The notes under the pieces are model-generated. The model was not told where the DNA came from and ran no database searches. It worked only from the letters and a program-made list of their open reading frames with translations. Source: Leeuwenhoekiella palythoae (lineage in GTDB: Bacteria; Bacteroidota; Bacteroidia; Flavobacteriales; Flavobacteriaceae). From it: a stretch of 64,000 nt of DNA. Both the position numbers and the translations under genes were made by a program. Each line of letters begins with the position of its first letter. Position 1 is the stretch's first letter. The DNA lies in assembly GCF_900130045.1 (NCBI RefSeq), contig NZ_FQXT01000001.1:248001-312000 (forward strand), read 5' to 3'. This document shows, in pieces, positions 1 to 64,000 of the stretch.

Positions 1-184
1 TCTTACAGGTATTTTAGGCAGCATGTTAGGCGGACAACCTAAAGAAAACCAAAGCCTGATTGAATCTCTTATAGACTCAGATGGTGACGGCAGCGTTCTA
101 GACGATGTAGCAGATATGGTTTTAGGTTCAAATAAGAAAAAAGGTGGCCTTGGCGGAATGCTAGGCGGACTTTTCGGTAAATAG
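1..184 (+). CDS. DUF937-like protein, C-terminal fragment
   Basis: The gene enters from the left edge and is open in the frame beginning at base 2, with a TAG stop at 182-184. The visible 60 residues hold a Gly/Leu/Met-rich segment, then an LIDSDGDGSVLDDVADM motif, then a Lys-rich linker and a GGLGGMLGGLFGK tail. This acidic DxDGDGSVLDD motif flanked by glycine-rich stretches is typical of the C-terminus of DUF937 (YidB-like) proteins, whose function is not established. Only the tail is visible, so the family call rests on the motif. It is followed closely by a clear intrinsic terminator, so it is the last gene of its transcript. Confidence 0.7.
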   Translation, partial: LTGILGSMLGGQPKENQSLIESLIDSDGDGSVLDDVADMVLGSNKKKGGLGGMLGGLFGK

Positions 185-205
185 TTTCAGCTTAAATCAA
201 TTAAG

Positions 206-234
206 GAGCCGCTCTGAATAAGCGGCTTTTTTTA
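206..234 (+). terminator. Intrinsic terminator after the DUF937-like gene
   Basis: Stem GCCGCT / AGCGGC with a 6-nt loop (CTGAATA region) followed by a run of seven T residues. It starts about 20 nt after the TAG stop of the upstream gene. Confidence 0.85.
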
Positions 235-358
235 TGCCGAAAAATAGGAGTTGGATGAGATCTATAAAACACGCGTTGAGAAAAGTATATTTCAGTTCAC
301 ATCAAAATTAAACGTCAATATTTAGCAGGAGTTTTGTAGCTTTAAAAGAAAAGCTGGT

Positions 359-790
359 ATGAAAAATTTAATTTACGTTGTTATAGCGCTTGTTGTCATT
401 TGTGGCTGCGCATCTTCTCAGGGAGAAAAAAAGCTTGAAACAAGCGATCCACTGAGCACTTCAAACGATACGGTACGCATTGCAAACGACAGCCTCGAAT
501 ATGAGATCATCATTATTGAACCCGGTTACAATGCCTTTTTGAATTCTATCGCGCGACCGGAAGGCTATTATTCTCAAAATTATCTGGAAAATAAAAATCG
601 GTTTATTGTTCCTGAATACAACCAGCGCGTATTGCAGCCTTTTAGATACAATAACAATTTATACCCACAACAAATAGATTATAACAGCTCTGTAGATTAT
701 GGCTATGAGGTAAATTATAAACTTTATTATTACTTTGTGTACTTCTGCCGTAAGTATAACCAGCGTTTCAGTGTACCAACACGTATTTAA
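359..790 (+). CDS. DUF6146-like putative lipoprotein
   Basis: A 143-residue protein with a lipoprotein signal: Met-Lys-Asn, a hydrophobic stretch, then a lipobox ending in ICGC with Cys17 followed by ASS, so it is probably lipid-anchored to the periplasmic face of a membrane. After a low-complexity Ser/Asp/Thr spacer, the mature part carries IANDSLEYEIIIIEPGYN, a RPEGYYSQNYLENKN segment and VDYGYEVNYKLYYYFVYF near the C-terminus. This Tyr/Asn-rich layout matches what I recall of the flavobacterial family DUF6146, of unknown function. It lies 125 nt downstream of the preceding terminator and 42 nt upstream of the next gene, so the two may be cotranscribed. The family name is from memory of the pattern. 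Confidence 0.75.
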   Translation: MKNLIYVVIALVVICGCASSQGEKKLETSDPLSTSNDTVRIANDSLEYEIIIIEPGYNAFLNSIARPEGYYSQNYLENKNRFIVPEYNQRVLQPFRYNNNLYPQQIDYNSSVDYGYEVNYKLYYYFVYFCRKYNQRFSVPTRI

Positions 791-832
791 GTTTTTCCTA
801 TTTATCTTAGTTCTAAATAGTATATTTGACGC

Positions 833-1345
833 GTGAAAAAATTCAAGGAACACTGGGAAATCACCCAGAACTGGCAACTTATTTATCCTATTTTAGGCAT
901 TATTCTTTCATTAGCCTGCGGAATTCTAATCGCCCGAAGATTGGATTTCTTTCTTGAACCCGGAGCCTTACAGACGGTTTATTTGGTGATACTCACTTTG
1001 GTGCTTACGTATCTTATAATAAAACTTAGCTTGTATTGCTTTAAAAAACTCAAAAATCGCTGGATTTTACAATACCGTTGGCAGTTTATTGCTGCATTCA
1101 TTGTTTTTGCCATTACAGGGTCTACCGCCGGCCGCATCTCTAGCCCGGTTATGCAAGCCTTAGGACTAGGAAGCGATTCGATCTCCGGATGGATTTACTG
1201 GCCGCTACGTATTATCATTATTTTTCCGCTGTATCAGGTTTTACTGCTTATCGTTGCCTGGATTTTTGGTATGTATTCTTTTTTCTATGCCTTTGAAAAA
1301 AAGATGCTTTCCAGAATGGGATTAGGCTTTTTATTTAAAAATTAA
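833..1345 (+). CDS. Small membrane protein, DUF6787-like
   Basis: A 170-residue protein that uses a GTG start. It begins with a short basic segment KKFKEHWEITQNWQLIYP, has two N-terminal hydrophobic helices (about residues 18-36 and 46-66), a second basic segment with LKNRWILQYRWQF, and two more helices (about 85-105 and 125-155), ending in FEKKMLSRMGLGF. The repeated W-x-L-Q/I-x-x-W-Q motif and the C-terminal FEKKML..MG signature resemble the flavobacterial DUF6787 family; function unknown. A perfect -7-like box, TATATTTG at 821-828, lies only 4 nt before the GTG, which would give a leaderless message; I regard this as probable coincidence because no -33 box is well placed. Confidence 0.7.
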   Translation: MKKFKEHWEITQNWQLIYPILGIILSLACGILIARRLDFFLEPGALQTVYLVILTLVLTYLIIKLSLYCFKKLKNRWILQYRWQFIAAFIVFAITGSTAGRISSPVMQALGLGSDSISGWIYWPLRIIIIFPLYQVLLLIVAWIFGMYSFFYAFEKKMLSRMGLGFLFKN

Positions 1346-1389
1346 GTCTAGAAAAGAGTCTTCCAAGAATTTCACTTTTCACTGCACAA

Positions 1390-2916
1390 CTACTGCTTTT
1401 GCTCAGGCTGAGCAAAAAGATCAAGATACGCCTGACCTAAAAATTCTGTAATCATACTTGCGGTCAAGCCCTCATAAGCGGTGTGGTTGATCGCAATATC
1501 GGCTGCCTTCCCATGTAAATAAACTCCAAAAATTGCCGCAGTTAAAGCATCATAGCCCTGAGCCATCAATCCTGTTATAATTCCCGTTAGAACATCACCA
1601 CTTCCACCGGTTGCGAGTCCGGGATTTCCAGTGTTATTTACGTAGTACTTTCCATCAAAAACGGTTATGGTATGCGCATCTTTTAGCACTAAAACGCAAT
1701 TGTATTTTTTGCTGAATGCTTCGGCTTTTTTCAACTTTTCAAAATCATCTTCCCACGTACCTATTAAGCGCTCTAGCTCTTTGGGGTGCGGTGTAAGTAC
1801 GCTATACTTCGGTAAAAACTCTAAAAATTCTTGATTTTCTGATAATATATTTAAGGCGTCAGCATCAACAACAAGAGGGATTTTATTTGCTTTTAAAAAT
1901 GTTTTTAAAGCTTGCTGAGTAATCTTTTCAGTCCCTAACCCGGGACCAACTCCTATAACCGTAGGAGCAAGATCAAATTGAATTTCTTCCAGGTATTTCC
2001 CGTTATATCTGTCAGCCAAAACCATTGCCTCAGGCAAACTTGATTGTAAAATAGGCAAGCCGTGCTGTGTAGTGTAAGCAGTCACGAGACCTGCTCCTGA
2101 GCTCAAAGCGCCTTTACAACTCAACACCGCAGCACCCGTTTTACCATAACTCCCGGTGATAAGTAATGCGTGACCGTAAGTGCCCTTATGACTAAATTTA
2201 GTACGCGGTTTATACATTTGTTGCGCTTCGGCTTTATCTATCAACTGGGCTTGTGTCTGCACCGAATTCATAAAATTTCGATCTAAACCGATATCTAGCA
2301 CCGTCCAATTGTTGATGTATTTTCCGCTTTGCGGAAGAAAAAACGCAAGCTTAGGCGTCTGAAAAGACAAGACGATAGTAGGCTTAATCACTTCAGAATC
2401 CTTGATATAAACATCAACGCCCATCCCAGATGGCACATCAATGGCCACCGTATAAGCTCCACTTTGGTTAATATTCACAAACAGCTGCTGCACCCATTTA
2501 GGTGCGGGCCGATTAATACCTATACCAAAAATGCAATCCACCACAAGGTCTTCTCTGTTTATCTGAGGCAAGTCGTCTTCTGATTTTAATACTTGAGGCC
2601 ATTTTCGGGTTACTTTTTTGAGCTCTTCTAATGCCAATAAAAAATCTTTGCTTCGGTTGTCGCTGTAATTCACCACATACACATCTACCGGATACTGATG
2701 CTCAACAAAATATCTTGCAATCACCAGACCATCACCTCCATTATTTCCTATTCCGCAAAAGATTTTGACCGGCACCGGTTGGCCTTGCAGCCGCTGGTGC
2801 ATAAACTCAAATGCATAACCGCCGGCACGCTCCATCAGATTATAAGAAGGAATGTTCTCGGCATTCTCAGTTGCTTTATCTGCTTGATAAACTTGCTCTT
2901 TGCTTAATATTTTCAT
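1390..2916 (-). CDS. nnr: Bifunctional NAD(P)H-hydrate epimerase / ADP-dependent NAD(P)H-hydrate dehydratase
   Basis: A 508-residue cytosolic metabolite-repair enzyme. The N-terminal half (to about residue 215) is the NnrE/YjeF_N epimerase, shown by IPSYNLMERAGG and the phosphate-binding CGIGNNGGDG at residues 54-63. The C-terminal half (from about 235) is the ribokinase-like NnrD dehydratase, shown by GSYGKTGAAVLSCKGAL, TPHPKELERL and the catalytic TGGSGDVLTG motif at 436-445. Together they epimerise and dehydrate damaged NADHX/NADPHX back to NADH/NADPH using ADP. Length is normal for the fused form. It is transcribed alone on the minus strand, divergent from the thr operon and convergent with the membrane-protein gene. 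Confidence 0.95.
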   Translation of the reverse strand: MKILSKEQVYQADKATENAENIPSYNLMERAGGYAFEFMHQRLQGQPVPVKIFCGIGNNGGDGLVIARYFVEHQYPVDVYVVNYSDNRSKDFLLALEELKKVTRKWPQVLKSEDDLPQINREDLVVDCIFGIGINRPAPKWVQQLFVNINQSGAYTVAIDVPSGMGVDVYIKDSEVIKPTIVLSFQTPKLAFFLPQSGKYINNWTVLDIGLDRNFMNSVQTQAQLIDKAEAQQMYKPRTKFSHKGTYGHALLITGSYGKTGAAVLSCKGALSSGAGLVTAYTTQHGLPILQSSLPEAMVLADRYNGKYLEEIQFDLAPTVIGVGPGLGTEKITQQALKTFLKANKIPLVVDADALNILSENQEFLEFLPKYSVLTPHPKELERLIGTWEDDFEKLKKAEAFSKKYNCVLVLKDAHTITVFDGKYYVNNTGNPGLATGGSGDVLTGIITGLMAQGYDALTAAIFGVYLHGKAADIAINHTAYEGLTASMITEFLGQAYLDLFAQPEQKQ

Positions 2917-3033
2917 CGGGAATAATTTCGGGTTTAGAATATTCGTAAGGAAAAGCCTTTGATTTCTATTTAATTAGTGATTTCTTGATAAAAAAAGTTT
3001 TCCTTGAATTATCCTCAAAAATCAATAATCTGG

Positions 3034-3064
3034 CTTGTGATTATGGGTAAAAATAATACTTTTG
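3034..3064 (+). promoter_or_regulatory. Probable promoter of the thr leader and operon
   Basis: A -7 box TACTTTTG at 3057-3064 matches the Bacteroidota consensus TAnnTTTG exactly, and a -33 box CTTG at 3034-3037 (three of four to TTTG) lies 19 nt upstream. A start near 3069-3072 would place the leader ORF about 15 nt into the transcript. Both boxes were read directly; activity is inferred. Confidence 0.65.
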
Positions 3065-3084
3065 AAAGCAACAGTTAAGCAGAA

Positions 3085-3151
3085 AATGAAAGCAATTAAC
3101 ACTATTACCACTTCTACTATCGCGACCACAGGTCTTGCGATTGCTTTCATT
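3085..3151 (+). promoter_or_regulatory. Nested RNA hairpins in the thr leader
   Basis: ATGAAAGCAAT (3086-3096, including the leader start codon) is the exact reverse complement of ATTGCTTTCAT (3140-3150); A3085-T3151 extends the pairing. Inside it lies a second hairpin: ATCGCGACC (3119-3127), loop ACA, GGTC (3131-3134), a 2-nt bulge, and GCGAT (3137-3141). The inner and outer stems overlap at 3140-3141. The Thr codons lie in the strand between the outer 5' arm and the inner hairpin. This looks like the pause or sequestering structures of a translation-coupled attenuator, but the exact role of each stem is inferred. Confidence 0.6.
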
Positions 3152-3187
3152 ATTATTACCCCTTTGGGGTATTCTTTTAACATATAA
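3086..3187 (+). CDS. thrL: thr operon leader peptide, Thr/Ile-rich
   Basis: A 33-residue ORF (ATG 3086-3088, TAA 3185-3187) directly upstream of thrA. Of 33 residues, 7 are Thr (6, 8, 9, 11, 14, 15, 25) and 8 are Ile (4, 7, 12, 19, 22, 23, 24, 33); the densest stretch is INTITTSTIATT at residues 4-15. That composition matches the regulatory amino acids of the classical E. coli thr attenuator, where the leader peptide senses charged tRNA-Thr and tRNA-Ile. It has an A-rich upstream region (AGCAGAAA) as expected for Bacteroidota and is preceded by a consensus promoter. It is not homologous in sequence to E. coli ThrL beyond composition. Translation is inferred; the position 70 nt before thrA and the composition make a chance ORF unlikely. 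Confidence 0.8.
   Translation: MKAINTITTSTIATTGLAIAFIIITPLGYSFNI
3157..3178 (+). terminator. Candidate thr attenuator terminator inside the leader ORF
   Basis: A 6-bp stem TACCCC (3157-3162) / GGGGTA (3166-3171) with loop TTT, followed immediately by TTCTTTT (3172-3178). It has the form of a short intrinsic terminator. Unusually, it lies within leader codons 24-31 rather than after the leader stop codon. Confidence 0.55.
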
Positions 3188-3257
3188 CTTCGGTACATCT
3201 CGTGTTTACACGACAAGCAACTTATTTTTATAAAAACTCATTTCAAACACTAAAGCC

Positions 3258-5696
3258 ATGCGTGTTTTAAAATTTGGCGGTACTTCAGTAGGAAGCGTCG
3301 CAAACATAAATCAAGTCATCAACATCGTAAAAAACGGTGCTCAAGATCAACATATAGCCGTTGTAGTTTCTGCGCTAGGCGGAATTACCGACTTACTTAT
3401 GCAAGCCGGAACCGATGCCAGCAATAAGGACGATTACAACACTGCCTTTAAAGACATCGAAGCCAAGCATATTGAATTTACACGAACGCTTATTCCTGAT
3501 AGCGATGAGGCCTTAGACGAGATTAAAAATTTACTCAAAAGCCTAGAGTCGCTTTTACAAGGCATTTACTTGATCAATGAACTTTCTCCAAAGACCGTTG
3601 ATAAATTATTAGCCTACGGCGAAATTTTATCTTCTTCGATCATTGCGCGTGCGATGTATGCGCAAGGTTTAGATGCTGTGCGAAAAGACAGCCGGGACTT
3701 GATCACCACCAACGATAAACACACCAAAGCCGGAGTAAATTATAAAGTGACCAACAGTCAAATTGAATATTATTTTACTAAGGCCAAACAAAAGATCACC
3801 GTGCTACCCGGTTTTATTGCCAGTACAGCAAACGGTGATACTACAACTTTAGGTCGTGGTGGTTCTGATTTTACCGCTGCGATCGTTGCAGCAGCGCTTG
3901 ATGTGGACCAAGTGGAGATCTATACCGACGTAAGCGGAATGTACACCGCTAACCCCAAAATGGTAAAGCAAGCAAAACCTATTGAAAGTATTTCGTATCA
4001 CGAAGCAATGGAGCTTTCACATTTTGGAGCTAAGGTTTTATATCCGCCTACGATCGTACCGGTGATGAGTAAAAACATCCCCATACGCATTAAAAATACC
4101 TTGCAACCCGAAGAACCCGGAACGCTTATTCACAACCAAAACGGACAAAGCACCAATCCTATCAAGGGCTTAAGCAATATCAGTAATGTGGCTTTGCTTA
4201 CTCTTGAAGGAGGCGGAATGGTCGGAATTCCTGGTATCAGTAAGCGTTTGTTTGAAACCTTAAGCAATCAGGGAATCAACATCATCTTGATCACGCAAGC
4301 TTCTAGCGAACACAGCATTTGTTTAGGGGTTATGGAAGACGATGCCGGCAAAGCTAAAAATGCTATTGACGAAGAATTTGAATATGAAATTTCTCTGAAC
4401 AAAATCGATCCGTTAACGATCGAGATCGGTTTGAGTATTATTGCACTTGTTGGCGATCAAATGAAAAGCCATCAGGGCATCAGCGGTAAAATGTTCAGTA
4501 CGCTTGGTAAAAACAACGTAAACATTCGTGCTATTGCTCAAGGAGCGAGTGAGAAGAATATTTCTGCAGTGATCGCTCAAAAAGACGTTAAAAAGGCCTT
4601 AAACAGCCTTCATGAGCGTTTCTTTGAAGCGCAACGCAAGCAATTGAACTTATTCATAACGGGAGTTGGAAATGTAGGTGAAAAACTGCTGAACCAAATT
4701 CAACAACAGCAAGAGTACCTAAAGAAACAGCTTAACATCAATATGCGTGTGCTGGGATTGAGCAATTCTCGCAAAATGCTTGTGGATGAAAGCGGGATCG
4801 ACTTGCAAAACTGGAGCGCACTTTTAGACGCAGGAGAACCTGCGACACTAGATGGCTTTCTAGATCACGTGGTTGAGCTTAATCAACGAAACAGCATCTT
4901 TGTGGATATCACCGCTAACGCTGATGTAGCCGATATGTACGGGAAATACTTAAAACAAAGTGTTGCTGTAGTAGCCTGTAACAAGATCGCTGCTGCTTCT
5001 GATTTCAAAAATTATAGCGAGCTGAAACGCTTAAGTAAAGCCTATAATGCACCCTTATTGTTTGAAACTAACGTAGGTGCAGGACTGCCTATAATCGACA
5101 CCTTAAACAACCTTATTGCTTCAGGAGATCGTGTAAATCGCATTCAGGCGGTATTATCGGGAAGTTTGAATTTTGTGTTTAACAATTTTAAATCCGGCGA
5201 TAGTTTCCACGATGTGGTGCAAGCCGCAAAAGCCGAAGGATTTACTGAGCCTGATCCGCGTATTGACTTGAGCGGTGTAGATGTTGCGCGTAAGATTTTG
5301 ATCCTGGCACGTGAAAGCGGACTCAAAATCAATCTGGAAGATATTGAGAATGAACCATTCTTAACGGAAAACAACTTGAACAGTTCTGACGTTCCGCACT
5401 TCTTTGAAACTTTAAAAGAAGACGCAGCACATTTCGAAAAGCTAGTCGCTCAAACCGAAGCTAAAAACTGCCGTTTAAAGTATGTTGCACAACTTGATAA
5501 CGGCAAAGCAAGCGTAGGACTTCAAGAAATTCCTGAAGGTCATCCATTTTACAATCTTGAAGGTTCAGATAACATCGTGTTGTTCTTTACAGACCGCTAC
5601 CCTACTCAACCTATGCAGATCAAAGGTGCTGGTGCCGGTGGTGACGTAACCGCTTCAGGATTGTTTGCAGACATTATAAGAACAGCCACTTTTTAA
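3258..5696 (+). CDS. thrA: Bifunctional aspartokinase / homoserine dehydrogenase
   Basis: An 812-residue fused enzyme catalysing the first and third steps from aspartate to threonine. The aspartokinase domain starts with KFGGTSVGS at residues 5-13 and includes TLGRGGSDFTAA; two ACT-type regulatory segments follow (GIPGISKRLFETLSNQGIN and SGKMFSTLGKNNVNIRAIAQ, roughly residues 310-460), the usual site of threonine feedback. The homoserine dehydrogenase domain starts near residue 464 with LFITGVGNVGE and carries NVGAGLPIIDTL, QAVLSGSLNFVFN and the C-terminal GAGAGGDVTASGLFADI. Length equals the standard fused ThrA. It is the first structural gene after the Thr/Ile-rich leader, and thrB follows after 9 nt. 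Confidence 0.97.
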   Translation: MRVLKFGGTSVGSVANINQVINIVKNGAQDQHIAVVVSALGGITDLLMQAGTDASNKDDYNTAFKDIEAKHIEFTRTLIPDSDEALDEIKNLLKSLESLLQGIYLINELSPKTVDKLLAYGEILSSSIIARAMYAQGLDAVRKDSRDLITTNDKHTKAGVNYKVTNSQIEYYFTKAKQKITVLPGFIASTANGDTTTLGRGGSDFTAAIVAAALDVDQVEIYTDVSGMYTANPKMVKQAKPIESISYHEAMELSHFGAKVLYPPTIVPVMSKNIPIRIKNTLQPEEPGTLIHNQNGQSTNPIKGLSNISNVALLTLEGGGMVGIPGISKRLFETLSNQGINIILITQASSEHSICLGVMEDDAGKAKNAIDEEFEYEISLNKIDPLTIEIGLSIIALVGDQMKSHQGISGKMFSTLGKNNVNIRAIAQGASEKNISAVIAQKDVKKALNSLHERFFEAQRKQLNLFITGVGNVGEKLLNQIQQQQEYLKKQLNINMRVLGLSNSRKMLVDESGIDLQNWSALLDAGEPATLDGFLDHVVELNQRNSIFVDITANADVADMYGKYLKQSVAVVACNKIAAASDFKNYSELKRLSKAYNAPLLFETNVGAGLPIIDTLNNLIASGDRVNRIQAVLSGSLNFVFNNFKSGDSFHDVVQAAKAEGFTEPDPRIDLSGVDVARKILILARESGLKINLEDIENEPFLTENNLNSSDVPHFFETLKEDAAHFEKLVAQTEAKNCRLKYVAQLDNGKASVGLQEIPEGHPFYNLEGSDNIVLFFTDRYPTQPMQIKGAGAGGDVTASGLFADIIRTATF

Positions 5697-5705
5697 GCCG
5701 AAAAA

Positions 5706-6635
5706 ATGAAAGAAATACGTGTCTTTTCACCGGCGACTGTCGCAAACGTAAATTGCGGTTTTGATGTTTTGGGTTTTGCTCTGGATGGTCTGGGTGACGA
5801 AATGGTAATTCGTAAAGTTCCTGAAAAAGGAATCAAGATCACAGAGATCACCGGAGCCGAGTTACCCTTTGAAGCCAAAGAAAATGTAGTAGGCGTTGCC
5901 GGCTTAGCTATGGTTGAAGCTTTGGATCTTGATTATGGTTTTGAAGTAGAAATTCATAAAAAAATAAGACTTGGCAGCGGTGTGGGAAGCAGCGCAGCAA
6001 GTGCCTCAGGAATTGTTTTTGGAATCAATCAATTTCTGGATGAACCCTTATCTAATTTAGAACTTACTGAATTTGGTATGAAAGGGGAAGCGGTAGCCAG
6101 CGGAAATGAACATGCTGATAATGTTGCGCCGTGTCTTTACGGTGGGTTTACATTAATAACCGGTTACGAACCTTTAAAAATTGTTTCCGTACCGGTTCCT
6201 GAAGAATTGTATGTGACGATTATTCATCCCCATATAACGATCAAAACAAAAGAAGCTCGGGAGATTTTACCTAAAGAAGTTTCGCTCAAAAATGCAATCA
6301 AACAAACCGGAAATCTGGCCGGATTAATTGCCGGTCTTTATACTAAAGATTACGACTTGATCGCTTCTAGCGCCACCGATGTTTTGGTAGAACCATACCG
6401 TAAAAATCTGATTCCTGATTTTGATTTTTACCGAGAGACTGCATTAAAAAATGGCGGAATTGCTTTTGGAATTAGTGGCTCCGGACCTTCGATGTTTACA
6501 CTAAGTAAAGGATTGCAAAATGCTGGTGCAGTTGAATTTGCGTTAAGAAAAGCATTGAAAGAGAAAAATATGCGTAGTGATAGCTATGTGTCTCCCGTAT
6601 CAAAGCACGGAAACAGAATTTTAGAAAAGAATTAA
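5706..6635 (+). CDS. thrB: Homoserine kinase
   Basis: A 309-residue GHMP-family kinase that phosphorylates homoserine with ATP in the threonine pathway. The N-terminal VNCGFDVLGFALDGLGDEM substrate motif, the phosphate-binding loop LGSGVGSSAASASG near residues 88-101, and the C-terminal GISGSGPSMFTL motif are all present. Length is normal for bacterial ThrB. It starts 9 nt after thrA, so the two are cotranscribed and probably controlled by the upstream leader. Confidence 0.96.
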   Translation: MKEIRVFSPATVANVNCGFDVLGFALDGLGDEMVIRKVPEKGIKITEITGAELPFEAKENVVGVAGLAMVEALDLDYGFEVEIHKKIRLGSGVGSSAASASGIVFGINQFLDEPLSNLELTEFGMKGEAVASGNEHADNVAPCLYGGFTLITGYEPLKIVSVPVPEELYVTIIHPHITIKTKEAREILPKEVSLKNAIKQTGNLAGLIAGLYTKDYDLIASSATDVLVEPYRKNLIPDFDFYRETALKNGGIAFGISGSGPSMFTLSKGLQNAGAVEFALRKALKEKNMRSDSYVSPVSKHGNRILEKN

Positions 6636-6721
6636 ACAGTTTATTTCGTGCGATTTGGAATATTTCCTAGTTGTTGAAATTGTATAATTGGCACGAATAC
6701 ACATTCAATATTTATAGAAAA

Positions 6722-8020
6722 ATGAACTTTTATAGTTTAAATGGTAAAGCACCAGAAGTAGGTTTAGAGGAAGCTGTTGTACGTGGAATTGCACCAGATA
6801 AAGGGTTATATTTCCCAGAGTCGATCACACCGCTTCCGCAATCATTTTTTGATAACATAGAAAACCTGTCAAATAACGAAATCGCATTTACTGCAATCCG
6901 CCAATTTGTTGATGGGGTTATTCCTGACGAAGCCTTAAAAGATATCATTGCAGATGTGCTTTCTTTCGATTTCCCTGTTGTAGAAGTTGAAGAAAATATT
7001 GGTACGCTAGAACTTTTTCACGGCCCTACAATGGCGTTTAAAGATGTAGGCGCTCGATTTATGGCACGCTGTCTGGGCTATTTTTCAGCTCAAAAAGAAA
7101 CCCAAGAACCGGTGACGGTTTTGGTAGCTACCAGTGGCGATACCGGCGGTGCTGTTGCTCGTGGTTTTCTAAATGTGGAAGGTGTTGATGTTGTGATTCT
7201 TTATCCAACCGGTAAAGTGAGCGATATTCAAGAAAAACAGTTAACTACTTTGGGCGCTAATATTACAGCACTGGAAGTTGATGGCGTTTTTGACGATTGC
7301 CAAGCCATGGTAAAAACAGCATTTTTAGATGAAGAAATCACTTCTCAACGCAAACTTACTTCGGCCAACTCTATAAATATTGCGCGCTGGTTGCCGCAAT
7401 TATTCTATTTTCTTTTTGCATATAAACAAGCAAAATCAAAAGGTAAAGAATTGGTTTTTTCTGTACCGAGCGGAAACTTTGGGAATATTTGTGCGGGAAT
7501 GGTTGCCCATAAATTAGGAATGCCGGTAAAGCATTTTGTAGCTTCGGTAAACAGTAATGATATCGTTCCTGAATATTTAAAAACAGGAGAATACAAGCCA
7601 AAACCTTCGGTTGCAACGATCAGTAACGCGATGGATGTAGGCGATCCTTCAAACTTTATTAGAATTCAGAAGTTATTCAACAACGATCTGGAAGCCCTTT
7701 CGCAGAAATTATCCTCTTTTTCATACTCTGACGAGGAAACCAAGGCTGCGATGCAAAAGATTTATGCCGAAACCGGTTACATCGCAGATCCTCATGGCGC
7801 AGTTGGTTATTTAGGCTTGAAACATTACCTAAAAGACCATCCTGATGCTTATGGTATTTTCTTAGAAACCGCACATCCAGTTAAGTTTTTACCGGTTGTG
7901 AATCCTGTGATTGATGCAGAAATTGAAATTCCTGAGCAGATCAAAGCGGTTATGGACAAAGAAAAAGACGCGATCGCTATTAAAAATTACGACGAATTTA
8001 AGTCGTTTTTGTTAAGCTAG
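6722..8020 (+). CDS. thrC: Threonine synthase
   Basis: A PLP enzyme converting O-phosphohomoserine to threonine. I start it at the ATG at 6722, giving MNFYSLNGKAPEVGLEEAV and 432 residues, the usual form of this family; an in-frame TTG at 6671 would add 17 unconserved residues. The motif FHGPTMAFKDVGARF holds the PLP-binding lysine at about residue 107, followed by VATSGDTGGAVARGF for phosphate binding and SANSINIARWLPQ. It lies 86 nt after thrB in the same orientation, completing a thrABC operon. No terminator is visible in the gap, so leader control probably reaches it. Confidence 0.96.
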   Translation: MNFYSLNGKAPEVGLEEAVVRGIAPDKGLYFPESITPLPQSFFDNIENLSNNEIAFTAIRQFVDGVIPDEALKDIIADVLSFDFPVVEVEENIGTLELFHGPTMAFKDVGARFMARCLGYFSAQKETQEPVTVLVATSGDTGGAVARGFLNVEGVDVVILYPTGKVSDIQEKQLTTLGANITALEVDGVFDDCQAMVKTAFLDEEITSQRKLTSANSINIARWLPQLFYFLFAYKQAKSKGKELVFSVPSGNFGNICAGMVAHKLGMPVKHFVASVNSNDIVPEYLKTGEYKPKPSVATISNAMDVGDPSNFIRIQKLFNNDLEALSQKLSSFSYSDEETKAAMQKIYAETGYIADPHGAVGYLGLKHYLKDHPDAYGIFLETAHPVKFLPVVNPVIDAEIEIPEQIKAVMDKEKDAIAIKNYDEFKSFLLS

Positions 8021-8038
8021 GTGCTGCGCTTTTCAGTG

Positions 8039-8055
8039 TAGTTTTGATACATTTG
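8039..8055 (+). promoter_or_regulatory. Two possible -7 boxes upstream of gcvT
   Basis: TAGTTTTG (8039-8046) and TACATTTG (8048-8055) both match TAnnTTTG exactly, 19-35 nt before the gcvT start. Neither has a well-spaced -33 TTTG, so this is a suggestion only. No glycine riboswitch is visible in the 53-nt gap. Confidence 0.35.
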
Positions 8056-8073
8056 TGCTCTTAAAATTTACAG

Positions 8074-9156
8074 ATGAAATCTACTGCACTTACCAAAATA
8101 CATGAAAGTTTAGGAGCTAAAATGGTTCCGTTTGCGGGTTATAATATGCCGGTTTCTTACGAAGGCGTAAATGCCGAACACGAGACCGTACGCAACGGCG
8201 TGGGCGTTTTTGACGTTTCACATATGGGTGAATTTCTTGCCATTGGCGAGCGAGCTCTTGAACTGCTTCAAAAAGTATGCAGCAACGATATCTCTAAAAT
8301 TAAAGTTGGTGGTGCGCAGTACAATTGCTTACCAAATAACGAAGGAGGGATTGTAGATGATCTTATTGTTTATCGCATTCGCGAAAACGAGTATTTGCTC
8401 GTGGTAAACGCTTCAAATATTGAAAAAGATTGGGAATGGATCAGCAGTCACAACGAATTTGGTGTTGAACTGAAGAATATTTCTGATGACTATTCGCTTC
8501 TAGCAATTCAAGGACCAAAAGCAATTGAAGCCATGCAATCGCTTACCGAGACTGATCTTTCTGCTATCAAATTCTACAATTTTGAAGTAGCTCCATTTGC
8601 GGGTATCGATCACGTGATCATCAGCGCAACAGGATATACCGGCAGCGGTGGATTTGAGATCTATTGCCACAACGATCACGCAGAACAGCTTTGGGCTAAG
8701 GTTTTTGAAGCCGGAAAAGATTTTGGCATCAAGCCTATTGGTCTTGCGGCTCGTGATACTTTGCGTCTGGAAATGGGCTATTGCCTTTATGGAAACGACA
8801 TTGATGATACCACTTCGCCTATTGAAGCAGGTTTAGGATGGATCACAAAATTTACCAAAGATTTTGTCAATGCTGAAGCCTTAAAAGCCCAAAAAGAAAA
8901 CGGTCCTGAGCGCAAGCTCGTTGGCTTTGAACTTACAACGCGCGGTATTCCTCGTAAAGATTATGAGATCGTAGATGCAGATGATAATGTAATTGGCGTG
9001 GTAACTTCAGGAACGATGTCTCCTTCCCTATCGAAAGGTATTGGTTTAGGTTACGTCAAAACTTCAAATGCTAAACCTGATACCGAAATTTTTATCAAGG
9101 TGCGCAATAAAAGCATTCCGGCAAAGGTTGTAAAACTACCTTTTTATAAAGCATAA
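8074..9156 (+). CDS. gcvT: Aminomethyltransferase, glycine cleavage T protein
   Basis: A 360-residue tetrahydrofolate-dependent T protein, which takes the aminomethyl group from lipoylated H protein and releases ammonia and methylene-THF. Family signatures include [13 protein letters not shown] near the N-terminus, [23 protein letters not shown], the [14 protein letters not shown] motif near residue 187 and [18 protein letters not shown]. Length is typical. It follows thrC by 53 nt; the other glycine cleavage genes are not in this window. It could share the thr transcript or use its own promoter. It is followed by an 8-bp stem-loop. Confidence 0.96.
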
Positions 9157-9166
9157 AACACTAATG

Positions 9167-9200
9167 AGGTCGCTACGATACACACAGCGACCTTAATTAA
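9167..9200 (+). terminator. Weak stem-loop after gcvT
   Basis: Perfect 8-bp stem AGGTCGCT (9167-9174) / AGCGACCT (9186-9193) with an 11-nt loop. The following TAATTAAAA is a poor U-tract, so termination may be incomplete. Confidence 0.5.
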
Positions 9201-9213
9201 AACGTGAACGCTC

Positions 9214-10041
9214 ATTCAAAATACACACAAAATATTGATTTTGGGAGCCAGTGGCTTCCTGGGCGGTGCCTTGTATAAAGAATTACACAGGTATTACGAC
9301 ACCTATGGCACCTATCACACCGGCCGAATCTACTCAGACAATCAGCATTTTATTCATTTTGATGTTGCTCAAGACAGCATTTACGAAGTCTTGAATCAGG
9401 TACGCCCAACTGTCGTGATCTCGGCGTTGCGGGGTGATTTTGAAGGACAAGTAGAAGCACACGAAGATCTTTGCGATTATGCGCAGCGTACCGGTATTTA
9501 TGTAATCTATCTTTCTTCGGCCAATGTTTTTGATGCTTTTGTGAACTACCCAAGTTATGAGTATGATAAAACCTTATCAGAAAGTAAATATGGAAAACTT
9601 AAAATACGCTGCGAGAATTTTTTTCTGAATTACCTGCCGGAAGAACAATACGCCATTATTAGATTACCGATGGTTTTCGGGATGAATTCGCCACGCGTGC
9701 GGGCTATTAAAAATGCTATTTTGCTTCAAGAGCAAATTGAAGTTTTTCCGCATCTAATTATGAATACGACCACAGATCGTAAGCTGGCACAACAAATTCA
9801 TTTCATCATAAATAGAAGTCGGTTTGGTATTTTTCATTTAGGAAGTAATGATCTCATTCACCATCAAGAATTTATTAATGAGATCATTGCCAAACTGGAC
9901 ATCAAAGTAAAACCACAGTTCAAATTGGTTTACACTTCTAACTTTGACAGGTATCTGGCGGTATTACCTAAAGACAACAAATTACCCAAGCATTTGAGCA
10001 TTACAAATGAAGAAGTAGTCGCAGAATCTCAAGCCTATTAA
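9214..10041 (+). CDS. NAD(P)-binding sugar-nucleotide reductase/epimerase-like protein
   Basis: An extended short-chain dehydrogenase resembling RmlD (dTDP-4-dehydrorhamnose reductase) proteins. The dinucleotide motif is LILGASGFLGG, the YxxxK pair lies in SKYGKLKIRCE, and a YAIIRLPMVFG strand follows, all usual for this fold; substrate is unknown. The start is uncertain. A TTG at 9235 would begin at ILGASGF and cut into the first beta strand; a rare ATT at 9214 (after a TGA at 9205-9207) would give QNTHKILILGASGF, which restores the normal N-terminus. No in-frame ATG or GTG exists between the upstream stop and the motif. It ends 3 nt before the next gene, so they form an operon. Confidence 0.75.
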   Translation: MQNTHKILILGASGFLGGALYKELHRYYDTYGTYHTGRIYSDNQHFIHFDVAQDSIYEVLNQVRPTVVISALRGDFEGQVEAHEDLCDYAQRTGIYVIYLSSANVFDAFVNYPSYEYDKTLSESKYGKLKIRCENFFLNYLPEEQYAIIRLPMVFGMNSPRVRAIKNAILLQEQIEVFPHLIMNTTTDRKLAQQIHFIINRSRFGIFHLGSNDLIHHQEFINEIIAKLDIKVKPQFKLVYTSNFDRYLAVLPKDNKLPKHLSITNEEVVAESQAY

Positions 10042-10044
10042 CCT

Positions 10045-11118
10045 ATGAATGTTAAAAAGCTCCTTTTATATGCTGCCGTTTTACTCCTTCAATTTTTTGG
10101 AATTAAATGGATTGCTACATATCCTGAGGCTGTAGAACGCTATTACAGCACAGGTCTTTTTGAATATATTTCGGTGCTTTTTAGGTATCTCTTTGGATGG
10201 ATTCCGTTTTCTTTTGGCGATGTAATGTATACTGCGATCATTATTTACGCGATCATCGCTCTGGTAAAACTCATTAAAAACCGGTTTAAAACTCTTGGCA
10301 TATTCTGTACTAAAGCATTACTTTTTGCCAATCTAATTTACTTCGCTTTTCATTTTTTATGGGGATTTAATTATTACCGACTTCCGCTACATAAAGCATT
10401 GAATATTGAAAATGAGTACACCACAGAAGAGCTCATTAGCCTTACCCAAAGACTCATAAAAGAAGCGAATGCTTTACACGAAACCCTTCAGCCTACCGAC
10501 AGTCTTCCTGTGGAGTTTCAGCAAAACCTAGAAGAAATTTTTGATAAAACGCCTGACGGTTATGCTATTGTAGAAGACAATTTCCCAGAACTGGAATACC
10601 ATCCCAAAAGCATTAAGAATTCGCTGTATCGATACCCCTTAAGTTATATGGGTTTTGGCGGATACCTCAATCCCATCACTTTAGAAAGTCAGGTTAATGG
10701 ATTGCTTCCCGCGCATCGCTGGCCTTTAGTAAGTTGTCATGAAGAAGCGCATCAGTTGGGCTTTGCAAAGGAAAATGAAGCTAATTTCATTGCCGTTATG
10801 GCAACGACTAATAATCCTGATCCTTATTTTAAATATTCGGGATATATTTTTGCGTTACGCTATTGTCTCAACGACGTTTATGCCCGTAACCCTGCCGCAG
10901 GTGAATTGCTTACCAACAAAATCAGACCTGGTATCCTTGCGAATTACAGGCAATCTCGTGACTTTTGGATCGCTTACCAAAATCCGTTAGAACCGCTTTT
11001 AGCGAAATTTTACGGCGGATTTCTTAAAGCCAACAATCAACCTGCAGGAATGCAGAGCTATAGCTACGTGGTCGCGCTCTTAGTGAATTATTTCAAGTCA
11101 AGGCCGCAGCTTCCATAA
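10045..11118 (+). CDS. DUF3810 membrane protein with HExxH motif
   Basis: A 357-residue membrane protein. Three hydrophobic segments lie in the first 110 residues (about 5-22, 45-75 and 88-108), then a long soluble part. That part holds an HEEAH motif at residues 232-236 followed by QLGFAKENEANFIA, a pattern close to the zinc-binding HExxH...E of gluzincin metallopeptidases. The order and the FGWIPFSFGDVMY and LSYMGFGGYLNPIT segments match the DUF3810 family as I recall it. Peptidase activity is inferred from the motif and has not, to my knowledge, been shown. It follows the SDR-type gene by 3 nt. Confidence 0.85.
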   Translation: MNVKKLLLYAAVLLLQFFGIKWIATYPEAVERYYSTGLFEYISVLFRYLFGWIPFSFGDVMYTAIIIYAIIALVKLIKNRFKTLGIFCTKALLFANLIYFAFHFLWGFNYYRLPLHKALNIENEYTTEELISLTQRLIKEANALHETLQPTDSLPVEFQQNLEEIFDKTPDGYAIVEDNFPELEYHPKSIKNSLYRYPLSYMGFGGYLNPITLESQVNGLLPAHRWPLVSCHEEAHQLGFAKENEANFIAVMATTNNPDPYFKYSGYIFALRYCLNDVYARNPAAGELLTNKIRPGILANYRQSRDFWIAYQNPLEPLLAKFYGGFLKANNQPAGMQSYSYVVALLVNYFKSRPQLP

Positions 11119-11207
11119 GCGTTAAAAATTTCCTAATTACTCTTAAAAAGTCTTAAAGCCATAGAATAACTTATAATTTAGGGAAGACTCTTAAATTAAG
11201 TTAAATT

Positions 11208-14174
11208 ATGAACAAAAAACTATTCTTCACCGGATGGTTATTATTTGTGTTCTGTATGGTTTCAGGGCAGGAATATTTTCCGGTAAACGATGGTGTAAAA
11301 TCCATCAACACAAACTACACACTCTTTAAAAATGCCACTTTACATCCCTCTCCAGGTAAAACGATTTCAAGCGGAAGTCTGCTGATCAAAGATGGTAAAA
11401 TTGTTTCAGCAGGAAAATCAGTAAACGCACCAAAAAATGCCGTGGTAATTGATTTAGAAGGAAAGCACATTTACCCTTCATTTGTAGAAACCTATTCAAG
11501 TTTTGGTGTAAAAATTCCAGAACGTTCCTTTGGTGGGCGCAGTCCGCAGTACGAAGCGACACGCGCCGGTTATTATTGGAATGACCACGTGAGAGCCGAA
11601 ACCAATGCGCTCAACGAATTTGAGTACGACAACAAAGCTGCTAAAGCTTTGGTTGAAGCCGGTTTTGGTACGGTAAGTACACATATGGCAGACGGCCTTG
11701 CACGAGGAAACGGTATTCTCGTAGCCTTGAATTCTGACGGCAATACTGCAGAACGTTTACTGGATACACGCTCTGCTCAGTTCTTTTCATTTGAAAAGAG
11801 TAATCTTTCACAACAGTCGTACCCGTCTTCTATTATGGGTTCTACAGCGCTGATTCGTCAGATGTTTGAGGATGCTGACTGGTATGAAGCCGGTAATATT
11901 GATACGCGCGACCTGTCACTTGAAGCTTTAAACGCTAATATGGATTTGCCCCAAATCTTTTATGGTGACGGCCTTTATGATGATCTGCGCATCGCCAGTT
12001 TATCTCAAGAAACCGGCGTACCATTTATCATTGTTGGTGGCGGTGACGAATACAAACGTATTGATGAGATCAAAGCTACCGGCGCACAGTATATTATTCC
12101 TGTAAATTTTCAAGATGCATATGATGTTGAAGATCCCTATCAAGCCAGTTTTGTAAGCTTAAGCCAAATGCTTGAGTGGAATCAGGAACCTACAAATCCT
12201 GCAAAACTTCAGGAAGCAGGCTTAACTTTTGCTATTACGACAAACGATCTAAAATCTCCAGATATGCTTTTCCCTATGTTAAGAAAAGCATTTAAATACG
12301 GTTTAGAGGAAGAAACCGCACTAGCCGCACTTACTACGATTCCTGCACAACTTTTAGGAAAATCAGAAGAATTAGGAACGCTTAACCAGAATGCCTGGGC
12401 AAACTTCTTAATTACTTCAGGTCCTATCTTCGACAAAGAAACCATCTTGTACGAAAACTGGGTGCAAGGCGCTCAAAACATCATCAAAGATGCTTCGGTT
12501 ATTGATATTGACGGAAGTTACACGTTAACTACCGGAGGAAAATCTTATGATCTAACGATCTCAAAATCTACCGAAAAGCCTTCGGTTACTGCAAAAGATG
12601 GCGAGACTAAGCTGGGATCAAAAATTGCATACACTGACGGTTGGTTAAACATTACATTCACTGGTGATGCAGATAAAAAAGAATATACCCGCATAATTGC
12701 TCAGGCTAGTAACACCACTCCGTGGAATGGTAAAGCAATATTACCTGATGGATCCGAAAGCACCTTTAGCATTTCTAAAAAAGCTTCAACCGAGGAGGAA
12801 GAAGAAAAAGAAGAGGATAAAGAGGAAATAACTCCAGAAGTTATGCCGCTTACCTATCCTAATGTGGCTTACGGTTATGATGAGCAACCTCAAGCCGAAA
12901 CGATCTTGTTTAAAAATGCCACGGTTTGGACAAACGAGGAAGACGGAATTTTAGAAGAAACTGACGTTCTTGTCAAAAACGGAAAAATCGATAAAATAGG
13001 AAAAGATTTAAGTGCTGGTGGCGCCAAGGTTATTGATGCTACAGGGAAACACCTCACCAGCGGAATTGTAGATGAACACTCGCATATCGCAGCCTTCTCT
13101 ATCAATGAATCTGGTCAAAACTCTTCTGCAGAAGTGCGTATGCGCGATGCAGTTAATCCTGATGATCTGGACATCTACAGAGATCTTGCCGGTGGTGTGA
13201 CTACAATTCAGTTATTACACGGTTCAGCAAACCCAATTGGTGGTCAGTCTGCCGTTATGAAACTAAAATGGGGCTCCAGTATTGATGAGATGGTTCTTGA
13301 GAACACCAAATTCATCAAGTTTGCTTTAGGGGAAAACGTAAAACAATCTAACTGGGGCAGCTATAGCAGATTTCCACAAACGCGAATGGGAGTACAGCAA
13401 ATGTTTACTGATTATTTTCAACGTGCTAAGGAATACGAAGCTAAGAAAAACAGTGGCGAACCTTACCGCACCGATTATGAAATGGAAACTTTAATGGATG
13501 TTTTAAACGAAGAGCGTCACATCACTTCGCATTCTTATGTACAAAGCGAGATCAATATGTTGATGAAAGTTGCTGACAGCTTTGATTTTAATGTAAACAC
13601 GTTCACTCACATTCTTGAAGGCTACAAGGTCGCAGATAAAATGGCAGAACACGGTGTTGCCGGCTCTACCTTTAGTGACTGGTGGGCGTATAAGTACGAG
13701 GTAAATGATGCTATCCCATACAATGCTGCAATTATGTGGAGCCAAGGAGTTCTTACAGGAATCAACAGTGATGATGCCGAAATGAGCCGCAGATTAAATC
13801 AGGAAGCTGCAAAGACCATGAAATACGGCGGTGTTCCGGAAGAAGAAGCGTGGAAATTTGTAACGCTTAATCCGGCTAAAATGCTTCATATTGACGATCG
13901 CACCGGAAGCATTAAAGTTGGTAAAGACGCTGATTTAGTACTTTGGTCTACCTACCCGATGTCTGTAAGTGCAGTAGCTGAAAAAACCTTGGTTGAAGGC
14001 GCAGTATATTTTGACATCGAAAAAGATAAAGAACTTAAAGAAAAAGTAGAAGCTAAAAAGAACAAGCTGACCACGATGATGCTTAGCGCAAAAAACAAAG
14101 GACTCAAAACGCAACCTGCTAAGAAAGAAGAAAAACAGCGTTTAGATTGTGACACTTTAGAAACTCTTTACTAG
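11208..14174 (+). CDS. Secreted two-module amidohydrolase-family protein
   Basis: A 988-residue protein with a signal peptide (residues 1-20, ending VSGQ). It holds two amidohydrolase modules. The N-terminal module has the beta-sandwich LIKDGKIVSAGKSV and IDLEGKHIYPSFVETYSSFG, but the HxH metal motif normally following this strand is absent. After an acidic linker rich in Glu near residues 530-545, the second module repeats the pattern with VLVKNGKIDKIGKDLS and GIVDEHSHIAAFS, where His624 and His626 form HxH; a likely metal-ligand Asp lies in GINSDDAEM, and KVGKDADLVLWS closes the domain. It resembles secreted imidazolonepropionase-like hydrolases of Bacteroidota, substrate unknown. The next gene, a third module, starts 3 nt downstream. 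Confidence 0.88.
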   Translation: MNKKLFFTGWLLFVFCMVSGQEYFPVNDGVKSINTNYTLFKNATLHPSPGKTISSGSLLIKDGKIVSAGKSVNAPKNAVVIDLEGKHIYPSFVETYSSFGVKIPERSFGGRSPQYEATRAGYYWNDHVRAETNALNEFEYDNKAAKALVEAGFGTVSTHMADGLARGNGILVALNSDGNTAERLLDTRSAQFFSFEKSNLSQQSYPSSIMGSTALIRQMFEDADWYEAGNIDTRDLSLEALNANMDLPQIFYGDGLYDDLRIASLSQETGVPFIIVGGGDEYKRIDEIKATGAQYIIPVNFQDAYDVEDPYQASFVSLSQMLEWNQEPTNPAKLQEAGLTFAITTNDLKSPDMLFPMLRKAFKYGLEEETALAALTTIPAQLLGKSEELGTLNQNAWANFLITSGPIFDKETILYENWVQGAQNIIKDASVIDIDGSYTLTTGGKSYDLTISKSTEKPSVTAKDGETKLGSKIAYTDGWLNITFTGDADKKEYTRIIAQASNTTPWNGKAILPDGSESTFSISKKASTEEEEEKEEDKEEITPEVMPLTYPNVAYGYDEQPQAETILFKNATVWTNEEDGILEETDVLVKNGKIDKIGKDLSAGGAKVIDATGKHLTSGIVDEHSHIAAFSINESGQNSSAEVRMRDAVNPDDLDIYRDLAGGVTTIQLLHGSANPIGGQSAVMKLKWGSSIDEMVLENTKFIKFALGENVKQSNWGSYSRFPQTRMGVQQMFTDYFQRAKEYEAKKNSGEPYRTDYEMETLMDVLNEERHITSHSYVQSEINMLMKVADSFDFNVNTFTHILEGYKVADKMAEHGVAGSTFSDWWAYKYEVNDAIPYNAAIMWSQGVLTGINSDDAEMSRRLNQEAAKTMKYGGVPEEEAWKFVTLNPAKMLHIDDRTGSIKVGKDADLVLWSTYPMSVSAVAEKTLVEGAVYFDIEKDKELKEKVEAKKNKLTTMMLSAKNKGLKTQPAKKEEKQRLDCDTLETLY

Positions 14175-14176
14175 AT

Positions 14177-15475
14177 ATGAAGACCATTAAAAAATTATAT
14201 TTATTACTCTTTTTTGCAGTCTTTACGCTGCAAGCACAGCAGACCCCTGCTCCCGTTCAAAAAGGTGACATCACCCTTACCGGTGGTGTAGCTCACATAG
14301 GAAACGGAGAGGTTATTGAAAACAGCTTGATTTTTATAACCGATGGAAAGATCGTAGGCGTTTACGATGCGACAACTACTAAAAGACCCTTAAAAGGTGA
14401 AATCATTAAAATTGATGGGCAGCACGTGTACCCCGGTTTTATCGCACCTGACACTACATTAGGACTTGTTGAAATATCAGCGGTACGTGCAACCGAAGAT
14501 CAGGATGAGATAGGCGAATACAATCCGCATATTGAAGCGATCATCGCTTATAATGCTGAATCTAAGGTTGTAGAAAGTATGCGTCCAAATGGTGTCTTAA
14601 TTGCTCAAACCGTACCGCAAGGCGGAACCATCTCCGGAGAATCTTCAGTGGTGCAATTAGACGCTTGGAATTGGGAAGATGCCGCCATTAAACGCGGTGA
14701 CGGTATTCACCTTAATTGGCCTAGCAGTTTTAGACGCGGCCGCTGGTGGATGGGTGAAGATGCTGGTTACAGTCCAGATAAAAACTATGCTTCAGAAATT
14801 ACACAGATCAAAGATTTTATCGGTCAGTCAAAAGCTTATGAAGCTGGAGATTCTTCCATTAAGAATCTACCTTTTGCAGCGATGCAAGGTGTTTTAGACG
14901 GAAGTCAAAATCTGTATGTACACGTAGATTCAGAAAAAGAAATTCTTGACGTGTTGAAGTTCAAAGAAGACATGAGTATTGAAAAATTGGTTCTAGTAGG
15001 TGCGTATCGCGCTTATAAAATAGCCGATGCTATCGCTAAAGCCGAAGTGCCTGTAATTCTAGCTCGTGTACACAGCTTACCGGAAGCCGAAGACGATGAT
15101 TACAATATCTCTTTTAAAATGGCTAAAACCCTTGTTGATGCCGGCGTTAAAGTAGCTTTAGGTAATAGTGGTGAATACTGGCAAGCCCGTAACATCCCAT
15201 TTTATGCGGGACAAACCACTGCACACGGATTAAGCTTTGAAGACGCGCTTCAGTTAATCACAAAAAACAGTGCTGAGATCTTAGGTCTTGGTGACCAGCT
15301 AGGAACTTTAGAAAGTGGTAAAGATGCTACCTTATTTGTAAGCACCGGAAATGCTTTAGAAATGAAAGGGAACAACCTTACACACGCCTTTATTAACGGA
15401 AGAAGCATCAGTTTAGAATCTCATCAAACAGAACTCTGGAAACGCTATATGGAAAAATACGACAGAACCGAATAG
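14177..15475 (+). CDS. Secreted amidohydrolase-family protein, HxH missing
   Basis: A 432-residue protein with a signal peptide (residues 1-20, ending LQAQ). The N-terminal LTGGVAHIGNGEVIENSLIF and IDGQHVYPGFIAPDTTLG follow the amidohydrolase pattern, but where the family has a His-x-His after the conserved Pro-Gly-Phe, this protein has APD. The C-terminal ALQLITKNSAEILGLGD and LGTLESGKDATLFVSTG are typical of the family. It is related to the N-terminal half of the preceding protein and is translated 3 nt after it, so the two probably act together in the periplasm or at the outer membrane. It may be non-catalytic or use other ligands. Confidence 0.85.
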   Translation: MKTIKKLYLLLFFAVFTLQAQQTPAPVQKGDITLTGGVAHIGNGEVIENSLIFITDGKIVGVYDATTTKRPLKGEIIKIDGQHVYPGFIAPDTTLGLVEISAVRATEDQDEIGEYNPHIEAIIAYNAESKVVESMRPNGVLIAQTVPQGGTISGESSVVQLDAWNWEDAAIKRGDGIHLNWPSSFRRGRWWMGEDAGYSPDKNYASEITQIKDFIGQSKAYEAGDSSIKNLPFAAMQGVLDGSQNLYVHVDSEKEILDVLKFKEDMSIEKLVLVGAYRAYKIADAIAKAEVPVILARVHSLPEAEDDDYNISFKMAKTLVDAGVKVALGNSGEYWQARNIPFYAGQTTAHGLSFEDALQLITKNSAEILGLGDQLGTLESGKDATLFVSTGNALEMKGNNLTHAFINGRSISLESHQTELWKRYMEKYDRTE

Positions 15476-15520
15476 TTCGTATTTTCTTTAGTTGATTTCT
15501 AAAGATTAAATCAACGGCAT

Positions 15521-15556
15521 AAAAAAAGTCCGATTCAAAATTGAATCGGACTTTTT
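15521..15556. terminator. Bidirectional intrinsic terminator
   Basis: Long perfect stem AAAAAGTCCGATTCAA (15523-15538) / TTGAATCGGACTTTTT (15541-15556), flanked by A and T runs. It lies between the convergent amidohydrolase gene and the minus-strand TPR gene and can serve both. Confidence 0.92.
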
Positions 15557-15579
15557 AATTTATATGACCTTAGTAAGGT

Positions 15580-16845
15580 TTATCCTTGCATTGCATCAAG
15601 TTTTGCTTTGTACTCATCTGCTTCAGCAGTGTTTCCTAACTGAACGTGAATATTATACAATGTGCGCACAGCTTCGATATTAGGATTCTCACCAGAAGTA
15701 GCTTTCTCTAAGTAAGGAACAGCATCTCTGTAAAGCTTTAAACGCTCTTCTTTAAGCACTTCATACTTATCGTTATCAGCTTTAGTGTTTCCTAAAGAAT
15801 TCATTTGCTCAATGATATCTTTATCTTGGCTAAGCATTAACGCTGCGATGTTAAGGTTTGCACCGGCGTAATTAGGATCGATCTCTAATGCCTTTTTGTA
15901 ATAACCCAAAGCTTTCTCAGTGTTTCCTGCATCTGCAGCTCCAACACCAAGGTTAAAGTACAATCCTGGATTGTTAGGATCTTTGGCAATTACTTTTTGT
16001 AATGCTGCCTCGTACTCATCTGTCATTCCCATTTTTAAATACACATCAGCCGCAGAACGAATTAACGCATCGTCATCTGGATTTTCAGCTAAAGCATCTT
16101 TAATTGCAGAAAGAGCTTCTTCATTCTTTCCTTCTTGGATGTAAATCAAAGCGATATTTTTTGCAATTTCACCAGAGCGAGACTCGGTAACTTCAGTCTT
16201 AGGATCTTCGTGAGAACCAGACTTCACAAAAAGGTCACGCTGTTGTTTATCAGGAAAACTTTCAACTTGACCGCTTTCTTTATTTTTAGCGGTGTACTTC
16301 GTTTCGATACCAGTGTACCCTAATTCTTTTAACTGACCGTAATAATCTAATGCAGTATCATAATCCTGACCATTTACAGCGTTAGATGCTGCAAAATATA
16401 GATAAGAAGTATCTTTAGGAGTTAAGGTATATAATTTATAAAGCTTGCTTGCAGCTGCATCATATTTCTGAGCATTCTGATCATCTACCGCTGAAGAGAT
16501 AATAGCGTTCATAGCTGTTTGCTTGTACTGGGTTGCTTCATCACCGTACTTGTCACCGTCGTTGAATTCTGAAACCTTAGCAAAAGCTTCCATAGCTTTT
16601 AAAAGTTCGTCTGCATTGGTATTTTTTTCACCACCTAAAAACGCACGACCTTTTACAAAATAGTAATATTCTTTTTCTTTTTCATCCATCTCCCCCATCA
16701 TACTTTCAACGGCGGCGATTTCAGTTTGCGCTTGAGCATAGTTCTCATCATCTACAGTCTTCTCTGCAGATCTGATTTCCTTTTTCTGCGCAAAGGTTAC
16801 AGCAGTAAAAGATAATGCTGCTAGCAATAAAGATTTAGTTTTCAT
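15580..16845 (-). CDS. Secreted tetratricopeptide-repeat protein
   Basis: A 421-residue protein with a cleavable signal peptide (residues 1-19, ending FAQ). The body is helical with TPR units; the clearest are near residues 225-330: EEALSAIKDALAENPDDDAL, then MGMTDEYEAALQKVIAKDP, then NTEKALGYYKKALEIDPN. Such proteins scaffold complexes; no specific partner can be read here. The gene starts 28 nt after the gyrA stop on the same strand, so it is probably cotranscribed with gyrA and ends at the bidirectional terminator. Confidence 0.88.
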   Translation of the reverse strand: MKTKSLLLAALSFTAVTFAQKKEIRSAEKTVDDENYAQAQTEIAAVESMMGEMDEKEKEYYYFVKGRAFLGGEKNTNADELLKAMEAFAKVSEFNDGDKYGDEATQYKQTAMNAIISSAVDDQNAQKYDAAASKLYKLYTLTPKDTSYLYFAASNAVNGQDYDTALDYYGQLKELGYTGIETKYTAKNKESGQVESFPDKQQRDLFVKSGSHEDPKTEVTESRSGEIAKNIALIYIQEGKNEEALSAIKDALAENPDDDALIRSAADVYLKMGMTDEYEAALQKVIAKDPNNPGLYFNLGVGAADAGNTEKALGYYKKALEIDPNYAGANLNIAALMLSQDKDIIEQMNSLGNTKADNDKYEVLKEERLKLYRDAVPYLEKATSGENPNIEAVRTLYNIHVQLGNTAEADEYKAKLDAMQG

Positions 16846-16873
16846 TATTTGTTCAATTTATATTCGACTTTAT

Positions 16874-19420
16874 TTATTCTTCTTCATCAGAAGAAGGTTT
16901 ATTATTTGTTGGTTCTTCGGTAGACTCAGATGTATCTGTTGCTCCTTCCACTCCATCTAACTCTTCATCTTCAATATCATCCTCATCTTTCTTAACCTTG
17001 GTCACTGCTGCAATCGTATCACCTTTTTTAAGGTTGATAAGGCGCACTCCCTGAGTTGCACGGCCCATCACTCTTAATTCTGAAACTTCCATTCTGATGG
17101 CAATTCCAGATTTATTGATGATCATTAGATCATCTTCATCGGTAACGTTATTGATAGCAACGAGATTTCCGGTTTTTTCTGTAATAGAAATAGTCTTTAC
17201 TCCCTTTCCACCACGGTTGGTGACACGGTAGTCTTCTACCAGTGATCGCTTACCATAACCATTCTCAGAAACTACGAGAACATTAGACTCAGGATCATTT
17301 ACAGCAACCATTCCTATCACTTCATCATTATCATCTGCAAGAGTTATGCCACGCACACCTGAAGCATTTCTACCCATAGGTCTGGTTTTCTCTTCTTCAA
17401 AGCGAATGGCTTTACCAGATTTAACCGCAAGCATCACCTGGCTGTCTCCTGTAGTTAATTTTGCAGCAAGCAATTCGTCTCCATCTTTAATAGTGATTGC
17501 ATTAATCCCGTTAGTACGTGGTCTCGAGTATTGCTCTAATGAAGTTTTCTTAACCTGTCCTTTTTTAGTTGCCATAATGACATAATGACTGTTGATGTAT
17601 TCTTCATCTTTCAAATCATTAGTACAGATAAAGGCTTTCACTTTATCATCCGGCTCAATATTGATCAGGTTTTGAATTGCACGTCCTTTTGAGGTTTTGC
17701 TTCCTTCTGGAATTTCAAAAACGCGCACCCAGAAACATTTGCCTTTTTCAGTAAAGAAAATCAAATACTGATGATTAGTTCCTACAAACAGATGCTCTAA
17801 GAAATCCTCATTACGCGTGGTAGAACCTTTTTGACCTACTCCTCCTCTATTTTGGGTTTTATATTCCATTAGAGAAGTTCGCTTAACATAACCAGCGTGA
17901 GAAATAGTAAGTACTACTTTTTCATCAGGAATAAGGTCTGTGATACTAACATCACCACCAGCAATATCAATATCAGTACGGCGTTCATCACCATACTTGG
18001 CTTTAATCTCCTCAAGCTCTTCCTTAATAATATCCATTCTGCGCTCTTTGCGGGCTAGAATGTCTTTTAAGTCTTCAATGGTTTTTAAGAGCTCCTCATA
18101 TTCTTCACGTAGTTTATCCTGCTCCAGACCAGTAAGCTGTCTTAATCGCATTTCTACGATGGCACGCGCCTGAATTTCAGTAAGCTCAAAACGCTCAATT
18201 AATTTTTCACGAGCTTCTTCGGCGTTACTACTAGCACGAATCAGGGCAATAACTTCATCTATATTATCTGATGCGATTATTAATCCTTCTAAAATATGCG
18301 CGCGGTCTTCAGCCTTTTTTAATTCGTACTGGGTACGGCGAACCACTACCTCGTGACGGTGCTCCACAAAATGATGAATCATATCTTTAAGATTCAGCAT
18401 TTCTGGTCTTCCGTTAACCAATGCGATATTGTTTACGCTAAACGATGATTGTAGCGCGGTATACTTATATAAAGTGTTTAAAACGATGTTAGGAATTGCA
18501 TCACGCTTCAAAACGTATACAATACGCATTCCCTTACGGTCAGACTCATCACGTATAGAAGCGATTCCGTCGATTTTCTTCTCGTTGACAAGATCAGCGG
18601 TTTTCTTGATCATATCAGCTTTATTTACCTGATACGGAATCTCGCTAACGATGATACACTCTCTCCCTTTAACTTCTTCGATGATCGCTTTAGCTCTTAA
18701 TACCACACGGCCACGGCCCGTTTTAAAAGCTTCGCGCACCCCATCATAGCCATAGATCGTTCCTCCTGTAGGAAAATCTGGTGCTGTAATGTGCTGCATC
18801 AACTCGTCTATCTCGATATCGTTATTCTCGATGTATGCAACAGTACCATTAACAACTTCGGTAAGGTTGTGCGGAGGCATATTTGTAGCCATACCTACAG
18901 CAATACCGGATGCTCCATTTACTAAAAGCCCCGGAATACGCGTAGGTAAAACGGTAGGTTCTTTTAAAGTATCGTCAAAATTTAAGGTATGATCAACCGT
19001 ATCTTTATCAATATCTGCAAGCATTTCTTCAGAAATCTTGCGCATGCGTGCTTCGGTATAACGCATTGCTGCAGGGCTGTCACCATCTACAGACCCAAAG
19101 TTACCTTGACCATCAACCAGCATATAACGCAAGCTCCATTCCTGAGCCATACGCACCATAGTATCGTAAACCGAAGAATCCCCGTGCGGGTGGTATTTAC
19201 CTAAAACTTCCCCAACGATTCTCGCTGATTTTTTATGAGAGGTATTTGAACGAACACCCAGCTCGTGCATTCCAAATAAAACACGTCTATGTACAGGTTT
19301 TAAACCGTCGCGTACATCAGGTAATGCACGTGACACGATGACCGACATTGAGTAATCAATGTAGGCTGATTTCATTTCATCTTCAATGTTGATAGGAATT
19401 AACTTCTCTCCTTCAGCCAT
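16874..19420 (-). CDS. gyrA: DNA gyrase subunit A
   Basis: An 848-residue type IIA topoisomerase subunit that cuts and rejoins DNA during negative supercoiling with GyrB. The winged-helix region contains [17 protein letters not shown] and AMRYTEARM, with catalytic Tyr at residue 121. Ser82 and Asp86 correspond to E. coli Ser83 and Asp87, so the quinolone-pocket residues are the usual sensitive ones. A GyrA-box-like NRGGKG lies in the C-terminal beta-pinwheel, supporting gyrase rather than topoisomerase IV. The C-terminal tail is acidic (DEDDIEDEE and a final DEEE). It is divergent from clpC, with a 246-nt gap. Confidence 0.96.
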
Positions 19421-19529
19421 ATATATTTATCTTTAATTGTGGTTTAAACAGTATGGGGCAATATACGGTTTTCTTGTCTGTTTTCGCCGTTTGGCGCCGC
19501 ATCCCATCCTGCTTTTTATTAACAAAAAT

Positions 19530-19587
19530 TAGTTTTGGTTTTTGATAAGTATGCTTAACTTCCATTGTGTCTTTGAAAGTAATTTTG
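19530..19587 (+). promoter_or_regulatory. Candidate clpC promoter elements
   Basis: The 246-nt gyrA/clpC gap holds three -7-like boxes on the plus strand: TAGTTTTG (19530-19537), TGTCTTTG (19568-19575; one mismatch, with TTTG at 19541-19544 placed 23 nt upstream) and TAATTTTG (19580-19587). The second has the best -33 partner. I saw no convincing gyrA promoter and no CtsR-type direct repeats in the gap. Confidence 0.35.
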
Positions 19588-19666
19588 TCAATTTACTTAC
19601 AAAGTAATCAACGGAACGGTTTTTGACCTATTATTACCAAAAACCTAAGAAAAGATTGGAGCGTTT

Positions 19667-22213
19667 ATGGATGATAATTTTTCCCCTCGAGTTAAAGATG
19701 TTATAGCCTATAGTAAAGAAGAAGCTTTGCGTTTAGGACACGATTTTATAGGAACCGAACATTTAATGTTAGGTTTATTACGTGACGGAAGCGGCAAAGC
19801 CATCGAGATTTTACAGGCGTTAGATGTAGACTTAAGCCACTTAAGGCGCAAAGTTGAAATTCTTAGTCCGGCGAATCCGGGTTCTGGCTTAGCCAGCAAT
19901 GAGAAGAAAAATCTACATCTTACCAGACAGGCAGAGCGTGCTTTAAAAACAACTTTTTTAGAAGCTAAACTTTTTCAGAGTTCTTCTATTAACACGGCGC
20001 ATCTTTTACTTTGTGTTTTACGCAACGAGAATGATCCTACAACCAAGTTGCTTAACAAACTCAAAGTGGATTATGACAACGTAAAAGATCAATTTAAACT
20101 TATGATGACAAGCGACGACGATTATATAGAGCCTATTAAAAATGAATCTTTCAGTGAAGATGACAGCACAGCAGAATCTTCTAAGGAAAATCCATTTAAT
20201 GCTCCCGGAAATAAATCAAACAAAAAATCTAAAACACCTGTTTTAGATAACTTCGGTCGTGATCTTACCGCAATGGCTGAAGAAGATAAACTCGATCCGG
20301 TAGTGGGTCGAGAAAAAGAAATAGAACGTGTTTCTCAAATTTTGAGTAGACGTAAGAAAAACAATCCGCTGCTTATTGGTGAGCCTGGTGTGGGTAAATC
20401 AGCAATTGCTGAAGGGCTTGCGCTACGTATTGTAAAACGTAAGGTTTCTCGTATACTTTTTGATAAGCGCGTGGTTACATTAGATCTTGCAAGCTTAGTT
20501 GCAGGTACTAAATACCGCGGTCAGTTTGAAGAGCGTATGAAAGCCGTAATGAATGAATTAGAAAAAAATTCTGATATTATTCTGTTCATCGATGAGATCC
20601 ATACCATTGTTGGTGCCGGTGGCGCAACAGGATCTTTAGACGCGAGTAATATGTTTAAACCGGCTCTTGCACGTGGAGAAATTCAATGCATCGGTGCAAC
20701 TACTCTTGATGAATATCGCCAGTATATCGAGAAAGATGGTGCTTTAGAGCGTCGTTTTCAGAAAGTGATCGTAGAGCCTACAAATATTGATGAGACTGTT
20801 GAAATCCTAAATAACATTAAGGATAAATACGAGGATCATCATAATGTAATTTACACACCCGAAGCGATAAAAGCTTGTGTTACGCTTACCAATAGATATA
20901 TGACTGATCGTTTTCTGCCGGACAAAGCTATTGATGCTTTAGACGAAGCAGGATCACGTGTGCATATTGTGAATATTGATGTTCCTAAAAAGATTCTTGA
21001 TCTGGAGCGTCAGTTAGAAGAAGTACGTGAGCGCAAAAATTCTGTGGTTAAAAAACAGAAATATGAAGAAGCTGCAAAGCTGCGAGATGATGAAAAAAAT
21101 CTTGAAAAAGAACTTGCCGTTGCTCAGCAAAACTGGGAAGAAGATTCTAAGCAACATCGAGAAACAGTAACTGAAGATAATGTTGCTGATGTGGTTTCTA
21201 TGATGTCTGGAATCCCGGTAAATCGTATCGCTAAAACCGAAAGTAACAAGTTGGCCGAATTACCAAAATCAATAAAATCTAAAGTTATTGGTCAAGATGA
21301 TGCGGTAGCCAAAGTTGCAAAAGCAATACAGCGTAACCGCGCAGGTTTGAAAGATCCGCAGAAGCCAATTGGTTCTTTTATCTTCCTTGGTCAAACAGGT
21401 GTGGGTAAAACACAATTAGCTAAGATTCTTGCTACAGAATTATTTGATAATGAAGATTCTTTAGTACGCATCGATATGAGTGAGTATATGGAGAAGTTCG
21501 CTGTTTCTCGCTTAATTGGTGCACCTCCGGGATACGTAGGTTATGAAGAAGGCGGTCAGTTGACTGAGAAAGTGCGAAGAAAACCGTATTCAGTAATTCT
21601 TCTTGATGAGATCGAAAAAGCGCATCCTGACGTATTTAATATGTTGCTTCAAGTGCTTGATGATGGCTATATCACAGATTCTCTAGGTCGCAAGATCGAC
21701 TTTAGAAACACGGTGATCATCATGACTTCAAATATTGGAGCACGTAAGCTAAAAGACTTTGGACAAGGCGTAGGTTTTGGTACCGCTGCCCGTAAGGAAC
21801 AAGCCGAAGAAAATGCAAAAGGCATTATACAACAAGCATTAAAGAAGGCTTTTGCTCCAGAATTTTTAAATCGTGTGGATGACGTAATTGTTTTCAATGC
21901 TCTTGATCGTAAAGAAATTCACCAGATCATTGATATCGAATTGAAGAAACTGTATGCGCGAATTGAAACGCTTGGCTATCACTTAAAATTAAGTGACAAA
22001 GCTAAAGACTTCATTAGCGATAAAGGTTTTGACAAGGAGTATGGTGCCCGACCTTTAAAGCGTGCAATTCAGAAGTACATTGAGGATGCTTTAGCTGAAG
22101 AAATCATCACTTCAAATATTAGTGAAGGAGATCGCATTTTTATGGATCTTGAAGATGGCAAAGAAGAACTGAGCATTTCAATAGAAAAAACTGAAAATTC
22201 TGCGCAGTCCTAA
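19667..22213 (+). CDS. clpC: ATP-dependent Clp protease ATP-binding subunit ClpC
   Basis: An 848-residue Hsp100 unfoldase that feeds substrates to ClpP. The N-terminal domain has two Clp-N repeats (FIGTEHLMLGLLRDGSG and INTAHLLLCVLRNENDP). The first AAA+ domain has Walker A GEPGVGKSA near residue 240 and LFIDEIHTIVGAG; the middle region carries a UVR-like KQKYEEAAKLRDDEKNLEKEL; the second AAA+ domain has GQTGVGKTQ near residue 575, MSEYMEKFAVSRLIGAPPGYVGYEEGG and an arginine-rich C-terminal D2 small domain. Presence of both the UVR segment and Clp-N marks ClpC rather than ClpA or ClpB. It is monocistronic, ending at a strong terminator. Confidence 0.95.
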   Translation: MDDNFSPRVKDVIAYSKEEALRLGHDFIGTEHLMLGLLRDGSGKAIEILQALDVDLSHLRRKVEILSPANPGSGLASNEKKNLHLTRQAERALKTTFLEAKLFQSSSINTAHLLLCVLRNENDPTTKLLNKLKVDYDNVKDQFKLMMTSDDDYIEPIKNESFSEDDSTAESSKENPFNAPGNKSNKKSKTPVLDNFGRDLTAMAEEDKLDPVVGREKEIERVSQILSRRKKNNPLLIGEPGVGKSAIAEGLALRIVKRKVSRILFDKRVVTLDLASLVAGTKYRGQFEERMKAVMNELEKNSDIILFIDEIHTIVGAGGATGSLDASNMFKPALARGEIQCIGATTLDEYRQYIEKDGALERRFQKVIVEPTNIDETVEILNNIKDKYEDHHNVIYTPEAIKACVTLTNRYMTDRFLPDKAIDALDEAGSRVHIVNIDVPKKILDLERQLEEVRERKNSVVKKQKYEEAAKLRDDEKNLEKELAVAQQNWEEDSKQHRETVTEDNVADVVSMMSGIPVNRIAKTESNKLAELPKSIKSKVIGQDDAVAKVAKAIQRNRAGLKDPQKPIGSFIFLGQTGVGKTQLAKILATELFDNEDSLVRIDMSEYMEKFAVSRLIGAPPGYVGYEEGGQLTEKVRRKPYSVILLDEIEKAHPDVFNMLLQVLDDGYITDSLGRKIDFRNTVIIMTSNIGARKLKDFGQGVGFGTAARKEQAEENAKGIIQQALKKAFAPEFLNRVDDVIVFNALDRKEIHQIIDIELKKLYARIETLGYHLKLSDKAKDFISDKGFDKEYGARPLKRAIQKYIEDALAEEIITSNISEGDRIFMDLEDGKEELSISIEKTENSAQS

Positions 22214-22236
22214 AAATTGTCGAAACATTAACTCTC

Positions 22237-22266
22237 AAAAGCCGCTCATACGCGGCTTTTTTTATA
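22237..22266 (+). terminator. Intrinsic terminator of clpC
   Basis: Stem AAAAGCCGC / GCGGCTTTT around a 6-nt loop, followed by further T residues; it starts 24 nt after the clpC stop. Confidence 0.9.
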
Positions 22267-22297
22267 GCTTAGTTATTGAATATTAGGAGAATATATT

Positions 22298-22678
22298 TTG
22301 AAAATCGAAAAACGTCTTGATTTAGGTATTGGTGTAATTGAATTCACTAAGAACATCGCTATGGGTTATGTAAACCCTAGTGTAAATTTTGATGATAAAG
22401 AGCGTAAAGCATTTCTAGAAGCTTGCTTAAAGCACTTTGACGGGAAGCCTTTTGGTTATATTTCGGTAAGGAAACATAGTTACAGCATCAATCCTTTAAT
22501 ATATACGCAGCTAAACACCGTTGAATCTCTGAAAGCTTTTGCAATCGTACCTTTTTCAAAACTAAGTAAAGATATAGCCAAGATCGAAGGTAAATTTTAT
22601 CACAATCCGTTTGGAATTTTTGACGACCTGGAGGAAGCTGTGAAATGGATGGAAGAAAAAATTGAGGAAGCATCTTAG
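22298..22678 (+). CDS. Small SpoIIAA/STAS-like protein
   Basis: A 126-residue soluble protein that uses a TTG start (22298). The layout is alpha/beta: an N-terminal strand pair (KIEKRLDLGIGVIEFTKNIA), a helix with DDKERKAFLEACLKHF, GKPFGYISVRK, and a C-terminal helix ending FDDLEEAVKWMEEK. The FDDLEEAVKWM ending and overall length resemble SpoIIAA-like or STAS/SEC14-like single-domain proteins common in flavobacteria, but I do not recognise a functional motif. It has its own terminators on both sides and so is monocistronic. Confidence 0.65.
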   Translation: MKIEKRLDLGIGVIEFTKNIAMGYVNPSVNFDDKERKAFLEACLKHFDGKPFGYISVRKHSYSINPLIYTQLNTVESLKAFAIVPFSKLSKDIAKIEGKFYHNPFGIFDDLEEAVKWMEEKIEEAS

Positions 22679-22693
22679 TGCAACTCATCCGCA

Positions 22694-22730
22694 TAAAAAA
22701 AAGCGACGTTGTTACGTCGCTCTTTTTATT
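22694..22730. terminator. Bidirectional intrinsic terminator
   Basis: Stem AGCGACGT (22702-22709), loop TGTT, ACGTCGCT (22714-22721), with A-run before and T-run after. It serves the plus-strand small protein and the convergent minus-strand membrane protein, whose stop codon abuts it. Confidence 0.9.
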
Positions 22731-23038
22731 TATCGATTCACTTTAATAGGTATCGTTTTTAAATTTCTTTTAGGTTCTGAACTTAAAAGATACGTGTAAA
22801 TCCACATCAATGTAAATGATGGAATTATATCTGTAAAAGGTAATAGCTCCTCAATAAATACTAAAATGGATGCGAATTTCCCGTTTCTACCGGGATACAT
22901 TTTAGTCATTTGTTTTGCAGCAACCGGAGCCCAAGCTAAATCTAAAAAAGGCCCAACTACCGGTATTGCCATGGTAAGCATTCCTATCGCATCAAAAAAC
23001 AAACCCTTGAAAAGCAAATTATAATTTAAAGTTCTCAT
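22730..23038 (-). CDS. Small membrane protein of unknown function
   Basis: A 102-residue protein with two likely membrane segments: about residues 12-36 (FFDAIGMLTMAIPVVGPFLDLAW) and 57-88 (ILVFIEELLPFTDIIPSFTLMWIY). Between them is a short basic loop with AAKQMTKMYPGRNGK, and the tail is basic. I do not recognise the family; the FTDIIPSFTLMW motif looks conserved-type. It is on the minus strand 94 nt after folE and may be the last gene of the msrA-folE transcript. Confidence 0.65.
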   Translation of the reverse strand: MRTLNYNLLFKGLFFDAIGMLTMAIPVVGPFLDLAWAPVAAKQMTKMYPGRNGKFASILVFIEELLPFTDIIPSFTLMWIYTYLLSSEPKRNLKTIPIKVNR

Positions 23039-23132
23039 AGTATCAATTTTAAATTGGGTTAAAATATTTGACCCTAAACGCAGTTGTCAAATCTCTGGTA
23101 ATCAATTTCAATAGAGCAAATAACCTGCCAAA

Positions 23133-23732
23133 CTAACTAAGATCTGAACCTATGAGTTTTAAAAACTCATTGCGTGTTTCATTATGCTCAAATTGACCTC
23201 TAAATCCTGATGTTGTCGTGGTTGAATTTTGCTTCTGCACCCCGCGCATCATCATACACATGTGCGAAGCTTCGATAACCACGGCAACACCCTGAGGCTT
23301 CAAGGTGGTATTTATACATTCTAAAATATCGTGCGTAAGACGCTCCTGAACTTGCAACCTTCTTGAGAATACATCTACTACGCGTGGTAATTTACTCAGG
23401 CCCACAATATGACCGTTAGGAATATAAGCTATATGAGCTTTTCCAAAGAAGGGTAACAAATGGTGCTCACAAAGGGAATACAACTCAATGTTTTTTACGA
23501 TGACCATTTCGTTATAATCCTCCTTAAACATAGCTCCTTTTAAAATTTCACTAGCGTCCATATCATAACCGCTGGTTAAATACATCATGGCTTTGGCCGC
23601 ACGTTCAGGAGTTTTAACAATGCCCTCTCGGTTTACGTCTTCTCCAAGATCTGAAATGATCGCTTTGTATCTATCTTTGACATCATCTTGCACACTGATA
23701 TTATATTCTTCAAATTTTCTATAGGGAGCCAT
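23133..23732 (-). CDS. folE: GTP cyclohydrolase I
   Basis: A 199-residue enzyme that converts GTP to 7,8-dihydroneopterin triphosphate, the first step of folate and pterin synthesis. Zinc and active-site motifs are clear: [44 protein letters not shown] and [15 protein letters not shown]. Length is standard for the type IA enzyme. It starts 15 nt after msrA on the minus strand, indicating cotranscription. Confidence 0.97.
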
Positions 23733-23747
23733 AAATGCTTGTTTTAT

Positions 23748-24284
23748 TTAAAGATACACCTCTTGTAATTTATCTTGGTATAGCTTCTTTATTTTATTGA
23801 CTTTAGGATTGATTATAAATTGACAATACCCTTGTTCTGTATGCTTGTTGTAAAAAGAGTGATGCTCTTCTTCTGCGATATAAAAAGGTTTTGCCGGGGT
23901 AACTTCGGTTACAATTTTTGCATCAAAAACAGCTTGCTCGTCAAGATACGCAATATAATCCTCTGCTTGTTGACGCTGTTCTTCATTATGATAGAAAATC
24001 GCGCTTCGGTACTGTGTTCCTACGTCATTACCTTGTCTATTTAAAGTGGTAGGGTCGTGTGTGGTAAAAAACACTTCTAGCAATTCTTGATAGCTGATGA
24101 TCTCTGGATCATAATCAAACTGAATTCCTTCAGCGTGGCCGGTTCTGCCCTGACATACTTCACGATACGGCGGATTTTTAATCGTCCCACCGGTATAACC
24201 ACTTTTTACATTATAAATTCCTTTAAAGCGTTGAAAAACCGCTTCGGTGCACCAAAAGCAACCGTTAGCGAAAGTAGCTTTCAT
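23748..24284 (-). CDS. msrA: Peptide-methionine (S)-S-oxide reductase
   Basis: An MsrA of about 178 residues that repairs methionine sulfoxide. I choose the ATG whose complement is at 24282-24284, giving MKATFANGCFWCTEAVF with catalytic Cys9 in GCFWC, the usual N-terminus; the ATG at 24299 would add five residues and would leave almost no leader after the nearby promoter box. Other family motifs are SGYTGG, GHAEGIQFDYDP, TTHDPTTLNRQGNDVGTQYRS and HEEYYNK-like HSFYNKHTEQGYCQ. It heads a minus-strand pair with folE. Confidence 0.95.
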   Translation of the reverse strand: MKATFANGCFWCTEAVFQRFKGIYNVKSGYTGGTIKNPPYREVCQGRTGHAEGIQFDYDPEIISYQELLEVFFTTHDPTTLNRQGNDVGTQYRSAIFYHNEEQRQQAEDYIAYLDEQAVFDAKIVTEVTPAKPFYIAEEEHHSFYNKHTEQGYCQFIINPKVNKIKKLYQDKLQEVYL

Positions 24285-24306
24285 CAAATTTTCTTTCATA
24301 GCATAA

Positions 24307-24335
24307 CAAATTTAGAATCTCCTTTTTAACTCAAG
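24307..24335 (-). promoter_or_regulatory. Candidate msrA-folE promoter
   Basis: On the minus strand TAAATTTG (24314 down to 24307) matches TAnnTTTG, with CTTG (24335-24332) 17 nt upstream. It fits best with translation from the internal msrA start at 24284. Confidence 0.45.
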
Positions 24336-24424
24336 CCCTGTTTAACCTTTTGTTAATACATTTGCTCAAATCATTAAACAAAAACTAATTTTAAGTGCAA
24401 AGATGCAGATCTTTTATACTGTAG

Positions 24425-24432
24425 TATCTTTG
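24425..24432 (+). promoter_or_regulatory. Candidate -7 box of the lolD-like gene
   Basis: TATCTTTG matches TAnnTTTG exactly; a start near 24438 would leave a leader of about 93 nt. No well-spaced -33 TTTG is seen. Confidence 0.4.
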
Positions 24433-24439
24433 AATCTTG

Positions 24440-24509
24440 TTGCTTAAAGTCAAAAACGAGATATAATTTTAAGCAAGCAAGTAGTCGTAAACCTCAACAC
24501 CGGCTTACG
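24440..24509 (+). promoter_or_regulatory. Two hairpins in the predicted lolD-like 5' leader
   Basis: TTGCTTAAA (24440-24448) pairs perfectly with TTTAAGCAA (24468-24476); a second stem CGTAAACC (24486-24493) / GGCTTACG (24502-24509) pairs with one A/C mismatch. Both fall between the predicted start and the ATG at 24531. Function unknown. Confidence 0.4.
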
Positions 24510-24530
24510 TAGCTCACAAGTTCACACATT

Positions 24531-25193
24531 ATGATAAAAGCTGAAAATATATACAAATCTTACGGTGATGTTCAGGTCTTAAAAGGCGTAGATCTTTTAA
24601 TTGAAAATGGTGAGGTAGTCTCAGTAGTTGGTGCCAGTGGTGCCGGAAAAACCACCTTGCTTCAAATTTTAGGAACCTTAGACCGTGCAGATAAAAAGGC
24701 AAACACTTCACTCCAAATTAATGATACGCAAATTGCTAACCTTAACGAAAAAGAGCTGAGTAAATTCCGTAATCTAAATATTGGGTTTATTTTTCAGTTT
24801 CATCAATTACTACCTGAATTCACTGCTTTAGAAAACGTGTGTATTCCGGCTTTTATCGCAAAGAAAAGTAAAGAGGAGGCAGAAGCTAAAGCAAAAGAAT
24901 TACTAAGTTTTCTAGGTCTCAGCCATCGCATTCATCATAAGCCCGGAGCACTCTCCGGAGGTGAACAACAACGAGTGGCTGTTGCGCGTTCTTTAATAAA
25001 CGAGCCTGCACTCATTCTCGCCGATGAACCTTCTGGTAATTTAGATAGTGAATCTGCTGAAAATTTGCACCAACTCTTTTTTAAGCTGCGCGACACTTAT
25101 AATCAAACTTTTGTAATCGTAACGCATAACGAAGATCTTGCCGCAATGGCTGATCGCAAACTTACTATGGTAGATGGCAAAATCATCTCTTAG
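24531..25193 (+). CDS. ABC transporter ATP-binding protein, LolD-like
   Basis: A 220-residue ATPase of the LolD/MacB class. Walker A is GASGAGKTT near residues 34-42, the signature is [13 protein letters not shown] near 141, and Walker B is LILADEPSG. The [20 protein letters not shown] segment is typical of lipoprotein-release ATPases (LolD), which drive transfer of outer-membrane lipoproteins with LolC/E permeases. No permease is adjacent, which is common in Bacteroidota, so the lipoprotein-release role is an inference from sequence class. Its 3' end overlaps the next gene by 20 nt. Confidence 0.88.
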
Positions 25194-25965
25194 ACTCAAG
25201 AAAAGCGAACTCAAAGAATTTTTAGACGAAAAAGCTGCACTCTACGAGAGTCCCAAATTTATTGGTACAGACCCAATACAGATTCCGCATCAATTCAGTA
25301 AAAAAGAAGATATAGAGATCATAGGCTTTCTTGTGGCGACGATTGCCTGGGGTAACCGTAAAAGCATAATTAAAAATGGTAATAGCCTTGTTGAATTGTT
25401 AGACAACAGTCCGTATGATTTTGTATTGAACCATACCGAGCAGGATCTTGAGCGTTTACAGCACTTTGTACACCGCACCTTTAATGGAAACGACTTGATT
25501 ACTTTTATTAAAGGTCTACAACATATTTACACCAATCATTTGGGTCTTGAAGCTATTTTTAGTGGTTATGTTATGAATAACGAACTGCAAACTGCAATTC
25601 ATCACTTTAAAAAACATTTTTTTGAAATTGAACACGAGCCCCGTACGCTAAAGCACGTGAGCGATCCATTAAAAAAATCTGCCGCAAAACGCATCAATAT
25701 GTTTCTGCGCTGGATGGTAAGGCCTAACACCGCAGGTGTAGATTTTGGCATTTGGTCAAGTTTGTCTCCTGCATTTCTTTCGTGCCCCTTAGATGTACAT
25801 TCCGGGCGGGTTGCGCGCCAATTAGGATTATTAAAACGAAAGCAAAACGACGCGATCGCTTTGGCAGAACTCGACAAACAATTAAGACGCTTAGACCCTA
25901 TTGATCCTGTAAAATATGATTTCGCCTTATTCGGACTTAGCGCTTTTGAAAAAGATTTATTTTAG
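25174..25965 (+). CDS. TIGR02757 family protein
   Basis: A 263-residue soluble protein matching the TIGR02757 (DUF2400) family by its [20 protein letters not shown]-terminus, [60 protein letters not shown] and [20 protein letters not shown] motifs. The [12 protein letters not shown] segment recalls helix-hairpin DNA-glycosylase-like folds, but the function is not established. The ATG at 25174 overlaps the end of the LolD-like gene, implying coupled translation. Confidence 0.9.
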
Positions 25966-26065
25966 AACACTATAATTATTTTTATAAACAATATTCCTGA
26001 TTGGATTTTTTCATCAGAATAGTGTATTTTAGACCGTTGCTAAAGAGCACAATACCCACCAACTT

Positions 26066-27277
26066 ATGCAGAAACCAGCACTACCCGCTAATGAACAAAT
26101 TCGCCTTTCAGAGTTGAGGCAGTTGGCGTTGTTACATACCGAACCTGATCCTAATTACGACACGATAACGCGTTTGGCTGCTGCGATCTGTGAAGTGCCT
26201 ATTGCTTTGGTTTCGTTAATTGATGCGGACAAACAATGGTTTAAAGCAAAAATAGGTTGGGATCTTTGTGACACCGCTAGAGATATTTCATTTTGTGCTC
26301 ACGCAATTCTTCAGCCTCGCGAGATCACCATTATTCCTGATTCTCGCTTAGACGAGCGTTTTAAAGGAAACCCTTTATTAACCTCAGATTATCCCGTGAT
26401 CTTTTACGCCGGTGTACCGCTCTTATCAAAAACAGGAAATCCTATAGGTACGTTATGCATTATTGATCATAAGCCTAGAAATCTTTCCGAAGCACAAATA
26501 AGCGCTCTTAAAGATCTCGCCTTGCAAGTTGAAAACCTTTTTGAGCTTAGACGTAGCAATTTGCAACTGCAAGAGGTTGAACAATTATTGACAAAGAAAA
26601 ATGAGCAATTAAAAAAGTTTGCCGGAACGGTTTCGCACGACATGAAAATGCCTTTAGCTAATATGATCGTCACGACTGATATTCTTCGGGCTAAATACGC
26701 TCCTAAACTTGATGCGCAAGGCATAGATTACTTGTCCTATTTAAAACAGTCCTCATTTTCGCTTAGTGATTATATTGACAATTTGCTATCGTATTATGAG
26801 AGTGAAGAGCTTCAGGTTAAAAACTTAGAAAAATTTGATCTACATCATCTGCTGGAAGAGATTATCGATTTGCTTAAAATAAGTGAAGACTACATTATCA
26901 ATTTACCCGAATCTGGAATTGAACTGAACAGCAGCAAATCTGCAGTACAACAAATTCTTCTGAATCTCATCACTAACAGTTTAAAGTACAACGACAAAGA
27001 AACCGGTATCATAACCATCAACAGTGTTGAGGATCACGCTTATTATTACATACAAATAAGTGACAACGGTAAGGGCATTGCAGCAGATAAGTTAGATTCT
27101 ATTTTTGACTTATTCAGTATTGCTTCAGAAACTGATAATAAAGGAAAAAAAGGTAACGGAATTGGCCTTTCTACGGTGCGTAATCTTGTGCATTCTTTAG
27201 GTGGAATTATAAGTGTGAGCAGTACCGAAGGGGAAGGAGCTACATTTGACTTTACGATTCAAAAAGTAAGTGCCTAA
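26066..27277 (+). CDS. Soluble GAF-domain sensor histidine kinase (first of a tandem pair)
   Basis: A 403-residue kinase with no membrane segment. A GAF domain (about residues 20-165) ends with FYAGVPLLSKTGNPIGTLCIID; a short coiled linker follows; the phosphoacceptor H-box is VSHDMKMPLAN with His near 191; the ATPase domain has N-box LLNLITNSLKYNDKE near 300, DNGKGI and GNGIGLSTVRNL. It should autophosphorylate on His and pass phosphate to a response regulator, but none is adjacent. The signal sensed by GAF is unknown. A close paralogue follows after 41 nt. Confidence 0.93.
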   Translation: MQKPALPANEQIRLSELRQLALLHTEPDPNYDTITRLAAAICEVPIALVSLIDADKQWFKAKIGWDLCDTARDISFCAHAILQPREITIIPDSRLDERFKGNPLLTSDYPVIFYAGVPLLSKTGNPIGTLCIIDHKPRNLSEAQISALKDLALQVENLFELRRSNLQLQEVEQLLTKKNEQLKKFAGTVSHDMKMPLANMIVTTDILRAKYAPKLDAQGIDYLSYLKQSSFSLSDYIDNLLSYYESEELQVKNLEKFDLHHLLEEIIDLLKISEDYIINLPESGIELNSSKSAVQQILLNLITNSLKYNDKETGIITINSVEDHAYYYIQISDNGKGIAADKLDSIFDLFSIASETDNKGKKGNGIGLSTVRNLVHSLGGIISVSSTEGEGATFDFTIQKVSA

Positions 27278-27318
27278 CACGGACTTTCAATTAAGTTAAA
27301 TGCTTATATTTATAAGCA

Positions 27319-28572
27319 ATGAGTATAGTGAAAATAGACGAAAAGAAACGACAAAAGGCTGTAGACTCTTACAAACTGGTGGGTACGCTGCCTGAGAAGA
27401 GTTACGACAATATCACACAGATCGCCTCCTATATCTGCGGCACTCCCATTGCATTGATCACTATGCTTGATTACAATCGTAATTTTTTAAAATCGCATTA
27501 CGGAGTTCCGTTTAACGAGTCTCCTCGTGAAATTTCATTTTGTACGCACGCAATTCAAACGCACGATCCCATTTTTATCATTCCTGACGCGCGCGAAGAT
27601 GACCGATTTAAAGACAATCCGCTGGTTACTGGCCCCATGAAAGCCATTTTTTATGCGGGCGTTCCGCTAGTGGATAAAGGCGGGCACGCTTTAGGAACTC
27701 TTTGTGTATTTGATCACGAGCCCCGTACGCTCAACGAGCATCAGGTGAGTACATTGATCGCTTTGGCCAGTCAAGTCGTCAATCTTTTTGAACTCCGCCG
27801 CCAGAATATTGAGAATAAGGCGCTTCAAAAAAACCTTCTCAAAAAAAATAGTCTTCTTAAAGAATTTGCCGGAGTAGTTTCTCACGATATGAAAATGCCG
27901 CTAGCGAATATTATCACCACTACAGATATTCTTAAGGCAAAATACAAAGAGCTTTTAGATGAAAAAGGGCTCGATTATCTTAACTACCTTAAAAGTTCTT
28001 CCTTTTCGCTAAGCGAATATATTAGCGGAATTTTGCAACATTATGAGAGTGATAATTTAACTATAGATCAGCGAGACTCGTTTGACATTCACGATCTTCT
28101 TGAGGAAGTTGAAGATATGCTCAACCACGATTATAAAACCGTTATTCATCTCCCGGAAGCCAATCATATCATCTCCTGTAATCGTGCTGCTTTGCATCAG
28201 ATTTTTATAAATCTTTTAGGCAACAGCATCAAATACAATGATAAAGAAGAACCTGAGATCACAGTCACATTTACCGAAGACAGTGATTTTTATCGATTTG
28301 AAGTTATTGATAATGGGATTGGAATTCCGCAGGATAAAATCGATAAAATTTTTGAACTCTTTTCCATCGTAGCTTCTAAAGACAAAAACGGAAACCGTGG
28401 CAATGGGATTGGCTTATCTACCGTAAAGAAACTAGTCGCCAACTTAGGCGGGCGCATCAGTGTAGCTTCGGTGGAAGGTGAAGGAAGTACGTTTAGCTTT
28501 TCTGCTAGAAAACAAGATATCCCAACACAAATCGCAGGTCCTGAGAATGACACTTCCGCATTAAAAAATTAA
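27319..28572 (+). CDS. Soluble GAF-domain sensor histidine kinase (second of a tandem pair)
   Basis: A 417-residue kinase with the same order as its upstream neighbour: GAF (about residues 20-160) ending FYAGVPLVDKGGHALGTLCVFD, H-box VSHDMKMPLAN with His189, N-box INLLGNSIKYNDKE, DNGIGIPQDK and GNGIGLSTVKKL. The two are clearly paralogous along their full length, so a tandem duplication is likely. The last 20 residues (after SARKQ) are an unconserved tail. No regulator is encoded nearby; the two kinases may signal to a distant regulator or to each other. Confidence 0.93.
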   Translation: MSIVKIDEKKRQKAVDSYKLVGTLPEKSYDNITQIASYICGTPIALITMLDYNRNFLKSHYGVPFNESPREISFCTHAIQTHDPIFIIPDAREDDRFKDNPLVTGPMKAIFYAGVPLVDKGGHALGTLCVFDHEPRTLNEHQVSTLIALASQVVNLFELRRQNIENKALQKNLLKKNSLLKEFAGVVSHDMKMPLANIITTTDILKAKYKELLDEKGLDYLNYLKSSSFSLSEYISGILQHYESDNLTIDQRDSFDIHDLLEEVEDMLNHDYKTVIHLPEANHIISCNRAALHQIFINLLGNSIKYNDKEEPEITVTFTEDSDFYRFEVIDNGIGIPQDKIDKIFELFSIVASKDKNGNRGNGIGLSTVKKLVANLGGRISVASVEGEGSTFSFSARKQDIPTQIAGPENDTSALKN

Positions 28573-28647
28573 GAGAATAAAACGCTTCAATAAGGTGTAA
28601 TAATTTCTAAAACCAGTATTTTCGTTTACTGAGAAATGTAAACTTGT

Positions 28648-30567
28648 ATGCAGTTTAAAAATCCTGAAATTCTTTACGCGCTTTTTCTGCTACTTATTCC
28701 TATTCTCATTCATTTATTCCAGCTTAGACGTTACAAAAAAACACCTTTTTCTAACGTCGCTTTTCTTGAAACCGTAATTCAAAACACCCGTAAAAGCAGT
28801 ACCTTAAAGAAATGGTTGGTGCTCTGCACGCGTTTACTCGCGCTTACTTTTTTAATCTTTGCTTTCGCCGAACCCTTTATTCCAAATTCTCAGCGCGCGT
28901 TACAACCTCAAGAAACAGTAATTTTTATTGATAATTCTTTCAGTATGCAAGCTACTGGTAAAAAAGGCAACTTACTTACCGAGGCTAAACAAGAACTTCT
29001 TGCTGCTCTGCATAAAGATGAGCGCTATACACTGGTCACTTGGGATGACGTATTGCGTGATTTTGATCCTGTGACCGATCGTAACGAACTCTTAGACTTA
29101 GATTTTACTCAGAAAACCATTGATGTTCAAAGCCTGCGAATGCGGCTGAATAACGTGTTTTCAACCAAAGATGAAAGCTCTAGACAACGCATTCTTATTT
29201 CTGATTTTCAAGATACAGGATGGAGTTCTCAATTAGATTCTTTGAACAAAACAGAGCATCGCATACTGTTAGAGCCTACTAGTCTAGAAAATATAAGTAT
29301 AGACAGTCTGCACCTCAATAGCGTTAGCGCAGCGTATTCGCTAGATGTTTTTTTAGCAAGCACCACCCCGATCGACCAAGACGTACCGGTTTCATTATTT
29401 GATAAAGAAAAACTGATCGCCAAAGGTTCTGCAAATTTTGAAAGTTCAAAGCATTCAAAAATTGAGTTTCAATTGACTTCCGGGGCTGCTATTCAAGGAA
29501 GGCTGAGTATTACAACTCCGGATTTAAAGTTTGATAATGATTTTTATTTCAGCATTAACACGACAGAACCGCTAAAGGTGCTCGCCGTTTCAAATGCGGA
29601 AGATACTTTTCTGAGTAGGTTGTATCAAGAACCACAGTTTTCCTATACCAATGTTGCCGAAGATCAACTAGAATACAGCATACTCGACGATCAGGATTTA
29701 ATTATCCTAAATGAACCGCAACGCATTACGACAGCACTGATCAATGCTTTAAAAAAACATACCCAAAACGGCGGAACCCTGTTGCTTATCCCTAACATGA
29801 ATGCCGCTGCGACGAACTACAACAACCTCCTAAACGCTTACGGGTTCGCTGGTTTTCAATCAAAAATTGAAGCTCCACAACGCATCACAACGATCAATTA
29901 TGACCATCCTTTATACCAAAATGTTTTTACAAAAAGGTCTTCTAATTTACAGACCCATCAGGTAGAAGCCTATTTCCCAATAGCTACCACAGACGCGATT
30001 TTAAGTTTAGAAAATAATGCCCCGTTTTTGGCTGAAAACAATCGGCTGTATCTCTTTACAGGGAGTTTATCGAGTACCAATAGCAACTTCATCAATGGTC
30101 AACTTATCGTTCCTACTTTTGATAAAATTGCTACCGAAGCTTTAAAGCTTCCTCAGATTTATTATTCCATTGGCAGTAAAACCACTTTTGACATAACCAC
30201 ACCCTTGCCTGATGATGTAGTGCTCACCCTAGAACAGCAAGAGCAGGCGTTTATTCCGCTTCAGCAAAAACGAGGCGACAAAGTAAGTATAGACACCCAA
30301 GAAGGAATTAAAAACGACGGACTCTACGCAGTAAAATACAAGCAAGATACGCTGGCAATGGTCGCGTATAATTTTGATAGAGCAGAAAGCAATTTAAGGC
30401 CGCTTGAAGCCATAACTGCTGAAAATATAGATTTTGAAACCAACATCCCAGACCTATTTAATAAGCTAGAACAAGACACAAATCTTAATTTACTTTACAA
30501 ATGGTTTGTTATTTTTGCACTGCTCGCATTTCTAGCCGAAATGCTTCTTCTAAAAAAGTTTAAATGA
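28648..30567 (+). CDS. BatA/VWA-domain membrane protein
   Basis: A 639-residue membrane protein. The N-terminal BatA domain has two membrane helices (about residues 7-22 and 55-75) around QLRRYKKTPFSNVAFLE, then a von Willebrand A domain with a MIDAS-like DNSFS near residue 95, a long extracytoplasmic or beta-rich middle, and one C-terminal helix (about 617-635). Such proteins occur in the Bacteroides aerotolerance type operons and near dihydroorotase-like genes in flavobacteria; the exact role is unknown. Its stop overlaps the start of the next gene in ATGA. Confidence 0.88.
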   Translation: MQFKNPEILYALFLLLIPILIHLFQLRRYKKTPFSNVAFLETVIQNTRKSSTLKKWLVLCTRLLALTFLIFAFAEPFIPNSQRALQPQETVIFIDNSFSMQATGKKGNLLTEAKQELLAALHKDERYTLVTWDDVLRDFDPVTDRNELLDLDFTQKTIDVQSLRMRLNNVFSTKDESSRQRILISDFQDTGWSSQLDSLNKTEHRILLEPTSLENISIDSLHLNSVSAAYSLDVFLASTTPIDQDVPVSLFDKEKLIAKGSANFESSKHSKIEFQLTSGAAIQGRLSITTPDLKFDNDFYFSINTTEPLKVLAVSNAEDTFLSRLYQEPQFSYTNVAEDQLEYSILDDQDLIILNEPQRITTALINALKKHTQNGGTLLLIPNMNAAATNYNNLLNAYGFAGFQSKIEAPQRITTINYDHPLYQNVFTKRSSNLQTHQVEAYFPIATTDAILSLENNAPFLAENNRLYLFTGSLSSTNSNFINGQLIVPTFDKIATEALKLPQIYYSIGSKTTFDITTPLPDDVVLTLEQQEQAFIPLQQKRGDKVSIDTQEGIKNDGLYAVKYKQDTLAMVAYNFDRAESNLRPLEAITAENIDFETNIPDLFNKLEQDTNLNLLYKWFVIFALLAFLAEMLLLKKFK

Positions 30568-31817
30568 ACGCACGTATCACCAAGGCAACCCTCCTGGATG
30601 AGAGTAATGAACATCACGGAAAACAAGTAGATCTAAGAATTGAAAACGGGATCATCACTGAAATAGGTACCGATCTAACCCCAAAAAATAACGAAGAAGA
30701 GCTTCAGTTTGAAAATTTAAGCGTTTCTCCCGGTTGGTTTGACAGCAGCGTTAGCGTTGGTGAGCCGGGCTTTGAAGAACGAGAAACTATAATCAATGCA
30801 TTAAAAGTTGCCGGAAAGAGCGGCTTTACTGCTATAGCCGTAAACGCCAACAGCGCACCAGTCATTGACAACAATGCTTCGGTGGCGTTCCTAAAAAATA
30901 AGGCAGCCGGCAATGCAGTTAATTTGCATCCTATTGGCGCACTCACAAAAAATGCTGCCGGGGTTGATCTCGCCGAACTCTATGACATGCAACAAGCAGG
31001 AGCCGTGGCGTTTGGTGATTACCAGCACGCGATAAGCAATCCTAATCTTATCAAGATCGCGCTGCAATATGCTCAGGGATTTGATGGATTAGTTTTGTCT
31101 TTTCCGCAAGAAGATGATTTGATTATAAAAGGTGTTGCTAATGAAGGAGAAACAGCTATTAGCCTTGGTTTAAAAGGTATTCCTTCTTTAGCCGAACACA
31201 TACAGGTGGCGCGTGACTTATATATTTTAGAATACACCGGCGGTAAATTGCACATCCCAACCATTTCTACCGCTCAAAGTGTTGCTCTGATTAAAGAAGC
31301 TAAAGCAAAAGGCCTTGACGTAACCTGTAGCGTTGCTATTGTAAATTTATTTTATACGGAAGCAATGCTTAATGAATTTGACACCCGCTATAAAGTGCTT
31401 CCGCCATTACGTACAGAAACTGATCGGCAAGCACTCATTGCCGGAATTAAGGACGGTACGATTGATATGGTCACCAGTGATCATAACCCGCTTGATATTG
31501 AATTGAAAAAACTGGAGTTTGATCACGCTAAATTTGGCACCATTGCTCAAGAAGCTACCTGGGGCGCTTTACTCACATTAGTTTCTGAAAAAAGAGCGGT
31601 AAAATTACTTACCGCGGCTCAAGAACGCTTTACCCAAGTAAAATCAAAAATTGAAATTGGTCAACCGGCAAATCTCAGTTTATTTACGACTAAAGGAACT
31701 ACGGTGTTTGTTAAAGAGCATATTCTTTCTAAGTCTAAAAACACAGCATTCTTAGGAGCTAAATTAAAAGGAAAAGTTTACGGAATTATATCAAATAACC
31801 AATTTATAGCTTCTTAA
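30564..31817 (+). CDS. Dihydroorotase-like protein, metal motif lost
   Basis: A 417-residue amidohydrolase of the PyrC type I family: LSVSPGWFDSSVSVGEPGFEERETI, AGKSGFTAIAVNANSAP, AVAFGDYQHAI and VTSDHNPLDIELKK follow the dihydroorotase pattern. The catalytic HxH that normally follows the conserved Asp (as in DxHxHLREPG) is replaced by SSVS, so zinc binding and ureidosuccinate cyclisation are doubtful. It resembles the inactive dihydroorotase partner of aspartate carbamoyltransferase known in other bacteria; whether it plays that role here is inferred. It overlaps the BatA/VWA gene by 4 nt and directly abuts the next ORF (TAAATG). Confidence 0.88.
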   Translation: MNARITKATLLDESNEHHGKQVDLRIENGIITEIGTDLTPKNNEEELQFENLSVSPGWFDSSVSVGEPGFEERETIINALKVAGKSGFTAIAVNANSAPVIDNNASVAFLKNKAAGNAVNLHPIGALTKNAAGVDLAELYDMQQAGAVAFGDYQHAISNPNLIKIALQYAQGFDGLVLSFPQEDDLIIKGVANEGETAISLGLKGIPSLAEHIQVARDLYILEYTGGKLHIPTISTAQSVALIKEAKAKGLDVTCSVAIVNLFYTEAMLNEFDTRYKVLPPLRTETDRQALIAGIKDGTIDMVTSDHNPLDIELKKLEFDHAKFGTIAQEATWGALLTLVSEKRAVKLLTAAQERFTQVKSKIEIGQPANLSLFTTKGTTVFVKEHILSKSKNTAFLGAKLKGKVYGIISNNQFIAS

Positions 31818-32147
31818 ATGACAACAGAAGACATTAAAAACGGTAAAACTTCAGCGATAGTCGCATACTTGACCATGCTAGGCGCGATCATCGCTATTTT
31901 TATGAACATGGAACCTAAAAATCCGTTTGCGCGATTTCATATACGTCAAGCATTTGGGATTTTCCTAACCTTCTTTGCTTTAGGCTTTTTAGTTTCGTTC
32001 TTGAATAGCTGGCCGGCATCCTTCGGTTTTTATATTTTCATATTTATCCTCTGGGGTTATGGCTTTGTAAATGCTATACAAGGAAATATCGTACCGGTAC
32101 CACTGCTGGGCAAATACTATCAAAAGTGGTTTAGATTTATAGAATAA
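31818..32147 (+). CDS. Small membrane protein, DUF4870-like
   Basis: A 109-residue protein with three likely membrane helices (about residues 12-29, 46-62 and 69-88). The FARFHIRQAFGIFL motif after the first helix and a final NAIQGNIVPVPLLGKYYQKWF resemble DUF4870-type proteins. Function unknown. Its ATG immediately follows the stop of the dihydroorotase-like gene, and the esterase gene starts 1 nt after its stop, so the row from the BatA gene on is one operon. Confidence 0.82.
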   Translation: MTTEDIKNGKTSAIVAYLTMLGAIIAIFMNMEPKNPFARFHIRQAFGIFLTFFALGFLVSFLNSWPASFGFYIFIFILWGYGFVNAIQGNIVPVPLLGKYYQKWFRFIE

Positions 32148-32148
32148 T

Positions 32149-32799
32149 ATGGCGCAACTTTCATTAGAACATCTTATACAAAGACCTAAAAAAACTTCGG
32201 AAAAACCTCCGTTATTATTGCTGTTACACGGCTACGGAAGCAATGAGCAAGATCTATTTTCTTTTGCTCCAGAATTGCCTGAAGAATATTTTGTGATCTC
32301 TGCAAAAGCACCGATGGCAATGCAACCTTTTGGTAATGCGTGGTACACCATTTACTGGGATGCTACAGACGGAAAATGGTCTGACGATGAAGAGGCTATT
32401 TCTTCGCGCGAATTGATCAAAACTTTTATTGACGAAACTATCGATGCTTATAACCTTGATGCTGAAAATGTGACGCTTTTGGGCTTCAGCCAGGGTTGTA
32501 TTTTGAGTTATGCTGTAGCACTTACTTATCCTGAAAAGATCAAAAATGTAATTGGCTTGAGCGGATATGTCAACGAAGCGATTATATCGCCAAAATCAGA
32601 TTTAAGCGCCTATAAGCACCTTTCTGTATTCAGTTCACACGGTACAGTAGATCAGGTTATTCCGGTTGAAGCTGCGCGCAAGATCGCTCCTTACTTAGCA
32701 ACTTTAGGTATTGAATCTAACTTGAAAGAATATCCTGTAGGACATGGTGTCGCTCCGCAAAACTTTTTTGACCTTAAAGATTGGTTATTGCAACACTAA
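32149..32799 (+). CDS. Alpha/beta-hydrolase, phospholipase/carboxylesterase family
   Basis: A 216-residue serine hydrolase. LLLLHGYGSNEQDLF forms the oxyanion region, the nucleophile is Ser114 in GFSQGC, and Asp168 (GTVDQVIPV) and His199 (VGHGV) complete the triad in normal order and spacing. No signal peptide. The family hydrolyses short acyl esters or acyl-thioesters; the substrate is unknown. Last gene of the operon; it overlaps the convergent next gene by 4 nt. Confidence 0.93.
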   Translation: MAQLSLEHLIQRPKKTSEKPPLLLLLHGYGSNEQDLFSFAPELPEEYFVISAKAPMAMQPFGNAWYTIYWDATDGKWSDDEEAISSRELIKTFIDETIDAYNLDAENVTLLGFSQGCILSYAVALTYPEKIKNVIGLSGYVNEAIISPKSDLSAYKHLSVFSSHGTVDQVIPVEAARKIAPYLATLGIESNLKEYPVGHGVAPQNFFDLKDWLLQH

Positions 32800-33278
32800 G
32801 GATAAATTACGCTCTGCAGTGTTTCAAAAGTTATGTTACCTTCTTTATCAATGGAATAAAGAAGAATGAGTTCGCCCCAGCGTTTTCCATCGCTGAAATC
32901 GGCGATCACCCATTTGTGGTTAAGCACCTCTACCTTATTAATCTGAAAAATTCCAGTGGCATTCTCATACGGAATTAACGCGTTTCCTTCGGTGGTATTT
33001 TTGCTGATGATTGCGCTTTCGATCTTGGCTTCGAGATCATCCACGGCAACACCAAAGCGTTCAAAATAATCATAAGCTTGCTCGTTTCCTTTCAATTTAA
33101 AATAACGCTCACCACCATCCTCACGTACCGCTTGCAAAGAATCAGCCTCAGCCAGTTGTTGTTCTAATTTGGCGATATGCTTTTCTTGAGACTCATACAC
33201 TTTAGTAGAATTCACGTATTGAAATACCACCCAAAGAGCAGTAAATAAAAACAAATACATAAAAATGTTTCTGCGCAT
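32796..33278 (-). CDS. Hypothetical single-helix membrane-anchored protein
   Basis: A 160-residue protein with an N-terminal hydrophobic helix (about residues 5-20), then a coiled-coil segment (ESQEKHIAKLEQQLAEADSLQA) and a small soluble domain ending ITFETLQSVIYP. The alpha/beta part, NKVEVLNHKWVIADFSDGKRWGELILLY, looks like a lipocalin- or hydrolase-unlike small fold that I do not recognise. It lies 3 nt downstream of the MBL-fold gene on the minus strand, so they are cotranscribed. Confidence 0.8.
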   Translation of the reverse strand: MRRNIFMYLFLFTALWVVFQYVNSTKVYESQEKHIAKLEQQLAEADSLQAVREDGGERYFKLKGNEQAYDYFERFGVAVDDLEAKIESAIISKNTTEGNALIPYENATGIFQINKVEVLNHKWVIADFSDGKRWGELILLYSIDKEGNITFETLQSVIYP

Positions 33279-33281
33279 AGC

Positions 33282-34064
33282 TTATAGTTCTAATTGAAGT
33301 CCGTCATAAGCCAGATGTACATTGTCAGGCAGTTGTTTTTCAACCTCTGCGTGAAAGCCCAGCAAATGACTAATATGTGTAAAATAAGTTTGTTTTGGTT
33401 TGATCTCGGCTACAAAAGCAAGCGCTTCCTCTAGATTAAAATGCGAATAATGCGGTTCCTCTCGCAAAGCATTTACCACCAAAACATCAAGATCACGTAG
33501 TTTTTGTTTTTCTTCAGCTGCAATGGTTTTGACATCAGTGAGATACGCAAAAGAGCCAAAACGATAGCCAAAAACCTGAAGTTTACCGTGCATCACATTA
33601 ATAGGCTCAACCTGTAAATTATTTATGATGAATGGCTGATTGTTGATAACCTCAAATAGTGCTACAGCAGGTGCACCGGGATATCTGTTCTCGGTCTTAA
33701 AAATATATTCAAATCGCTTTTTGAGTTCGCCAATTACCCGCTGATGCGCATAAACCGGTATATCTCCTTGTCTGAAAAAAAAGGGTCTGATATCATCAAG
33801 GCCCGCAGTATGATCTGCGTGCTCATGAGTAAACAGCAATGCTTCAAGATGATTTACATTATGGGTCAACATTTGTTGTCTAAAATCTGGACCGCAATCT
33901 ATCACATAATTTGCGCCTTCAAATTCTATTAAAAGTGACACACGCAAACGTTTGTCTCGGGGGTCTTTGCTCTTACAAACCGGGTGTGTGCTCCCAATAA
34001 TGGGGATTCCTTGTGATGTGCCTGTGCCTAAAAAGGTGATTCTCAAACCTGTGAAATTTAGCAC
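33282..34064 (-). CDS. MBL-fold metal-dependent hydrolase, PhnP-like
   Basis: A 260-residue cytosolic hydrolase. FLGTGTSQGIPIIGSTHPVC begins the fold and THEHADHTAGLDD gives the metal ligands His80, His82, Asp84 and His85; TDVKTIA, HYSHFNLEEALAF and THISHLLGFHAEVEKQL supply later ligands. The GTSQGIP...CxSKDPRDxR pattern is that of PhnP-like cyclic phosphodiesterases, without the phn operon, so the substrate is uncertain. It is divergent from the 483-residue gene with a 91-nt gap. Confidence 0.92.
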   Translation of the reverse strand: MLNFTGLRITFLGTGTSQGIPIIGSTHPVCKSKDPRDKRLRVSLLIEFEGANYVIDCGPDFRQQMLTHNVNHLEALLFTHEHADHTAGLDDIRPFFFRQGDIPVYAHQRVIGELKKRFEYIFKTENRYPGAPAVALFEVINNQPFIINNLQVEPINVMHGKLQVFGYRFGSFAYLTDVKTIAAEEKQKLRDLDVLVVNALREEPHYSHFNLEEALAFVAEIKPKQTYFTHISHLLGFHAEVEKQLPDNVHLAYDGLQLEL

Positions 34065-34155
34065 AAAACTACACTTAATTTTTTGTAAGCCCTACCATTT
34101 TGTTACCTTTAACCCGCAAAGGAAACCACCAATACTCACCCTAAAAATAAGCGCT

Positions 34156-35607
34156 ATGCCGATCACGATTCAAGGTGATAAAGAGTTTGAAAATATCCCG
34201 TCGATAACCAATAAAGCCCTGCGAATAAATCTCAACGAAAACATCTACGGTACATTTGCCGAGATTGGTGCAGGACAAGAAACCGTAAGACATTTTTTTA
34301 GAGCCGGTGGCGCGAGCGGTACCATTGCGAAGGCGATGTCTGCTTATGACAAAGATTTTAGTGATGCAGTATATGGTGTAGAGCAAGATCATCGCTATGT
34401 AACTGAGGCCCGACTAAAAAAGATGCTTGCGCATGAAACCAACCTGTTAGAAAACAGAATCTCTCGCGAGAAGCATCCTAATAAAATCTATTTTACGTAT
34501 GCCAACACTGTAGCGACTATTGATTTTGCAAAAAAATATAAAGGTCATGGTTGGGTAGGTATAAAATATCAGGTAGAACCTCAGGCAGAATTTAACGAGA
34601 TTATTCTACACGTACGTTTTCACGAAACTGACGCACGTTTACAGCAGCTTACCTTAGGTACGCTAGGCGTAAACTTAATTTATGGCGCTTATTACAAATA
34701 CGATTCACCTAAAAAACTCCTGCGCTACTTATATGACCATATTGATAAAGATCAGATCGAGATTGATATGATCAACTTCTCAGGACCGGTTTTCTCTAAA
34801 GTAGATAACCGTCTTATGAGTTTGCAGTTGGTTAAAAACGGTTTTACAGACGCTGTAATGTTTGGTGCTGACGGAAACAATATTCTTGCTGCAAAAATTC
34901 TTTACAAGAAAAACATTCTTGCGCTTCGCGGAAGTTTTAGACCTGTGACCAAGGTCAATACCGACATGTATCGCAAATCGCTTGAAATCTTTTTAAACGA
35001 AAATCGCGTAAAAGAAGACAATACTGAAGTGATTTTTGAAATCACCCTTTCTAACCTTCGGGCGGAAGGTGAGATCGATGAAGAAGATTTTATGGCAAGA
35101 GCCCGATTATTATGTAATCTGGGCCACACGGTAATGATTTCAAATTTCCAAGAATATTATCGTTTAGTGGAGTACTTCTCACGCTATACTAAAGAGCGTA
35201 TGGGTCTTGCGATGGGTGTAAACAACTTGATTGATATTTTTGACGAGTCATACTACCGCCATTTGAGTGGAGGTATTCTAGAAGCCTTTGGTAAACTTTT
35301 CTTTAAAGATTTGCGTGTGTATCTGTATCCGATGCGCGATCCGGAAACAGGTGAATTCTTTACAAGCGAAAATCTAAAAGTACATCCGCGAATGAAAGAG
35401 TTGTACAAATTCTTTAAGTACAATGGTCGTGTTGTAGATATCGAAGATTATAATCCTGATATTCTGAATGTATTTTCGCGTCAGGTTCTTAAAATGATCG
35501 CAAATAATGAAGAAGGCTGGGAAGCAATGCTTCCAAAAGGTATTGCGCAACAGATTAAAGAACAAGGCTTGTTTGATTACAAATCAAAGACCATCGAGCA
35601 GTCTTAA
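34156..35607 (+). CDS. Conserved 483-residue protein of unknown function
   Basis: A soluble protein without signal peptide or membrane helices. I start it at the ATG at 34156 (MPITIQGDKEFENIPSITNK); an open frame upstream to 33952 runs through the MBL gene on the other strand and is not credible. The N-terminal GTFAEIGAGQETVRHFFRAG and ASGTIAKAMSAYDKDFSD, the middle GHGWVGIKYQVEP and INFSGPVF, and the C-terminal YRHLSGGILEAFGKLFF are distinctive and look strongly conserved. I recall close homologues across Bacteroidota with unreliable names; no catalytic motif is certain. Monocistronic, ending at a bidirectional terminator shared with hisS. Confidence 0.85.
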   Translation: MPITIQGDKEFENIPSITNKALRINLNENIYGTFAEIGAGQETVRHFFRAGGASGTIAKAMSAYDKDFSDAVYGVEQDHRYVTEARLKKMLAHETNLLENRISREKHPNKIYFTYANTVATIDFAKKYKGHGWVGIKYQVEPQAEFNEIILHVRFHETDARLQQLTLGTLGVNLIYGAYYKYDSPKKLLRYLYDHIDKDQIEIDMINFSGPVFSKVDNRLMSLQLVKNGFTDAVMFGADGNNILAAKILYKKNILALRGSFRPVTKVNTDMYRKSLEIFLNENRVKEDNTEVIFEITLSNLRAEGEIDEEDFMARARLLCNLGHTVMISNFQEYYRLVEYFSRYTKERMGLAMGVNNLIDIFDESYYRHLSGGILEAFGKLFFKDLRVYLYPMRDPETGEFFTSENLKVHPRMKELYKFFKYNGRVVDIEDYNPDILNVFSRQVLKMIANNEEGWEAMLPKGIAQQIKEQGLFDYKSKTIEQS

Positions 35608-35665
35608 CAAACAAACTGATTAAAAATAAACAACCATAAGACATTAGACCTTTTGGAAAGTCCAT

Positions 35666-35699
35666 AAAAAAATCCCGAAAGTCTTCGGGATTTTTTTAT
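35666..35699. terminator. Bidirectional intrinsic terminator
   Basis: Stem ATCCCGAA (35672-35679), loop AGTC, TTCGGGAT (35684-35691) with A-run before and T-run after, between the convergent 483-residue gene and hisS. Confidence 0.92.
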
Positions 35700-35714
35700 G
35701 GTTAGCCTTTATAT

Positions 35715-37085
35715 TTAAGCAAGCGCTTTGATCAATTCGTTGAGATCTACTCGGGTCTGATCGCCTGTTTTCATATTTTTAAGAGTATAAACTCCTTCTT
35801 CCATTTCTTGTGTTCCTGCTAAAACCACAAATTGAATATTGCGTTTGTCTGCGTGCGACATTTGCTTTTTCATCTTAGCAGCATCAGGATATAATTCTGA
35901 AGTAATTCCCGCTTCACGCAAAGATTTAACCGCTTTTAGACAATACAACGATTCTGCTTCTCCAAAGTTGATGAACAGTAATTTGGTTCCTTTAATCGCT
36001 TGCTCCGGAAAAAGACCAAGTTCTTCAAGCACCAAATAAATACGATCCAAACCAAAAGAGATCCCAACTCCGCTCATATTTTTCAGTCCAAAAATTCCGG
36101 TGAGATCGTCATAACGGCCACCGCCTCCAATGCTTCCCATTTTTACACCTTCGGGTGCAGCAACTTCAAAAATCGCTCCCGTGTAATAATTGAGTCCGCG
36201 TGCTAAAGTCACATCGAGATCGAGAGTTACTGTTGCAAGTCCGAGCGCTGCGATCTTCTCATTAATGTACGCCAACTCTTCGATACCTTCTTTACCAACT
36301 TCAGAATCTGCTAGCAAATCTTTTAGCAGATTGAGTTTTTCAGCAAAATTTCCGCTTACGTTAAAAATGGGTTTAACCCGAGTAATGGCTTCTTCAGAAA
36401 TTCCTTTAGCCAACATCTCTTTGACAACGCCCTCCTCACCTATTTTGTCGAGTTTATCTAGCGCCACCGTAAAATCGATCAGCTTATCAGCTGCACCTAT
36501 CGCTTCAGCGAGCCCCGAAAGAATTTTGCGGTTATTCATTTTAACCGTGGTTCCCTTCAGTCCTAAATCGGTGAAAACCGCATCATACAACTGTACAAAA
36601 GCCACTTCCTGCAATAGCGAATCAGATCCCACAGCATCAGCATCACACTGAAAAAACTCTCTAAACCTTCCCTTTTGAGGACGATCTGCACGCCAGACCG
36701 GTTGAATCTGATAACGCTTGAAAGGAAATTCGATCTCGTTTTGATGCTGTACCACATAACGCGCAAAAGGCACGGTAAGATCGTAGCGTAAGGCTTTTTC
36801 TGAAATTTCAGCGGTTAATTTTGTACTATCTTTTGCTGTATACACGGCATCATCTACCTTGTTCAAATAATCCCCACTATTCAAAATCTTAAAAATAAGG
36901 CGATCTCCTTCATCACCATACTTCCCCATCAGCGTACTGCTATTTTCAAAGGATGGCGTTTCAATAGGTTGAAAACCAAAAAGCTCAAAATTGGTACGCA
37001 ACGTATTGATGATATAATTGCGTCTTAAAACTTCTTCAGGTGAAAAATCGCGGGTTCCTTTAGGGATACTGGGTTTTTGAGCCAT
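35715..37085 (-). CDS. hisS: Histidine-tRNA ligase
   Basis: A 456-residue class II synthetase. Motif 1 is in [18 protein letters not shown] and [19 protein letters not shown]; the motif 2 loop is [30 protein letters not shown]; the histidine-specific [14 protein letters not shown] and motif 3 [14 protein letters not shown]...[11 protein letters not shown] follow, and the C-terminal anticodon-binding domain ends [17 protein letters not shown]. Length matches the Bacteroidota form. Transcribed alone on the minus strand. Confidence 0.96.
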
Positions 37086-37240
37086 TGTGTGTATTATTGT
37101 ATACGCTTGTAAAATTAAATTGCTGAACGCGTTTCAGCGCCTGCAAATATCTTAAAAATTGAGGGTTTGTACGGCTTAATTTTATAAAACAGTAACAATT
37201 TTAAACAATAGTAGACCTATTGGTTCAAACCGGTAAATTT

Positions 37241-38482
37241 ATGTTCTCACTCTTTAGAGAAAATATTCGTATCGCATACGATTCTATTCGCAGCCAATTA
37301 CTAAGAACGATTCTTACAGTAGTAATTATAGCAATTGGTATTACTGCCCTTGTAGCCATTTTAAGTCTCGTAAAAGCTCTTGAAAACACAATTAGTAGTG
37401 ATTTTTCTTCGATGGGAGCCAATACTTTTAACATTCAACGCTACGACCGTACCACGCGTAGTCAAGGTAGTGGTGAAAAACAGAAAGTAAATCCGGTGAT
37501 ACGCTATACGGAAGTGCGTGATTTTGAAGACCGCTACACCTACCCGTTCACGCAAGTTTCGGTTTCTTTTACCGGAACTTCTTCTGCGGAAGTTAAATAT
37601 GAAAATTTGGATACAGATCCTGAAGTTACCGTTTTAGGTGCTAATGAAAACTTTTTGGACAATGCCGGACTCGAACTGGATCTAGGCCGAAACTTTACAC
37701 TTTTTGACATTAAGAATAACAATAATGTGTGTGTTCTTGGAAGTGATTTTAAAAACGGTCTGCTTAAAAATGTAAATCCTATAGGTCAAACGATAAGTAT
37801 TCGCGGCGCTAAATTTAAGGTGATCGGTGTTCTGGAAGAAAAAGGTTCAACCTTTGGTAATAATCAGGATTTACGCGTGATCATCCCAATTCAGGTCGCG
37901 CGATCGCTATTTACACAAGCTAATATTAACTACGCTTTAAGTGTAAAAGTAGATGATAAAGAAATGTTTGAAGGCGCTCTTGATGAAGCGATCATTACCT
38001 TTAGAAACCTGAGAAAACTTGCTCCTGTAGAAGAAAACAACTTTGGTATCAGCCGGAGCGATGATTTACTGAATCAAATCGCTGAAATCAGCGGATATCT
38101 CTCGCTTGCCGCCTGGGTCATCAGTTTGATCACGATCTTAGGTTCGTCTATTGCTCTGATGAATATTATGCTAGTTTCGGTAACTGAACGCACGCGCGAA
38201 ATTGGAGTACGAAAAGCACTAGGCGCCAAAAAATCAATCATTGCCGGTCAATTTTTAATGGAAACTATTATGATAGGTCAATTTGGAGGAATTCTGGGTA
38301 TAATTCTCGGTATTGGTATAGGAATCTTAATTTCAACTGTGGCTAATTTTAATTTTACCACACCGTGGATGGCGATGCTGGCAGCAACCGCAGTAACCCT
38401 GCTCGTCGCAGTTATCGCCGGACTTTTCCCTGCATTAAAAGCAGCAAAACTTGATCCGGTTGAATCCTTGAGATACGAGTAA
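37241..38482 (+). CDS. ABC transporter permease, MacB/FtsX type
   Basis: A 413-residue inner-membrane permease. I use the ATG at 37241 (MFSLFRENIRIAYDSIRSQ) rather than a TTG seven codons earlier. One helix near the N-terminus (about 20-45) is followed by a large periplasmic MacB_PCD-like domain (ANTFNIQRYDRTT to EENNFGISRSDDLL), then three C-terminal helices forming the FtsX domain with VSVTERTREIGVRKALGAKK, the classic motif of this family, and the ending FPALKAAKLDPVESLRYE. It should pair with a MacB-type ATPase, but none is next to it. It may export a lipid, peptide or drug; substrate unknown. Confidence 0.93.
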   Translation: MFSLFRENIRIAYDSIRSQLLRTILTVVIIAIGITALVAILSLVKALENTISSDFSSMGANTFNIQRYDRTTRSQGSGEKQKVNPVIRYTEVRDFEDRYTYPFTQVSVSFTGTSSAEVKYENLDTDPEVTVLGANENFLDNAGLELDLGRNFTLFDIKNNNNVCVLGSDFKNGLLKNVNPIGQTISIRGAKFKVIGVLEEKGSTFGNNQDLRVIIPIQVARSLFTQANINYALSVKVDDKEMFEGALDEAIITFRNLRKLAPVEENNFGISRSDDLLNQIAEISGYLSLAAWVISLITILGSSIALMNIMLVSVTERTREIGVRKALGAKKSIIAGQFLMETIMIGQFGGILGIILGIGIGILISTVANFNFTTPWMAMLAATAVTLLVAVIAGLFPALKAAKLDPVESLRYE

Positions 38483-38493
38483 CTGTAAACCAT

Positions 38494-38528
38494 AAAAAAA
38501 CCTGAAGTTTTAGCTTCAGTTTTTTTTA
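38494..38528. terminator. Intrinsic terminator after the ABC permease
   Basis: Stem CTGAAG (38502-38507), loop TTTTAG, CTTCAG (38514-38519), with seven A before and eight T after. It can also terminate the convergent DUF6495-like gene. Confidence 0.82.
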
Positions 38529-38560
38529 CAAAATGCCATTTAAGGTCGTCTCTGGAATAA

Positions 38561-39037
38561 CTACTCTACTTCGACAAATTTCTCAAACCAGCGGTATAAT
38601 TCTCCTTTAGTGATATTTGCTCCTTGTCTAATGAGCACAAAAATATCGTTGTTTCGATCATCTGATAAGAGTTTACTAGAGCTGTATAGATTCACTTCAT
38701 CTTTCATAAAGTTATCCTGCAGCCATTTATACCCTTGAGGCGTTGTGATATCTATGCTTTTGTTTTCAACTTCAATAGAGATCATACTTATTTTAAGTGC
38801 TCCTACTTTAAACAAAAACATGTGCTGTGGCGAAAAGTGCTCAAGATATTCCACCTTGCTCAAAACACCTTCCCAGATCAAATCGCTAAATACATCAAGC
38901 TCTTGCTCAGCGGTTTCCGGCTGATTTTTCTTGATCGTATCCCACTCTTCAGCAGTGATCGACTGTGACGCCAGAAAGTTTATAAATTCCTGGTGCATTT
39001 CATCTAATTGCTCTTTTGAAAGTCTTATGTACTTCAT
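38561..39037 (-). CDS. DUF6495-like protein
   Basis: A 159-residue soluble protein starting at the ATG at 39037 (MKYIRLSKEQLDEMHQEF). An upstream in-frame ATG (39115) would run through a repeat element and is not credible. The ELDVFSDLIWEGVLSKVEYLEHF, TPQGYKWLQDNF and GELYRWFEKF motifs match the flavobacterial DUF6495 family as I recall it; function unknown. It lies downstream of rplI and its terminator on the same strand, so it is probably transcribed separately. Confidence 0.85.
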   Translation of the reverse strand: MKYIRLSKEQLDEMHQEFINFLASQSITAEEWDTIKKNQPETAEQELDVFSDLIWEGVLSKVEYLEHFSPQHMFLFKVGALKISMISIEVENKSIDITTPQGYKWLQDNFMKDEVNLYSSSKLLSDDRNNDIFVLIRQGANITKGELYRWFEKFVEVE

Positions 39038-39056
39038 ATTTTGAGTTTTTAGAAGT

Positions 39057-39160
39057 AAACTACCTCTGGGCAAACCCGAAAAGGTATTATTTAGAAACGA
39101 ATTTTTCAGTTTCAAGGCAGGCCAAAAAAGGATTGAACCCTTGGCAATGCCAATAAAAAA
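39057..39160 (+). repeat. Dispersed element, copy A
   Basis: About 104 nt, from AAACTACCTCTGGG to an A-run. It shares with copies B and C a block after GAAAC (TTTCAAGGC) and a 3' block AACCCTTGGC..TGCCAATAAAAAA. It folds with a 5' stem TACCT (39061-39065) / AGGTA (39082-39086) enclosing GGG/CCC, and a 3' stem TTGGC-AAT-GCCAA. It lies between the rplI terminator and DUF6495, antisense to both genes. Confidence 0.6.
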
Positions 39161-39188
39161 AGCTTCCGCAAAATTACGGAAGCTTTAA
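39160..39188 (-). terminator. Intrinsic terminator of the rpsF operon
   Basis: Stem AGCTTCCG (39161-39168) / CGGAAGCT (39177-39184); on the minus strand it is followed by a run of T. It lies 18 nt after the rplI stop. Confidence 0.88.
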
Positions 39189-39205
39189 ATTTTATTGAGA
39201 AAGGC

Positions 39206-39655
39206 TTAAGCCTCTGCAACAACGTCAAAAGTGAAATTCTTCACTACATCACGGTGAAAACGAAGACTTGCCTCGTACTGACCTAAACGCTTGATGTTAC
39301 CACCAGCGATAGTGATGTATTTTTTGTCGATCTCCACACCTTCTTTAGCTAAAGCTTCAGAAAGATCTGCATCAGTGATAGAACCAAAAAGTTTATCAGC
39401 CTCACCTGCTTTTGCAGTAAGTTTAACTTCTAAACCTTCTAGTTTAGCAGCTTGTGCCTGAGCAGCATCAACAATTTTCTTCTCTTTGTATGCGCGCTGC
39501 TTTAAGTTTTCAGCTAAAACTTTTTTAGCAGAAGGAGTTGCAAGCACTGCATACCCTTGAGGAATTAAATAATTTCTTCCGTAACCATTCTTAACAGTTA
39601 CTAAATCGTCAACAAATCCTAGATTATCGACGTCTTTCTTAAGTATAACTTCCAT
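39206..39655 (-). CDS. rplI: Large ribosomal subunit protein bL9
   Basis: A 149-residue two-domain ribosomal protein. The N-terminal rRNA-binding domain has MEVILKKDVDNLGFVDDLVTVKNGYGRNYLIPQGYA, followed by the long connecting helix and a C-terminal domain with LFGSITDADLSEAL. Length is typical. Third gene of the rpsF-rpsR-rplI operon, 15 nt after rpsR, ending at a clear terminator. Confidence 0.97.
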   Translation of the reverse strand: MEVILKKDVDNLGFVDDLVTVKNGYGRNYLIPQGYAVLATPSAKKVLAENLKQRAYKEKKIVDAAQAQAAKLEGLEVKLTAKAGEADKLFGSITDADLSEALAKEGVEIDKKYITIAGGNIKRLGQYEASLRFHRDVVKNFTFDVVAEA

Positions 39656-39669
39656 CTCTTATCTAGTTT

Positions 39670-39969
39670 TTATTTATATAAATCTGTTACGTATGGCATA
39701 AGTGCTAAGTGACGCGCACGTTTAACAGCCACACTTACCTTACGCTGGTATTTTAAAGAAGTACCGGTAAGACGACGTGGTAACAATTTACCTTGCTCGT
39801 TTACAAAAGACGCTAACCAATCTGCATCTTTATAATCTACATACTTAATACCTGAACGCTTAAAACGACAGTATTTTTTTGTCTTAGAGGTCTCAATATT
39901 TAACGGAGTTAAATATCTGATTTCCCCATCTTTTTTAGCTTTTGCTTGTTGCTCTATAGATGATGCCAT
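39670..39969 (-). CDS. rpsR: Small ribosomal subunit protein bS18
   Basis: A 99-residue protein with [23 protein letters not shown], the [34 protein letters not shown] signature (here written in parts: [28 protein letters not shown]) typical of S18. It has a longer N-terminal extension than E. coli S18, usual for Bacteroidota. It follows rpsF after 2 nt; S6 and S18 form a heterodimer on the 30S platform. Confidence 0.95.
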
Positions 39970-39971
39970 AA

Positions 39972-40310
39972 TTACGCTTTTTCTTTGTTTCTTTTTCTAC
40001 GTTTTTCAGCCCACTCGATCGCATATTTGTCAAGCTTTACTGTTAAGAAACGCATTACACGCTCGTCACGTCTAAACTCAAGTTCAAAGTTTGCGATAAC
40101 CTCTCCTGGTACCGTAAATTCAAATAAGTGATAAAAACCACTCTTTTTGTTCTGGATCGCGTAAGCTAATTTTTTTAGCCCCCAATCTTCTTTAGAAATC
40201 ATCTTGGCACCGTTTGAAACAAGAAAATCTTCAAATTTCTTTACTGTTTCCTTTACCTGGTCATCAGATAAAACGGGATTCAAGATGAAAACAGTTTCGT
40301 AATGATTCAT
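39972..40310 (-). CDS. rpsF: Small ribosomal subunit protein bS6
   Basis: A 112-residue protein with [40 protein letters not shown] and [19 protein letters not shown], all typical of S6. First gene of the ribosomal row, read from a well-formed promoter 27 nt upstream. I saw no clear S6:S18 autoregulatory leader in the short 5' region. Confidence 0.96.
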
Positions 40311-40336
40311 AAAAATAGTTTATTAAAAAATGAGTG

Positions 40337-40367
40337 CAAAAGTAACCTTAATTTCTCACACAACAAA
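40337..40367 (-). promoter_or_regulatory. Promoter of rpsF-rpsR-rplI
   Basis: On the minus strand, -7 TACTTTTG (40344 to 40337) matches TAnnTTTG and -33 TTTG (40367 to 40364) lies 19 nt upstream, both exact. Transcription would start near 40331, about 20 nt before the ATG. Confidence 0.75.
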
Positions 40368-40456
40368 ACAGATTTCCATTAAATCGATTATCAACTCATT
40401 ATTTTTCAAATAGCTAATCAAATATTGAAAAAAATATCGATGAACTACACAAAAAA

Positions 40457-40488
40457 GTTGGTTAATACATTTATTGTAAGTAGTTTTG
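40457..40488 (+). promoter_or_regulatory. Promoter of the LytTR regulator gene
   Basis: -7 TAGTTTTG (40481-40488) matches exactly and -33 GTTG (40457-40460) lies 20 nt upstream. The predicted leader is about 25 nt to the TTG start. Confidence 0.68.
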
Positions 40489-40518
40489 GTAAACTAACGC
40501 TATCTCAAAACTTTACCT

Positions 40519-41220
40519 TTGGAAGAATTAATTTTAGACTGTGCGGTTGTTGACGATTCTAGTTTACAACGCCTAGCTATAGTAAAAATGATCAAAGATC
40601 ATCCCAACTTACGATTGGCTGCACAATACAACAACGCTATCGAAACTAAGAATGGCTTATTAGAAACTAAGGTTGACCTTATTTTTCTTGATATTGAAAT
40701 GCCAATTCTTACCGGTTTTGACCTTCTTGATGATTTGGTTCACAAACCACAAATCATTTTTGTTACCGGAAAAACCAAATATGCTTACAAAGCCTTTAAT
40801 TACAATGCGATCGATTATTTAAGGAAACCTCTTACTAAAGATCGTTTCTTAAATGCGGTACACAAAGCCATTAATTTACATCGCCTTAAAACCGAAGGAA
40901 GTGTTGAGGATGATGATTATATTTTTGTAAAGAGTAATCTTAAGAAGAAAAAGGTATTTCTTAATGATTTAAAATTTATCGAAGCGTTAGGTGATTATGT
41001 AAAACTTGTAACTTATAATGAACCTATTATTGTTCTTTCTACAATGAAAGCTTTTGAAGCGCAGCTTCCGGCAGATCGATTTATGCGTATTCATAAATCG
41101 TATATCATCAATATGGATAAGGTAGAAAAATACAATAGCAGAAATATCGAGATCGAAGGTGATAAAATTCCGTTGAGTCGTCATAAGAAAACAAAACTTA
41201 TGGAGGCTCTATCTAAATAA
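40519..41220 (+). CDS. LytTR-family response regulator
   Basis: A 233-residue regulator beginning at a TTG (40519). The receiver domain (about 1-120) has acidic pocket VVDD, phosphoacceptor Asp58 in LIFLDIEMPILTGFDLL, and FVTGKTKYAYKAF and YLRKPLTKDRFL with the conserved Lys. A LytTR DNA-binding domain follows (about 130-233) with LKFIEALGDYVKLVTYNEPIIVLSTMKAFE and FMRIHKSYIINMDKVEKYNSRNIEIEGDKIPLSRHKK. Such regulators usually answer to LytS-type membrane kinases, but none is adjacent. Repeat copy B and a terminator follow its stop codon. Confidence 0.94.
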   Translation: MEELILDCAVVDDSSLQRLAIVKMIKDHPNLRLAAQYNNAIETKNGLLETKVDLIFLDIEMPILTGFDLLDDLVHKPQIIFVTGKTKYAYKAFNYNAIDYLRKPLTKDRFLNAVHKAINLHRLKTEGSVEDDDYIFVKSNLKKKKVFLNDLKFIEALGDYVKLVTYNEPIIVLSTMKAFEAQLPADRFMRIHKSYIINMDKVEKYNSRNIEIEGDKIPLSRHKKTKLMEALSK

Positions 41221-41236
41221 GAACTGCAAATCAAGT

Positions 41237-41338
41237 AAACTTCCACGAGGCGAGCCCGGGCGGCACTCGTTGGAAACAAATTCTCAATTTCGAGGCAAGC
41301 CTCAGAGTATTCAACCCTTTGGCGGTGCCAACAAAAAA
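41237..41338 (+). repeat. Dispersed element, copy B
   Basis: About 102 nt downstream of the LytTR gene, from AAACTTCCACGAGG to the A-run. Its three predicted hairpins are CCACGAG/CTCGTTGG with inner GCCC/GGGC, GAGGC-AA-GCCTC (41292-41303), and TTGGC-GGT-GCCAA. It shares GGAAAC, AATTTCGAGGCAAGCC and AACCCTTTGGC..TGCCAACAAAAAA with the other copies in imperfect form. Confidence 0.65.
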
Positions 41339-41364
41339 TCCCGCAAATTGCGGGATTTTTTGTT
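41337..41364. terminator. Bidirectional intrinsic terminator
   Basis: Stem AATCCCGCA (41337-41345), loop AAT, TGCGGGATT (41349-41357), A-run before, T-run after; it serves the LytTR gene and priA, which is convergent. Confidence 0.92.
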
Positions 41365-41365
41365 T

Positions 41366-43822
41366 TTAGTAGTTATCTACGTTCAATATAATTTTAACGC
41401 TTCGGTACTGCGAAATGCTTAAAAACGTCGTACGTACTTTTAGTATTGCTTTTTTAGTTTTTTCTAAGCTTTGCTTCCGCGGAATTTTAATGAGTATATT
41501 TCGATAATATTCATTTCTAATTCGGGAAACCGGCGGAGGCTCAGGTCCTAAAACCTGATCTTTAAAAACGTTTTTCAGCGCTTGACCCATCCACATCGAA
41601 GCTTCTTCTATTTTCTGAAAATCTCTATGTTTTAACGTGATCTTTATAAGTCGGCAAAACGGCGGATATTTGTAAATATGCCGTTCTTCAAGTTGTTCTT
41701 TATACATCGCTTCATAGTCATTCATCGAGACTTGTTGCAAAATCTGATGATGCGGATTAAAGCTTTGAATCAAAACGTTTCCTCTTTTTTCGGTACGTCC
41801 TGCCCTACCCGAAACTTGCTGAATCAACTGAAAGCTACGCTCGTGTGCTCTAAAATCAGGAATGTTAAGCATACTGTCTGCATTGAGAATTCCTACAAGG
41901 GTGACATTTCTAAAATCCAAGCCTTTTGTAAGCATTTGCGTTCCTACAAGAATATCTAATTCGCCCTGTTCAAAAGCGGTAATTATCTTTTCAAAACCGT
42001 GTTTACCCCGAGTAGTATCACTATCCATCCTGCCAATATTATGATCAGGATACAGTTCTTTAAGTTCAGCTTCAACCTGTTCGGTACCAAATCCTTTAGT
42101 ATCCAGTTCTTCGCTTCCACAGGCCATACATTTTTGCGGCATTGCGATATGATAGCCACAGTAATGACACCGCAGCTGCCCACGATGCCGGTGATAGGTT
42201 AAACTCACATCACAATTAGGACATTGCGGCGCGTGGCCACACGTGTTGCATTCAACAATTGGGGAATACCCTCTTCGGTTTTGAAATAAAATGACTTGTT
42301 CTCCGAGTTCAAGCGTATCTGTAATGGCGCGTAACAGATCATCACTAAAATGTCCCGTCATCCGTTTCTTACGATGCTTTTCCTGAATGTCTATGATCGT
42401 ATTTTCGGGAAGGAGAATATTACCAAAGCGCTTTTTCATCGTTACGAGTGCATATTTGCCGACACTCGCATTGTAAAAGGTCTCTAAAGCCGGTGTAGCC
42501 GAACCTAATAGTACTTTTGCGCCTTGCTGATGCGCCAATACAATACTCGAATCTCTCGCTTGATAACGAGGTGCAGGGTCGTATTGCTTAAAACTGCTTT
42601 CATGTTCCTCATCAACAACCACGAGTCCCAAATTTTCAAAAGGTAGAAAAAGCGCACTGCGCGCTCCTAAGATCAGCTGCGCTTTAGGTGCTTTATTCAA
42701 GACATTATTCCATACTTCGACGCGCTCGTGTATGGAATATTTACTGTGATATACCGAAAGTTGATTGCCAAAATACGCCTTGAGACGGGCTACCAGCTGC
42801 GTGGTTAATGCAATTTCCGGAAGTAAATACAATACTTGCTTTCCTTCGGCTAGATAATCTTTTATAAGATTCACATAAACCTCTGTCTTGCCCGAAGCAG
42901 TGACGCCGTGCAACAGGCAAACATCGTGACTGTTGAAGCTCGCTTTCACTTCAGTTAATGCGCGTGCCTGCTCTTCATTTAGCGCCTTAACTTGATCCTG
43001 CTCCTTTCCGGAATAAGAAATTCGATCTTGCTGAATTTTATATATTTCAAAAATTCCTTTATCTACAAGTGCTTTTAATTGCGAGCTCGTGGCATCACTT
43101 TGCTTCTGTAACTCCTTTGCTTTTATCGGCTTTTGTGACCGTGCTTTTTGCGTAAAATAATTGAGAAGTAATTCGCGCTGTTTGGGAGCCCTACCAAGAT
43201 CATCTAATGCTTCGTGCATTTTTTCTTCCTGCTCGTAAATCGAGGTAAGCCGCACATATTTTACCAGTTTTGGTTTATATGACTCATAAATTTCCTGATC
43301 AATTGCAACCAAGTCTAAATCAATCAGTTTATTGATACTTGGCAATACCTTTTTTTTATTCAAGGCATTCATCACTTCGCTGATGCGCAAAATAGAACTC
43401 CCCTCAAACGCATTAAGTATCGTCAGACCGTCCTCATCAATTTCATCTAAATACGGCTCAAAATCATTCTTCAGAATACGTTTGATAATGGTTTCACTTT
43501 CTAACAAAAAAGCTCCGGGAAGTGCCGCGCGCATCACATCACCTAAAGTGCACATATAGTAGTTAGCCATCCACTTCCAGAAATTCAATTGGGCCAGATT
43601 AACAATAGGAATCTCGTCAAGAATTTGCTCAATTTCTTTAGCCTCGTAGATGCGTGGTTCTACTTGATGCACAGCTATGGCCAGGGCAGTATAAATCTTA
43701 CTTTTACCAAAAGGAACCGCGAGCCGCATCCCTGGTTTTATAAAAGCATATTCGGCCTCACTAATGCGATAGGTAAACGCATTTTCGACCGGAATGGGTA
43801 AGATTACATCAACAAAATACAC
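41366..43822 (-). CDS. priA: Primosomal protein N', DNA replication-restart helicase
   Basis: An 818-residue superfamily 2 helicase that reloads the replisome at stalled forks. The N-terminal DNA-binding region starts MYFVDVILPIPVENAFTYRI; Walker A is in GVTASGKTEVYV, DEEH in VVVDEEHESSFKQ; a Cys-rich zinc region has CNTCGHAPQCPNCDVSL, CHYCGYHIAMPQKCMACG; motif V/VI include GTQMLTKGLDF and QQVSGRAGR. Length is slightly above E. coli PriA, as usual in Bacteroidota. The first ATG (43822) gives a normal N-terminus. Confidence 0.96.
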   Translation of the reverse strand: MYFVDVILPIPVENAFTYRISEAEYAFIKPGMRLAVPFGKSKIYTALAIAVHQVEPRIYEAKEIEQILDEIPIVNLAQLNFWKWMANYYMCTLGDVMRAALPGAFLLESETIIKRILKNDFEPYLDEIDEDGLTILNAFEGSSILRISEVMNALNKKKVLPSINKLIDLDLVAIDQEIYESYKPKLVKYVRLTSIYEQEEKMHEALDDLGRAPKQRELLLNYFTQKARSQKPIKAKELQKQSDATSSQLKALVDKGIFEIYKIQQDRISYSGKEQDQVKALNEEQARALTEVKASFNSHDVCLLHGVTASGKTEVYVNLIKDYLAEGKQVLYLLPEIALTTQLVARLKAYFGNQLSVYHSKYSIHERVEVWNNVLNKAPKAQLILGARSALFLPFENLGLVVVDEEHESSFKQYDPAPRYQARDSSIVLAHQQGAKVLLGSATPALETFYNASVGKYALVTMKKRFGNILLPENTIIDIQEKHRKKRMTGHFSDDLLRAITDTLELGEQVILFQNRRGYSPIVECNTCGHAPQCPNCDVSLTYHRHRGQLRCHYCGYHIAMPQKCMACGSEELDTKGFGTEQVEAELKELYPDHNIGRMDSDTTRGKHGFEKIITAFEQGELDILVGTQMLTKGLDFRNVTLVGILNADSMLNIPDFRAHERSFQLIQQVSGRAGRTEKRGNVLIQSFNPHHQILQQVSMNDYEAMYKEQLEERHIYKYPPFCRLIKITLKHRDFQKIEEASMWMGQALKNVFKDQVLGPEPPPVSRIRNEYYRNILIKIPRKQSLEKTKKAILKVRTTFLSISQYRSVKIILNVDNY

Positions 43823-43835
43823 GGATGTAAAGATA

Positions 43836-43872
43836 AAAAAAAGGCTGTCTCAGAAATTAGAAACAGCCTTAG
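43836..43872 (-). terminator. Intrinsic terminator after the DUF2147 gene
   Basis: Stem AAGGCTGT (43841-43848) / ACAGCCTT (43863-43870) with a 14-nt loop. On the minus strand it is followed by eight T residues (43840-43833 complement), so it ends the DUF2147 transcript before priA. Confidence 0.85.
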
Positions 43873-43890
43873 TTTTAATAGGAAGTATTG

Positions 43891-44325
43891 TTATTTTACT
43901 CGGTGCCAATATTGGGTTCTTCCGATGAGTGAAAAACCAATATAACCACGAACTTTTAATTTATCTGCGTTCTCTAGCTCGATAAGGCATTTGTATAATT
44001 TTCCGCTTTGCGGATCTAGGATCTTACCATCATTATACTCGTCTCCATCTTTTTCAAGGCCTTTAATAATAACCAAACCATTAATAGGTTTACCTTTATC
44101 AGCTCCCGGACAGTCTACACATTTTGCATCCTGGCGATCTTTGTTTAAAATTTCAACAATTTTACCATAAACCTTACCATCCTGCTTGTAAATCTCAACA
44201 ATAGACTTTGCGTCACCAGTCTCATCATCAATTGTCTTCCACTTTCCGGTTACATCTTGAGCAAAAACTCCTGCTGTGCATACAAGCATCATAATTAAAA
44301 AAGCGCTAATCTTTTTCATATTCAT
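43891..44325 (-). CDS. DUF2147 secreted protein
   Basis: A 144-residue protein with a signal peptide (about residues 1-22, ending VFAQ). The mature domain has TGKWKTIDDETGDAKSIVEIYKQDGKVYGKIVEI, then a CVDC pair near KCVDCPGADKGKPINGL, and KVRGYIGFSLIGRTQYWHRV, matching DUF2147 (a lipocalin-like family of unknown function). Transcribed on the minus strand after the nadC-yihY pair. Confidence 0.93.
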   Translation of the reverse strand: MNMKKISAFLIMMLVCTAGVFAQDVTGKWKTIDDETGDAKSIVEIYKQDGKVYGKIVEILNKDRQDAKCVDCPGADKGKPINGLVIIKGLEKDGDEYNDGKILDPQSGKLYKCLIELENADKLKVRGYIGFSLIGRTQYWHRVK

Positions 44326-44400
44326 TATTTAAGGGGTTAATAAATTTTTAATTCTTAATTAAAGTATATCAATAATAAGATATTTTCAACACTATTGGAA

Positions 44401-45351
44401 TTAATTTGAAGATAATTGCGCTTTTTTATAATCTCTTCTGCGTTTTAGCCTGTACAAACTTGCATTGAGTTCAAAACCTAGCAACAATAAGTTTGCATTC
44501 AGCCAGATGTAAACCATCATAATCAATAAGGCTCCAATAGAACCGTATAACTGGTTATACGTTGCAAAATTATTAATGTAAATCCCAAATAAGTAGGTTG
44601 TTACAATAAACAATATTGTCGTCAAGGTCGCGCCTATTGATAAAAACCGCGTGTCTTTACCCTCTTTTGTTCCAAAATAATATAAGGTTGCCACTACAGT
44701 ATAGATCAAAACGATCAAAGCGATATAACTTCCTAATTGGGAAATCCACAAATTATCTTCATTAACTATGCCGCGCCTTTTGAGTTCTGTAATGCTAAAC
44801 TGCAAATAAAGCACAGCTATCACAACCAGTAACAACAACAGTGCCAACATTATAGAAACTCCCAAAGCAACAGCATATTGCCTAAAAATACTGCGATTAG
44901 TAATGGAATGAAAGCTATACTCAAACCCCGTAAAAATCGCATTGACGCCGTTTGCCATTAAAAAAATAGCGAAAATTAAAGTGAATGATAGCAGTCCGCC
45001 ACGTTGGTTCGCTGCAATATCTAAAAGAATCGGATCAAAAAACTCCTGTGTTTGCGGCGGTAGTAAATTATTTATAAAAGAAAGAAAGTCGCTTTGAAAG
45101 CCGTTAATAGGTACATAAGGTATAAGGTTGAGCACAAAGAGAAAAAAAGGAAAAAGCGCCATAAAAAAGCTAAAAGCGATGGCACTGGCACGTGTAGCAA
45201 AAGTACCTTTAAGGATACCTATCGCATACATTTCCCAGAAATCGTACAACGACAGCCCTTCAAAACCAGGAAGAATAATTCCTTTGGCCCACTTCACTAC
45301 CGGGAGTAGAAATGGAATAGTTTTAAGCTTATCGTCCCACTCTTCAGCCAT
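44401..45351 (-). CDS. YihY/virulence factor BrkB family membrane protein
   Basis: A 316-residue inner-membrane protein with about six helices. The GTFATRASAIAFSFFMALFPFFLFVLNLIPY segment and GIYINNFATYNQLYGSIGALLIMMVYIWLNANLLLLGFELNA near the C-terminus (here as signatures YGSIGALLIMMVYIW and LLGFELNA) are typical of the family formerly mis-called RNase BN. Transport function is uncertain. The ATG overlaps the nadC stop by 1 nt, so the two are translationally coupled. Confidence 0.93.
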   Translation of the reverse strand: MAEEWDDKLKTIPFLLPVVKWAKGIILPGFEGLSLYDFWEMYAIGILKGTFATRASAIAFSFFMALFPFFLFVLNLIPYVPINGFQSDFLSFINNLLPPQTQEFFDPILLDIAANQRGGLLSFTLIFAIFLMANGVNAIFTGFEYSFHSITNRSIFRQYAVALGVSIMLALLLLLVVIAVLYLQFSITELKRRGIVNEDNLWISQLGSYIALIVLIYTVVATLYYFGTKEGKDTRFLSIGATLTTILFIVTTYLFGIYINNFATYNQLYGSIGALLIMMVYIWLNANLLLLGFELNASLYRLKRRRDYKKAQLSSN

Positions 45352-46208
45352 TAAACTGCTTTTAAGCTTAGATCCATATTATAGACCGAATGGGTTAGCG
45401 CCCCGCTTGAAATATAATCTACACCGCATTTTGCATATTCGGCAAGCGTTTCTTCGTGGATGTTACCTGAAGATTCTGTAAGACATTGTTCGCCTATGAT
45501 TTTTACAGCCGTTTTAGTATCCTCATAATTAAAATTATCAAGCAATATGCGATACACTCCGCCTGCTTTTAAAATAGCGTTCACTTCGTCAAGGTCACGC
45601 GCTTCGACAATAATTTTAAGATCTAAATTATTACTAGCTAGATAGTTTTTTGTTTTTTCGATCGCCTGATCAATTCCACCAGCAAAATCGATATGATTGT
45701 CTTTAAGCATCACCATATCGTAAAGCGCAAAACGATGATTTTCACCACCACCAATCTTTACCGCCATTTTTTCTAAAGCTCTAAAACCAGGAGTAGTTTT
45801 TCTGGTGTCTAAAATTTTTGCTTTAGTTCCTTCTAAGAGCTTGGTATAGGCATTGGTTTTAGTCGCAATAGCACTCATACGCTGCATTCCGTTTAAAACA
45901 AGACGCTCAGCCTTTAAAATACTTTGAGAGCTACCGGAAACATAAAGTACAATATCTCCTACTTTAACTTCTGCCCCATCCTGAATCTTTACCTCAACTT
46001 CAAGCTGATTGTCTACATACGCAAAAACCTTCTGAGCAAAAGCAACCCCTGCGATTATGCCTTTTTCTTTAACTAATAGTTTAGCCTTGCCGGTCGCCGT
46101 TTCCGGAATACACGCAAGCGAACTGTAGTCTCCGGGACCAACATCTTCTCTAATGGCATTGGCTATTATTGCCGCTATTTCTTCATTCAGCTTTGCTTCA
46201 GAAATCAT
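45351..46208 (-). CDS. nadC: Nicotinate-nucleotide pyrophosphorylase (carboxylating)
   Basis: A 285-residue quinolinate phosphoribosyltransferase, the step that makes nicotinate mononucleotide in de novo NAD synthesis. EDVGPGDYSS, ILDTRKTTPGFRALEKMAVKIGGGENHRF, MLKDNHIDFAGGI, IIVEARDLDEV and the C-terminal VDYISSGALTHSV are all family signatures. Length is normal. First gene of the nadC-yihY minus-strand pair. Confidence 0.96.
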   Translation of the reverse strand: MISEAKLNEEIAAIIANAIREDVGPGDYSSLACIPETATGKAKLLVKEKGIIAGVAFAQKVFAYVDNQLEVEVKIQDGAEVKVGDIVLYVSGSSQSILKAERLVLNGMQRMSAIATKTNAYTKLLEGTKAKILDTRKTTPGFRALEKMAVKIGGGENHRFALYDMVMLKDNHIDFAGGIDQAIEKTKNYLASNNLDLKIIVEARDLDEVNAILKAGGVYRILLDNFNYEDTKTAVKIIGEQCLTESSGNIHEETLAEYAKCGVDYISSGALTHSVYNMDLSLKAV

Positions 46209-46332
46209 AAAGTCTAGTAATTTAAGCTTAGTTCTCGTTACAGCCGGTTAATTTACAACACCGGGGTGCAAATATCGTGAAGATATAGGCTTTTATAAAA
46301 CACTCAAAATTGAAATGATGTAATTTTGAATT

Positions 46333-46806
46333 ATGAATATAAAATTACTCTGCATAGGCAAAACCGATGATCACAATCTTGAGTCGCTAATTTTGGTTTA
46401 CACCAATCGTTTAAAGCATTATGTGAATTTTGAGCTCGAAATTATTCCTGATCTCAAGAAAACTAAAAACCTTTCAGAAGAACAGCAAAAAGAAAAGGAA
46501 GGCGAACTTATATTAAACAAGATCACGCCTCAAGACCAACTGATTCTTTTAGACGAAAACGGAAAAGAGTTAAGCAGCGTAAAATTTGCAGATTATCTTC
46601 AAAAGAAAATGAACAGCGGCATCAAAACTTTAGTCTTTGTTATTGGTGGGCCTTATGGTTTTTCTGAAGCGGTTTATGCCAAAGCTCAAGGCAAAGTTTC
46701 TTTATCAAAAATGACCTTTTCGCATCAGATGATTCGGCTTTTTATCACGGAACAAATCTATCGTGGCTTTACGATTTTACGCAACGAACCTTATCACCAT
46801 CGTTAA
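46333..46806 (+). CDS. rlmH: 23S rRNA (pseudouridine-1915-N3) methyltransferase
   Basis: A 157-residue SPOUT methyltransferase. LDENGKELSSVKFADYL, FVIGGPYGFSEAVYAKA and SLSKMTFSHQMIRLFITEQIYRGFTILRNEPYHH are diagnostic of RlmH, which methylates position N3 of pseudouridine 1915 in 23S rRNA. TAATTTTG at 46321-46328 could be a -7 box but would leave almost no leader. It overlaps the convergent next gene by 4 nt. Confidence 0.96.
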   Translation: MNIKLLCIGKTDDHNLESLILVYTNRLKHYVNFELEIIPDLKKTKNLSEEQQKEKEGELILNKITPQDQLILLDENGKELSSVKFADYLQKKMNSGIKTLVFVIGGPYGFSEAVYAKAQGKVSLSKMTFSHQMIRLFITEQIYRGFTILRNEPYHHR

Positions 46807-47291
46807 GACTTGGCACTTACAGGCACCCAAATTTCTTCTTCAGATTCTGGGTGCTCAGGCCCGTAGTATTTAGCTCCTAAACGCTCAAAATGCGCTCGAT
46901 CATCAAGCTTATAATCAGATTGCGGTAACCACGTATCAAAAATATAGTTAGAAGTTTCTACAAATTTCTTTACCGGACCAACATGGGTGAATACAGCATA
47001 AAGTCCGCCGGCAATGATTTTGGTTTGCATTCCTTCGGGAACCAAATCAAAGGAAGTTACTTCAACTGCGGCCCAACGCTCAAATTCTGTTTCGCGATCA
47101 AAACGTTCAATATTCATCCCAAAAGGATAGACCTGCATCGAGTAAAAGCCGGAGTCTATTCTATTTTTCACTTCTTTGTGCCTACTCATAAAGTCTTTCC
47201 ACAGTGCGGCAGTATCATCAAATGAAAGTGTAGTCGTCAAACATTTACCAATGATCTTTCGTGGCTCGATTTCAAGTAATTCTGGCTGCAT
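46803..47291 (-). CDS. GyrI-like / AraC-effector-binding domain protein
   Basis: A 162-residue single-domain protein. EPRKIIGKCLTTTLSFD at the start, the ERWAAVEVTSFDLVPEGMQTKIIAGGLYAVFTHVGPV core and HFERLGAKYYGPEHPESEEEIWVPV end follow the GyrI-like / effector-binding fold (integron-associated and SOUL-like small-molecule binders). Ligand unknown. Its 3' end overlaps rlmH. Confidence 0.82.
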   Translation of the reverse strand: MQPELLEIEPRKIIGKCLTTTLSFDDTAALWKDFMSRHKEVKNRIDSGFYSMQVYPFGMNIERFDRETEFERWAAVEVTSFDLVPEGMQTKIIAGGLYAVFTHVGPVKKFVETSNYIFDTWLPQSDYKLDDRAHFERLGAKYYGPEHPESEEEIWVPVSAKS

Positions 47292-47385
47292 TGAATAGAG
47301 TAGATTTTATGAATAAATTTTAAAAATAAGAATTCTTTAACCCATCGAAGAAAGAACAATGGTTATCCTTGGGAAAACTAATATT

Positions 47386-47511
47386 ATGAAACCAAGAAAA
47401 CTAATCAAGAGATTTTTCCTATTTACAAGTGCAATGCAAGTAGGTTATTATGCGGTAGTTTATGCCGATAAATATAAAGAAGATATTAAGCGTGTGATCA
47501 AGAGATCTTAG
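47386..47511 (+). CDS. Small 41-residue basic protein
   Basis: An ORF (ATG 47386, TAG 47509-47511) not easily explained as a shadow: it begins with a basic stretch MKPRKLIKRF, a short hydrophobic segment FFLFTSAMQVGYYAVVYA (about 10-27) and ends with a basic KEDIKRVIKRS. This is the layout of a small single-pass membrane protein. TATCCTTG at 47364-47371 is close to a -7 box. It stops 2 nt before the convergent sterol-desaturase-like gene. I do not recognise the family. Confidence 0.5.
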   Translation: MKPRKLIKRFFLFTSAMQVGYYAVVYADKYKEDIKRVIKRS

Positions 47512-47513
47512 AT

Positions 47514-48479
47514 TTACTCGGCAACCTCAAGTTCTAGTTCACGCTGTTTTTGTTGCTGTACGCGTTCTTCTTTTAATTTTTGACGCATTTGTTTAATGGT
47601 GAGCGTGCTTCCATCGTGGCTCCATCCCGGCGGCCCGAAGGCATACATAAACTTATGTTTCAGCTTTGGTGAGCGCTTCATATCCTTCCAAATATCCTTG
47701 TACTCGTGGGTTAATATAACTAAAGGATTGTAGCTGTCCGGAGATTTTGTCACGCCATATTCAATCTCTATTTCCTCATCGAGTTCTTTAAATGTACCAA
47801 ACATACGATCGAAAATATTCAAGAATCCCCCGTGATTTTTGTCCATATATTCCAAATTTCGGGCGTGGTGCACTTGGTGCATCGTATGCGTATTGAAGAT
47901 CTTATCAATAATGCCCAGCTTCGGTACATATTGTGAATGCAGCTGAAATTGCCATAAAGCTTCGATACCCAGACAGACCACGAGCATTTCCGGCGGAAAG
48001 CCTATAGCGACGATCCAAATATAGAATAAGGGTTTGTAAAAAATAGTAAACCAGCCGTTTCGTACCGCGGTACCCAAATTAAAATTCTCTGAAGAATGAT
48101 GCACAATATGGGCTGCCCAAAAGAAACGAACCATATGGTTTTGTCGATGAAACCAGTAATATGAAAAGTCATCTGCCAGCTGACAAAGAATCCAGAAGTA
48201 CCAGGCATAGCCAAAGGATTCCCACCCAAAAATATTGGTGCGTACACCATCAACCACCGGATTAAAAATATCGTAAACCCAATTGAACAAAAGAATAACC
48301 GTAACGGTCTTGATTAACGGAGCTATTAAAGTAGAGCCAATTCCCATCGTAAGGCTTGCTCCTAAATCCTTCCAGTGATAGAGTTCATCATTATCGTGAT
48401 GCTTGCTGTAAGTAAGCTCCACGAGGATCAGGCCTAGAAAACATGGTACTCCGTAAATCAACGGGTTTGTAAAATCCAT
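47514..48479 (-). CDS. Fatty acid hydroxylase / sterol desaturase family protein
   Basis: A 321-residue membrane di-iron protein with several hydrophobic helices. The histidine clusters are WFHRQNHMVRFFWAAHIVHHSSE and HTMHQVHHARN, giving the H-x(4)-H, HxxHH and HxxHH ligands typical of the family. It may hydroxylate a fatty acid or carotenoid, or modify a lipid; specificity cannot be read. The Glu-rich tail (EERVQQQKQRELELEVAE) is unremarkable. Single gene on the minus strand. Confidence 0.92.
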   Translation of the reverse strand: MDFTNPLIYGVPCFLGLILVELTYSKHHDNDELYHWKDLGASLTMGIGSTLIAPLIKTVTVILLFNWVYDIFNPVVDGVRTNIFGWESFGYAWYFWILCQLADDFSYYWFHRQNHMVRFFWAAHIVHHSSENFNLGTAVRNGWFTIFYKPLFYIWIVAIGFPPEMLVVCLGIEALWQFQLHSQYVPKLGIIDKIFNTHTMHQVHHARNLEYMDKNHGGFLNIFDRMFGTFKELDEEIEIEYGVTKSPDSYNPLVILTHEYKDIWKDMKRSPKLKHKFMYAFGPPGWSHDGSTLTIKQMRQKLKEERVQQQKQRELELEVAE

Positions 48480-48594
48480 AAAGTTGGTTTACTCGATAAT
48501 CGAGATTTATATTCTTGAAATGATTTCCAACGAAAATTCTCGATATATTATTGGAATTTCTGATGGAACACCTATTAAAATCAGGCGTTTGTTC

Positions 48595-48625
48595 CAAAAA
48601 TAACCTTTAGAAGATACAAACCAAG
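48595..48625 (-). promoter_or_regulatory. Candidate promoter of the desaturase-like gene
   Basis: On the minus strand -7 TATTTTTG (48602 to 48595) matches exactly and CTTG (48625 to 48622) lies 19 nt upstream. The leader would be about 110 nt. Otherwise I see nothing in 48480-48710. Confidence 0.42.
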
Positions 48626-48710
48626 AGAAATAAGGTTAAACCCCGAAAAATTGCGATAAATCGCCAAATTTGATCAGAAATTCACCAAAAACGAACTATT
48701 CTGAGCAGAT

Positions 48711-49484
48711 TTAGAGCTTTTTGGCTTCTTCCCAAAACACATCCATCTCACGCAAAGTCATATCGCGTAATGCTTTATTATTCTCTTTTGCTTTTTGTTC
48801 TAAGTATTGAAAGCGCTTAATGAACTTCTTATTGGTGCGCTCCAGAGCACTTTCGGCATCTACTTTTAAAAACCGCGCGTAGTTGATCATAGAAAACATC
48901 ACGTCACCAAATTCCGCTTCGATCTTCTCTTGATCTCTGGCTTCTACCTCTTCTTGCAGCTCTGCGAGCTCTTCCTGCAATTTCTCAAAAACCTGCTGTG
49001 GCTCTTCCCAATCAAACCCTACTCCGGCAACTTTATCTTGAATTCGGCTTGCTTTTACAAGAGCCGGCAAAGAACGCGGGACACCTTCTAAAACTGACTT
49101 TTTACCTTCTTTCAATTTTAGATTTTCCCAATTGCGCTTGACGTCCTCTTCGTTTTCGACAGCAACATCGCCATAAATATGAGGATGTCGCGAAATGAGT
49201 TTTTCGCAAATCCCGTTAGCGACATCAGCAATGTCAAAATCTTCGGTCTCACTTCCTATTTTGGCGTAGAATACAATGTGCAGCAGTAAATCGCCAAGCT
49301 CTTTTTTTACTTCCTCAAGATCATTATCAAGGATCGCATCGCCAAGCTCATAGGTTTCTTCAATTGTCAGGTGCCTAAGACTTTGTAAGGTTTGCTTGCG
49401 GTCCCAGGGGCACTGTTCCCGAAGTTCATTCATAATAGTTAGCAATCTGTCTATGGCTCTAAGCTGGCTTGCTCTGTTGTTCAT
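48711..49484 (-). CDS. mazG: Nucleoside triphosphate pyrophosphohydrolase MazG
   Basis: A 257-residue house-cleaning enzyme that hydrolyses NTPs to NMP and pyrophosphate. It has the two MazG units: N-terminal LREQCPWDRKQTLQSLRHLTIEETYELGDAI with EExxE metal ligands, and C-terminal LQEELAELQEEVEA..EAEFGDVMFSMINYARFL, the catalytic copy. Length matches E. coli MazG. It lies downstream of DUF5606 on the minus strand but is separated from it by a terminator-like hairpin. Confidence 0.96.
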   Translation of the reverse strand: MNNRASQLRAIDRLLTIMNELREQCPWDRKQTLQSLRHLTIEETYELGDAILDNDLEEVKKELGDLLLHIVFYAKIGSETEDFDIADVANGICEKLISRHPHIYGDVAVENEEDVKRNWENLKLKEGKKSVLEGVPRSLPALVKASRIQDKVAGVGFDWEEPQQVFEKLQEELAELQEEVEARDQEKIEAEFGDVMFSMINYARFLKVDAESALERTNKKFIKRFQYLEQKAKENNKALRDMTLREMDVFWEEAKKL

Positions 49485-49514
49485 AAGGCGTTTTTTTTCG
49501 ATGCAATAGGTTGA

Positions 49515-49552
49515 AATAAAAAATCCTTCAGTAAAAGTACCGAAGGATTTGT
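49515..49552 (-). terminator. Terminator-like hairpin between the DUF5606 gene and mazG
   Basis: Stem AAATCCTTC (49520-49528) / GAAGGATTT (49542-49550) with a 13-nt loop; on the minus strand followed by TTTTTATTT. It lies in the 89-nt gap between the two genes and suggests mazG is at least partly separated from the upstream row. Confidence 0.75.
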
Positions 49553-49573
49553 ATATTTTAGTTGTATTTGCGA

Positions 49574-49999
49574 CTATTCTTCTTCGTCTGCTTTTGCAGG
49601 TTCAGCAGGCGCTTCAGCAGTTTCTAGTAAATCATTTGCTTGAAGCAAATTGTACCACTGAATCACTTTTTTCATATCGCTTGCATATACACGATCTTCA
49701 TCAAAATTAGGCAGCACATCAAAAAAGTATGCTTCTAACTCATCTTTAGCAACCTTGTGGCTAATCGCCTTCTCGCCGTTTTCTTTTTCAGCAATTTTAG
49801 CAAAAACATCACGTAAAGGTGCCTCGCCATCTAAAGTATAAATAGAAATTTCTGAAAGCACACTCACATTATGACGCAATCCTACCGGTATTTTTTTTCC
49901 GTCAGTTAATGATTCTGCAATAAAACCAGAACGCGTTTGCGCTCGCAAATGATATAATCCCGGTTTTCCTGAAATTGAAACTATTTTATCTAAACTCAT
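49574..49999 (-). CDS. DUF5606 family protein
   Basis: A 141-residue soluble protein. The N-terminal DKIVSISGKPGLYHLRAQTRSGFIAESL and the C-terminal KMKKVIQWYN-like DMKKVIQWYNLLQANDL segment are characteristic of DUF5606, a Bacteroidota-specific family of unknown function, usually next to def and mazG as here. An acidic tail (EPAKADEEE) ends it. Confidence 0.93.
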   Translation of the reverse strand: MSLDKIVSISGKPGLYHLRAQTRSGFIAESLTDGKKIPVGLRHNVSVLSEISIYTLDGEAPLRDVFAKIAEKENGEKAISHKVAKDELEAYFFDVLPNFDEDRVYASDMKKVIQWYNLLQANDLLETAEAPAEPAKADEEE

Positions 50000-50113
50000 A
50001 GTATGTATTTTATCCTTAAACGGATTTTTAAGTGGTTTATTCTAATTTTAAAGGCGGCAAATATCTAGGCTCTTTTTGAATTTTCAAAATTTAAACCGCC
50101 TGCAACATCTTTT

Positions 50114-50704
50114 TTAACGTCCTTTTTTTACTGCCGGAAATCGCATACGGTAATCTGCATTCACTTTTCCTTTACTAATCCCGGCGAGTTTACTTTTAAT
50201 AATGCGCTTTTTAAGACTGCTCAATTTATCAGTAAACAAGATTCCTTCAATATGATCATACTCGTGCTGAATCACGCGCGCAAGCAACCCATCAAATTCT
50301 TCAACGTACTCGTTAAAATCTTCATCTTGATATTTGATCTTGATGTTGGGACATCTAAACACATCTTCATTAATCCCGGGAATACTGAGACAACCTTCGC
50401 TAAAAGCCCATTCATCACCGGTTTCTTCTAAAATCTGCGGATTAATAAATGCTTTTTTGAATGTTTTTAAACGCTCTTGTTCCTCATCAGAAAGATCTTC
50501 GTCGTCTGCAAAAGGTGTCGCGTCAACTACAAATAATCTAATCGCTTTGCCTATTTGCGGAGCAGCAAGCCCCACGCCACTGGCGCCATACATAGTTTCA
50601 AACATATTGGCTACAAGCTCCTTTAGCTCAGGATAATCTTGAGGAATTTCTACTGCTTTTTTGCGTAAAACCGGATCGCCGTAAGCAACTATAGGTAAAA
50701 TCAT
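50114..50704 (-). CDS. def: Peptide deformylase
   Basis: A 196-residue metal-dependent enzyme that removes the formyl group from nascent proteins. The three motifs are GVGLAAPQIG, EGCLSIPG and QHEYDHIEGILF, with Cys, two His and catalytic Glu present. A short acidic insert (DATPFADDEDLSDEEQ) between motifs 1 and 2 is usual in Bacteroidota. It starts 26 nt after ruvX on the minus strand. Confidence 0.96.
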   Translation of the reverse strand: MILPIVAYGDPVLRKKAVEIPQDYPELKELVANMFETMYGASGVGLAAPQIGKAIRLFVVDATPFADDEDLSDEEQERLKTFKKAFINPQILEETGDEWAFSEGCLSIPGINEDVFRCPNIKIKYQDEDFNEYVEEFDGLLARVIQHEYDHIEGILFTDKLSSLKKRIIKSKLAGISKGKVNADYRMRFPAVKKGR

Positions 50705-50730
50705 GTTCTTGTGTTTAGTATAAATTCAGC

Positions 50731-51135
50731 CTATTGATACAAATAGGTTTGAAGTATTATTGTTGCGCTGATCTCGTCAAGAAGCGCTTTATTTTTTCGT
50801 TGTTTTTTCTTCAAGCCGCTGTCAAGCATCGTTTGTGCAGCCATCTTTGAGGTAAACCGCTCATCTACTCTTTTAATTGGGATCGAAGTAATTTTTTCTA
50901 AGCTTTCGCGAAATTTTAAAATCTTGGTCTCCACGTGAGAGGCTTCGTTATTCATGCGCTTAGGCTCGCCAAGGAGAATGAGTTCGACGTTTTCTTCAGA
51001 AAAATACTTCTTAAGAAAATCAAGCAGGTCAGTCGTGTTTACTGTTGTTAAACCGGAAGCAATAAGCTGAAGCTCATCGGTCACTGCGATGCCCGTACGT
51101 TTGGTTCCAAAATCTAATGCCAGTATGCGACCCAT
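50731..51135 (-). CDS. ruvX: Putative Holliday junction resolvase / pre-16S rRNA nuclease
   Basis: A YqgF/RuvX protein of 134 residues from the ATG at 51135 (MGRILALDFGTKRTGIAVTD); an ATG three codons earlier is also possible. ALDFGTKRTGIAV gives the first RNase H-like acidic residue, and VERFTS-like VDERFTSKMAAQ and KALLDEISATIILQTYL complete the family signature. The protein is implicated in 16S rRNA 5' maturation. First gene of the ruvX-def-DUF5606 row. Confidence 0.94.
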   Translation of the reverse strand: MGRILALDFGTKRTGIAVTDELQLIASGLTTVNTTDLLDFLKKYFSEENVELILLGEPKRMNNEASHVETKILKFRESLEKITSIPIKRVDERFTSKMAAQTMLDSGLKKKQRKNKALLDEISATIILQTYLYQ

Positions 51136-51230
51136 TTTGCTCAATACTCAAGAGGTTTCTTCTATAACTTACAGAGGCTAAAATCGGTTGCCTAAAAGTT
51201 ACCTGAACCTGCCTTAAAAATTTATTTTGG

Positions 51231-51264
51231 CAAAAATAAGATTTTAGATGCATATAGTATCAAA
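51231..51264 (-). promoter_or_regulatory. Promoter of the ruvX-def row
   Basis: On the minus strand -7 TATTTTTG (51238 to 51231) and -33 TTTG (51264 to 51261), 22 nt apart, both exact. The leader would be about 90 nt. Confidence 0.65.
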
Positions 51265-51294
51265 GGCCATAGTATTCTTTAGAACTTGAAAACC

Positions 51295-51320
51295 TCAGCA
51301 TTAGATTTTGTGAATGCTGA
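51295..51320. promoter_or_regulatory. 8-bp dyad between ruvX and dapD promoters
   Basis: TCAGCATT (51295-51302), 10-nt spacer, AATGCTGA (51313-51320): a perfect inverted repeat between the divergent promoters of ruvX and dapD. It may be an operator or simply a hairpin; no regulator is known. Confidence 0.4.
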
Positions 51321-51343
51321 ATAAAGAAAACAAATGATGGTAT

Positions 51344-51376
51344 TTTCGTTTTTTACACACGCCTAAACTATATTTG
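51344..51376 (+). promoter_or_regulatory. Promoter of dapD
   Basis: -7 TATATTTG (51369-51376) is exact; -33 TTTC (51344-51347) matches three of four and lies 21 nt upstream. The leader would be about 40 nt. Confidence 0.62.
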
Positions 51377-51420
51377 GAGCCGCAAAAATTTGGACTAATC
51401 AACAAAAACAAGTTTAGAAT

Positions 51421-52236
51421 ATGCAACAAGTTAAAAACCTTATTGAAGCAGCTTGGGAAGACAGATCGCTACTTTCAGATAAAGTAACTCAAGAAGCCAT
51501 ACGCGAAGTCATTGAGCTTATAGACGGCGGTACGCTGCGCGTTGCAGAACCTAAAGGTGACGACTGGCAGGTGAATGAATGGGTAAAAAAAGCAGTAGTG
51601 CTGTATTTCCCAATTCAAAAAATGGAAAAATTAGAAGTTGGTATTTTTGAATATCACGATAAAATGCCCCTTAAGAAAGGCTATCAGGATAAAGGAATTC
51701 GTGTAGTTCCTAATGCTGTTGCACGTCACGGAGCTTTTATTTCTAAGGGTGTGATTATGATGCCTAGTTATGTAAACATCGGTGCTTATGTAGACGAAGG
51801 TACTATGGTTGACACTTGGGCAACCGTAGGAAGCTGTGCACAAATCGGTAAAAATGTACACCTAAGTGGTGGTGTAGGAATCGGTGGTGTGCTAGAACCT
51901 TTACAGGCAGCTCCTGTGATCATCGAAGATAACGCATTTATAGGATCGCGATGTATCGTGGTTGAAGGCGTACGCGTGGGTAAAGAAGCGGTTCTTGGAG
52001 CCAATGTGGTACTTACTGCATCTACGAAGATCATTGACGTTACCGGAGATGAGCCTAAAGAAATGAAAGGTGCTGTGCCTCCAAGGTCTGTGGTGATCCC
52101 AGGTAGTTATACAAAGAAATTTGCTGCAGGAGAATACAATGTCCCTTGTGCATTGATCATAGGTACACGTAAAGAAAGTACTAATAAAAAGACGTCGCTT
52201 AACGACGCGCTACGTGAGTATGATGTAGCTGTGTAG
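51421..52236 (+). CDS. dapD: 2,3,4,5-tetrahydropyridine-2,6-dicarboxylate N-succinyltransferase
   Basis: A 271-residue hexapeptide-repeat acyltransferase that succinylates tetrahydrodipicolinate on the way to meso-diaminopimelate and lysine. The left-handed beta-helix spans about residues 100-230 with repeats such as VIMMPSYVNIGAYVDEG, AQIGKNVHLSGGVGIGG and NAFIGSRCIVVEGVRVG, and the N-terminal EVIELIDGGTLRVAEP. Length is normal for the family. It shares the aspartate-derived branch with thrA upstream. The next gene begins 8 nt after its stop, so dapD may be cotranscribed with the GT9 gene. Confidence 0.96.
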   Translation: MQQVKNLIEAAWEDRSLLSDKVTQEAIREVIELIDGGTLRVAEPKGDDWQVNEWVKKAVVLYFPIQKMEKLEVGIFEYHDKMPLKKGYQDKGIRVVPNAVARHGAFISKGVIMMPSYVNIGAYVDEGTMVDTWATVGSCAQIGKNVHLSGGVGIGGVLEPLQAAPVIIEDNAFIGSRCIVVEGVRVGKEAVLGANVVLTASTKIIDVTGDEPKEMKGAVPPRSVVIPGSYTKKFAAGEYNVPCALIIGTRKESTNKKTSLNDALREYDVAV

Positions 52237-52244
52237 TTTTCTAA

Positions 52245-53312
52245 ATGCAGAAAATGAAAATATTAGTGATTCAGCAAAAGATGATAGGTGACGTTTTAAC
52301 GTCATCTATCCTTTTTAGGGCCATACGTGAACAGTTTCCGGATGCTGAATTGCACTATTTAATTCAACCGCATACATTACCCGTGGTTGAAAACAATCCG
52401 TATATCGATCATTTCATTTTTGATCGTACCACCACCGACGCTAAGAATGTTAGCCTTGGTGCTTTTGCTAAATATATAACGGCGCAAAATTTTGATTACA
52501 TCATTGATGTGTATTCAAAACTAGGTACTGCCTATTTATGTTTGCGAAGTAGCGCAAAAAGCATTGGTTATAGAAAGTGGTATACGCAGTTTGTATACAA
52601 CCAAACCATCAGCTACCTCAAAGAACCAAAAACAAATGCTGGTCTGGCAATAGAAAACCGCATGCGTTTGCTTCAAGTATTGCCGGGAAAATTTCCTGAT
52701 TCGCTAAAGCCAAAAATTTACCTTTCTGCGGAAGAAAAGCAAAACGCACTTCAGTTTTTGAAAGAGGCTGATGTAAATCTTCAAGCTCCGGTTTATATGA
52801 TAGGACTGTTAGGAAGCAGTGCTTCAAAAACCTATCCTCTAGAATATCTCGCTGAACTCTTGAATGTTCTAATTACCGAAGAACCCGAAGCTCAAATTCT
52901 GCTTAATTATATTCCGAATCAAAAAGAGGAGGTCAACACATTTTTATCGAATTGCAGCACAGCATTAAAAAGCAATATTTTTGCTAACGTTTATGCGAAA
53001 AACTTACGTGATTTTATTGCAGTTTTAGCTCACTGTAAAGCTTTGATAGGTAATGAAGGTGGCGCTGTGAATATGGCAAAAGCGCTTGATGTGCCTACGT
53101 TTGCCATTTTTTCTCCTTGGATTGCTAAAGACGCTTGGGCCTTGTATGAAGATGATAGCAATGTCGCAGTACATCTTAACGATTTTAAACCAGAATTCTT
53201 TCAGAAGAAATCAAATAAGCACCTAAGAAAAGAATCTGAAATGTTGTATCAGCAGTTTTCTCCAGAGCTGATTAAACCGCAGCTGGCTACGTTTCTTAGG
53301 AATCTTTCTTGA
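52245..53312 (+). CDS. Glycosyltransferase family 9 (heptosyltransferase-like)
   Basis: A 355-residue transferase of the GT9 type. MKILVIQQKMIGDVLTSSILFRAI at the N-terminus (from a possible internal ATG at 52254) and PDAELHYLIQPH match the ADP-heptose:LPS heptosyltransferase pattern, and GNEGGAVNMAKALDVPTFAIF is the C-terminal donor-binding motif. It probably adds a heptose or similar sugar to the LPS core. Its end overlaps the convergent next gene by 17 nt. Confidence 0.9.
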   Translation: MQKMKILVIQQKMIGDVLTSSILFRAIREQFPDAELHYLIQPHTLPVVENNPYIDHFIFDRTTTDAKNVSLGAFAKYITAQNFDYIIDVYSKLGTAYLCLRSSAKSIGYRKWYTQFVYNQTISYLKEPKTNAGLAIENRMRLLQVLPGKFPDSLKPKIYLSAEEKQNALQFLKEADVNLQAPVYMIGLLGSSASKTYPLEYLAELLNVLITEEPEAQILLNYIPNQKEEVNTFLSNCSTALKSNIFANVYAKNLRDFIAVLAHCKALIGNEGGAVNMAKALDVPTFAIFSPWIAKDAWALYEDDSNVAVHLNDFKPEFFQKKSNKHLRKESEMLYQQFSPELIKPQLATFLRNLS

Positions 53313-54123
53313 TGCCAAATGGCGTGTAGGTCTTACGCTGCAGTTTGGTTTCCTTTCTAATCGCAGCATTCTTAACAAGCATTTCTTCCTTTACATAACC
53401 TCGAGCGTGATCAAGATGCACGCAAACCGCGCTATAACGTATTTGCTTAGATTTTAAACCCTTATTAAAGAGGCGTTCACCCAACTCGCGATCTTCTCCC
53501 CCATATTGCATACGCTCATCAAAACCATTAACTGCTAGTATATCTTGTTTCCAGCCGCTTGCGTTATGACCATTCCAGGTAGGTTTAGTTGGCGTGACCA
53601 GATTGAGTAATTTTGATTCAAAAGTTCCTGCAGATAGCTTTTTATTTTTTATGGAATCCTTCAATCCTTGCGCTTTAAGCCATTTGAGATCAAAACAGTG
53701 CTGTTTCTTTATATCCTCTTGCGTGATCGCCTGAGAAATAGACATGGGCAGTTTAAAATATCCGCCGGAAAGAAAATATCCAGGTTCTTTATGTTTTAAA
53801 TGTACCTGAACAAAATTGGCCTTCGGAATACAGTCTCCGTCTGACATTAAGATATATTCTGCGCTGCATGCTTCAACCGCCTTATTTAGAATAATCGTTT
53901 TTCTGAAGCCGATATCTTCGTGCCACACGTGAATTATTGGTCGGTCGAATAATGGTGATAATTGTGCTATCGCTTCTTTTGTTTCCACACCAGAACCGTC
54001 ATCTGCAATTACTATTTCAAAATCTTTAAAATCTTGATACGCGTATCCCCATAAGGTTTTCTTTAACCATTCAACGGAGTTATACGTGCTAATAATTATA
54101 GACACTTCAGGTTTTTGCTTCAT
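53296..54123 (-). CDS. Glycosyltransferase family 2 with galactosyltransferase-like C-terminus
   Basis: A 275-residue GT-A enzyme. VSIIISTYNSVEWLKKTLWGYAYQDFKDFEIVIADDGS and the metal-binding LMSDGDCIP are the GT2 hallmarks; GGEDRELGERLFNKG in the C-terminal third is the galactosyltransferase-type acceptor motif. It probably acts on LPS or surface glycan with its neighbours. It is antisense to them: its 3' end overlaps GT9, and it is divergent from the next GT2 gene with a 64-nt gap. Confidence 0.9.
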   Translation of the reverse strand: MKQKPEVSIIISTYNSVEWLKKTLWGYAYQDFKDFEIVIADDGSGVETKEAIAQLSPLFDRPIIHVWHEDIGFRKTIILNKAVEACSAEYILMSDGDCIPKANFVQVHLKHKEPGYFLSGGYFKLPMSISQAITQEDIKKQHCFDLKWLKAQGLKDSIKNKKLSAGTFESKLLNLVTPTKPTWNGHNASGWKQDILAVNGFDERMQYGGEDRELGERLFNKGLKSKQIRYSAVCVHLDHARGYVKEEMLVKNAAIRKETKLQRKTYTPFGIKKDS

Positions 54124-54187
54124 AAATCAAAGAAAACAAATTTTATGTTAAAACCATATTTTAATTAGCTTTACGCAACACTTTTAG

Positions 54188-54946
54188 ATGGAAAAACTCA
54201 CAGCGATCATACCTGTTTTCAATGAGGCGCATCATATTGAAGCCGCTATTCAATCGGTTTTATTTGCTGATGAGATTTTAATCGTAGATTCATTCAGTAC
54301 TGATGAAACGCTAAGCATTGCCAAAAAATTTCCTGTAAAAATTCTTCAGCGTGAATATGAGTATTCTGCATCTCAAAAAAATTGGGCGATACCGCAAGCA
54401 ACCCATAACTGGATTTTTATTTTAGATGCTGACGAACGTGTCACACCACAATTGCAAGAAGAAATTCAGCAAATACTTAGCAATCCGCCTCAAGATCTTG
54501 TGGGCTATTGGGTCTATCGCAACAATCATTTTATACATAAAAAAATCAAGTACAGCGGTTGGCAAAATGATAAGGTGATTCGGCTTTTTAAAAAAGACTT
54601 TTGCCGTTATAAAGACCAGCACGTTCACGCCGAGATCAGCACCACCGGGAAGCTTGATTATTTACAACATACGCTACAACATTATAGTTTTAACTCTATC
54701 CAGCAGTTTACGGCAAAACTCAATAAATATGCGGTGTGGCAAGCTAAAGATTACGATGCACGTACCGGAAAATTGACGCCTTATCATTTTATAGGTAAAC
54801 CCGTGTGGCGCTTTATCAAACATTATGTGATCCAACAAGGGTTTAGAGATGGCGTTCCCGGTTTGACCATAAGCTATCTACAGGCGTACGCGGTTTTTAT
54901 GCGTTACGTAAATCTCTGGATTCTTAGAAATTCAAAGAAAACCTGA
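54188..54946 (+). CDS. Glycosyltransferase family 2 (WaaE/KdtX-like)
   Basis: A 252-residue transferase. LTAIIPVFNEAHHIEAAIQSVLFADEILIVDSFSTDET and the WIFILDADERVTPQLQEEI metal motif, followed by GYWVYRNNHFIHKKIKYSGWQNDKVIRLF, match the WaaE family of LPS core glucosyltransferases. It ends 1 nt before the convergent Kdo-kinase-like gene. Confidence 0.9.
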   Translation: MEKLTAIIPVFNEAHHIEAAIQSVLFADEILIVDSFSTDETLSIAKKFPVKILQREYEYSASQKNWAIPQATHNWIFILDADERVTPQLQEEIQQILSNPPQDLVGYWVYRNNHFIHKKIKYSGWQNDKVIRLFKKDFCRYKDQHVHAEISTTGKLDYLQHTLQHYSFNSIQQFTAKLNKYAVWQAKDYDARTGKLTPYHFIGKPVWRFIKHYVIQQGFRDGVPGLTISYLQAYAVFMRYVNLWILRNSKKT

Positions 54947-54947
54947 G

Positions 54948-55706
54948 TTATTTCTTCCAGAATTTCACCTTCTTTTTAAAGGCTTGTTTTTTGGCAAAAT
55001 GATTTTGGAAATCCTCTGTAGCTTTCCACATAGCGGCTTTAGTTTGCCCCATATCGTAGTTTCCTACTCGGGCATATTCTTCGGCCATAATATCCACCAT
55101 TTCTTTTTTCGGAGTCAATCGCGCAAAATTCTGAATACGCGTTTCAAAATCAAGCGGCTTGAATTCCATTCTATTTAGATCAACCAAATAAAACTCGTAG
55201 CCATTTTCAGTAATGACGATCAATGTATTTCCGGCAGAATGGTCAAGAAAATGAATCTGCTTTTCGTGCATTTCATAGGTAAACCGCGTAAATGCTTTTA
55301 AGATTTCAATACGATCGGGAAAATGCTCCTCGTTAATCAAAGTTCTAAATGTGGCATCAGCATTCACCAGCTTACACGCATAAAAACTCTTTCCAAACAA
55401 GAGACCGTTTGAAGCGATGCCATACCCAATGGGAAACGGAGTCAAAACACCCAGATCAAGCAATTTACACGCATATTCATACGAGCGCTGGGCTTTAGAT
55501 TTTCTAAAATACTGGTAAGCGATTTTATTCACAAAATTAGGCACCTTGAATGCCTTGATAGTGATCTGAGTATCGTCTAGATCAAAAATTTTAATTTGAT
55601 TACGGTTGCCGTCTGCAAGAATTTTTCCTTCCTGCTCAAAATTCAAAAAGAACTCCTTTAGTTTTAAAAGATTACTTTTGACCGATTTGTGAACTGTGAC
55701 TTTCAT
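54948..55706 (-). CDS. Lipopolysaccharide (Kdo) kinase-like protein
   Basis: A 252-residue protein of the WaaP/KdkA/InaA protein-kinase-like fold. The catalytic loop is HFLDHSAGNTLIV (HxD...N form) and the metal motif VDLNRMEF takes the DFG position, with VNKIAYQYFRKSKAQRSYEYACKLL and TPFPIGYGIASNG in the N-lobe. Such kinases phosphorylate Kdo or core heptose of LPS. Between two glycosyltransferases, it supports an LPS-core role for the cluster. Confidence 0.88.
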   Translation of the reverse strand: MKVTVHKSVKSNLLKLKEFFLNFEQEGKILADGNRNQIKIFDLDDTQITIKAFKVPNFVNKIAYQYFRKSKAQRSYEYACKLLDLGVLTPFPIGYGIASNGLLFGKSFYACKLVNADATFRTLINEEHFPDRIEILKAFTRFTYEMHEKQIHFLDHSAGNTLIVITENGYEFYLVDLNRMEFKPLDFETRIQNFARLTPKKEMVDIMAEEYARVGNYDMGQTKAAMWKATEDFQNHFAKKQAFKKKVKFWKK

Positions 55707-55767
55707 GAAGAAATTTAGAGTGTAAAAGTAGTTTTAATAAAACAAGTTCTCAAAAGCAAGGCAAAGA

Positions 55768-56832
55768 ATGAAACAGATTTTTCTAGAATCTCATAATATA
55801 AAAAATCAATTTTCGGGGTTAGGGCAGTTTAACTATCACTTGATCAAGGGTTTTTATCAGAATGCACAAAGCGATTTTAAATTTACCTTGCACAGCAATA
55901 TTTCGGCAAAACTAAAAAGTGAATTTGGTACTCATTTTGACTATCAGCATTATTTTTCCTTTACACGTTATAAAGCATTACGGCTTCCTTTTAAATATGA
56001 TCTCTGGCATTCTTTAAATCAAAATACTAAAGTAGAGCCACGTTTTAAAATGCCGTATGTTCTTACTGTTCACGATGTGCATTTTGCTGAAGGGCCCGAT
56101 AGTACAGACAAAACTGCTCGTATAAAACGTTTTGAAGCAAAGCTGAAACGCGCCGACGCCTTAGTCTATATCTCGAAGTTTGCGCGCCAAGCCACACAGC
56201 AATGTTTTGATACTTCAGATAAGCCTGAATATGTGATTTACAATGGCAACCCGATGCTTGACACTTCGATTCCTGAAGATTTTATTCCTGATACAGCACC
56301 AAAAAAACCTTATTTATTCACTATTGGCGAGTTTACTGCACGAAAGAATTTTCATGCCTTGATTGATATGCTTCAGCATTTACCTGATTATGAACTTATC
56401 ATTGCCGGAAATTCTGACCGCCCTTATACCGAAAAAATAAAAGAGACTATCTCAAAAAACAAGTTGCAGAACCGTGTTTACCTTCCCGGTAAGATTTCTG
56501 AAATGGAAAAAAAATACCATTTAAAAAATAGTGCGGCTTTTGTTTTTCCATCGTTAAAAGAAGGCTTTGGAATTCCTATAATCGAAGCTTTACGTTATGG
56601 CACTCCAGTTATTACTTCAAACAACACTTCGCTTCCTGAAGTCGGTGGTGATTTTGCTACCTATTGGGAGCATTATGACCCTAAATATATGGCTGAGAAA
56701 GTTCTTGAAGGTATTGCAAATTTTCAGGATCAAAGCGTGATCAATGCCGGGATCTCGCACGCAAAATCATTTAATTGGAACGCCACTGCAAAAGAGTATC
56801 TAAATGTTTACAGATCGGTCTTAAACAAATAA
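55768..56832 (+). CDS. Glycosyltransferase family 1/4 protein
   Basis: A 354-residue GT-B enzyme. The C-terminal donor-binding region has YLFTIGEFTARKNFHALIDML, NRVYLPGKISEMEKKYHLKNSAAFVFPSLKEGFGIPIIEALRYGTPVITS and NTSLPEVGGDFATYW, including the EGFGIPIIEAL glutamate motif. It adds a sugar from a nucleotide donor to a lipid or glycan acceptor, probably in the same LPS/surface-glycan pathway as its neighbours. It follows the Kdo-kinase-like gene in opposite orientation by 61 nt. Confidence 0.92.
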   Translation: MKQIFLESHNIKNQFSGLGQFNYHLIKGFYQNAQSDFKFTLHSNISAKLKSEFGTHFDYQHYFSFTRYKALRLPFKYDLWHSLNQNTKVEPRFKMPYVLTVHDVHFAEGPDSTDKTARIKRFEAKLKRADALVYISKFARQATQQCFDTSDKPEYVIYNGNPMLDTSIPEDFIPDTAPKKPYLFTIGEFTARKNFHALIDMLQHLPDYELIIAGNSDRPYTEKIKETISKNKLQNRVYLPGKISEMEKKYHLKNSAAFVFPSLKEGFGIPIIEALRYGTPVITSNNTSLPEVGGDFATYWEHYDPKYMAEKVLEGIANFQDQSVINAGISHAKSFNWNATAKEYLNVYRSVLNK

Positions 56833-56857
56833 CTTTGCACAACTAATTTGGGACGCC

Positions 56858-57445
56858 ATGGCTATGAAAAAATACGATCAAAATATTCTCAACGAAGTAA
56901 ATGAATCTCTTGGTGTGTTGAAACGCGGTGGTTTGTTGCTGTACCCAACAGATACGGTCTGGGGCATTGGTTGCGACGCCACAAACGCTAATGCTATCGA
57001 TAAAATTTACGCACTTAAAAAGCGTAAGGAAAGTAAAGCCCTAATCTGCCTGGTAAGTGATATGAAAATGCTCAATCAGTTTGTTGAGGAAATACCGGAG
57101 GTTGCTTATAACATCTTAAAATATGCATCCCAACCCACCACAATTATCTATGATAAGCCTATTAGAATAGCTGAAAATCTTTTGGGGGAAGATAACACTT
57201 TGGGAATTCGTATTGTTCAAGACGAATTTTGCCGAACACTGATTAAAAAACTAGGTAAACCTTTAGTTTCTACTTCGGCTAATATTAGTGGCGAAAAAAC
57301 GCCTATGCGCTACCCTGAAATAAGCCAACCAATTTTGGAAGGAGTGGACTATATCGTAAATTTGCAACGCAAACATTTGTCGACCAAATCTTCAACGATC
57401 ATTAAGTTGAGTAATGACGGTCAGGTCAAGATTTTACGTAAATAA
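56858..57445 (+). CDS. tsaC: L-threonylcarbamoyladenylate synthase
   Basis: A 195-residue YrdC/Sua5-N protein that makes threonylcarbamoyl-AMP for t6A37 tRNA modification. LLLYPTDTVWGIGCDATN, KKRKESKALICLVSD and KPLVSTSANISGE are diagnostic. It lacks the extra Sua5 C-terminal domain, so it is the short form. The ATG at 56858 or the one two codons later may be the start. It leads a plus-strand row with the CCA gene. Confidence 0.94.
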   Translation: MAMKKYDQNILNEVNESLGVLKRGGLLLYPTDTVWGIGCDATNANAIDKIYALKKRKESKALICLVSDMKMLNQFVEEIPEVAYNILKYASQPTTIIYDKPIRIAENLLGEDNTLGIRIVQDEFCRTLIKKLGKPLVSTSANISGEKTPMRYPEISQPILEGVDYIVNLQRKHLSTKSSTIIKLSNDGQVKILRK

Positions 57446-57451
57446 TACTCC

Positions 57452-58882
57452 ATGCCAGTTCCTAATTTTCCGGAAGCTTTAAAGCCGAAAATCTTTGAGG
57501 TGATTACTCAAGCTTCGGAAGAATTAAACCTTGAAACCTATGTGATAGGTGGTTACGTTCGCGATTTTCTTTTAAAAAGAGGTTCCGCAAAAGATATTGA
57601 TATTGTTGCCGTAGGTAGCGGTATCGAACTTGCCGAAAAAGTGGCTTCCCTTCTACCTCATAAACCTAAAGTTCAGGTTTTTAAAACGTATGGAACCGCC
57701 ATGTTGCGGGACGGTGATATTGAAGTCGAGTTTGTAGGCGCACGCAAAGAATCTTACAACGAAAACAGCCGCAATCCTGTGGTTGAAAATGGCAGTCTCG
57801 AAGATGATCAAAACCGTCGAGATTTTACGATAAACGCGTTGGCTTTAAGTCTTAACAAAAACACTTTAGGAGACCTTATTGATCCTTTTGATGGGATTGT
57901 AGATCTTGAACGTGAGATCATAAGAACACCGCTTGATCCAGATATAACCTACAGTGATGACCCGCTGCGTATGATGCGTGCGATACGGTTTGCCACTCAA
58001 CTCGATTTTACGATCGAACGCAAATCACTCGAAGCGATCTCGGCTAATAAAGACCGCATAAAGATCATCACTAAAGAGCGTATTGTAGACGAATTGCATA
58101 AAATTATGCTGAGTAAAACACCTTCTAAAGGTTTTTTACTGCTCGAAAAAACAGGATTACTGCCTTACATTCTTCCGGAATTGACTGCACTAAAAGGCAT
58201 TGAAGAAAAAGAAGGTCAAAAGCATAAAGACAATTTTTACCACACGCTAGAAGTGGTTGATAATATTTCTGAAAATACTGAAGATCTATGGTTGCGTTGG
58301 GCTGCGCTGCTTCACGATATTGGTAAAGCGCCTACAAAACGTTTTCATAAAAAAATTGGTTGGACGTTTCACGGGCACGAATTTGTGGGTTCTAAAATGG
58401 TTTTTAAACTTTTTAAACGTTTAAAAATGCCATTGAATGAAAAAATGAAATTCGTTCAAAAATTAGTTTTGATGAGTTCGCGACCCATCGTTATCGCCGA
58501 AGATTTTGTCACTGATAGTGCGGTACGTCGTCTTATTTTTGATGCCGGCGATTATCTGGAATCGTTGATGACGCTTTGCGAGGCAGACATTACGACTAAA
58601 AATCCAAAGCGCTACCGAAAATACCATAACAACTTTAAAACGGTGCGACAAAAGATCGAAGAAGTTGAGGAGCGTGATCACGTGCGTAATTTTCAACCAC
58701 CGGTAAGTGGTGAAGAAATTATGAGCACATTCGACTTACAACCTTCAAAGGAAATCGGGATCATCAAAGAAGCGATTAAAGAAGCGATTCTTGAAGGAGA
58801 GATCTCTAATGAATATGAAGCCGCCCACGCCTTTATGTTGAAAAAAGGCAAAGAGTTAGGTCTGGAAGCTGTAAAAAGTTAA
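57452..58882 (+). CDS. CCA tRNA nucleotidyltransferase / poly(A) polymerase family with HD domain
   Basis: A 476-residue class II nucleotidyltransferase. VIGGYVRDFLLKRGSAKDIDIVAVG gives the catalytic GGxVRD and DxD motifs, RRDFTINALALS and DDPLRMMRAIRFATQL follow, and an HD hydrolase domain starts in WAALLHDIGKAPTKRF with HGHEFVGSKM. The order and length match Bacteroidota CCA-adding enzymes. It lies 6 nt after tsaC, so the two tRNA-maturation genes are cotranscribed. Confidence 0.93.
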   Translation: MPVPNFPEALKPKIFEVITQASEELNLETYVIGGYVRDFLLKRGSAKDIDIVAVGSGIELAEKVASLLPHKPKVQVFKTYGTAMLRDGDIEVEFVGARKESYNENSRNPVVENGSLEDDQNRRDFTINALALSLNKNTLGDLIDPFDGIVDLEREIIRTPLDPDITYSDDPLRMMRAIRFATQLDFTIERKSLEAISANKDRIKIITKERIVDELHKIMLSKTPSKGFLLLEKTGLLPYILPELTALKGIEEKEGQKHKDNFYHTLEVVDNISENTEDLWLRWAALLHDIGKAPTKRFHKKIGWTFHGHEFVGSKMVFKLFKRLKMPLNEKMKFVQKLVLMSSRPIVIAEDFVTDSAVRRLIFDAGDYLESLMTLCEADITTKNPKRYRKYHNNFKTVRQKIEEVEERDHVRNFQPPVSGEEIMSTFDLQPSKEIGIIKEAIKEAILEGEISNEYEAAHAFMLKKGKELGLEAVKS

Positions 58883-58903
58883 TTATTCAATACGTTTAAA
58901 ATC

Positions 58904-59926
58904 GTGTATAGAAAATCTATAATTGTTGCTCTGGTTCTGATTTATCTGGTTATAATCGCCGGAGCTGTAGTACGAATGACTGGCAGCGGAATGGGTTGCC
59001 CTGACTGGCCAAAGTGTTTTGGGTACATCATTCCTCCTACTTCTGAAACTGAATTAGAATGGACTCCCGGAAGAACCTATGAAAAGGGTCAGGTGATCAT
59101 TGTTGAAGAAACCTTACGCGTGGCAAAGTCAGATTTCACTACTACTGAAACCTTCAACCCTCAAAATTGGAACGGTTACGAAAAACACGATTATGCCATT
59201 TTTAATCCGTGGCATACGTGGATTGAGTATATCAATCGCCTATGTGGAGCGCTCGCCGGATTGGCATTTTTAGTGATGTTAGGTGCAGCAATTTTTAAAG
59301 AACGTAAGCGTAAGCGCATCTTACTCTCCCTTTTTGCAGTATTCCTCATCGGTTTTCAAGGATGGGTTGGAGCAACTGTGGTTTACTCTGTGCTTTCTCC
59401 CGTGCGCATCACGATTCATATGGTGATCGCCCTGCTCCTTGTGGCGCTATTGATTTATATGCTCTATGAATCATCTAAAATCAAACATAGGTATACGTTT
59501 GACAAGGCGTTTAGAAATGGGATGAGTATCGCTATTGTACTTACAATGACCCAGATTATACTGGGTACTCAGGTACGGCAGCATATTGATGAGCAAGTAG
59601 ATCTTGTAGGCTATGCTGCAAAAAGTTTGTGGCTAGATAATCCTGAAATCACTTTTTACATTCACCGCTCCTTCTCTATTATCGTATTTCTCTTGAATGC
59701 GTGGTTGTTTATACGCACTAGAAAATTGAATCTAGGACACCGCAGTTTCAATTGGGTGGTTCTTTTAATTTTAATCGAAATTGCGACCGGAGTATTGATG
59801 AATTATTTTGAATTTCCATTTTTGACGCAGCCGATACATTTGGTTGTCGCTTCGGTTTTATTCGGAATTCAATTCTATATTCTGCTTACAGCAACCCGAA
59901 AAGAAAAAAGTATAGAACTAGCTTAA
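58904..59926 (+). CDS. ctaA: Heme A synthase, COX15/CtaA family
   Basis: A 340-residue membrane enzyme that oxidises heme O to heme A for cytochrome oxidase. It uses a GTG start at 58904. RMTGSGMGCPDWPKCFGYIIPP after the first helix, HTWIEYINRLCGALAGLAFL, GATVVYSVLSPVRITIHMVIAL and TQIILGTQVRQHIDE give the family signature, with the His residues of the heme-binding helices. About eight helices fit the fold. It follows the CCA gene by 21 nt. Repeat copy C lies in the gap after it. Confidence 0.95.
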   Translation: MYRKSIIVALVLIYLVIIAGAVVRMTGSGMGCPDWPKCFGYIIPPTSETELEWTPGRTYEKGQVIIVEETLRVAKSDFTTTETFNPQNWNGYEKHDYAIFNPWHTWIEYINRLCGALAGLAFLVMLGAAIFKERKRKRILLSLFAVFLIGFQGWVGATVVYSVLSPVRITIHMVIALLLVALLIYMLYESSKIKHRYTFDKAFRNGMSIAIVLTMTQIILGTQVRQHIDEQVDLVGYAAKSLWLDNPEITFYIHRSFSIIVFLLNAWLFIRTRKLNLGHRSFNWVVLLILIEIATGVLMNYFEFPFLTQPIHLVVASVLFGIQFYILLTATRKEKSIELA

Positions 59927-59966
59927 GCTTTCGGCTAAATTGTATATTCGCCGCCCTTTTTTAGAT

Positions 59967-60079
59967 AAACTATCTAGGGCTATCTTATGAGGCATTGCTT
60001 GAAAGCGAGTTTTCAATTTCGAGTCGTCATTGAGATATAAGAAAGAATAAGTAAACCCTTTGACGGTTGCAACAAAAAA
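59967..60079 (+). repeat. Dispersed element, copy C
   Basis: About 113 nt in the 297-nt ctaA to pRiA4b-like gap, from AAACTATCTAGGGC to the A-run. It shares AAGCGAG, TTTTCAATTTCGAG, and AAACCCTTTGACGG...GCAACAAAAAA with copies A and B. It is the most diverged copy, with a longer middle and weaker hairpins. A 9-bp stem, GGCTGAAAA (60086-60094) / TTTTCGGCC (60115-60123), follows but has no T-run on the plus strand. Confidence 0.55.
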
Positions 60080-60223
60080 GCTTTTGGCTGAAAATCTTGA
60101 AATTTGCTCATTTTTTTTCGGCCTGTATATTTAAAAAACACACTTAATAATTAAGAAAATAGATTTTAGTTATTTACTGCTATTACCTATTTTGAAGTTA
60201 TAAATTTGCCTAAAAATTAGATT

Positions 60224-60748
60224 ATGATTTATCGTTTCCGCGTCATCCTGGATACTGAAGAAGATATCTTCAGAGACATTGAAATCGAACAGCAAGCCAC
60301 TTGCGAAGATTTTCATAATACCATCACGCAAAGTTTTGGATTTGACGGCACCGAGATGGCTTCTTTTTACATCAGTGATGATGAGTGGCGTCAGGGCGAA
60401 GAAATTCCGCTATTTGATATGAGCGAGTCTGATTTGCCCTTGCGTATGATGAATGAGACCTTGCTCGAAGATGTTCTTTCAGAAGATCAAACGCGTCTAA
60501 TCTACGTGTATGACTTTTTAAATTTGTGGACGTTTTTTGTTGAATTGGCTGAAATTGCAGAACCTCAGGACGGAGTTTCTTACCCTAATTTGATGTATGT
60601 ACACGGTCAGATTCCTGCAGAAGCGCCACCGGCAGATTTTTCTGGAGACGAAGATGATTTTGATGAGGACGACCCTTTTGCTGATGATGACGATGATTAC
60701 GATATTGAAGATTATGAAGGTCTCGACTTTGATGAAAACTGGAATTAA
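60224..60748 (+). CDS. pRiA4b ORF-3/IS1096 TnpR-passenger-like protein
   Basis: A 174-residue protein. MIYRFRVILDTEEDIFRDIEIEQQATCEDFHNTITQSFGFDGTEMASFYISDDEWRQGEEI fits the plasmid pRiA4b ORF-3 / IS1096 passenger TnpR family of unknown function; no transposase or IS ends are seen nearby, so the name does not imply a mobile element here. The C-terminal 40 residues are extremely acidic (Asp/Glu runs, e.g. DDPFADDDDDYDIEDYEG). TAAATTTG at 60201-60208 may be its -7 box. Confidence 0.86.
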   Translation: MIYRFRVILDTEEDIFRDIEIEQQATCEDFHNTITQSFGFDGTEMASFYISDDEWRQGEEIPLFDMSESDLPLRMMNETLLEDVLSEDQTRLIYVYDFLNLWTFFVELAEIAEPQDGVSYPNLMYVHGQIPAEAPPADFSGDEDDFDEDDPFADDDDDYDIEDYEGLDFDENWN

Positions 60749-60819
60749 GGGCAATTTCTATTAGATTTTACACCCATACATTTCCCTTTTTAGCTTCTAA
60801 AATCTAAACAAACACCACA

Positions 60820-61878
60820 ATGATCAACTTATATTCGGCTCAGATCGAGTCGCTTTCCATACATAGAATTGGCAACAAAAGCCGTAATGAAGGTGCTTTT
60901 TTATCTAAAGAACGGTATCACCTCAACGATGAGATCACCCCATTGATTAAGGAGTTTTTCTTTAAACCTTTTCGGGATAAAGAAGAGAATTATTACCAGT
61001 TTGTACACGAAGCTGACTTAGAATTTCACTCGTTATCTAACCTTGCTGCTTCGCTTTTTAACGATCCCAGACAATCTCACGAGATTTCTATTGAGATCGC
61101 TAAATTATTGTACGAGCAATCCAGTCATCCGCATATTAAACCTGGTGAGGTTTATGTTGCGCATATTGAAAATGCGATGATGGATAATGAAAAGGTTGAT
61201 GCTATTGGTATTTTTAAATCTGAGCTTAAACAAGATTTTCTGCAGTTTCAAGAAGGAGAAACCAACCTGCAAATGCATCTGGAACAAGGTGTGAACCTGA
61301 GCAAACTAGACAAAGGTTGCCTCATTTTTAATAAGAATGCTGAAAACGGTTACAAGATTCTTTCTATAGACTCCAACCGATATGATACTAAATACTGGCT
61401 CGAAAATTTCTTAGGCGTTGACATTCTCGCTGATGAAAACTTCTACACCAAAAAGTACTTAAAGTTCTGTCAGGATTTTGCCAAAGACGTGGTGTTGCCT
61501 GCTGAAGATAAAAAAGAAGAAGTGATGTTCATGAATCGCGCGGTGAATCATTTTGCCAAAAATGACGAGTTTGTAGAGCAAAACTTTATGAATGAAGTAA
61601 TGGAAAATCCGGCGCTGATTCCTGAGTTCAATAATTATAAAATGGAGAAAGCGCCTAAATATAAAATTGAAGATCTAACTACATTTCCTATTTCAAACAC
61701 TGCCGTTAGTGGTGCACGCAAACGCATTAAAAGTGTAATCGAGCTCGACACTAACGTTCAGATCAAGCTAGATTTTGTGAACCCTGAAAGTGCTGAGAAG
61801 TTCGTAGAAAAAGGTTGGGATGAAGAACGCCAGATGTACTATTATCTGGTTTATTTCAATAAAGAACAAAAGAGTTAA
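60820..61878 (+). CDS. Nucleoid-associated protein, NdpA-like
   Basis: A 352-residue protein matching the nucleoid-associated NdpA/YejK family by its N-terminal AQIESLSIHRIGNKSRNEG, LAASLFNDP, GEVYVAHIENAMMDNEKVDAIGIFKSELKQDF, the GVNLSKLDKGCLIFNKN segment and its length. It probably binds DNA; the precise role is unknown. It follows the pRiA4b-like gene by 71 nt and ends at a strong terminator. Confidence 0.9.
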   Translation: MINLYSAQIESLSIHRIGNKSRNEGAFLSKERYHLNDEITPLIKEFFFKPFRDKEENYYQFVHEADLEFHSLSNLAASLFNDPRQSHEISIEIAKLLYEQSSHPHIKPGEVYVAHIENAMMDNEKVDAIGIFKSELKQDFLQFQEGETNLQMHLEQGVNLSKLDKGCLIFNKNAENGYKILSIDSNRYDTKYWLENFLGVDILADENFYTKKYLKFCQDFAKDVVLPAEDKKEEVMFMNRAVNHFAKNDEFVEQNFMNEVMENPALIPEFNNYKMEKAPKYKIEDLTTFPISNTAVSGARKRIKSVIELDTNVQIKLDFVNPESAEKFVEKGWDEERQMYYYLVYFNKEQKS

Positions 61879-61902
61879 ACTACTTATAAAATTCTTAACT
61901 TA

Positions 61903-61935
61903 AAAAGCCGAATCATTACGATTCGGCTTTTGTGT
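61903..61935. terminator. Bidirectional intrinsic terminator
   Basis: Stem AAAGCCGAATC (61904-61914), loop ATTAC, GATTCGGCTTT (61920-61930), A-rich before and T-rich after; it lies between the convergent NdpA-like gene and uvrB. Confidence 0.9.
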
Positions 61936-61942
61936 TTTATAA

Positions 61943-63943
61943 TTATCCCAGTTCCTTTACCTGCTCTTGATAACTTTTAATACGGTCGCGTAGTTTCGCA
62001 GCTTCCATAAAGTCGAGTTCTTTTGCTGCTGCTTCCATTTGCTTGCGTGTATCTCGTATGAGCTGCTCTAATTTAGGTTTACTCATATACGCAGTATCGG
62101 GCTCGGCGGCCATATACGTCAGCTCTTCAGCCTCAAACTTAAACTTCTCTTTTTTGGCAAGAGCATTATCTAAGGACTTCTTAATTGCCATTGGTTTAAG
62201 ACCGTGCTCTTCATTGTAGGCTATCTGTTTCTGACGACGATACTCTGAAGCATCTATGGTTTCTTGCATACTCTGCGTGATCTTATCTGCATACATTATC
62301 GCCAGACCATTGATATTTCGAGCTGCACGACCAATGGTTTGCGTTAAGGATCTATTGCTACGCAGAAAGCCTTCCTTATCAGCATCCAGAATGGCTACCA
62401 GAGAAACTTCTGGAAGGTCCAAGCCTTCTCTTAAAAGGTTCACTCCTACCAAAACATCAAAAATTCCCTTACGCAGGTCAGACATAATTTCTACACGTTC
62501 TAATGTATCTACATCAGAGTGAATGTAGCGCGTTCTGATATCCACACGGGTCAGATATTTGGTCAATTCTTCGGCCATACGCTTGGTAAGCGTGGTGACT
62601 AGAGTACGCTCATCTTTTTCTACGCGCTTCTGAATTTCTTCGATCAAATCATCGATCTGATTCAAACTTGGGCGCACTTCAACCACCGGATCTAGCAGGC
62701 CTGTTGGTCTAATAATTTGCTCTACATAGGTTCCTTCAGACTTTTGTAGTTCATAATCAGCGGGAGTCGCACTCACATAAATCACTTGATTCTGCAACGC
62801 CTCAAACTCTTCAAATTTCAACGGACGGTTGTCCATCGCAGCCGGAAGCCTGAATCCGTATTCTACCAGATTTTCCTTACGGCTTCGGTCGCCACCGTAC
62901 ATTGCGCTAACTTGAGAAACCGTTACGTGACTTTCGTCAACGACCATCAGATAATCATCAGGAAAATAATCCAGTAGGCAGAAGGGTCGCGTACCCGGTT
63001 CTCTTCCATCTAAATAGCGAGAATAGTTCTCGATACCGCTACAATACCCCAATTCTCTGATCATTTCGAGGTCAAAATTGGTTCGTTCTTCCAAACGTTT
63101 GGCCTCTAGATGCTTTCCTATTTCCTTAAAATAATCTACCTGCTTGACCATATCAAAACCGATCTGATCTATGGCGTTTTGCAACACATCCGGACTCGTA
63201 ACGAACATATTTGCCGGATAAATATTCAAACGATCGTACTTCTCTAAAACCTCGTTGGTCGTCACATCAAAAGCTTCGATCTCTTCGATCTCATCACCAA
63301 AAAAATGCACTCTAAATGCGTGATCATCATATCCCGGGAAAATATCAACCGTATCTCCTTTTATGCGGAAATTTCCGCGGTTAAATTCTGCTGTGGTTCT
63401 ACTGTAGAGACTTTGAACCAATCGTTTTAAAAGCTGCGTTCGTGAGATCACCATATCACGCTCCAAAGCGATCACGTTCTTTTGAAATTCCACAGGGTTC
63501 CCGATACCGTACAAGCAAGAAACCGAAGCCACTACGATAATGTCCCGACGTCCGGAAAGTAAAGACGAAGTGGTGCTCAAACGCAGTTTTTCGATCTCTT
63601 CATTGATCGACAGATCTTTCTCAATATATGTTCCTGAAGTTGGGATATACGCTTCCGGTTGGTAATAATCGTAATAGGAAACAAAATACTCAACCGCATT
63701 ATTCGGAAAAAACGCTTTAAACTCACTATACAACTGTGCCGCCAAGGTTTTATTATGAGCCAAAACCAAGGTTGGTTTCTGTACTTCCTGCAACACATTA
63801 GCCACCGTAAAGGTTTTACCACTACCCGTTACCCCTAACAAGGTCTGATAGCGTTCGCCGGCATCAATGCCTCCCACCAATTGCTCGATCGCACTAGGTT
63901 GATCTCCCGTTGGTTTAAATTCTGATTGTATATTGAATTTCAA
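61943..63943 (-). CDS. uvrB: Excinuclease ABC subunit B
   Basis: A UvrB of 666 residues from the TTG at 63943 (KFNIQSEFKPTGDQPSAIEQL), the usual UvrB N-terminus; a GTG ten codons earlier (63973) is also open but its extension is unconserved. Walker A is LLGVTGSGKTFTVANVL, the beta-hairpin region has YYDYYQPEAYIPTSGTYIEKD, motif V/VI include LREGLDLPEVSLVAILDADKEGFLRS and TIGRAARNINGLA, and the C-terminal UVR motif is in AKELDFMEAAKLRDRIK. It verifies DNA lesions delivered by UvrA and presents them to UvrC. Confidence 0.96.
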   Translation of the reverse strand: MKFNIQSEFKPTGDQPSAIEQLVGGIDAGERYQTLLGVTGSGKTFTVANVLQEVQKPTLVLAHNKTLAAQLYSEFKAFFPNNAVEYFVSYYDYYQPEAYIPTSGTYIEKDLSINEEIEKLRLSTTSSLLSGRRDIIVVASVSCLYGIGNPVEFQKNVIALERDMVISRTQLLKRLVQSLYSRTTAEFNRGNFRIKGDTVDIFPGYDDHAFRVHFFGDEIEEIEAFDVTTNEVLEKYDRLNIYPANMFVTSPDVLQNAIDQIGFDMVKQVDYFKEIGKHLEAKRLEERTNFDLEMIRELGYCSGIENYSRYLDGREPGTRPFCLLDYFPDDYLMVVDESHVTVSQVSAMYGGDRSRKENLVEYGFRLPAAMDNRPLKFEEFEALQNQVIYVSATPADYELQKSEGTYVEQIIRPTGLLDPVVEVRPSLNQIDDLIEEIQKRVEKDERTLVTTLTKRMAEELTKYLTRVDIRTRYIHSDVDTLERVEIMSDLRKGIFDVLVGVNLLREGLDLPEVSLVAILDADKEGFLRSNRSLTQTIGRAARNINGLAIMYADKITQSMQETIDASEYRRQKQIAYNEEHGLKPMAIKKSLDNALAKKEKFKFEAEELTYMAAEPDTAYMSKPKLEQLIRDTRKQMEAAAKELDFMEAAKLRDRIKSYQEQVKELG

Positions 63944-64000
63944 AATATATCTGATTTGCGTGCTTGAATGCACGATTTTAGGAAAAAGTAATCCTGTAAA

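Follow-up and report, generated by a model that had tools for sequence, protein, structure and literature searches.

A threonine- and isoleucine-rich leader reading frame running into a short hairpin upstream of thrABC in Leeuwenhoekiella palythoae and other Flavobacteriaceae

Among the closest described systems is the thr leader of gamma-proteobacteria (Rfam RF00506, Thr_leader), which resembles the locus presented here in having a short ORF rich in Thr and Ile codons directly before thrABC. ThrL is the threonine operon leader peptide of E. coli, and PF08254 is presumably the Pfam family of the thr leader peptide. Another leader of E. coli, tnaC, works through Rho-dependent attenuation, where the arrest is caused by free tryptophan acting through the nascent peptide. 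Regarding the Bacteroidota, which make little ordinary use of Shine-Dalgarno sequences, an account of attenuation across bacteria by Lopatovskaya et al. in 2010 reportedly treats Bacteroidetes. The absence of Shine-Dalgarno sequences is also mentioned in a study on the 5' cis-regulatory regions of F. psychrophilum (PMC9723704), which states strong clues for leader-peptide attenuation before amino-acid operons of this species; its passage on this attenuation names neither a thr leader nor a stop-codon hairpin. For a flavobacterium, leader-peptide attenuation before such operons is, in general terms, already in print. Among the literature matches listed, judged by title and the start of the abstract, no paper dealt with a thr leader of Bacteroidota; such leaders may already be listed in Lopatovskaya et al. 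(2010) or in the supplement of PMC9723704.

The window analysed here is a 64-kb stretch (64,000 nt) of the genome of Leeuwenhoekiella palythoae, Leeuwenhoekiella being a genus of Flavobacteriaceae, and all window features described below lie on the plus strand. It carries thrABC, headed by thrA (3258..5696), which encodes a bifunctional aspartate kinase-homoserine dehydrogenase (Pfam AA_kinase, ACT and Homoserine_dh) and is followed by thrB, for a homoserine kinase of the GHMP kinase type (5706..6635), and thrC, for threonine synthase (6719..8020), both assigned with Pfam. The closest named thrA is that of L. blandensis MED217, with 98% identity in the best segment. The leader ORF (3086..3187) has 33 codons, from the ATG at 3086 to the TAA at 3185-3187, leaving 70 nt (3188-3257) before the thrA start at 3258, and encodes the peptide MKAINTITTSTIATTGLAIAFIIITPLGYSFNI, with seven Thr and eight Ile. 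An earlier sequence-only reading of the window had given this length, composition and distance, all correctly, and had claimed a promoter before the ORF, which is indeed found there and is of the Bacteroidota type. This promoter (3035..3064) consists of TTG at 3035-3037, a spacer of 19 nt and the -7 box TACTTTTG (3057-3064), which has the Bacteroidota form TAnnTTTG, the whole arrangement fitting the Bacteroidota consensus. PMC9723704 likewise gives TAnnTTTG as the -7 box. A scan for E. coli-type promoters returned only 9-of-12 matches, at 2884-2913 and 2985-3012 of the plus strand.

RF00506 gave no match in the window at its 55-bit cut-off, none for positions 2900-3400 at E ≤ 5, and none at E ≤ 1 for L017 and L023, two further leaders of the family that were compared with it, and the 33-residue peptide matched 0 Pfam families at E ≤ 0.001. 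An ATG-initiated ORF with at least 15 Thr and Ile codons arose in 4 of 5000 dinucleotide shuffles of 3020-3257, so that the window alone is suggestive and it is the comparison with relatives that decides.

For this comparison, 135 regions upstream of thrA were taken from Flavobacteriaceae, 13 of them from the genus of the window and most others from different genera; the sample is biased to closer relatives, because the lowest-scoring thrA matches (from G235 down) were mostly left out. A hairpin named H1, of the form ACCC(C)-loop-GGG(G) and lying no further than 260 nt from thrA, occurs in 121 of the 135, against a mean of 1.8 and a maximum of 6 in shuffled regions. When the first three bases of H1 are read as ACC (Thr), the frame thus fixed is open for at least 20 codons upstream in 118 of the 121 regions, compared to 38 and 72 for the other two frames, and its last 20 codons consist of 24% Thr and 16.5% Ile. 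In the 13 codons before H1, threonine is encoded by ACA (172), ACT (161), ACC (78) and ACG (54), and isoleucine by ATT (239), ATC (50) and ATA (21); every synonymous codon is used, indicating that selection acts on the amino acid and not on the letters. An ATG in this frame is missing from four of the 121 regions; the remaining 117 include 106 with a TAnnTTTG box lying no more than 45 nt 5' of such an ATG, the expectation being 7.3 when the same 45 nt are shuffled. In a second, partly overlapping set of named loci (78 minus one fragment, from Leeuwenhoekiella, Dokdonia, Maribacter, Arenibacter, Formosa and others), an ATG-initiated ORF in frame with H1 was present in 71 of 77.

The leader element is lacking in 13 or 14 of the 135 thrA genes. 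The 14 regions without the H1 pattern include L124, which has a variant H1 with a loop of six bases and was counted as lacking, and several others in which the sequence upstream of thrA is short or differs; L012, from the genus of the window, matches the pattern and has no real leader ORF there. The alignment proposed in the sequence-only reading, where a kept start and Thr/Ile run with third-position variation would speak for translation, came out in favor of a translated Thr/Ile leader, through the conserved frame and its varying Thr and Ile codons. As this comparison of sequences shows, the leader ORF is not a chance ORF and has been selected as a Thr- and Ile-rich peptide, and it is very probably a translated cis-regulator that senses Thr and Ile.

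Regarding the position of the putative control codons, the codon preceding H1 is Thr in 63 and Ile in 46 regions (109 of 121), and the second codon before H1 is one of the two in 98. In the window, H1 is TACCCC-TTT-GGGGTA (3157..3171), its ACC being Thr25, and the codons that run into it are Ile22-Ile23-Ile24-Thr25 (3149..3160), where relatives also have Thr or Ile at the codons before H1. The comparison thus shows Thr and Ile residues concentrated in the final codons, which run into H1. Ribosome stalling had earlier been expected at codons 6-15; the strongest Thr/Ile conservation lies instead in the last codons before H1, 22-25 in the window, and it is these that probably exert control.

In 103 of the 121 regions, the stop codon either lies across the H1 loop or begins at most 4 nt past the G-run. 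Twelve members of the window's genus carry H1; in eight of them, one being the window, the stop begins 15 nt past the G-run, and in three others 7-9 nt past it, L012 being the twelfth. The distant stop of those eight counts against the switch proposed below. As the three C-G pairs of H1 are nearly invariant, the data from within the family neither support nor oppose its pairing. Support comes from another family, f30, whose regions L282, L283 and L285 have the arms of H1 swapped (ACGGG-GUAA-CCCGU and alike), with the stop codon in the loop.

Besides H1, other structures were found in the leader region. A long stem specific to the genus (3086..3150) pairs the start region AUGAAAGCAAU (3086-3096) with AUUGCUUUCAU (3140-3150) and folds with z = -5.5 in the window, and similar start-region stems occur in other members of the genus. 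Inside the ORF, the stem-loop H0 (ATCGCgACCacaGGTcttGCGAT, 3119..3141) precedes the last Thr/Ile run; compensatory differences among genus members were seen by eye, and the stretch bearing H0 folds more than 1.5 standard deviations better than shuffles in 49 of 121 regions. After H1 follow an AU-rich, G-poor spacer (3172..3199) containing a short pyrimidine tract, CTTC at 3188-3191, and, in many members, the stem-loop H2, which in the window is TCGTG-TTTA-CACGA (3200..3213). H0 contributes two pairs (columns 45-53 and 40-58) to the 60 top covarying pairs and H2 contributes three, in a list that also holds many non-pairs, and no stacked helix other than H0 and H2 was seen among them.

In 43 relatives outside the genus, chosen by eye after 11 badly aligning sequences of the 54 in the main group were dropped, 91.5% of the H2 cells pair and seven of its eight pairs have changed on both sides, H1 and H2 together having 34 double-change cells against 9.1 in shuffles. 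With all 54 sequences the result is weaker, as 83.6% of the H2 cells pair and six of eight pairs have double changes; the double-change cells (50 against 15.9) and the covariation score (0.226 against 0.114) were reached in 0 of 500 shuffles. Two of the five covariation measures are unremarkable for all 54, namely the number of double-change pairs (7 against 6.0, 168 of 500 shuffles) and the pair types (20 of 500). The stretch bearing H2 folds clearly better than shuffles (z < -1.5) in only 46 of 121 regions, so H2 is not universal. It could be thought that the conserved thing is a structured RNA which binds a protein or a ligand, with the ORF as a by-product, in agreement with the nearly invariant H1 and the covarying H2; this is highly improbable, as a single frame is open and Thr/Ile-rich while its synonymous codons vary freely, and no Rfam family, riboswitches and T-boxes included, reaches its cut-off in the 64-kb window.

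A covariance model, R1, was built from the 43 sequences, none of them from the genus of the window. Searched against the 64 kb, it matches positions 3134-3228, H2 included, with E = 2.9e-5, this copy being the sole match in its own genome at E ≤ 0.01. Over 149 genomes of the family, R1 gave 58 matches in 57 genomes, of which 49 sit 0-300 nt upstream of a listed thrA start and four others are followed by a thrA start in their locus. Thus, of the 54 matches examined among the 58, 53 lie just upstream of thrA, the exception being G031:C9 with E = 0.008; many of the 58 are the model's own source sequences, the window's not among them. The model is insensitive, as 92 of the 149 genomes have no match, including one from the window's genus, G010, where the leader (L005) is easily recognized by eye. 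A second R1 match in the window, at 28115-28217 on the plus strand, has a non-significant E of 0.85 and is taken as chance. No second H1-type leader was found among 39 loci examined in the own genome, 15 of 45 places from one scan being left out; 6 of the 39 show a short ORF that ends close to a CCC..GGG hairpin, the thr copy alone having a TAnnTTTG box as well. L032, a second candidate place, was rejected as it sits in a long coding frame.

With respect to transcription termination, one scanner found terminator-like sites in 3 of 121 thr intervals, compared to 11 of 12 regions upstream of hisG and 9 of 12 upstream of ilvD, taken from the own genome and relatives; the thr intervals were scanned from about 30 nt before H1 to thrA, with 0.1 sites (at most 1) in shuffles, and the his and ilv regions over 330 nt without a shuffle control. 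Other versions of the scanner gave 4 of 121 (first), and 4 of 121 with 7 of 12 for hisG and 8 of 12 for ilvD (second), the second having lost real terminators because stems were extended into the T-run. H1 as a general terminator was rejected on these counts. The three thr regions with a site are the window copy, L040 and L111, with stems of 5-6 pairs, and in the window H1 is followed by a short T-run (TTCTTTTA), which may make it a weak intrinsic terminator in this copy.

The thr attenuator proposed in the sequence-only reading is therefore sustained in part. Its translated leader stands, a short ORF with codons for the amino acids produced by the operon lying before thrABC and being kept as a coding sequence; a classical terminator is absent in nearly all regions examined, the window being among the three exceptions with a weak site, and no competing helix appears among the top covarying pairs. 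Classical attenuation as in E. coli, where alternative hairpins form and a stalled ribosome prevents an intrinsic terminator, H1 or H2, before thrA, would agree with the T-run after H1 in the window, and the his and ilv leaders of the own genome and three distant thr leaders (L292, L296 and L297) clearly look of this type. For the thr leaders of the family it is nevertheless unlikely, considering the scarcity and short stems of the terminator-like sites, an H2 that is mostly AU-rich with no U-run after it, and the lack of any stacked helix beyond H0 and H2 among the top covarying pairs. Compared to the gamma-proteobacterial thr leader, 118 of 121 regions here are without a terminator-like site and the hairpin lies at or near the stop codon, and, judged on sequence, the leader is designed differently from E. 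coli thrL.

The interval after H1 is poor in G (8.1% G and 17.2% C over the 121 regions). C exceeds G in 116 of 121, compared to 25 of 58 control upstream regions, and amounts to double the G content or more in 68 of 121 versus 1 of 58, all controls coming from a single genome, the window's own; YC dinucleotides are only slightly raised (6.9 versus 5.7 per 70 nt). The G-poorness may merely keep the RNA unstructured. Together with the presence of a rho gene in the genome, it favors, as we infer, a mechanism similar to tnaC, in which RNA is masked from Rho or exposed to it. A Thr/Ile-responsive switch on the thrABC transcript, with a translated leader and preferably a Rho-type read-out, is the reading adopted here, with an about even chance of being correct.

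In this proposed switch, a shortage of charged Thr- or Ile-tRNA would halt the ribosome on the last codons, where its front edge covers H1. H1 would then be blocked, the RNA just downstream masked, and RNA polymerase would continue into thrA. With an ample supply of both amino acids, the ribosome would finish and depart, H1 would form, and the exposed G-poor RNA downstream would lead to premature termination, most likely by Rho by analogy with tnaC; H1 may add a polymerase pause. The front edge of a ribosome reaches some 12-15 nt beyond the codon being decoded, and this geometry puts a ribosome on the last Thr/Ile codons over H1, which could then form only without a parked ribosome. The proposed likeness to tnaC is that a ribosome stalled where the leader ORF ends shields the RNA past the stop from Rho; the differences are that halting would come here from a lack of charged tRNA and that the role of Rho is inferred only. 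The odds that the read-out is termination with no conserved intrinsic terminator appear balanced, and the naming of Rho as the terminating factor is more tentative. An antiterminator formed by the GGGG arm of H1 and the pyrimidine tract beyond it folds in many members; it was rejected because the three f30 members have the arms of H1 swapped, a stalled ribosome would there cover the GGGG, and C-rich tracts remain downstream.

Control could also act on translation, with the leader ribosome altering structure or re-initiation at the thrA start instead of transcription. Across 103 distinct intervals among the 121, the start of H1 is 75-108 nt ahead of thrA, with H2 between in many, which would suit such a role, though this distance is long for direct re-initiation and the surroundings of the thrA start codon show no structure above chance (mean z 0.10; one of 121 below -1.5), making translational control quite unlikely. 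A hairpin spotted by eye at the thrA start codon proved no better than shuffles.

To look beyond the family, the comparison was extended to 25 regions upstream of thrA in other families belonging to the same order and class. A Thr/Ile-bearing ORF ending at an H1-type hairpin occurs in eight of them, from seven families (L280, L281, L284, L286, L288, L289, L298 and L302), and the swapped-arm hairpin in three, those of f30. Another three, all from one distant Bacteroidia family, f53, are classical: L292 (MIFNTSIITTIIITTGINQRG), L296 (MTSNNTIITTITTTGVKHGGR) and L297 (MYNSTIIITIIITTGRNLAEE). These share with the window a Thr/Ile-rich ORF before thrA and differ from it by terminators of 11-13 pairs with a U-run, by a segment complementary, by eye, to the 5' arm of the terminator, and by matches to the Rfam Thr_leader of 36.0, 31.7 and 36.5 bits, respectively, below the cut-off of 55, so that the Thr_leader family may extend to members that score under this threshold. 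Given these weak matches, the independent origin of the leader considered in the sequence-only reading is no more than one possibility. In the other 11 regions, no such leader was recognized with confidence. The H1-type and the f53 leaders indicate at least two designs of thr leader in the class, the classical one being seen here in a single family. It is possible, at somewhat less than even odds, that Bacteroidia hold a distinct switch, in which control codons enter a stop-codon hairpin that reports a parked ribosome and the transcript is cut with no terminator, by Rho or by hairpin-stabilised pausing, and that this switch replaced, or was replaced by, the classical thr attenuator within the class.

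With the thr leader, control of threonine synthesis by a sensing ribosome can be tested in Bacteroidota across a whole family. If the terminator-less design is true, it would be a new route from a stalled ribosome to a transcription decision, and such leaders will have escaped searches modelled on E. coli. The apparently classical his and ilv attenuators in the same genome also allow a side-by-side comparison of two designs, as they likewise place a leader peptide with cognate codons (HHHH; Ile/Val/Leu) before the operon and differ from the thr leader in that both precede intrinsic terminators. The his leader (L199), on the minus strand of contig C9 upstream of hisG, reads MRKTALHHHHFYSRTQAR and is followed by the terminator AACCCGTTTGAGCTTTTCAAACGGGTTTTCTGTTT, and an HHHH run was seen in four of five his upstream regions inspected. 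The ilv leader (L187), upstream of ilvD and on the minus strand of contig C8 some 10 kb ahead of the window, reads MKTAAILVRSISVINYS with the terminator CCTTCCGTTAATCTGGAAGGTTTTTTTTT, and a segment past its stop codon (GCGGAACG) could pair with the 5' arm of this terminator.
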